From: a virus
Strand: one strand, 5' to 3'
Length of the DNA: 26,771 nucleotides
IMG/VR virus record: IMGVR_UViG_3300002231_000810
Span: 2,205-28,975 of that record
Notes under the pieces: model-generated
What the model saw: the letters and a program-made list of their open reading frames with translations, nothing else
Databases searched by the model: none
What the model was told of the DNA's origin: nothing
Translations under genes and position numbers: made by a program
In this document: in pieces, positions 1 to 26,771 of the stretch
Numbering within the stretch: the stretch's first letter is position 1
Layout of the letters: the number at the start of each line of letters is the position of its first letter

Positions 1-1686
1 GATTATTCTATTTATCGACTTGATCCATACGATGCAGGAGAAGATTTTAACAACTACACATCCAACGAACCAGCAACATTTGCAGATAAAATAGTTTCTT
101 TCCTAAACGCATCAGAACTAACTGCTCGTATCCCTGTTAACTCACAGGAAAGGGAGCAACGAGAAGCTAATGACCAGAAAGAAAGATTCTTTATTGGCAC
201 ACTACGAAGCGCAGACGAAAGATTAAAGATGGCTATACAACCAGATGTTAAATCACAACTTGCTTGGTACATTACCCTTCGTGGGTGGTACGCAGGCAGA
301 GCTTTGCTAACTAAAAACAAAGAAGGAAAAACATTTGTAGATATAACACCATTTGATCCTATGCACACATATTGGTCGTCTGGTTATGACGGATTAATGT
401 GGGCGTGTTATAAAACTAAACGATCTAAAGAAATGATAGAATCACAATACAATGTCAGATTAAATATCTCTAATGACTATGACGATTGGATAGAAGTATA
501 TGATTACTACGACAGAGAATATAACATGGTTGTACTCTCTAATGGTAAAGTAGTTAAGAAAGCTACACCACACGGCTCTCCTAATGTACCTGTATTCTTA
601 GGAGCAGTAGGAGCAAACCCAGAAATACAAGCACTCAATCAAGCAGTAGCGATTGATGATACCATAAAAGATTATGGAGAATCTGTATTCAGACACAACA
701 GAGATATATACGATAAGAATAATCTTATGATGTCTATAATGCTCGAACTTACAGCTCGTGCAAGACGACAGGGATTAAAGATTAAATCAAGAGATGGTAC
801 TAAAACTTTAGACGAAGACCCTTACAAAGAAGGTACTGAGATATCTTTGGCACAGGGAGAAGATGTAGAACCATTAGGACTGATGGAAATGTCTAGGGAA
901 ACAGGAGCTTTCTTAGGATTGTTATCTGGAGAACTACAAAGAGGAGCGTTGCCACACAGCATATACGGAGAATTACAATTCCAACTATCTGGCTTTGCTA
1001 TCAATACCTTACGACAAGGTATTAACTCTATACTAGAACCAAGAATAAAAGCACTTGAAGCTGCATACACAAGAATATGTATGCTACTTAACGATCAATA
1101 CTTAACAGATGCTTTTGATGCTATGGAATTATCTGGAGAAGATATGAATAGAAATTACTTCTCAGAAGAAATAACTCCAGATGCTATACGAAATGCAGGA
1201 GATATTGTTATTAAGTTTGTGGGTCAACTACCAGAAGATGATATGTCTAAGATGAGCATGGCACAAATGGCTAGAGAAGGTCAGAGTCCATTGCTACCAG
1301 ACTTGTTTATCAGAGATAAAATACTTGGATTACAAGATGGAGATTTAGTTGACGATGCAATAAAAGAGCAACAGGCAGAAAGAACTTTGCCAGAAGCTAC
1401 ACTTTATACATTGTTATCTGCATCAGAGAATAGAGGAAGAGATGATCTTGCTCAGTTCTACTATGGAGAATTATTACATATATTAAGACAAAAGGAAATG
1501 GAAAGGCAACAGGCACAACAGGCTATGCAACAACCTCAAGTTCCAGAAGGAGCTACACCACCTACAGCAGATCCTAGAGTTATGCCTAATGCTATGATGG
1601 GAGTACCACCTCCCACACCAACGCCACCACAGGGAACAGTAGCGCCAGAAACTCCAAGACCTAATGCACAAGAGGGAGAGATATAA
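1..1686 (+). CDS. Portal protein, 5'-truncated by the window edge
   Basis: The frame is open from base 1, with no stop, to the TAA at 1684-1686. The visible 561 residues are therefore the C-terminal part of a longer protein, and the ATG at 229 is internal. A portal forms the dodecameric ring at one capsid vertex through which DNA is packaged and ejected. The call rests on a long mixed alpha/beta body, a helical stem-like stretch around visible residues 210-370 (with QLSGFAINTLRQGINSILEP), and a Pro/Gln/Met-rich tail over the last 60 residues like the disordered portal barrel or tail ends of podoviruses. Position also supports it: internal proteins, scaffold and capsid follow. The terminase must lie upstream, outside the window. 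Family assignment (P22-like or T7-like) cannot be settled by eye. Confidence 0.78.
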   Translation, partial: DYSIYRLDPYDAGEDFNNYTSNEPATFADKIVSFLNASELTARIPVNSQEREQREANDQKERFFIGTLRSADERLKMAIQPDVKSQLAWYITLRGWYAGRALLTKNKEGKTFVDITPFDPMHTYWSSGYDGLMWACYKTKRSKEMIESQYNVRLNISNDYDDWIEVYDYYDREYNMVVLSNGKVVKKATPHGSPNVPVFLGAVGANPEIQALNQAVAIDDTIKDYGESVFRHNRDIYDKNNLMMSIMLELTARARRQGLKIKSRDGTKTLDEDPYKEGTEISLAQGEDVEPLGLMEMSRETGAFLGLLSGELQRGALPHSIYGELQFQLSGFAINTLRQGINSILEPRIKALEAAYTRICMLLNDQYLTDAFDAMELSGEDMNRNYFSEEITPDAIRNAGDIVIKFVGQLPEDDMSKMSMAQMAREGQSPLLPDLFIRDKILGLQDGDLVDDAIKEQQAERTLPEATLYTLLSASENRGRDDLAQFYYGELLHILRQKEMERQQAQQAMQQPQVPEGATPPTADPRVMPNAMMGVPPPTPTPPQGTVAPETPRPNAQEGEI

Positions 1687-1687
1687 A

Positions 1688-4600
1688 ATGACACCTGTAG
1701 AAATAAGAGATGCGCTAGCAAGAGGAATGAACTTTGATGCTGTAATGGCAAGGCACGCATCAGATATACAAAAAGAACAAGGAATAGACATGGGTCTTTC
1801 TATGGCTAGAGCAAGAACTGATGTGCAAAATATACAAAATCAAAGAGATGAAGGGATAGACCCTCCACAAATTGCATCTCCTGCAGCTCCAACAATCGGA
1901 GCGCAAAGCAGGGCATTAGATCCTTTGATGACAGCTTTAACATACAATCCACCAACAGCAGCAGTTGCGCCAATAAAAACAGGAACTCCTATAGGAAGTA
2001 TGGGATTACAAGGCAGCTTGCCACCTGTAGATTTGCAACAACAAGCTCTAATGGATATGCCAACAGGCGATGTGCCTTTAACATCTTTGCAAAAACTAAG
2101 ACAAGATTTGTTAATGGCACAGTTACAACAAGAACCAAGTATTCAAGCTGCATTTCAAACACAAGCAGATATGCCAAGTGAAATCGCAAGATTTGCTAGA
2201 GCAGTACAACCATCTGTTCCTGTAGATCAAGTAGCAAAACTACAAGGAATGCGACCTTCTGCTCTAAGGGATATAAATTTAGAAGCAGTAAAAAATTTAC
2301 CTAACTTGTCTTTGTTCGCTACTGACCCTAACGAAGCTGCAAGGTTTGCAAGAATAGCAGGAGGAGAAGCTCCGTTAGATGCTAATGAAGAGGCAAGGTT
2401 TGTAAGAGCAGCTCAATCAGCAGCACAAACAACAGGACAATCTATTGCAAATGTTACACAACCTGTATCAGATTTTTCAGACTTTGAAGGTATAGCAACA
2501 CCATCGTTGGCCGAGCAGTCAGCGCAACCAACAGCAGGAATTGATCCTAACGAATTAGCTAGATTTGCCAGAGCAGGACAACCAATGGATACAGGATTGT
2601 CAGCAGATCAAGCAGCAAACTTAGCAGCAGATGAAGCAAGTTTGCGACAAGCTACAAGATTAGCAGGACTTGATCCTAGTGAGGTAGGAAGATTTGCAAG
2701 AGCAGGTCAACCACCTTTATCTCAAGTACAAGATGAACTAGACAGATTTGAAAGAGAACGAGCAAGAGTAGAAAGAACAGCAGGGACTTCTTTTGACCCT
2801 GTAGAGTTATTTCCAACAGGCGATCCATATGAAAATATATTTAGCAGAATGGGTGGAGGTCTTAGTAATTTTTACAATCAACTTAGAACAGGTGGAGCAG
2901 ATCAAAAAGAAAGCGCAATTAACGAAGCAAGATTAAATTTTATAAATAACAACCAAGCGCTAGCAACATCTAACGCAGAAGAATTTGCAAAACAATTAGC
3001 AGAATTTGAAAATGCTTTAAACGATTATAATACTCATAAAAGTAATATGTTTGAATTAGAAAGATTCAAAGTTAAAGCACAGCAAACTAATGCTGCAGCA
3101 GATATAGCTAAAGTAACAGAGAAAGAAAAAGAAGTAAAAGAAAGTAAAGCAAAAGCAGATGCTAATACAATTATTAGCGATGCAGGAGGAGTTGTAGACT
3201 TTTCTGAATTTGAAGGACTTGCTCAACCAAGAACAGGTACTTTTTATAAACCAGAAAACGAAACGCAACTTAAAGCAGCAAAAGCTGCTGGCATAATTCC
3301 ACAGGATCAAACACTTAAACAAGCACAAGATAGTGCTGATAATTTAATATCTACTACAACACCACCTGCAATGTCAATGACACCAGCTCCTGCAGGAACA
3401 CAACCACCTGTCGGAACACCACCAATGGGAACAAGTGTTATAGGTGGAGGAGGATTTGCTCCAACTCCTGCAGCAACATTAGCAGGACTAGGAGAGTTAG
3501 GTGGAGTGTTAGGAGATAGAAGTCAGTATGTACAATCTATGTTAACTCCAGAACAACAGTTATCGAGGTATGCTTCGTTCTTACCAACAACTGCATTAAC
3601 TCCAGATATGGAAGAATATATGACAGATATTGCGTTGCCTCAAATGGAAGCTGCGTTTTATGCGCAAGGTGGAGATTTACCAGATAGTCCGTATGCTCCA
3701 ACAGCAGGAAGTCCTTATTCTGCATTTGAAAACTTTATGAGAACAGGTAGCAGATTAGACCCTGCAGCGTTCCAAGAATATTTAGGGGAAGTAAGTGGAG
3801 CTTTGCAAGCTAGCGACCCAACACAAAGACAACAATTTTTATCTAGTATGTATGCTAGTCCAGAAGAACAATTACAATTATTATATCAAGGGATGGGAGC
3901 AGGAACTAGTGCTGCAACAAGAGGCGCATTAGGAAGAATGTTAGGCAGGCAATATAGACAACAACAATTTGATGCGCCTGCATCAGCCTTTCTGCCTTCA
4001 GCATTAGCTAGAGGTGGAATAGGTGGAGCATTTTCACAATATATAACTCCACAAGGAACAGTTGCAGCAGCAGGTCAACCACCTGCAATGTCAACAATAA
4101 TGGCAAATCAAGGAATAATACCTGCTACTTCTGGAGCAATAGATATGGATGCAGCTAATGCTGCAATGACTATGAATACAACAGCAATGCCACCTGTACC
4201 TCCCACGCCACCTGTAGTACCTGCAGCAACACCACCTGTAGTACCTATGGCAGCAACACCAGCAATAGCGCCAACACCTGTAATGCCACAAAGTGTTCAG
4301 TCTACAATGCCAAAAGTTAACAGACCACAAGGAATGTCAGTAGCATTTAGTGGAGAAGGTGGTGGATTTATTGATCCTACTACTTATTATATGACTGAAG
4401 AGCAAAAAAAAGCATATGATGCTAAACAAAGAGAAGGGTTAACACCAAGATACGATATAACAGGCACAAATATTATTGGGTATGATGCACTTGGAAAAGG
4501 ACAAGCAATGAGAACTTGGATTGACGATGAAGGCAATCAACAAAACATGATAGTTAATGATCCTAATTTAAAAAGTGGAATGGATTATAATTTGCAAATG

Positions 4601-4705
4601 GAACAAAGAAAAAAGAAAAAGAAAAAGAAAGATGACGAAACAACAGTAACAATTCCACCAATGACAATGCCTGCATTAGTTTCGCAAGGCGAGTTATTAT
4701 TTTAA
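1688..4705 (+). CDS. Large Pro/Gln/Ala-rich virion-associated protein with RFAR repeats
   Basis: This is a 1005-residue protein of unknown function. I start it at the ATG at 1688, one base after the portal stop and close behind the purine-rich GAGGGAGAG. An in-frame ATG 24 bases upstream lies inside the portal gene and lacks that spacing. Residues about 160-365 carry five or six degenerate copies of D-P-x-E-x-x-R-F-A-R-A-G-Q. A second short motif, DFS(D/E)FEG, occurs twice, at roughly residues 261 and 503. Residues about 405-500 are Glu/Lys/Ala-rich and likely helical. The rest is low-complexity Pro/Thr/Ala/Met, and the end holds a run of seven lysines followed by DD. The place between portal and capsid genes suggests an internal or portal-associated virion protein. 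No enzyme motif is visible. The composition fits a flexible, multivalent binding protein, which is inference. Confidence 0.7.
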   Translation: MTPVEIRDALARGMNFDAVMARHASDIQKEQGIDMGLSMARARTDVQNIQNQRDEGIDPPQIASPAAPTIGAQSRALDPLMTALTYNPPTAAVAPIKTGTPIGSMGLQGSLPPVDLQQQALMDMPTGDVPLTSLQKLRQDLLMAQLQQEPSIQAAFQTQADMPSEIARFARAVQPSVPVDQVAKLQGMRPSALRDINLEAVKNLPNLSLFATDPNEAARFARIAGGEAPLDANEEARFVRAAQSAAQTTGQSIANVTQPVSDFSDFEGIATPSLAEQSAQPTAGIDPNELARFARAGQPMDTGLSADQAANLAADEASLRQATRLAGLDPSEVGRFARAGQPPLSQVQDELDRFERERARVERTAGTSFDPVELFPTGDPYENIFSRMGGGLSNFYNQLRTGGADQKESAINEARLNFINNNQALATSNAEEFAKQLAEFENALNDYNTHKSNMFELERFKVKAQQTNAAADIAKVTEKEKEVKESKAKADANTIISDAGGVVDFSEFEGLAQPRTGTFYKPENETQLKAAKAAGIIPQDQTLKQAQDSADNLISTTTPPAMSMTPAPAGTQPPVGTPPMGTSVIGGGGFAPTPAATLAGLGELGGVLGDRSQYVQSMLTPEQQLSRYASFLPTTALTPDMEEYMTDIALPQMEAAFYAQGGDLPDSPYAPTAGSPYSAFENFMRTGSRLDPAAFQEYLGEVSGALQASDPTQRQQFLSSMYASPEEQLQLLYQGMGAGTSAATRGALGRMLGRQYRQQQFDAPASAFLPSALARGGIGGAFSQYITPQGTVAAAGQPPAMSTIMANQGIIPATSGAIDMDAANAAMTMNTTAMPPVPPTPPVVPAATPPVVPMAATPAIAPTPVMPQSVQSTMPKVNRPQGMSVAFSGEGGGFIDPTTYYMTEEQKKAYDAKQREGLTPRYDITGTNIIGYDALGKGQAMRTWIDDEGNQQNMIVNDPNLKSGMDYNLQMEQRKKKKKKKDDETTVTIPPMTMPALVSQGELLF
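2169..2770 (+). repeat. Degenerate coding repeats, consensus DPxExxRFARAGQ
   Basis: Inside the 1005-residue protein, the motif appears as MPSEIARFARAVQ (from about 2171), DPNEAARFARIAG (about 2324), DANEEARFVRAAQ (about 2378), DPNELARFARAGQ (about 2546) and DPSEVGRFARAGQ (about 2669). A weaker relative, QDELDRFERERAR, follows near 2729. Copies are separated by unequal Pro/Ala/Gln-rich linkers. The repeat is therefore a recurring short linear motif and not a head-to-tail tandem array. Confidence 0.75.
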
Positions 4706-4714
4706 GGGGTAAGT

Positions 4715-5077
4715 ATGGCAAACGGACAAAACGCAAACGATTATTTTAACAATCCATTTAATCAGTACACAGGCGATATGCTTGAGTACAAACCAGAACT
4801 AGCTTACTTTAGTTCTCCAGCAGGTAAAACTTTTGCTAAAGCTCCTGCTCGTAGACAGTATTTTCAAAGATCGTTTGGAGATATATACAATCAATACTTA
4901 GGAGAGCTAGGTAGTCAGATCAGAGGAGGAGGCGCTCCTACTATGAAGTTTGCAGACTTTTTAGAAAACGATCCGTTTACCAAACGATACGGCAGTATGA
5001 CTCCAGAAATGAGAGGTAGCTTTGGATCACAAGGAACAAGAACATCAGCTCCGTCAACAAGATTTATTTATTTTTAA
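4715..5077 (+). CDS. Hypothetical 120-residue virion-region protein
   Basis: I do not recognise this protein. It starts 9 bases after the upstream stop behind AAGGGG, and its stop is 8 bases before the next start, so it belongs to the same transcript. It is rich in aromatic residues (repeated QY, YF and FIYF at the C terminus), Gly and Ser, has many Arg and Lys, and shows no membrane segment or signal peptide. A central segment (RRQYFQRSFGDIYNQYLGEL) looks amphipathic and helical. Its place between two large probable internal virion proteins suggests a small virion or ejection component. Confidence 0.6.
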   Translation: MANGQNANDYFNNPFNQYTGDMLEYKPELAYFSSPAGKTFAKAPARRQYFQRSFGDIYNQYLGELGSQIRGGGAPTMKFADFLENDPFTKRYGSMTPEMRGSFGSQGTRTSAPSTRFIYF

Positions 5078-5085
5078 GGTAGATA

Positions 5086-8000
5086 ATGCCACATACTCCT
5101 AACCATAAATATTATAATATAAGACCACAACCTACGCAGAGCTTTGTGCCTACACCAAGAGCGCAAGTACAAATCCCTACTATGGGAATGTCAGCAGGGT
5201 TAAAGACTCCTATATTTGGTAGTCAAATTCCAACTATGATATCTCAAGGCAAACTGCCAGCTCCTAGCAAACCAACAACACCATCTCGTAATTTAGGAGT
5301 TAATCAAGATGCAAGTCAATCGTTAAAGTTTTTAGGATCAAGAGCATTAGATTTAGGAAAAGCAACTGCAAGAGCAGTAGACCCAACAGGTGGAGCATTT
5401 AGAAACTTTTTGCGAGGCGAAAGAGGAATGGATGTGTTTGATCCACAATCATTAATAGGAGCAGGAATAACAGCAGCAACAGCTCCAGATCAAAGTGCAT
5501 GGCAACGAGTAGGAACTGCATTGCAACCTGTAGGAAATGTGTTTGGTAAATTTACAGAAGCATGGAATCCTGTAATGTACACAGCAGCAGCTCCATTAAT
5601 AGGAGCAGGGTTTAGTCCTGCATTAGAATCTGGACAATCTTTTAATCAGTTGCATAAAAAATACAGAGATGATGGTTATAATTGGTTAGAAGCATCCGAG
5701 AAAGCAAGTCAAGAATTAGATTTGCATGAAGCTAATGTTCCTAAAGGGTGGATAGGAGATTTGCCTAAATGGGCAGAAACACCTTTAAATTTTATAGTGC
5801 CAGAAACAGTAGGAGTTAAAGGAGCTATGGAAGTAGCATTAGACCCTTTTGTTTTACTTCCTGTAGGTAAAGCAGCAGGAGCAGCAGGCAGAAGGGCGTT
5901 GTCTAAAAACCCTGCTGTAAAAGAAGCTGCTGAAAAATCTATACAACGACAAGGCACAGGATTAACAGGAGAGCAACACACAGCAACTCAATTAGAATTG
6001 TTTGAAGATATAAGTAAAACAACACCAGAGTCACAACTGCCTCCTAAACCTAAAGCAGACCCAACGCCAGATGCTAGCAATGTAGGAGATAAAGTTCCTG
6101 CTGGTCAAATGTCTTTGCCTCATGTGCAAACAGTAAAACCCTTAGAGCTTGATTTGGCTTTACCTAGTACGGAAATAGTTGTAAGCAATTTAGGAAAAGG
6201 GCAAAAATTAAGAAATTTAGTAGGAGGAATATTAGGAGATAACAAACTTCCTGTGATAGGAAGATTAGGCTTACCTACTGCAAGTGAAGCAAGGATTATG
6301 CAATACACAAAAGCAGGTATTGATGAAGCTAATTTTATAGCGACAACAGGTAACACTATGGCTAAAAGAAAAAGAATAGAATGGAATAAAGCAGCAGAAG
6401 ATACATTCGGAGAAAACATAGACAGGTCAAGAGGAGTAGAGCAACTAAAGCATTTAGTAGATGTTCCTAATTCTGGTATACCTATAGGTGTAGCTCCTAC
6501 TATAGCAGATGTAGCAGCAAGGCTTCCAAGATTTTGGAACGCACTAGAACCTGCTGAAAAACAATTCTTCAGAGAATTAAGAAATGAAATGCAAAAGTAT
6601 GATAACTATGTAAAACGAAATGGGTGGCTAGATGATGTAGGAGAAAGATCAGATGTTTTAAGAATAAGTAATGCTGATGGATCGTTAGCAGAAAACTCTG
6701 GATTTTATATATCAAGAGGTGGGTCAGTAGAAAAAATAGTAGATGGTAAAAATGCTTTTTCAATAACAGACAATCCTAAAATAAGAATTAGCACAAAACA
6801 AAAAGAAGCAGATTTAAAAATATACGAAGCAAAATTTGATAGTCAAGCAGAAGGAGTCAATTGGGTAGGAACTGCTGGAGATGAAATAGGAGCAAAGTTA
6901 GAATACAGAACATTTGCAGACTCTATACACGATACAATAAAAAATACTAACTTGCATAGAGCAAGTGATTTTAGAAGAAAGTATTTAGAAAACTTAAAAC
7001 CTAATGCTGTAAAGCCTAGATTGTCACACAAGCAATTTTTAGAAGATGCCTTTGCAGCAGGTTCATTAGACAACTTGTTAGCAGAACCTCTTGTTAAAAT
7101 AAGAAACATTCGTAAGTTAATAGATGACTTAGATGATGTGTTAACTGATCCAAAAGGATTGTCTTTTTTAAGAGCAAAAGTATTGAGCGATGACACAGTA
7201 AAAAAATTAGATGAGTTTATTAACAACCCTATAGCAGACCCAGAAGATATATTGCCAATACTAAAACAAGTGTTTAAAGAATCAAAACAATTCCGTGTAA
7301 ACTCAGATGCTGTAACAGGAAACATTCGTAGACACAGACAAAAATTAAAAGACCCTAACAGGATTCAGCAACTAGACGATGCAACAGAAAAAATATTTCA
7401 AATACAAAAAGATATACAAGCTAATATTAGAAACACAGGATTGCAATACAAAAATGCTATAAACAAAATAAAGCAAATGAGAAATAAAAAGTTAAACGGA
7501 ATGGCAGACGATATAGAATATCATGGAATACCACAAGCTAGATGGATAGATGACATGGCAGACGAAATTAAAAACTTAATGGAAAACGATCCTTTGTTAA
7601 TGCCTAAAAATCCAAATGCTATAAAAGATACTATTATGGCACTTAATGGTATGCTTAGAGGTTTTTCTGCAACAATGGATTTTTCTGCTAACGGAATTAC
7701 ATTATTGTTTGGAGCAGCAAGAAATCCTAAAGCATGGTCTACAGCGTTCAAAGCAAATTTATTGTCTTTTAAAAGTCCTAAAGTTTTAGCAAATCATTTA
7801 GAATCATACAATAAAAAAATAATAGACGAACTAGGAATTGACCTAGATACATTAATTGACAACGGATTGCACATAGCAGGAGGAGAATTTGAGTTTAGTG
7901 TTGCACAAATGGGAAGGTCAAGAGTAGCAGGGTTTTCTAAAAAATTAGAATCAGCGCCTTTAATTAAACAAGCTAACAGAGCTTTCTCAAATGCTGGAGA

Positions 8001-9558
8001 TGTTTACAGAACAGAAGGAATATATTATGAGATAAAAAGATTGCTAGCTAGTGGAAGAACTATGGATGATCTTATTAGAACAGGAGATTTAAGGCAAGCT
8101 ACAAGAGGTATTAACAGAGTGTCTGGGTATACAGACAAAGTATTTGCAGGAGATTTTGGAGAACTATTATTATTTGCTCCAAGATTTTTTCAATCAAGAT
8201 TAGAAAATTTATTTAATGGTATATACGGCACAGGAAAAATGTTACTTAAACCTGTAGGAGTAACCACATCATTAGAAGAACAGTTAGCTGCAAAAACACT
8301 TATGAGTTTTATTGGAATGGGAACAAGTTTAACTTTTTCAATTAACTTTGCTTTAGGTAATGAAACAGATTTAAAACCATTTAAAGAAATTACTACAAGT
8401 AAAAAAGTAGGGGATAAAATTGTGTTTTCAAAAAAATGGATACCTAATCCTAACTTTATGAAGATAAGATATCAAAACAGAGATTGGGATTTGTTTGGTT
8501 CTACTATGGGTATGGTACGAATGTTTTCTGGCATAGCTAGTTCTGCATATGAAAAAGACCCTATGGGAGTTGTGAGTGCAGGAAGAGGAGTAGCATCTCC
8601 GTCAGTAGCGAGAGCTTGGGATGTGTTGTCTGGCAAAACATTTATGGGAGAAAACGCAGATTTGTTTAATTTAAAAGATGGAGTATACGATCCAAAAACA
8701 GCTATGTTAAATCTTGGAGAACAGTTTTATCCATTTGCAGTACAAGACATGAGATTAAATATTGAAGAAGCCATAGACAAAAGTCAAAAAGACGGAGCAG
8801 TATCTGGAATAAAAACAGGAGCTATTTCCGTTGTGGCTGATTTAGGAGGATTTCCTAATACTCCTATGTCGTTAGGAGATTTGATGCAAGATGTAGCGTT
8901 AGATAATTTTAATAAAGATTATCACAGCTTAGAATCATATGAAAAGAAAATAGTACAACAACTAATTAAAGAAAAAGAAACTCCTTTTAACGAAGAAGCT
9001 AAACAAAGAATAAGTGATGCAACAGAATACTATGAAAAAATAGAAGCAATTAATGAAGATCGATACAAAAAACTAGAAGAACTAGGAAGAGATGTTGCTG
9101 CTGGTAGAGATTTTGTTAATCAATACTTTGACATAACAGGAAAAGCAGGTAGCGAAAAAGGAGCAATAGAAGTAGAATACCAAACTGATGACATTAATTC
9201 CTCTGATCCTAACAAAAAATTAATGGCAGAGTATTACGCATTGTATGATATGGCTACAACTAAAGCAGGAAATTTTGATAGCAATATGTATAGTATATTA
9301 AAAGAAAACTTTTTAAGAAAAGCTACGCAAGAACAAAGAGCTTATATTGAGCGAAATACTAACCAGCAACCTGTTCCAACTTCTGTTATAAACAAATTAA
9401 TGATATCTTCTAAAGGTGGAATGACTACTGCTAATAAGATATTGCGTAGTCATGCGCAAAGACAAATAGATTTAAAAGCAAAAGGCAAAGATAATTTGAT
9501 TCCATTAATAGACAAAATATTTTTCACATACATTAAGAAGGAAATTAAAAGAGATTGA
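5086..9558 (+). CDS. Giant internal virion / ejection protein, polyvalent-type
   Basis: This 1490-residue protein is the largest gene in the window, preceded by AAGGTAG 5 bases before its ATG. The first 80 residues are Pro/Thr-rich. Residues about 120-180 and 248-272 hold glycine/alanine-rich hydrophobic stretches suited to membrane insertion. The middle (about 660-850) is Lys/Asp/Asn-rich and helical. Residues about 850-1100 contain MLRGFSATMDFSANG, then LLFAPRFFQSRLENL and a hydrophobic segment (LMSFIGMGTSLTFSINFALG). This arrangement resembles conserved regions of the very large polyvalent-protein-associated virion proteins of many phages. No transglycosylase or protease active site is visible. 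The inferred role is a core protein ejected with the DNA that helps it cross the envelope, as T7 gp15 and gp16 do. Assignment to a named family is uncertain. Confidence 0.6.
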   Translation: MPHTPNHKYYNIRPQPTQSFVPTPRAQVQIPTMGMSAGLKTPIFGSQIPTMISQGKLPAPSKPTTPSRNLGVNQDASQSLKFLGSRALDLGKATARAVDPTGGAFRNFLRGERGMDVFDPQSLIGAGITAATAPDQSAWQRVGTALQPVGNVFGKFTEAWNPVMYTAAAPLIGAGFSPALESGQSFNQLHKKYRDDGYNWLEASEKASQELDLHEANVPKGWIGDLPKWAETPLNFIVPETVGVKGAMEVALDPFVLLPVGKAAGAAGRRALSKNPAVKEAAEKSIQRQGTGLTGEQHTATQLELFEDISKTTPESQLPPKPKADPTPDASNVGDKVPAGQMSLPHVQTVKPLELDLALPSTEIVVSNLGKGQKLRNLVGGILGDNKLPVIGRLGLPTASEARIMQYTKAGIDEANFIATTGNTMAKRKRIEWNKAAEDTFGENIDRSRGVEQLKHLVDVPNSGIPIGVAPTIADVAARLPRFWNALEPAEKQFFRELRNEMQKYDNYVKRNGWLDDVGERSDVLRISNADGSLAENSGFYISRGGSVEKIVDGKNAFSITDNPKIRISTKQKEADLKIYEAKFDSQAEGVNWVGTAGDEIGAKLEYRTFADSIHDTIKNTNLHRASDFRRKYLENLKPNAVKPRLSHKQFLEDAFAAGSLDNLLAEPLVKIRNIRKLIDDLDDVLTDPKGLSFLRAKVLSDDTVKKLDEFINNPIADPEDILPILKQVFKESKQFRVNSDAVTGNIRRHRQKLKDPNRIQQLDDATEKIFQIQKDIQANIRNTGLQYKNAINKIKQMRNKKLNGMADDIEYHGIPQARWIDDMADEIKNLMENDPLLMPKNPNAIKDTIMALNGMLRGFSATMDFSANGITLLFGAARNPKAWSTAFKANLLSFKSPKVLANHLESYNKKIIDELGIDLDTLIDNGLHIAGGEFEFSVAQMGRSRVAGFSKKLESAPLIKQANRAFSNAGDVYRTEGIYYEIKRLLASGRTMDDLIRTGDLRQATRGINRVSGYTDKVFAGDFGELLLFAPRFFQSRLENLFNGIYGTGKMLLKPVGVTTSLEEQLAAKTLMSFIGMGTSLTFSINFALGNETDLKPFKEITTSKKVGDKIVFSKKWIPNPNFMKIRYQNRDWDLFGSTMGMVRMFSGIASSAYEKDPMGVVSAGRGVASPSVARAWDVLSGKTFMGENADLFNLKDGVYDPKTAMLNLGEQFYPFAVQDMRLNIEEAIDKSQKDGAVSGIKTGAISVVADLGGFPNTPMSLGDLMQDVALDNFNKDYHSLESYEKKIVQQLIKEKETPFNEEAKQRISDATEYYEKIEAINEDRYKKLEELGRDVAAGRDFVNQYFDITGKAGSEKGAIEVEYQTDDINSSDPNKKLMAEYYALYDMATTKAGNFDSNMYSILKENFLRKATQEQRAYIERNTNQQPVPTSVINKLMISSKGGMTTANKILRSHAQRQIDLKAKGKDNLIPLIDKIFFTYIKKEIKRD

Positions 9559-9561
9559 TAA

Positions 9562-9590
9562 TTGACAAATCATAAACAAAATAGGATACT
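9562..9590 (+). promoter_or_regulatory. Probable sigma70-type promoter before scaffold and capsid
   Basis: TTGACA (9562-9567) is a perfect -35 hexamer. It is followed after exactly 17 bases by GATACT (9585-9590), which matches the -10 consensus at four of six positions. The predicted start near 9597 lies just upstream of the AGGAGG ribosome site of the scaffold gene. This is one of the few true gaps in the late region, which fits a dedicated promoter boosting scaffold and capsid expression. A chance match in AT-rich DNA remains possible. Confidence 0.5.
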
Positions 9591-9608
9591 TTACAATAGG
9601 AGGATTAT

Positions 9609-10397
9609 ATGGTAACCGAAAATAACGAACAACAATTAAGTTTAGAAAGCTCTACTACAGAAGCAACGCCTGCTGCTCCAAGCACAGAAGCGCCTGCTAC
9701 TGATACACCTGTAGAACCTACAACTACTGAAGCTACGCCTTCAGAAGAAACAACGGAAACTACACCTGCCGAAGCTCCTGTATCACAGGATGATGGGCAA
9801 GTAAGTTCTGATACAGCAGAAGCTCCTGCTGAAACACCAAAGATTGATGCTGAAAGTTTGAACAAACAACTTGAAGAAACTAAACAGTATCAAGAATCTT
9901 TGCAAAAACAAGTAATGCAATATGAAGTTGAAAAGCAAAGACAGGCTATAGAGTCTGAGGCTGTTCGATATAATAGTGCATTAGTTGAGCAAGGAATGGA
10001 GCAAGCTCAAGCTGACCAAATGACTCAGCAGTTAAAGCAATCAAGAGTTAACGAGCAACAGTATAATCAGAACATACAAAATTTAGATGCGTATTACAAG
10101 GGCAAGTTTAATGCAGCTATGGAAATAGGGGATAAATATAATATATCTCCTAAAGAATTAATGGCATATGACAACCCTCAAGATATGGAGAAACACGCAA
10201 GTTCACAATCAGAAGTCAGTAAATTAAAAGCTGAGATAGCGAAACTAAAGAAGGAGCAAGTACCTGCACAGCAGTACGACAACAGTCAAGCTCCAGCAGA
10301 AGGTTCGACCAGCGAACAAAGACTTCTTGATAAGTACAACGCTGGAGATAGAAGTCCAGATTCTGTAGCTGCTGCAAAAAGAATCTTAGGATTATAA
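9609..10397 (+). CDS. Capsid scaffolding protein
   Basis: This 262-residue acidic protein lies directly before the major capsid gene, the usual scaffold position. The ATG follows AGGAGG by 6 bases. Residues 1-75 are low-complexity Thr/Glu/Pro/Ala. Residues about 80-155 are Gln/Glu/Lys-rich and predicted coiled coil (LNKQLEETKQYQESLQKQVM). A second helical stretch lies near 195-215 (KLKAEIAKLKKEQ), and a short conserved-looking C terminus ends in a helix (PDSVAAAKRILGL) that could be the capsid-binding tail. Scaffolds direct procapsid assembly and then leave or are degraded. No protease motif is seen. The identification rests on composition, coiled coil and position, not on sequence homology. 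Confidence 0.75.
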   Translation: MVTENNEQQLSLESSTTEATPAAPSTEAPATDTPVEPTTTEATPSEETTETTPAEAPVSQDDGQVSSDTAEAPAETPKIDAESLNKQLEETKQYQESLQKQVMQYEVEKQRQAIESEAVRYNSALVEQGMEQAQADQMTQQLKQSRVNEQQYNQNIQNLDAYYKGKFNAAMEIGDKYNISPKELMAYDNPQDMEKHASSQSEVSKLKAEIAKLKKEQVPAQQYDNSQAPAEGSTSEQRLLDKYNAGDRSPDSVAAAKRILGL

Positions 10398-10454
10398 GTA
10401 GCAAGGTAACTTGTCCACTTAGGTGGTTTATTAAATAGTTGGAAGGAGGGCGTA

Positions 10455-11330
10455 ATGGCTCAAACAGCAACAACAGGTAATCTGGAGAATGCGAGTAAAA
10501 TTATAATCGCAGCAGCCAGATATACTGAGGAACACAATGCTCCAGCAATGGCATTGATAGAATCCTTTAGTCTAGCTAGTGGTTCAAAACAGGTTACAGT
10601 ACCGAAAGTCGGACAGATGTCTGTATCTGATTTAACTGATGGAGTAGACATAACTGACGATGAAGAAATCGGAATGACAACAGTTGATCTTACTGCAAGT
10701 GAAGTAGGAGCAAAAGTTATCTTAACCGATAAACTTGTTCGTGAGCAACAAAACAATGTATTCACAATAATTGGTAAACAATTAGGGGATGCAATGGCAA
10801 GAAAGAAAGATACAGATGTTCACGCATTGTATGGTTCTTTAAATGGTGGCACTACTGTAGGCGCTGCAACCAAATTCATGAAAACACAAAATGTTCATGG
10901 AGCAATAGCATTTGCTAAAGCTAATAAATTTGGTAGCGATGTTTACATACTACATCATCCAAACTCAGTAGCATATCTTTCAAAAGAAGCAGCAACAGTA
11001 GCATCTACTGCTACCAATGCAATTCCAGAAGGATACAGCGCTGATTTACTTAGAAACTTTTATAGTGGTTTAAGACCTATAAACAATGTTCCAATCTTTG
11101 AAGATGGTAACCTTGCTGTAGATTCGTCAGATGATGCAACAGGTGTTATAGCTTCTAAGGGAGCAATGGCAGTTCTTAACTCTGTAGAAACTAGACAAGA
11201 AAGACAACGAGATGCTTCTTTAAGAGCAACAGAAGTTGTCATGACCTCAGACTATGGTGTCTTTGAATTAGATGACACTAAAGGCGCAGGTCTTATCTTT
11301 GATGCAGCAGCATTAGCTACTAATAACTAA
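10455..11330 (+). CDS. Major capsid protein
   Basis: This 291-residue protein should form the icosahedral shell. It has the strongest ribosome site in the window (GGAAGGAGGG). The N-terminal helix (ENASKIIIAAARYTEEHNAP) is followed by an extended strand pair (VTVPKVGQMSVSDLTDGVDI) like the E-loop or P-domain entry of HK97-fold proteins. Next come a long helix (NVFTIIGKQLGDAMARKKD), a central YILHHPNSVAYL segment typical of the A-domain, then VPIFEDGNL. The ending is acidic to beta (ERQRDASLRATEVVMTSDYG), common near the C terminus of phage capsid proteins. The length fits unprocessed podoviral capsid proteins. The HK97 fold is inferred from these patterns and from the scaffold directly upstream. 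I see no cleavage site. Confidence 0.85.
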   Translation: MAQTATTGNLENASKIIIAAARYTEEHNAPAMALIESFSLASGSKQVTVPKVGQMSVSDLTDGVDITDDEEIGMTTVDLTASEVGAKVILTDKLVREQQNNVFTIIGKQLGDAMARKKDTDVHALYGSLNGGTTVGAATKFMKTQNVHGAIAFAKANKFGSDVYILHHPNSVAYLSKEAATVASTATNAIPEGYSADLLRNFYSGLRPINNVPIFEDGNLAVDSSDDATGVIASKGAMAVLNSVETRQERQRDASLRATEVVMTSDYGVFELDDTKGAGLIFDAAALATNN

Positions 11331-11349
11331 TGATTAATGGAGGAATCAT

Positions 11350-11742
11350 ATGGTCAATCATTTGTACGGAAACAGAAATAAACCTTTGCGAGATGAAATT
11401 AACAAGCAGAGGAAAGATATGGGGATAGATAAATTTGAAGGTTTACTGCCAGATTGGCAAGCTAAAACTACATATTGGAATCATATTCCTAAGTTTAACA
11501 ATGAGGGGGATTTAGCAAAGCCTTGTGGTTCTGCTTATCCTAACCAACCTAATGATCCTTCAACGCAACAAAGACGAGGAGCTATAGGATTATTTCCTAT
11601 AGAGTGGGATGGCAAATGCAGACTTGAAGTTCAAGGTAAACCTTGTGTATGCAAGCCCACAACAAATGTAAAGAAAACAGAACCTACTCCAAAAGAAAAA
11701 CCTGTAGTTGCAGAAGTAACTATGGTAGACACAGAGGAGTAG
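11350..11742 (+). CDS. Hypothetical 130-residue protein with Cys-rich centre
   Basis: I do not recognise this protein. It starts 19 bases after the capsid stop behind GGAGGA. The first half is Asn/Lys/Trp-rich (DWQAKTTYWNHIPKF). The second half has four cysteines: one near residue 59 (AKPCGSAYPNQP), then KCRLEVQGKPCVC, and finally an acidic Pro/Lys tail. The Cys spacing could bind a metal or form disulphides. The position between the capsid and probable decoration genes suggests a minor head protein. That is inference from context only. Confidence 0.6.
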   Translation: MVNHLYGNRNKPLRDEINKQRKDMGIDKFEGLLPDWQAKTTYWNHIPKFNNEGDLAKPCGSAYPNQPNDPSTQQRRGAIGLFPIEWDGKCRLEVQGKPCVCKPTTNVKKTEPTPKEKPVVAEVTMVDTEE

Positions 11743-11765
11743 TTCTGTAATCTAGTATAAGTGTA

Positions 11766-11826
11766 ACGATTGACCGAGCTTATGCGAATTTTAATAATCG
11801 GTTGGTCGTAGAGGTTAGTCCTCTAC
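11766..11826 (+). promoter_or_regulatory. Two adjoining RNA hairpins in the leader of the decoration gene
   Basis: Arms 11766-11777 (ACGATTGACCGA) and 11798-11809 (TCGGTTGGTCGT) pair over 12 positions with nine Watson-Crick and three G-U pairs around a 20-base loop. The wobble pairs point to RNA, not DNA, structure. The second hairpin, GTAGAGG (11808-11814) with CCTCTAC (11820-11826), is a perfect 7-bp stem with a TTAGT loop and shares two bases with the first. Only TTTATAAAT follows, so it is a poor intrinsic terminator. The ribosome site AGGAGGG for the next gene lies about 10 bases downstream. Possible roles are transcript stabilisation, an RNase site or partial attenuation. Confidence 0.55.
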
Positions 11827-11847
11827 TTTATAAATAGGAGGGAAATC

Positions 11848-12621
11848 ATGGCATTTCCTGTTACAATACAAGGCTCTTTTGGAGATGAGAAGGTTACTTC
11901 TTCAACAAAGAAGAATCGGATCGGAGCTAGAATGGTACTTCCAGATGGTAGTGAATTCGTTTATGCTTATGCAGGCGAAGCAATTACTGCTGGTAAGGTA
12001 ACCATGCAGGCTCAAACTGCATCAGACCATATTAAAGACTTAGCCGTTGCATCAGCAGCATCAGCAGGAGCTACTCAAGTAGTTCTTACTAATGGTGGAT
12101 CAACAGCAGTTACAGCATCTAGTTCCTATACAGGAACAGGTACAACTGTTGGAGATTACGAAGATGGTTACCTTTTCATTAACGATGTTGATGGAGAAGG
12201 ACAGATGTGGAGTATTAAAAATCACTCCTCAGCAGCCACAGGCGCAGCACTTACTATAAACCTACACGATACTGATAAAGTTGCAACAGCACTTACAACT
12301 TCTTCACAAGCTGGTATTCTAAAGAATCCACAAAATGGAGTAGAAGTATGGGATGTTAACGATATCGATGGTATCGCAGCAGGTGTTCCAAGAGCTGATG
12401 TTACAGCTAACTATTACTTTTGGAATCAAGTAAAAGGTCTTGCAGCAGTATTAACAAATGGTACTGTAGTATTAGGTAAAAATGTAATGACAGGTTCTAC
12501 TACTGATGGTTCTGTAGATGTTGTAGCTGACGACTCAAGCGCTGAGTTTATACTTGGTGGAGTTGTAGCAGTTGGAGCAACTACTGAATATTCTGGAGTA
12601 TACCTAAACATCGGAGCTTAA
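11848..12621 (+). CDS. Probable capsid decoration protein
   Basis: This 257-residue protein is rich in Ala, Thr, Val, Gly and Ser, with few charges and no Cys. That composition is typical of beta-structured virion proteins exposed outside the cell. The N terminus (VTIQGSFGDEKVTSSTKKNR, then a region with MVLPDGSEFVYA) resembles the start of capsid stabilising proteins. It has a strong ribosome site (AGGAGGG) and its own structured leader, both consistent with high copy number. It follows the capsid gene by one small gene. Residues about 70-140 (ATQVVLTNGGSTAVTASS) look like a beta-sandwich. The decoration role is inferred from order, size and composition. A second major head protein or a tail protein is the alternative. 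Confidence 0.55.
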   Translation: MAFPVTIQGSFGDEKVTSSTKKNRIGARMVLPDGSEFVYAYAGEAITAGKVTMQAQTASDHIKDLAVASAASAGATQVVLTNGGSTAVTASSSYTGTGTTVGDYEDGYLFINDVDGEGQMWSIKNHSSAATGAALTINLHDTDKVATALTTSSQAGILKNPQNGVEVWDVNDIDGIAAGVPRADVTANYYFWNQVKGLAAVLTNGTVVLGKNVMTGSTTDGSVDVVADDSSAEFILGGVVAVGATTEYSGVYLNIGA

Positions 12622-12623
12622 TA

Positions 12624-13055
12624 ATGCAATTCGTAGGGTCTGAAACTTACGATAGAAGATTAATACTACCTGTTGGAGTAACTCTTTTGGGAGAGAAAGG
12701 AGCAGGTAGTATTAAATCATTGTCATTTAGTTTTTATGATACAGTCACAGAACGCAGATCAGTATTGCACAATGTACCTTACATACCTAACGATGCTTAT
12801 TCAGCTAATGCTATTGAAACTATGATAGGAGAAGCACACGAAACATGGTTGGCTAAAGTAAGACAACAAGGCAAAAAGAAAGTAATGACAGTAGACCAAA
12901 AAAAACAGGCAGGTAAAATACTAAATGAAATTCGTACTAATAAATTAAAAAGACAAGAAAGCACAACAGGTAAAATTTATTTTGAAGGAATAGCAAGTGA
13001 TAGAAGAAAACTCAACAGAGAAATTAAACGGAAAGCAAGAACAAATCAACGATAA
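12624..13055 (+). CDS. Hypothetical 143-residue basic protein
   Basis: I do not recognise this protein. Its ATG lies two bases after the preceding stop, so it is probably translationally coupled. The N-terminal half looks beta-rich (RLILPVGVTLLGEKGAG). The C-terminal half is strongly basic and helical (KLNREIKRKARTNQR at the end). Its last 59 bases overlap the following gene in another frame. It sits in the head region after the decoration gene. A minor head or DNA-contacting role would suit the basic tail but is unproven. Confidence 0.6.
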   Translation: MQFVGSETYDRRLILPVGVTLLGEKGAGSIKSLSFSFYDTVTERRSVLHNVPYIPNDAYSANAIETMIGEAHETWLAKVRQQGKKKVMTVDQKKQAGKILNEIRTNKLKRQESTTGKIYFEGIASDRRKLNREIKRKARTNQR

Positions 13056-13233
13056 TGTAGTTGTACTACAGAGCGACATAGAAGAAGCTATGAAAGAAGA
13101 TGAGTTGTTTAGACTTAGGGTTGTAAACAAAGCTCTGAAAAGAGAAAATAAACAATTAAAAGAACAAATTAAAATAATGGGCGAAGCTCATGTAAACAAG
13201 GCAAAGGAGGAAAGCGATGCCACCAATGGGTAA
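12997..13233 (+). CDS. Small coiled-coil protein, GTG start
   Basis: This 78-residue protein starts at GTG 12997, with AAGGAA about seven bases upstream, inside the end of the previous gene (59-base overlap). It overlaps the next gene by 17 bases. Residues about 25-60 form a charged heptad-like helix (ELFRLRVVNKALKRENKQLK), a clear coiled-coil candidate, with an acidic Gln/Asn-rich lead-in. There is no catalytic motif. It could be an assembly factor or small virion component. The coding frame is supported by the coherent coiled coil and by dense gene packing. Confidence 0.6.
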   Translation: MIEENSTEKLNGKQEQINDNVVVLQSDIEEAMKEDELFRLRVVNKALKRENKQLKEQIKIMGEAHVNKAKEESDATNG

Positions 13234-13303
13234 AGGTACATACGGAAGTAAAAGAGGGCGACCACCTAAAAAGAAAAAAGCTATGAAAAGAAAGAAGAAA
13301 TAA
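13217..13303 (+). CDS. 28-residue lysine-rich peptide with AT-hook-like core
   Basis: This short gene (ATG 13217, stop TAA 13301-13303) has a strong ribosome site, AAAGGAGG, a few bases upstream. More than half of its 28 residues are Lys, Arg or Gly, and the centre is KRGRPPKKKK. The RGRP core is the minor-groove-binding AT-hook motif of other proteins. It overlaps the coiled-coil gene by 17 bases and ends two bases before the next start. Similar tiny basic proteins are common in marine phage head regions. A DNA-binding or DNA-condensing role is inferred from charge and motif. Confidence 0.6.
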   Translation: MPPMGKGTYGSKRGRPPKKKKAMKRKKK

Positions 13304-13305
13304 TT

Positions 13306-13584
13306 ATGGCTGCTGATCCAAGATTAAAAAGAATAGGAGTGTCTGGGTTTAATAAACCTAAACGAACTCCTAGTCATCCTACTAAATCTCATGTTGTTGT
13401 AGCTAAGTCTGGAGATAAAGTAAAGACTATCAGATTTGGACAACAAGGTGTTAGTGGAGCAGGAAAGAATCCTAAGACAGCTAAGAATAAAGCAAGAAGA
13501 AAATCATTCAAAGCTCGACACGCAAAAAATATAGCTCGTGGAAACATGAGTGCTGCGTATTGGGCAAACAAAGTGAAGTGGTAA
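13306..13584 (+). CDS. Small basic conserved phage protein (possibly DUF6321-like)
   Basis: This 92-residue protein is very basic. Its centre reads HVVVAKSGDKVKTIRFGQQG, and the C terminus has RRKSFKARHAKNIARGNMSA followed by AYWANKVKW. That ending (F-x-A-R-H-x-K-N-I-x-x-G-x-x-S-A-x-Y-W-A-N) is one I associate with a small conserved family in marine and T7-like phages, possibly the one named DUF6321. The family number is from memory. The start follows the previous stop by two bases, and its own stop overlaps the next start (TAATG). The role is unknown. The charge suggests nucleic acid contact within the head. Confidence 0.7.
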   Translation: MAADPRLKRIGVSGFNKPKRTPSHPTKSHVVVAKSGDKVKTIRFGQQGVSGAGKNPKTAKNKARRKSFKARHAKNIARGNMSAAYWANKVKW

Positions 13585-13736
13585 TGGCTAAGAAAAAAGG
13601 TTTGTATGCAAACATACACGCTAAAAGAAAAAGAATTAAAGCTGGCTCTAAAGAAACCATGAGAAAGAAAGGGCAGAAAGGCAGACCAACTGCTGCTGCA
13701 TTTAGAAAATCTAAACGAACAGCTAAGAAGAGGTAA
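13584..13736 (+). CDS. 50-residue basic protein, KRIKAGS-type
   Basis: This gene starts in a TAATG overlap with the previous gene and ends three bases before the adaptor gene. The 50 residues include about 20 Lys or Arg, with KRKRIKAGSKETMRKKGQKG then RPTAAAF. The pattern K-R-I-K-A-G-S-x-E-x-M-R-K-x-G-x-x-G-x-P-T-x-x-x-F is a recurring signature of small proteins in marine phages, which supports real coding despite the length. The function is not established. It may bind DNA or an acidic virion partner. Confidence 0.68.
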   Translation: MAKKKGLYANIHAKRKRIKAGSKETMRKKGQKGRPTAAAFRKSKRTAKKR

Positions 13737-13739
13737 CAC

Positions 13740-15014
13740 ATGGCAGTAACACAAGGTAAAACTAGAGAAGATTTAAGAAAAGCTATAGGTAGAAACTTAG
13801 GCAAGATGCTAACAGGTACTACATCTGGTAGTGGTTCTACTACTACTGCGTTAGATGCTACATTGTTTGGTGGAGATGATGAGTATATAGGAAGTTATAT
13901 ACGATTTACATCTGGAGATAACGATGGTTCTGTTAGAAGAATAACAGACTACGCATCTTCTACAGGCACTATGACATTTGCTGCACTTGGAGCATCAGTT
14001 GCAGGTAGCGTAACTTACGAACTATGGAAGGATCAGTTTGACCCACAGATAGTAGATGAGTTTATCAACCAATCTATATGGGAAATAACAGGAAAGTATT
14101 TTGATCCAGAAGAAAATGTTGATCTGCATACAGACAGAATAAATGCAAGGCTAGAGATACCTTCAGAGATTGCTATGATACAGGATGTGTATTACAGGAA
14201 TAAATTTACTTCAAAAGAATTACTTAGTTGTGATTCAGTATTTGATGAAACAGTTGATAGTGACTTTACTGTCAGCGTAGACACAGAAGATTACAAGAGA
14301 GGGTCTGCTTCTAACAAGTTTGTTATAGCAGTAGGAGCTTCGGCAGGAGATATAGCTACAGATTCTATAACTTCTGTTAACTTAGCCAAGTATGATTTTA
14401 TAGAGTTTTGGATTAAGTCTACAGTAGCAACAAGCGCAGGGAATCTTAAGATATTATTAGACGACTCTGCTAGTTGTGCTAGTCCTATAGAAACTTTAAA
14501 TGTACCAGCATTAACTGCTAGCACATGGAAGTATTGTAGGGTAGCGTTAAGTAATCCTCACACAGACACAGCTATTATATCTGTAGGATTAGAGTATGAC
14601 TCTGACTTAGGAGCTTGTACTGTACACTTAGATGATATTAAAGCAGTAAAGAATGACACAGCAACATGGACTAAACTTCCTAGATATCAATGGAGAATAG
14701 ATAAGGAAGGAGAGCAAGGAGCTAGTACACAAGATTTAGTTTTAACAGATGGTGGCAGAGCAGAGGTAGGGTATTCGCTAATTAAGTTAGTTGGTGGAGA
14801 TGAGCCTGCTGAATTATCTGCTGATTCTGATACAACAGAAGTACCAGAAAGATTTATAGTAGCGTATGCTACTGCATTATCTGCACAGGCAGGATCACTA
14901 AGACCAGATGCAGACATAGACTCTATGAGAAACCTTGCTGCGTTTTGGTTTGCTAAATCTGAACAAGCAAAGAATGACTTACCATTTCTAACTAATGCGA
15001 GGCTAGTTAGGTAA
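13740..15014 (+). CDS. Head-tail adaptor / tail tube protein with inserted beta-sandwich
   Basis: This 424-residue protein starts three bases after the previous stop. Residues 1-25 form a helix (REDLRKAIGRNLGKML). Residues 26-100 show the small beta motif frequent in phage tail and neck proteins (ALDATLFGGDDEYIGSYIRF, then VRRITDYASSTGTMTF). Residues 100-150 are helical (FINQSIWEITGKYF). Residues about 160-304 look like an independent jelly-roll (FIEFWIKSTVATSAGNLKIL ... VHLDDI), similar in pattern to carbohydrate-binding modules. The C terminus (about 365-424) is helical (RFIVAYATALSAQAGS), as in tail tubular protein A or adaptor proteins. The helical ends pack in a ring beneath the portal and the insert would face outward. 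The adaptor identity is inferred from order and helix pattern. Confidence 0.6.
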   Translation: MAVTQGKTREDLRKAIGRNLGKMLTGTTSGSGSTTTALDATLFGGDDEYIGSYIRFTSGDNDGSVRRITDYASSTGTMTFAALGASVAGSVTYELWKDQFDPQIVDEFINQSIWEITGKYFDPEENVDLHTDRINARLEIPSEIAMIQDVYYRNKFTSKELLSCDSVFDETVDSDFTVSVDTEDYKRGSASNKFVIAVGASAGDIATDSITSVNLAKYDFIEFWIKSTVATSAGNLKILLDDSASCASPIETLNVPALTASTWKYCRVALSNPHTDTAIISVGLEYDSDLGACTVHLDDIKAVKNDTATWTKLPRYQWRIDKEGEQGASTQDLVLTDGGRAEVGYSLIKLVGGDEPAELSADSDTTEVPERFIVAYATALSAQAGSLRPDADIDSMRNLAAFWFAKSEQAKNDLPFLTNARLVR

Positions 15015-16891
15015 TGGCTAATAAAGTTATAAAAAAAAATGAAGTATATCTTAACGGAAATTATTACCCAATAACTAGACCTGTACAGCAGGTGTTAGCC
15101 TCCATCTACCCTGCAAAGGTTGTTATTGGCGATACCACTCGTGATTCTCAGATTCGAGCAAGCGTAATATCTTGGTCTGATTTTAGGGGTGGTATAGGTG
15201 TAGAGAGAATGGAGGGAGCAAAAGATGCAGACAGAGCGTGGTGGAGTACCTGTAGCTTACGCTACAAAAGACACCTAGTATTACCAGCAAAGACAAGAGG
15301 TGGTGTATCCAATTCGGACACTACAGGAGAATCATTAGATATTATACAAGAGTTTAGTGGAGAACTATATTGTGTATATTCTAATAAAAAAGTTTACAAG
15401 TTTAATTCTGGTAACGATGGGTTTGGTAGTGCATTAGATACATTGCCTGCACAAGCAACAGATGCGTTAGAAGTTAGAATTGGTGGAACATTGTATTTGG
15501 TAGTAGCACACACAACAGGCTACACAATTACAAGTGATGCTAGCAGTTTTACAGACAGAACAAGAGATACTAAATTTCTTACATTTTGGGATGACAAAGT
15601 TTGGGGAATAGATAACACAGGTCAACTGTGGTACTCATTAGATTTGGCAACAGAAGTGCTAGATGCAAAGCTACCATTGCCAGACGGATATGTAACTGAT
15701 TTATTTGTAGCTAGAAATGCTAGTGGTAATCCTGTTATATATGCTATGACCAAAGAAGGATTGTATGCTCACGATTTTAGTGAAGGTAAATTTGTAGCAA
15801 CACAATTAGCTTTACCTTTCCACAACGAGAATGGTAAGGGTACTATTAGATGGAGAGATTCTGTATACATACCAGCAGGTCTTGGAATATACAAGTACAT
15901 CAATGGTTCTAACTCTGCTGTAGTAAGCGTAGTTGGAGCTGACAGAGATGATGGATTGCCTTCAGAAAACAGAGGTTCTATAGCACAGTTGCTAGGAACA
16001 CACAATGATTTGATAGCATTAGTAGATGGTACACTTACACCTTCTAATGTAGATATGTTTGCTAGTGGTAATGAAAGCTCTGTGATAGATGACACTACAG
16101 GATTTAGTGCAATACTAGGATGGAATGAAACAGGATGGGAAGTTAAGTGGACAGCCTCTGGATCAGCTCAAGGCAAGAAGATTACAGCAGGATTTGTTAC
16201 TGATGTAGGAGGAAACTTGGGTAGTACCAATGCTTACAGAATGTATTGGGGATTTGACGGAGAGTTATACTACCAGCAATTACAATCAGATGTTATTAAC
16301 CCTAACCAAGTAGTTAACTATGACTATGAGGATAGTGTAGACGGCATACATTACACGCCACACTTTAGCGCAGATCAAGTAGAAGTAGATAAACTTGCAC
16401 TTGAACTTAAAGTAGAAACAGATGACTGTACTTCTAACCAAACTATAAAAGTAGAGTATGCTTTAGATTACTCTGAAACTTATACTACTATGGGAACTAT
16501 TACTACTGATGGTACAACTACATATACATTTGGTAGTGGCTTGGGTACTGCGTTCAGAGCAATACAGTTTAAAATAACTCTTGCTACTAATACAGTAAAT
16601 GCATCTCCAGATTTAGTTAACTTAACTTTAATATACAGAAAGAAACTAGATTCTAAGTTTGGATGGTCTGTCAATATAGATATGAACAAAGGATACAAAG
16701 GAAAAACTCCTAAAGATATGAGGTCTAATATATTATCTGCTATACAAAGCAATACCTTATTAGAGTTTACTTACAGAGATGACTCGTCTACTAACAGAAA
16801 TTATTATGTTGATATAACTTCAGCTCAAGGGTTGGAGCATACAGCGTATGACGAAAGAGGATCAACTCAATTACTATTAACAGAGCCGTGA
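15014..16891 (+). CDS. Tail nozzle (tail tubular protein B-like)
   Basis: This 625-residue beta-rich protein starts on the last base of the previous stop. It has short strand-turn repeats between residues about 120 and 330 (for example FSGELYCVYSNKKVYKFNSG, then TLYLVVAHTTGYTI, DDKVWGIDNTGQLWYS and VIYAMTKEGLYAHDF). These read like blades of a beta-propeller, as in T7 gp12 and P22 gp10 nozzles. An early segment, DFRGGIGVERMEGAKDADRA, followed by WW is distinctive. The C-terminal 150 residues form another beta domain. Length and place directly after the adaptor match the podoviral nozzle. No sequence search was possible, so the assignment rests on pattern and synteny. Confidence 0.58.
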   Translation: MANKVIKKNEVYLNGNYYPITRPVQQVLASIYPAKVVIGDTTRDSQIRASVISWSDFRGGIGVERMEGAKDADRAWWSTCSLRYKRHLVLPAKTRGGVSNSDTTGESLDIIQEFSGELYCVYSNKKVYKFNSGNDGFGSALDTLPAQATDALEVRIGGTLYLVVAHTTGYTITSDASSFTDRTRDTKFLTFWDDKVWGIDNTGQLWYSLDLATEVLDAKLPLPDGYVTDLFVARNASGNPVIYAMTKEGLYAHDFSEGKFVATQLALPFHNENGKGTIRWRDSVYIPAGLGIYKYINGSNSAVVSVVGADRDDGLPSENRGSIAQLLGTHNDLIALVDGTLTPSNVDMFASGNESSVIDDTTGFSAILGWNETGWEVKWTASGSAQGKKITAGFVTDVGGNLGSTNAYRMYWGFDGELYYQQLQSDVINPNQVVNYDYEDSVDGIHYTPHFSADQVEVDKLALELKVETDDCTSNQTIKVEYALDYSETYTTMGTITTDGTTTYTFGSGLGTAFRAIQFKITLATNTVNASPDLVNLTLIYRKKLDSKFGWSVNIDMNKGYKGKTPKDMRSNILSAIQSNTLLEFTYRDDSSTNRNYYVDITSAQGLEHTAYDERGSTQLLLTEP

Positions 16892-16892
16892 T

Positions 16893-17303
16893 ATGGTAAG
16901 TCCAAGAGCATATACAAATGTAGAAGCGCCACCAGAGTGGTCTGGAAGTTTGCCAGAATACATGGTTTATAACTCTTTAACTACTACATTTAGATTAAGA
17001 GATGGTAATGAATTTGACTACCAGACTTCTTTGCTAGGTGGTAGAATGAGCAAAGGTGGAGTAGTGTTAGATTTCTTTTTCTATGACCCACCAGACCTTG
17101 CAATTAATGTTCAAGGAGAGTATTATCATTATGGTATGGGGTCTACTATATCACAAAATGATGTGTTTATTAGAGCGCAAATGGCAGGGCAAGGAATAAG
17201 TTTAATATTTATAGACGAGAATGATATCTATAGAGATGTAGACTACTATGTTAGACAGGCATTAAATTATAAAGATCACTCCAAGTTAGGAGGAGGAAGA
17301 TAA
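16893..17303 (+). CDS. Vsr/DUF559-like nuclease-fold protein in the tail module
   Basis: This 136-residue protein starts two bases after the nozzle stop and ends directly before the fibre gene. Its layout recalls Vsr/DUF559-type PD-(D/E)XK proteins: a helix with E22 (SLPEYMVYNSL), a strand with D60 (GGVVLDFFFYDPPDL), a strand INVQGEYYHYG (residues 71-81), a helix about 88-100, then ISLIFIDENDIYRD. The aligned family pattern would be (V/L)DF...IEVDGEYHH. Here the E of IEV is Asn72 and the D of VDG is Gln74, so catalysis is doubtful. It could be an active terminus-processing or connector nuclease, or a fold reused as a structural part. Placement inside a tail operon is unusual for a repair enzyme. 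Confidence 0.5.
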   Translation: MVSPRAYTNVEAPPEWSGSLPEYMVYNSLTTTFRLRDGNEFDYQTSLLGGRMSKGGVVLDFFFYDPPDLAINVQGEYYHYGMGSTISQNDVFIRAQMAGQGISLIFIDENDIYRDVDYYVRQALNYKDHSKLGGGR

Positions 17304-18734
17304 ATGGCAACAATATATCAAGCAGGATATGTATTTAAAGATGACGGAACTGCTGTTAGTGGAGCAAGTGTACAGTTATTTCAAGCTGACACAACTACTA
17401 CAGTAGGAAGTGCAAGCACAACAGACTCGAATGGGTATTGGGCGTTAAGTACAACCACAGAACACGCATCTGGATATGATGTAAAAATAACTTCTGGTTC
17501 TTCTATTAGATATAGAAGAGGTAACGACAAGTTACAGATAGAAGAATTAGATATAAGAAATGATACAGGCAATACACAAGGTGGATTACTTGTAGCTAAT
17601 ACAACTAATAATGCTAGTAACAAAGTAGCAACCTTTGCTAATAGAAATACTACAAGAGCAGACGGAGATGAAATATACATTTCGTTTGAACTTAATGACG
17701 ATGGTGGAAACATACATGAGTTTGCTCGTATGACAGCGGAAGCAGTTGATGTTTCTAATGGCTCAGAAGATGGGCAGATTAGATTTGGCGTGTCAGTAGC
17801 AGGAACTATGACAGATGTTTTTACTATCAATGCTACTACAGCAGGAGTAACTGACATGACACTAGATGTATCTGGAGATATATCTTTAGATGCAGACGGA
17901 GCAGACATATTTTTTAAAGATGGTGGTACTACATTTGGATCAGCTACTAACAATAGTGGTAACTTAATAATCAAATCTGGTACTACAACAGCTCTTACTT
18001 TTACAGGATCTAGTGTAGCTATAGCAGGAGATTTAACTATAACAGGAGATGACTTAGTTATGGGAACTAACACAAGTGGTCATGTTCTTGTAGCTGACGG
18101 CACAAACTTTAACCCTGTAGCAATTAGTGGCGATATAACAATGGCTTCTAATGGAGCAGTTACTATAGCTGGTACTTCTGTAGAAACAGGAATGATAGCA
18201 GCAGATGCTATTACAGGAGCTAAGATAGCTGATGATGCAATAGGTAGTGAACATATAGCAGACGATGCTATCACATCTGCCTTAATAGCTGATGATGCAA
18301 TAACTTCTGCGTTAATAGCAGACGATGCTATCACAAGTGCTTTGATTGCAGACGATGCTATTACTACAGCATTGATAGCTGATGATGCTATTACATCTGC
18401 ATTGATAGCAGACGGAGCAGTTACTACTGCTTTGATAGGAGCAGATGCAGTAACCAATGCTAAGATTGCAGATGATGCAATTAATAGTGAACATTATACA
18501 GATGGCTCTATTGATACAGCGCACATTGCAGACGACCAAGTAACCCTAGCTAAGATGGCAGGGTTAGCAAGAGGTAAACTTATTGTAGGAGATGCAAGTG
18601 GCAACCCTTCAGCATTAGCAGTAGGTTCTGCTAATTATGTTTTAACAAGTGATGGTACTGATACAGCATGGGCAGCAGCAGCAGCAGGTGGTATATCAGC
18701 AGGAAAAGCATTAGCTTATTCAATAATATTTTAA
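17304..18734 (+). CDS. Tail fibre protein with tandem 10-residue repeats
   Basis: This 476-residue protein starts directly after the previous stop behind GGAGGAAG. Residues 1-80 look like a small Ig-like/carboxypeptidase-regulatory domain (VFKDDGTAVSGASVQLFQAD), probably the virion anchor. Residues about 85-290 are beta-rich with Asp/Gly/Thr turns (GDISLDADGADIFFKDGG). Residues about 293-418 are 10-residue repeats of the form IADDAITSAL, likely a trimeric beta-helix or stacked shaft. The last 58 residues (GKLIVGDASGNPSALAVGSA ... KALAYSIIF) form a tip of the kind seen in marine phage fibres. No chaperone protease domain or enzyme active site is visible. Receptor contact may be shared with the proteins encoded downstream. 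Confidence 0.75.
   Translation: MATIYQAGYVFKDDGTAVSGASVQLFQADTTTTVGSASTTDSNGYWALSTTTEHASGYDVKITSGSSIRYRRGNDKLQIEELDIRNDTGNTQGGLLVANTTNNASNKVATFANRNTTRADGDEIYISFELNDDGGNIHEFARMTAEAVDVSNGSEDGQIRFGVSVAGTMTDVFTINATTAGVTDMTLDVSGDISLDADGADIFFKDGGTTFGSATNNSGNLIIKSGTTTALTFTGSSVAIAGDLTITGDDLVMGTNTSGHVLVADGTNFNPVAISGDITMASNGAVTIAGTSVETGMIAADAITGAKIADDAIGSEHIADDAITSALIADDAITSALIADDAITSALIADDAITTALIADDAITSALIADGAVTTALIGADAVTNAKIADDAINSEHYTDGSIDTAHIADDQVTLAKMAGLARGKLIVGDASGNPSALAVGSANYVLTSDGTDTAWAAAAAGGISAGKALAYSIIF
18181..18558 (+). repeat. 30-bp in-frame tandem repeats of the fibre shaft
   Basis: About a dozen 30-base units encode variants of ADDAITSALI. The best-conserved run is 18250-18430, with units such as GCAGACGATGCTATCACA followed by a codon group for S-A-L-I. 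Neighbouring units differ mostly at synonymous third positions (GAC/GAT, GCA/GCT). Outer units diverge to IADDAIGSEH, IGADAVTNAK, IADDAINSEH and IADDQVTLAK. All units are direct, contiguous and in frame. Confidence 0.85.
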
Positions 18735-18746
18735 AGAGAGGACAAT

Positions 18747-19139
18747 ATGGCAAATCCAGATATAACAAGTGTAAGTTCAATATACTTTCAGAACGCAGGG
18801 TTTCAAGTACAATCTACTGCTGAAGCTATAATAACTGTAGCAGCAGATAAAGCAATAAAGATAAATTCAATATATGTTTGTAATACACAAGCGTCAGATG
18901 AAACTTTTACTATTGCTTTCACAGGTATAGGAACAAGTGGAGTAGGCACGACATTAGGAAGTAATGCTTTAGCTACACCAAACTTAACTACTTCTGTATC
19001 TATCCCAGCTAACACTACTGTTCAGATCATTGACAATCCAATCTATATGATGGAATCAGATGTGATGACAGCAGGTGGAGGAGCATCAAACAACGACTTA
19101 GAGATGTTTGTGTCATGGGAAATATTTGATGATGCGTAA
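18747..19139 (+). CDS. Small beta-structured tail/virion protein
   Basis: This 130-residue protein has GAGAGGA just before its ATG. It is Ala/Thr/Ile/Ser-rich with regular alternation of strands (AIITVAADKAIKINSIYVCN, then TFTIAFTGIG and TTVQIIDNPIYMM) and no charged clusters. The pattern x-I-x-I-N-S-I-Y-V-C-N-T is common in small virion proteins of marine phages. It lies between the fibre and the receptor-binding-like genes, so it could be a fibre connector or baseplate-like part. No enzyme motif is present. The function is inferred from position. Confidence 0.55.
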   Translation: MANPDITSVSSIYFQNAGFQVQSTAEAIITVAADKAIKINSIYVCNTQASDETFTIAFTGIGTSGVGTTLGSNALATPNLTTSVSIPANTTVQIIDNPIYMMESDVMTAGGGASNNDLEMFVSWEIFDDA

Positions 19140-19147
19140 GGAGTAAT

Positions 19148-20314
19148 ATGAATTACTTAGGAACACACCCATTAGAAGGAGCTACTCTTGTAGCATCTTC
19201 TGATGTAACAAGTAATACTTCTAGTATTACATTAACAGGTATTTTTGAATCTGAAACTATGTACTTTATTAACATCATGGATTTCAGACCTAAAAATAAC
19301 CAACGAAGTTTGCAATACAGATGGTTAGATGGTAGTGACAATGCTATATCTATAACTAACTACCATGAAGGCGGAAGGTATGGATATAGTGGTGGTGGTG
19401 GCAGTACAGGTGGAGTCTATGCAGCAAACAGAAGTGCTTATGTAAACTTAATAGGTGGAGTTGGAAATGCTAGTGACGAACATGGTAATGTTGAAATGTG
19501 GTGTGTACCTAACACTTCACAGGAAAAAATGGCATATCATAGTGGTTATTATCACACAGGCGATGACGAAGTTTATGTAAGTGTGTTTGGAGTTGGCAGC
19601 AGATTAAATACTTCTGCTACAGCAGCAGAAGGTATTGAGTTTGTATGTGATGCAAATACAGGTGGTCAGCAGATTAACAATGTATCTATACGAGTGTATA
19701 AATTAGCTGACAAAATTAATCCTTTAAGATCTTTAAAGCGAAGGCATACAGATAATTGGGTAGATTCTAATTACATTGGTGGAGCAATTAAAGGACAAGG
19801 TTGGGCAAAGGTAGCACAAATGACAGCATCAGATGGAGATTCTGCCTTAGATTTTACAGATGTTTTTACTAGTGACTACAAAAGATATGTAATTACAGGA
19901 ACAGATTGCAGACCTTCAACAGACCAAAAGAATTTAATATTTCAATACAGAGATGCTAGTGGACTAAACTCTGATGTTGATTATGTAAGTGCATTTTTTA
20001 GTTCTGATGCAAACTTGGCAAGTGGTTCAAGGAGTGGTCATGCAGATGACCAAACAGTTGGTTTAGTATTAAATAATGTAGGAACTAATGATCCCGAAGC
20101 AGGAAATTTTATTGCTTATCTTGACCCTATTACTTCTAACACACCAAAATTTATGAACTTTAGAAGTTTTTTTCAAATGCAAGATACAGTAACAAGATCA
20201 ATGATGGGGGCAGTAGCTTACAATGATGCAACTGTAATGACAGGAATTAAATGGTATTGGAGTAGTGGTAATTGGGAAAGTGGAACTATAAAAATATACG
20301 GAGTAAATGACTAA
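19148..20314 (+). CDS. Receptor-binding-like tail protein, two copies of one domain
   Basis: This 388-residue protein has AAGGAGTA before its ATG. It contains two related domains. Copy A covers residues about 5-195 (GIFESETMYFINIMDFRPKN ... INNVSIRVYKLAD). Copy B covers about 218-388 (DVFTSDYKRYVITGTDCRPS ... GTIKIYGVND). They share the sequence of a beta start, F-x-S/E-x-x-x-Y-x-I/N, an Arg-containing strand (LQYRWLDGS / LIFQYRDASG), and an ending of the form (T/S)IKIYG or SIRVYK. Copy A carries a Gly/Ser/Tyr insertion (YGYSGGGGSTGG). The domain resembles jelly-roll tips of marine phage fibres ending in GTIKIYG. Its last base is the first base of the next gene, so the two are coupled. Cell-surface binding is inferred. 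Confidence 0.6.
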   Translation: MNYLGTHPLEGATLVASSDVTSNTSSITLTGIFESETMYFINIMDFRPKNNQRSLQYRWLDGSDNAISITNYHEGGRYGYSGGGGSTGGVYAANRSAYVNLIGGVGNASDEHGNVEMWCVPNTSQEKMAYHSGYYHTGDDEVYVSVFGVGSRLNTSATAAEGIEFVCDANTGGQQINNVSIRVYKLADKINPLRSLKRRHTDNWVDSNYIGGAIKGQGWAKVAQMTASDGDSALDFTDVFTSDYKRYVITGTDCRPSTDQKNLIFQYRDASGLNSDVDYVSAFFSSDANLASGSRSGHADDQTVGLVLNNVGTNDPEAGNFIAYLDPITSNTPKFMNFRSFFQMQDTVTRSMMGAVAYNDATVMTGIKWYWSSGNWESGTIKIYGVND

Positions 20315-20880
20315 TGAAATATTATGGCAAAAGTAATGCAGCTAATCCTGTATTAATAGCAAAGGCAGAACTTACAGGAGATGTTGCAAATGTTACATTT
20401 GATGGAGTTTTTAATGGAGAAACTACACACTATAAACTTATAATAGTTGGGTTGCAGGTAGATGATGCAGATACAACTGTTCATTTTAGAAGAAGATCGG
20501 GTGGTTCTACCTTAGCTGATCCAAACAACATGAAATTTGCAGGGTATAAAGGAAATCTTGAAAGTGGAGAAACAACTTTTGTTGAATCAAATGGTTCGGC
20601 AGATTACAATATGTTAGATGTAAATCATATTGGAACAAATGTTACACGACAGGCACTTCATGGTGTTTATGATATTTTTCCAACAGTAGAACATATAACT
20701 ACTGATTTTTATCAAAGTGTTCAAGTAAATGCAGGGGTGTGGTATGATGACGCAGATGATGCGTGGATGCTAGATAGAATAGGTGGAGTATTAACAGGAG
20801 CAGGGTATGACGGAATTATATTAACTCCTAATGATGGTAATATTTCAGCAGGAAAATTTTATATATATGCAATGGTATAA
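20314..20880 (+). CDS. Receptor-binding-like tail protein, single-domain paralogue
   Basis: This 188-residue protein begins at the stop of the previous gene (TAATG) and is one copy of the same domain. It opens with LIAKAELTGDVANVTFDGVF, continues with NGETTHYKLIIVGLQVDDAD, then VHFRRRSGGS, and ends with GKFYIYAMV in place of GTIKIYGVND. It looks like a product of duplication and divergence from the neighbouring two-domain protein. It has no signal peptide or membrane segment. The likely role is a second adhesin or a capping tip. Whether the two proteins form a complex is not shown by sequence. Confidence 0.6.
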   Translation: MKYYGKSNAANPVLIAKAELTGDVANVTFDGVFNGETTHYKLIIVGLQVDDADTTVHFRRRSGGSTLADPNNMKFAGYKGNLESGETTFVESNGSADYNMLDVNHIGTNVTRQALHGVYDIFPTVEHITTDFYQSVQVNAGVWYDDADDAWMLDRIGGVLTGAGYDGIILTPNDGNISAGKFYIYAMV

Positions 20881-20890
20881 GGAGTAAATT

Positions 20891-21217
20891 ATGGCAACAA
20901 AAGAAGAACATGTAACACAGCTTAAATCAGATAATGCAGAGCTTTATAAGAATGTTAATGGTGTAAGAATAAAACTAAGTGACTCAGAGTATGATGCTCA
21001 GATAGATGAGTGGGCAACTAATGCAGCAGCACAAGATGCTAGAGATACAATAGTAAGTGATGGTGGTAGCCATGCTGACTATAAAGAGATCAGAAAATCT
21101 GAATACATAAAAGCTGTAGGGGATATACCAGATCAGTTAGATTATATTTACCACAATGGTCTTGATGCTTGGAAGGCAGAGATCAAAAAGGTAAAAGACA
21201 AATACACTAAGCCTTAA
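20891..21217 (+). CDS. Probable tail fibre assembly chaperone-like protein
   Basis: This 108-residue protein lies 10 bases after the receptor-binding gene, with AAGGAGT upstream. The N-terminal half has the small beta start VNGVRIKLSDSEYDAQIDEW. The C-terminal half reads YIKAVGDIPDQLDYIYHNGL and ends AEIKKVKDKYTKP. The pattern Y-x-x-x-G-D-x-x-D-Q-L-D-x-x-Y-x-x-G ... I-x-x-V-K-x-K-Y-P is widespread at the end of small phage tail-region proteins, including putative fibre chaperones. The gene placement directly after fibres agrees. The exact function in this phage is inferred. Confidence 0.6.
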   Translation: MATKEEHVTQLKSDNAELYKNVNGVRIKLSDSEYDAQIDEWATNAAAQDARDTIVSDGGSHADYKEIRKSEYIKAVGDIPDQLDYIYHNGLDAWKAEIKKVKDKYTKP

Positions 21218-21235
21218 TTCTAAGGAGGTTTCGCT

Positions 21236-21421
21236 ATGAAGCCGAAGAAAGAAATCACAGAAGAAGATCTGGAATTATTAGAACGGCACATCAACTCTAT
21301 TAAGTTGCAGTTGATTGATGCCAAAAATCAATTCAGTAAATCACTATTCAAAATTCGTGGTACAATAGTAATACTAACTATTGTACTTGCAATTATTTCA
21401 ATAATAGGGTATATAATATGA
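21236..21421 (+). CDS. Tail-anchored 61-residue membrane protein, XhlA/holin-like
   Basis: A very strong ribosome site (TAAGGAGG) precedes ATG 21236. Residues 1-40 are charged and helical (EEDLELLERHINSIKLQLID, a coiled-coil candidate). Residues about 44-61 are wholly hydrophobic (TIVILTIVLAIISIIGYII), leaving no tail outside the membrane. This shape, a soluble helix then a C-terminal anchor, is that of XhlA-type haemolysin/holin accessory proteins. The stop overlaps the next ATG (ATGA), so the two genes are coupled. The lysis role is inferred from topology and from neighbouring small membrane proteins. Confidence 0.6.
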   Translation: MKPKKEITEEDLELLERHINSIKLQLIDAKNQFSKSLFKIRGTIVILTIVLAIISIIGYII

Positions 21422-22722
21422 ACATGAGAATAAAATTTAAAAGACCTAATATAAAAAAAATCTTAAAAGGTATTGGGAAATCTATCTTAAATACTTTTAC
21501 AATGGTTACTATCATTGGTGGTGGTACATTAGCATTTGCTAGTTATATAAATCCCACGCCATACATAGCTGAATACTATCCTCAACTACAAGTAGGATAC
21601 TATACACTTGAATCTCTTTATAAAGATGTGCAATGGTGGCAATCATTGCAATACTATAACTATGGTATATCAAGTGGATTAATTGCATTAGGGTTAGTTA
21701 TACATATAAGAAGTATAGGTAAATTAATCCGTGCAATCAAAGCTAGTCCAAGAGCTATATTAAATGCGCCTGTAAAAACATACAGAAAGTTAAGAGCAGG
21801 AAGGGATTGGTTATTTGACAAAGTAGAATACCTTAACAGCGAAAGTAAGAAGTGGAGAACAGCATTCAACATAGCTAAATCTCCTTACACATTACTTCGT
21901 GCTATGGGATTCAGTCCCCAGATGGCATTAGGTTTATTGACAGTAGGTGGTTCTGTTGGTGGTGGTGTAGTTGTAAACGAAACTATACTAGCAGAAAGAA
22001 ACTTTACTAATGGAGATGCTGGAATATATGCAGCTCCTAACAATATACCTTCAGAAACTCTTGAGTCAGCTATGATGTTTAGAAAAGAAAACAAAGAAGA
22101 CAATACGCTTAGAATTGTATTAGCATCAACACCTGTAAGTGAGATAGGGATTTATGATGTCACAATAGGTACAGCATACACCTCGTCTACTTTACCTAGT
22201 GGTAAAACTGAAGCAGTATTAGTAGAGGGAACAGATGTGTCTGGTGGCACAGCTACTAGAATCCACATAGGAGAATTAACCATAGAAAAATCACGCTGTA
22301 AGAGCATGGATTTTTCTGATATAAATGCACACACAATAAATGTTATTGGTAATGCAAGTGATGGACAGTCTATATCTCAGACAGCAGGTACATCCAGAAT
22401 GAGAGCAATAGGTGGTGGACATCATCAAGCATCTGCTATGATCACTAGAGGTGGTACATACGACAGAATTTGGCTTGATGCTCCTAACTCTGGTGTCAAT
22501 GGAAAGGTAGATAAACTTATACTGTCTAACTTATGGACTAAGGGGGGCAGTTGCACTTTTCGGCAAATGGACATTGGGACATTGAATATAAAATTAAATG
22601 AAGTAGGACAGGGAAATGGCTTTGACTCTAAAGAATTTACTATAGCTACAACTGTGACAGCACAGGTATGGAACGTGACAGGAAACGTAGAAGTCAGCAT
22701 AGCCGAGCCAACTACACAATAA
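21418..22722 (+). CDS. Unknown 434-residue membrane protein with C-terminal beta domain
   Basis: This gene is coupled to the preceding membrane gene by ATGA. A basic N terminus (residues 1-20) leads into hydrophobic segments at about 24-43, 81-97 and, Gly-rich, 166-186 (ALGLLTVGGSVGGGVVV). Residues 97-150 between them are Arg/Lys-rich and probably cytoplasmic. Residues about 200-434 form a beta-rich domain with repeated strand-turn units (TRIHIGELTIEKSRCKSMDF, then DKLILSNLWTKGG and MDIGTLNIKLNEVGQGNGFD) that could be a right-handed beta-helix. No lysozyme, amidase or protease motif is seen. Such a large membrane-anchored beta-domain protein in a lysis-like position has no role I can name. 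Options are a lysis effector, a superinfection factor, or a virion protein contacting the membrane. Confidence 0.6.
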   Translation: MNMRIKFKRPNIKKILKGIGKSILNTFTMVTIIGGGTLAFASYINPTPYIAEYYPQLQVGYYTLESLYKDVQWWQSLQYYNYGISSGLIALGLVIHIRSIGKLIRAIKASPRAILNAPVKTYRKLRAGRDWLFDKVEYLNSESKKWRTAFNIAKSPYTLLRAMGFSPQMALGLLTVGGSVGGGVVVNETILAERNFTNGDAGIYAAPNNIPSETLESAMMFRKENKEDNTLRIVLASTPVSEIGIYDVTIGTAYTSSTLPSGKTEAVLVEGTDVSGGTATRIHIGELTIEKSRCKSMDFSDINAHTINVIGNASDGQSISQTAGTSRMRAIGGGHHQASAMITRGGTYDRIWLDAPNSGVNGKVDKLILSNLWTKGGSCTFRQMDIGTLNIKLNEVGQGNGFDSKEFTIATTVTAQVWNVTGNVEVSIAEPTTQ

Positions 22723-22730
22723 AAATTAAT

Positions 22731-22793
22731 GGGAGAGGGTTTTAGTTCCTATGATAATAGTTGATAGCAACACCTAACTTTTTTACCTCTCCC
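22731..22793 (+). other. Long-range stem-loop in the gap after the 434-residue gene
   Basis: GGGAGAGG (22731-22738) is the exact reverse complement of CCTCTCCC (22786-22793), with 47 bases between. Within that loop TTAG (22742-22745) can pair with CTAA (22774-22777). No T-run follows the outer stem, so it is not a typical intrinsic terminator. The structure fills the only sizeable gap (22723-22810) in this part of the late operon. It could affect RNA stability or ribosome access to the TTG-started gene downstream. Confidence 0.45.
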
Positions 22794-22810
22794 TAAAAGA
22801 TGGAGGACAT

Positions 22811-22966
22811 TTGAAAAAGAAATTAAAGATAGCATTAAGCACTATCATACTTACTACTACAGTAAGTTATCTCGTACAGTATTGGTTCAAGCATTCTGGC
22901 TTGGAAGATAAAACACTCAACAAACTAGATGATGTTAAAGATATATTCAATGGAGGTAAGAAATGA
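22811..22966 (+). CDS. 51-residue membrane-anchored protein, TTG start
   Basis: The frame has no ATG or GTG but begins with TTG at 22811, four bases after a good ribosome site (GATGGAGG). It ends at TGA 22964-22966, overlapping the next ATG by four bases. The product has KKKLK, then a hydrophobic stretch (about residues 6-25, IALSTIILTTTVSYLVQYWF), then a charged helix (LEDKTLNKLDDVKDIF). This fits a single-pass inner membrane protein with a short charged tail, as in small spanin-like or antiholin proteins. The ribosome site and the ATGA overlap make coding likely. The function is inference. Confidence 0.6.
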   Translation: MKKKLKIALSTIILTTTVSYLVQYWFKHSGLEDKTLNKLDDVKDIFNGGKK

Positions 22967-23121
22967 ATTGGATTGCAAAAATACGCCCTCAAATTTTAGT
23001 AGCAATAATTATACTTGGAGTTATAGCAGTATATGCTTTGAAAGTAGGATATGTAGAAGTAGCAACAGCTACTATAGGTGGACTGATTGCACTAGGCATG
23101 AAGGTCTTGGAGGCAGATTAA
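22963..23121 (+). CDS. Probable holin, 52 residues, two membrane segments
   Basis: The gene starts within an ATGA overlap, with GGAGG seven bases upstream, and ends one base into the next ATG (TAATG). It has a short basic N terminus (MNWIAKIRPQ), a first hydrophobic segment (ILVAIIILGVIAVYAL, residues 11-26), a tight turn KVGYVE and a second hydrophobic segment (VATATIGGLIALGMKVL, residues 33-49). It then ends EAD. A two-pass hairpin of this size next to other small membrane proteins is the usual look of a class II-type phage holin, which permeabilises the inner membrane at the end of infection. The assignment is by topology and context. Confidence 0.65.
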   Translation: MNWIAKIRPQILVAIIILGVIAVYALKVGYVEVATATIGGLIALGMKVLEAD

Positions 23122-23477
23122 TGTTTACTTATGATTGCGAAGTAACTCGTGTGGTAGATGGAGATACTTGTGATGTTACTATTGATCTTGGGTTTAAGAT
23201 AATGCACAAGGCACGAGTAAGGCTACATGGTATCAATGCGCCAGAGTCTAGGACTAGGGATAAAGAAGAAAAATACAGAGGACTACAGGCTAAAGCTAGG
23301 TTTAAAGAACTTATAAGAGAAAGAGAAACTAGATTAATCAGCCATGACAAAGGTAAGTATGGCAGAGTATTAGGAGAGATATTAATTAAATCCACACACA
23401 ATGACAAGTGGGATAGTGTTAATAAAATTTTAGTTCACGAAGGTCATGCAGTAGAATACTATGGAGGTAAGAGATGA
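23121..23477 (+). CDS. Staphylococcal nuclease-like (TNase/SNase) protein
   Basis: This 118-residue protein begins at ATG 23121 in a TAATG junction. An in-frame ATG at 22929 would add residues read across the holin gene in the wrong frame and is rejected. It shows the SNase landmarks: VTRVVDGDTCDV (D15 equivalent to Asp21), ARVRLHGINAPES (R34 equivalent to Arg35, E42 to Glu43) and HDKGKYGRVLGEI (R82 equivalent to Arg87). The usual Asp40 calcium ligand is Asn39 here, a change I recall in other phage members. There is no signal peptide, so it should act in the cytoplasm on host or phage DNA/RNA. The late position next to a holin suggests degradation of host DNA or action around lysis. Activity is likely but not certain. 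Confidence 0.85.
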   Translation: MFTYDCEVTRVVDGDTCDVTIDLGFKIMHKARVRLHGINAPESRTRDKEEKYRGLQAKARFKELIRERETRLISHDKGKYGRVLGEILIKSTHNDKWDSVNKILVHEGHAVEYYGGKR

Positions 23478-23656
23478 AGAATCTCATGCAAGCATATAAC
23501 TTAGTAAAGCAGTATGGTCATGTTATCGGAGAGGTAATTAAACTTCTGGAGATTGTAGAGGAAAGTGGGAAGGATAAGAAGTTAACTACTAAAGAACGGA
23601 GCATGATTATGAAACAGCTTTGGCAAATAGTTTATGCTATCAAAGGAAAAATTTAA
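23474..23656 (+). CDS. 60-residue helical protein, end of late operon
   Basis: The gene starts at ATG 23474 (ATGA overlap with the nuclease stop), with GGAGG upstream inside the nuclease gene. The product is almost entirely predicted amphipathic helix (YNLVKQYGHVIGEVIKLLEI, then TTKERSMIMKQLWQIVYAIKG) with no membrane segment. I do not recognise it. Coupling to the nuclease could make it a partner or inhibitor. That is speculation from position. Confidence 0.55.
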   Translation: MKNLMQAYNLVKQYGHVIGEVIKLLEIVEESGKDKKLTTKERSMIMKQLWQIVYAIKGKI

Positions 23657-23750
23657 TTAAGAATAACAATTTTTATTTCTCTTACTATGTATGCTACCCA
23701 TATTAACAAGCATACAAATAAGAATATTTTAACATCTAAATTTTCCTGCA
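23657..23750. terminator. Hairpin-rich gap between convergent operons, possible terminators
   Basis: The late plus-strand genes and the minus-strand replication genes meet here. TGTATGC (23688-23694) pairs with GCATACA (23710-23716) across a 15-base loop, with CTTA/TAAG able to extend the stem after a small internal loop. A second stem joins GAATATTTT (23722-23730) to AAAATATTC (23754-23762), which includes the last codons of the minus-strand gene. Both stems are AT-rich and neither has a clean U-run. A bidirectional terminator is plausible from position, not proven by structure. No gene is visible here. Confidence 0.35.
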
Positions 23751-24239
23751 TTAAAAATATTCCTTAAGATAATCTGGTAATTGATTTATAATGTTAGATA
23801 TATCTACCCTATTCTCGCTTTCTTTTAGGCAATAGTCACACTTAACTACTGTTCGGAAGGTAATCGTACCATGACAACTTTTAGTAGCGCCTTTGATGCA
23901 GTATGTGTAATCGTAGTTACTCCGTAAAAACTTTTCTTGGTCACACCATTTGTCTAATTTGTTTTCGTACATAGGAGAAAAGTCTTTGTAGTCAGTTAGC
24001 AATCTCTCTCCTTCTATGTTTAATTCTTTCTGCCTGTTTCTTAACCATCTTAGTTTCTCAAAAAATATTTTAGATTCGTCTTGATGTTCCTGTAATACCT
24101 GTGATACTTCCGACATTTTATGCTGGTCAACCTCGTCATCTATTTCTAAAAGTACCTTAGTACCTTCGTACTTAATGACCACACCCAAATCTTCCATGAC
24201 CATTACTGCCTGCCCTACTATTTTAAATATCTCATTCAT
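23751..24239 (-). CDS. Hypothetical protein with C-terminal Cys cluster
   Basis: This 162-residue protein is last in the minus-strand operon and overlaps the resolvase gene by four bases. Residues 1-85 are mostly helical and charged. The C-terminal part has Cys at about 99, 114, 122, 134 and 137. C114-x7-C122 and C134-x2-C137 (CHGTITFRTVVKCDYCLKE) could form a zinc ribbon. No enzyme motif is recognised. In an operon with primase, helicase and resolvase genes, a nucleic-acid-binding accessory role is reasonable but unproven. Confidence 0.6.
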   Translation of the reverse strand: MNEIFKIVGQAVMVMEDLGVVIKYEGTKVLLEIDDEVDQHKMSEVSQVLQEHQDESKIFFEKLRWLRNRQKELNIEGERLLTDYKDFSPMYENKLDKWCDQEKFLRSNYDYTYCIKGATKSCHGTITFRTVVKCDYCLKESENRVDISNIINQLPDYLKEYF

Positions 24240-24649
24240 TCTATCTCCTTTATATATACTAATGTTTTAATGTTTTGTTTGTCTGATTTAGTAAACTTTA
24301 CTCTTAGTTCCATGTTAGATGGTTTATCATCTATAAGTATTCCACTATCTACTATGCCATCCAGAGTAGACTTCATTCCGTATATCAAGTTATCTAAATC
24401 TATTTCCCTGTTGTTATAGAAATGGTAGAACACTTCTGCTTTCTCCATAGGTATAAAGTCAATTGTACCTATAGCATCTATAGTTAACCACTTAGCAGTA
24501 TCTCTTCTCTCTCTGTTGATTCTTCGCATGGTTCTCCAATGCGCTCTCGTGTTACCTCTGATCTCTGCTGGTGGTACATCGTAGAATATTAATTTATATT
24601 CTCTCCTTCTTAAATTTGTTTTTTCTTTTTCTATTTTTCTTACTTCCAT
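24236..24649 (-). CDS. rusA: RusA-family Holliday junction resolvase
   Basis: This 137-residue protein belongs to the RusA family of small dimeric nucleases that cut four-way DNA junctions during recombination or before packaging. The signature is REIDLDNLIYGMKSTLDGIV then DSGILIDDKP: D84 and D86 of DLDN, K93, D97 and the DD at 107-108 supply the expected acidic cluster, as in E. coli RusA (Asp70, Asp72, Asp91). A preceding RGNTRAHWRTMRRI segment matches the substrate-binding N-terminal strand and helix. The first 16 residues are extra, very charged, and overlap the upstream gene by 56 bases. No later start codon fits, so the long start is kept. Cytoplasmic. Confidence 0.85.
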   Translation of the reverse strand: MEVRKIEKEKTNLRRREYKLIFYDVPPAEIRGNTRAHWRTMRRINRERRDTAKWLTIDAIGTIDFIPMEKAEVFYHFYNNREIDLDNLIYGMKSTLDGIVDSGILIDDKPSNMELRVKFTKSDKQNIKTLVYIKEIE

Positions 24650-24923
24650 ATTCTAAGTATACTTCTTCTGCCTTCCTTTTGATATACCCTGTATCAAGTC
24701 CAGCTACATCTGTCCAGAAAGAACCACAATAAGAATTATCATGTCTTCTGCAAGTATCCGAAAAGTAATTAGCTCCCTCATCTTCGTATGCTACAGTTAG
24801 TATAGCTCCTACAAGTTTAAGTATAGGGTCATCAGTAGGACAGTTAATTAATTTTTCGTTAGGTCTTGCCTCCTTCCATGTCTTTATCGGTTCGTATTTT
24901 ATTTTCTCATCTGATCTACTCAT
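24594..24923 (-). CDS. Hypothetical 109-residue protein in replication operon
   Basis: I do not recognise this protein. It starts inside the end of the helicase gene (8-base overlap), and its end overlaps the resolvase start by 56 bases. Residues about 30-60 include a hydrophobic helix (DPILKLVGAILTVAYEDEGA), followed by a Cys/His/Arg section (DTCRRHDNSYCGSFW). The C terminus is a basic tail (KKNRKRKNKFKKERI). The basic end suggests nucleic acid binding. Transcription with helicase and resolvase suggests a replication or recombination helper. Confidence 0.6.
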   Translation of the reverse strand: MSRSDEKIKYEPIKTWKEARPNEKLINCPTDDPILKLVGAILTVAYEDEGANYFSDTCRRHDNSYCGSFWTDVAGLDTGYIKRKAEEVYLEYGSKKNRKRKNKFKKERI

Positions 24924-26250
24924 TCATTCCTCCGTAATATTTAGGGTTTAATTGATATGTATTTCTTTCTATTCGTTCAAACTTATGATTGTTTCTTGAT
25001 AGTGTAGTCCTTACTGTATTGATACTGCTGCCTGTATAAGTAATCAGTTGCTCTACTGTCATAGGAGATTCTTTTAATGCTCTCTCTATCTTCTTTGCTA
25101 CAGGTAACTGATCTGCCAGAGCATCACTATTTTCTACATCTATAGGAGATATTAATACCCTGTCTGTTTGGTCATACATATCATTAATAAACTCCAGCCT
25201 TAATCCTACAGGCGCAAAAAGTTTAGAGTTGTTTGCTTTAGTATGATACAATCCTACCTCTACTATGTTTGCTCCTAAGTTCTGACTCTTGTCTATCTTC
25301 CATACATTCCTAGCACTAGTCTGCTTATAGTTAGAACCTATAGGTGTATCTCCATTCTCTTTAGACACATGATCTATAACTAATACTGATGCTTTCAATT
25401 CATTAAGGCTACTCATCACACCCTTAACATAATCTCCTTCATTCTGATTACCTCCTACTGCCATACCAAAGCTGTCAATAACTACTAAAGATATATCTCT
25501 GTCTTCTACCATTCTAATTATGTTTGACATCTCTGTATCTATTGTAGTTCCAGACATATCAACATGGTCTATGTCATGTAGTGTGTCATTGTTTCCTTTT
25601 TTTAATGCCATTACCCTTCTGTTAACTGATTGCCATGAGTCCTCCCAATCTAAGTACAATACATTACCTTGCTCAGTAACTATTCCAGCATGATCCATGC
25701 CACTCTGTACTAGCATACATATAAAGGTAGAGATGTATGACTTACCTTGCGCTCCCTGTCCAAACAATATGTTGACACCATCACTTCTTATAATAGGGAA
25801 GGCTTGGTATGATGGCATACCCTCATCCTGTATGCTCCCTATCTTCATAACTTCGTTACCTTCTCTATACCTAGACAAAGTTTCCTCTGTTATATTCTCT
25901 ACTACATCTTTCCATTCTATAGGTGGTATCAATCTTTTCATTTCATTAACAAACTTAGTCTTAGATTGTATAGATATAAGATTAAGTCTAGTCCTGTAGA
26001 TAGTTTCGTTTCTTATATTAGGGTAGTGTTTCTTACTAACTTGTACTATCACTTCTGCTGATGGACTACGAGTCCTTGAATCCTGTATGATCTCAAGCAA
26101 CTCCATCCTTAATCCATAGTTCTCATACCAAAAGATAATATTGTTTCTGCTTAACTGTGTAATTTCTGGAGCTAGATCTAGTGTTGATACTTGCACATCA
26201 TTGATAGCCTGTTCAATCTCACTCATTAAATTGTCTGTGCTTTCATTCAT
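24916..26250 (-). CDS. RecA-fold replicative helicase/ATPase with winged-helix end
   Basis: This 444-residue protein has Walker A GQGAQGKS (164-171), a strand ending YLDWED (199-204, probable catalytic acidic residue) and Walker B LVVIDS (255-260). VLVIDHVSKENG (289-300) and TPIGSNYKQTSARNVWKI follow, as in the hexameric RepA/AAA_25 helicase group. Residues 1-140 are helical and could contact DNA or the neighbouring zinc protein. Residues about 383-435 form a winged-helix domain (MTVEQLITYTGSSINTVRTT). No primase TOPRIM domain is present. It overlaps the CHC2-protein gene by four bases, so the two are made together. It likely unwinds DNA at the phage fork. The exact subfamily is uncertain. 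Confidence 0.8.
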   Translation of the reverse strand: MNESTDNLMSEIEQAINDVQVSTLDLAPEITQLSRNNIIFWYENYGLRMELLEIIQDSRTRSPSAEVIVQVSKKHYPNIRNETIYRTRLNLISIQSKTKFVNEMKRLIPPIEWKDVVENITEETLSRYREGNEVMKIGSIQDEGMPSYQAFPIIRSDGVNILFGQGAQGKSYISTFICMLVQSGMDHAGIVTEQGNVLYLDWEDSWQSVNRRVMALKKGNNDTLHDIDHVDMSGTTIDTEMSNIIRMVEDRDISLVVIDSFGMAVGGNQNEGDYVKGVMSSLNELKASVLVIDHVSKENGDTPIGSNYKQTSARNVWKIDKSQNLGANIVEVGLYHTKANNSKLFAPVGLRLEFINDMYDQTDRVLISPIDVENSDALADQLPVAKKIERALKESPMTVEQLITYTGSSINTVRTTLSRNNHKFERIERNTYQLNPKYYGGMNE

Positions 26251-26771
26251 TTATTCATCTCCTTTAATGCGTAGAATAATGTTATTACATCCCCACCCTT
26301 GTGACATCCAAAGCAGTAGAAACTATTTGTATCTAGGTAAACAGTAAAGCTAGGGTCTGTGTCCATGTGTAGTGGACAGACTCCAGATCGTTTGCCTCCA
26401 GATACTCGACCTAAGTCTGTATGTTTCTCTGCTAACTCTTCTACAGTAAATTGATTTTTTATTTTGTCATAAGCCATAGACTTTTGGGAAGTACCTTTGC
26501 GATATGTTTTTAATTTTTTTTCTAGAGTAGGTAATACATAAGGTGTCCAAAATTGTACCTTCCTATTAAGATCATGTTTCTTAATCCATTGTATTAGTAT
26601 CTCTAAAGTAAACTCGCTTAGTTCGTTAGCTACATCCCACAAGTCTGGTCTTTTCTTTGCCATCTGAATAGGGATTCGTCTATAAAAATTTATCATTTCG
26701 TTTGAAGATATAAGAGCTTGTCTTTCTCTCATGGTATCTTCGTAATGTTTTTCTGACTGCTCCTCGTACTC
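26247..26771 (-). CDS. Stand-alone CHC2 primase zinc-finger protein (open at window edge)
   Basis: The frame is open to the window edge: 13 further codons lie upstream of the ATG at 26730-26732, and no clear ribosome site sits near that ATG. The true start may therefore lie outside. From that ATG, 161 residues are visible. The C-terminal 75 residues form a complete DnaG-type CHC2 zinc finger: C119 and H122 (GVCPLHMDTDPSF), then C140 and C143 (YCFGCHKGGDVITLF), the single-stranded-DNA-binding module that positions primases. The N-terminal 85 residues are helical. The gene ends right after the zinc module with no TOPRIM catalytic domain. It would need a partner subunit for priming, or act in DNA recognition with the helicase. 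Confidence 0.82.
   Translation of the reverse strand, partial: EYEEQSEKHYEDTMRERQALISSNEMINFYRRIPIQMAKKRPDLWDVANELSEFTLEILIQWIKKHDLNRKVQFWTPYVLPTLEKKLKTYRKGTSQKSMAYDKIKNQFTVEELAEKHTDLGRVSGGKRSGVCPLHMDTDPSFTVYLDTNSFYCFGCHKGGDVITLFYALKEMNK

Follow-up and report, generated by a model that had tools for sequence, protein, structure and literature searches.

Part of one account (PMC3943268) describes the EDxHD/Hef homing endonucleases as long, multi-domain proteins with DNA-binding regions, and excerpts of two others present T4 gp4 as a restriction-fold nuclease that is virion-associated and needed for packaging (PMC7824862) and FASTKD4 as a protein that uses a Vsr-like fold without nuclease activity (PMC11879112). 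The gene analysed here lies at 16893-17303 (+) of a 26,771-nucleotide stretch (the window) of the 28,975-base IMG/VR virus record IMGVR_UViG_3300002231_000810, in which it is present as a single copy. Its product, P0001, lacks the long multi-domain build of the EDxHD/Hef enzymes, being a single domain of 136 residues with no extra DNA-binding domain. A literature search, superficial in scope and with most subscription journals outside it, brought up no prior account that we recognised of such a tail protein.

Predicted fold and sequence kinship of P0001

We find that an AlphaFold model of P0001, built on a 23-sequence alignment (pLDDT 78.9, pTM 0.76), contains the alpha-beta-beta-beta-alpha-beta core of PD-(D/E)XK proteins (helix 20-32, strands 41-43, 61-63 and 69-74, helix 85-99, strand 103-108), and that the canonical (D/E)xK of the third strand is absent, with N72-x-Q74 in P0001 and N or S plus Q, L or I across a 100-protein set. 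When the model is compared with 752 re-aligned chains, the top match is E. coli Vsr (1cw0; Z 9.3, rmsd 3.6, 109 residues), with I-Bth0305I just below it (3r3p; Z 9.2, rmsd 3.2, 94 residues), then 3hrl (Z 8.7) and 1vsr (Z 8.4), and then mitoribosomal and FASTKD4 chains (FASTKD4, Z 7.8); a DUF559-like protein is also among the best matches, and TnsA (1t0f) is weaker (Z 5.4). Foldseek likewise places 3r3p first (E 0.043, probability 0.99), and its E-values for P0001, above 0.001, are weak, yet two programs and two libraries are concordant. Among viral models, DUF559 proteins, endonuclease-like proteins and homing endonucleases make up most of the named matches.

P0001 itself matches no Pfam family, Vsr (PF03852) and DUF559 (PF04480) included, and no PHROGs family; PADLOC and a tblastn search against phages return nothing, Pfam Vsr finds no match in the window's own genome, and a scan of genome contigs matched 100 stretches, none of them a relative. 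Two ribosomal S24e matches among PDB sequences (E 0.024 and 0.16) were judged to be chance, since they cover only residues 13-62 and the fold of the P0001 model differs. Direct sequence matches come from orthologs. One of these, L289 (relatives are numbered as IMG/VR contig loci), was reached via its hub gene and matches Hef-like homing endonucleases (tblastn E 5e-4), the PADLOC HEase profile (E 8.6e-5) and, under the respective cut-offs, Pfam Vsr (4.2e-5, 23.8 bits against 27) and DUF559 (17.4 against 20.6). Another, L061, matches the Microcystis phage MaeS protein QJT70403 (263 aa) at 6e-4, and this MaeS protein clears the DUF559 (PF04480) cut-off (21.2 against 20.6). The L289 gene (6239-6577) also matches PADLOC DpdF (E 3.4e-5, profile positions 81-141 of 1078). 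Taken together, the model supports a Vsr-type PD-(D/E)XK fold for P0001; the nuclease fold and the Vsr/DUF559 likeness proposed by an earlier, sequence-only reading are upheld by the AlphaFold model, which is related to the PD-(D/E)XK core, by the structure matches and by the ortholog sequence matches.

The residues read from the sequence are E22, D60, N72, Q74, H79 and D90, with the motif INVQGEYYH, and the open reading frame, E22, D60, N72, Q74 and that motif are just as the sequence-only reading gave them. The EDxHD positions are found at E22 (codon 16956-16958 (+), an active-site position), D60 (17070-17072 (+), the metal-ligand position of the fold, Vsr D51 in alignments), H79 (17127-17129 (+), the Vsr H69 position) and D90 (17160-17162 (+)), the use of D90 as the last letter being our own assignment. 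N72-V73-Q74 (17106-17114 (+)) stands for the usual (D/E)xK. In alignments, the positions of D60 and H79 are common to Hef-type endonucleases, which have Glu and Asn where P0001 has N72 and Q74. A low-probability alignment with E. coli Vsr (hhalign probability only 1.3%) places Phe62 and His64 opposite N72 and Q74, and D51 and H69 opposite D60 and H79. N72 and Q74 alone are therefore no proof of a dead enzyme, and the earlier hint that they mark a dead site was too strong. A tree of 41 rows, which has long branches for MaeS, Acj9 and L017, places the P0001 family in one clade against four homing-endonuclease rows (96/95).

Two other genes of the window touch on nucleases. The one at 22929-23477 is staphylococcal-nuclease-like (Pfam SNase, 2.1e-13), and its true start may lie further in, since about the first 60 residues of the open reading frame are unlike the rest. 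The product of 24236-24649 (-), which has no Pfam match at 0.1, presumably resembles a RusA-type Holliday junction resolvase.

Inheritance of the gene with the tail hub

Upstream of P0001 lies the 625-residue tail hub, or nozzle, protein (15014-16891 (+)), whose stop is separated from the P0001 gene start by 1 base. An AlphaFold model of the hub from a 14-row alignment (pLDDT 78.0) is predicted to have a P22 gp10-like fold, its best five Foldseek matches being podovirus hub or nozzle chains (Pa223 tail, P22 gp10 and Sf6; E 8.6e-13 for 9nwi and 4.9e-12 for 8eap). Downstream, the ATG of the tail fibre gene (17304-18734 (+)) directly adjoins the end of the P0001 gene; the fibre matches tail-fibre PHROGs (best E 7.4e-24), so that both labels given to these neighbours on sequence alone, nozzle and fibre, hold. 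The fibre has a conserved N-terminal domain, encoded from 17304 to about 17588 and common to 92 of 100 downstream open reading frames, and its residues 8-62 give a weak CarboxypepD_reg match, below the cut-off. An internal repeat is seen in the fibre gene at 18193-18489, with 147-base copies about 68% alike in comparison with relatives and repeated ADDAITSALI units. The 424-residue protein upstream of the hub (13740-15014 (+)) occurs in the same order in relatives and is inherited along with the P0001 gene (r 0.855).

In 108 distinct gene copies, counting the window's, the genes usually run as follows: one for a protein of about 420 residues, the hub, sometimes one or two small open reading frames, and the P0001 gene, which in the main clade is followed by a large fibre. 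In some of the most distant members (L017, L127) the hub adjoins a P0001-type gene and a fibre of the usual kind does not. In L017, a 169-residue open reading frame with CxxC pairs (6386-6895 (-)), HNH-like by eye, comes directly after the nuclease-fold gene, in the usual place of the fibre. A conserved open reading frame of about 98 residues lies between hub and nuclease-fold gene in many loci (for example L270, 5938-6231) of one large branch, which is not that of the window, and L262 has an extra small Lys-rich frame (6153-6428) between this one and the nuclease-fold gene. The position of the P0001 gene is comparable, by analogy and with no claim of homology, to that of the needle gene of P22, which sits after gp10.

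Relatives were fetched via the hub gene, which avoids selection on the nuclease-fold gene itself; all that entered the counts are IMG/VR contigs. The major capsid protein shows a resemblance of about 30-32% identity to its counterparts in Pelagibacter phages and phage DSL-LC06. Of the first 80 loci, 69 carry the gene after the hub, and the sequence of the remaining 11 stops no more than 544 bases past the hub match. Two scans that reached further afield and one final scan brought the total to 136 loci, a few of them one contig fetched twice (such as L276 and L302). Of these, 120 encode the gene just downstream and none has two copies; the remaining 16 break off no further than 541 bases after the hub, L262 doing so in roughly the first 20 codons of the gene. 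Pairwise distances of the gene track those of the hub (r 0.884 for 97 loci, a value reached in 0 of 500 permutations), with a median dN/dS of 0.081 for the gene (120 pairs) and 0.090 for the hub (155 pairs). The gene is a fixed member of the tail block, co-inherited with the hub and under purifying selection. Such constancy of place, with every exception cut by a contig end, together with hub-matched distances and a single clade, is not the behaviour of a mobile endonuclease, and the sporadic presence expected of mobile EDxHD/Hef enzymes is not seen.

The gene as an exchange boundary was considered and found unsupported: DNA similarity to most close relatives continues across the gene and is lost some 430-740 bases further on, within the fibre. 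Two comparisons differ, with change starting between hub and gene. Against the near-identical L270 and L271, L273 has a hub 99.9-100% identical, a gene 80% identical over 74% of its length and a fibre start with no match; L304 and L305 have nearly identical hubs and differ in the version of the nuclease-fold gene behind them. In L273, nuclease-fold gene and fibre may move together as a cassette, and the replacement of both gene and fibre start behind the same hub hints, as a single case, at a partnership with the fibre.

Active-site conservation and loss

In a set of 100 distinct relatives from motif-seeded protein searches, E22, D60 and H79 are each present in 100, D90 in 99, and N72 and Q74 in 98, and 12 positions are invariant, E22, D60 and H79 among these; the set was partly selected on motifs, D60 and H79 being inside the search patterns and E22 and D90 outside them. 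The 100% conservation of the site is a product of these searches and is overturned by the hub-selected set of 92 distinct proteins. Among the 89 of full length (the partial L216, L244 and L324 were left out), 67 retain E22, D60 and H79 together; the site is partly lost in the other 22, which are encoded at the same position. The residue pattern of the sequence-only reading is thus more than chance, and acidic residues are conserved in most homologues though not in all of them.

The 67 intact-type proteins all have N or S instead of the usual catalytic Glu, and conserve the GGRMSKGG loop (residues 49-56, 17037-17060 (+)), with G49, G50, G55 and G56 in 67 of 67 and R51 and K54 in 66. The 22 site-lost proteins, in every one of which H79 is replaced, fall into two groups, X and Y, and the loop is mostly changed or deleted in both. 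In group X (15 proteins), position 22 is A or S in 14 members and position 80 is His in 14; the residue is D or E at position 60, E at position 75, and one of T, A, S and N at position 79, and D90 is kept. Loss of activity in this group is likely but not certain, given the D or E at 60, D90 and the His at 80. In all seven group Y proteins position 60 is A, K or T; position 79 is taken by N, T, A or D, and the GGR..KGG loop is mostly gone. L309 retains E22 and D60 though in the site-lost set. In a quick hub-protein tree of 58 of the 90 available rows (all 22 site-lost and 36 others), with long branches at the base, all 22 lie in one nested clade (SH-aLRT 88); a Y-type gene (L297) among X-type hubs is a sign of exchange.

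Groups X and Y are still under purifying selection, with dN/dS of 0.10-0.28 over 8 and 9 usable pairs, hub values being available in 4 and 6 of them. Constraint is somewhat weaker in group Y, where the gene median is 0.218 against 0.1 for the hub, about twice as high. Another choice of pairs gives an intact-type median of 0.21 (244 pairs), which is not comparable with the 0.081 from 120 pairs. With positions split after inspection of the data, retention is 30% in each of groups X and Y for the 11 site and loop positions, and 71% and 75% for the remaining 25 conserved positions. Positions kept across all groups include P13, W16, G18, F41, F61, F63, A123, L124, D128 and S130; D128 and S130 are each kept in 64 of the 67 intact, 13 of the 15 group X and all 7 group Y proteins. 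These two residues lie in the C-terminal YKDHS motif of P0001 (17268-17282 (+)), a candidate docking peptide, and the corresponding YRDHS motif is mostly kept in site-lost proteins. A clade that has lost the site and kept the gene, along with its other positions, indicates that the gene can persist after the site residues, as a unit, have been lost.

Proposed role of P0001 and comparison with known systems

We favour, with moderate confidence, the view that P0001 is a core tail-module protein descended from a Vsr/EDxHD-type (Hef-like) endonuclease domain, and that what all versions do in common is non-catalytic and takes place at the hub; its main job is probably structural. The argument for a non-catalytic shared job comes from the nested clade, which keeps the gene under purifying selection after active-site loss. 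Recruitment of a nuclease fold as a tail part was one branch of the sequence-only reading and is the better supported one, the gene being fixed in the tail block and kept by one clade after site loss, so that this proposal stands in part. At the hub, P0001 would most likely serve as an adaptor or assembly factor, and in the main clade it would do so where hub and fibre meet, by means of its hydrophobic core and both ends of the protein, the N-terminal P-x-x-W-x-G and the C-terminal YRDHS. A hub-fibre bridge would not be universal, since L017 and L127 lack an adjoining fibre of this kind. In the intact majority, the window's phage included, the older E22/D60/H79/D90 pocket is still under constraint and would still act, by nicking or by binding metal or DNA; its residues show no variation in that majority and disappear jointly in the other clade, so the pocket should have a use of its own.

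A possible, if tentative, variant keeps P0001 as a tail building block in all versions and adds a Vsr-like pocket that acts on DNA at the tail in the 67 of 89 and was dropped in the nested clade of 22; its target could be, for example, DNA leaving the hub or a rival's genome, and one branch would then be caught turning a tail enzyme into a pseudo-enzyme. That catalysis is the main job, with P0001 an active late nuclease that, like T4 gp4, trims or nicks DNA at packaging or tail joining, we consider unlikely. The retention of E22, D60 and H79 in 67 of 89 proteins, their invariance in the motif-seeded set and the precedent of a restriction-fold nuclease needed for packaging, as set out in part of PMC7824862, speak for it; the site-lost proteins, which keep the gene under purifying selection and would call for a substitute, and the replacement of the usual catalytic Glu in all intact-type proteins speak against it. 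Location in the tail block and the intact-type site would also suit the other branch of the sequence-only reading, a virion-borne enzyme that acts on DNA, be it incoming host DNA or, at superinfection, the genome of a competitor, and part of PMC11620839 describes interference by a homing endonuclease, though not a virion-carried one. This seems to us improbable, with no DNA-binding domain beyond the 136 residues and one clade without the site.

Two further explanations were weighed. The ribosome-binding-like sequence of the fibre gene, AGGAGGAGGA (17288-17297 (+)), lies within the last codons of the P0001 gene and could help to keep its 3' end, but it is very improbable that the gene is a relic retained mainly for this site or for coupling fibre translation, as protein-level selection runs along the gene (dN/dS 0.081), core positions are conserved in the site-lost clade, and L017 and L127 retain the gene with no adjoining fibre. 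A free-standing mobile homing endonuclease sitting in the tail block by chance is scarcely credible: kinship with Hef-like enzymes fits it, and the occupancy of 120 of 136 loci, all others being truncated by a contig end, the hub-tracking distances, the separate clade and the absence of an extra DNA-binding domain do not. The coexistence of intact-site and lost-site versions at the same genomic place makes structural and enzymatic roles separable with natural proteins, and a homing-endonuclease-type domain settled permanently among tail genes would clearly exemplify how a selfish enzyme becomes virion machinery.

Among known systems, T4 gp4, compared by its description in part of the literature, is likewise a restriction-fold protein within a morphogenesis set, but it is TnsA-like and head-linked, and TnsA reaches only Z 5.4 against the P0001 model. 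FASTKD4 and the mitoribosomal RAP-type domains share the Vsr-like fold but are mitochondrial RNA-related proteins and offer a precedent for repurposing only. DUF559 proteins are linked to the P0001 family by the match of L061 to MaeS, whereas P0001 has no DUF559 match and MaeS, almost twice as long, has Glu at the N72 position. Vsr is the best structural match, with D51 and H69 corresponding to D60 and H79 and, in the low-probability alignment, likewise without the usual Glu and Lys; it differs in that P0001 escapes its Pfam family and sits in a tail block. The EDxHD/Hef-like homing endonucleases (I-Bth0305I, CP81 hef-7, PC5, Acj9) share with the P0001 family the fold of the catalytic domain, the D60 and H79 positions and weak direct sequence matches from orthologs, but they have Glu where the family has N72, are 459-642 residues long in the four proteins compared against the 136 of one-domain P0001, and spread by mobility, whereas the P0001 gene is fixed in place.
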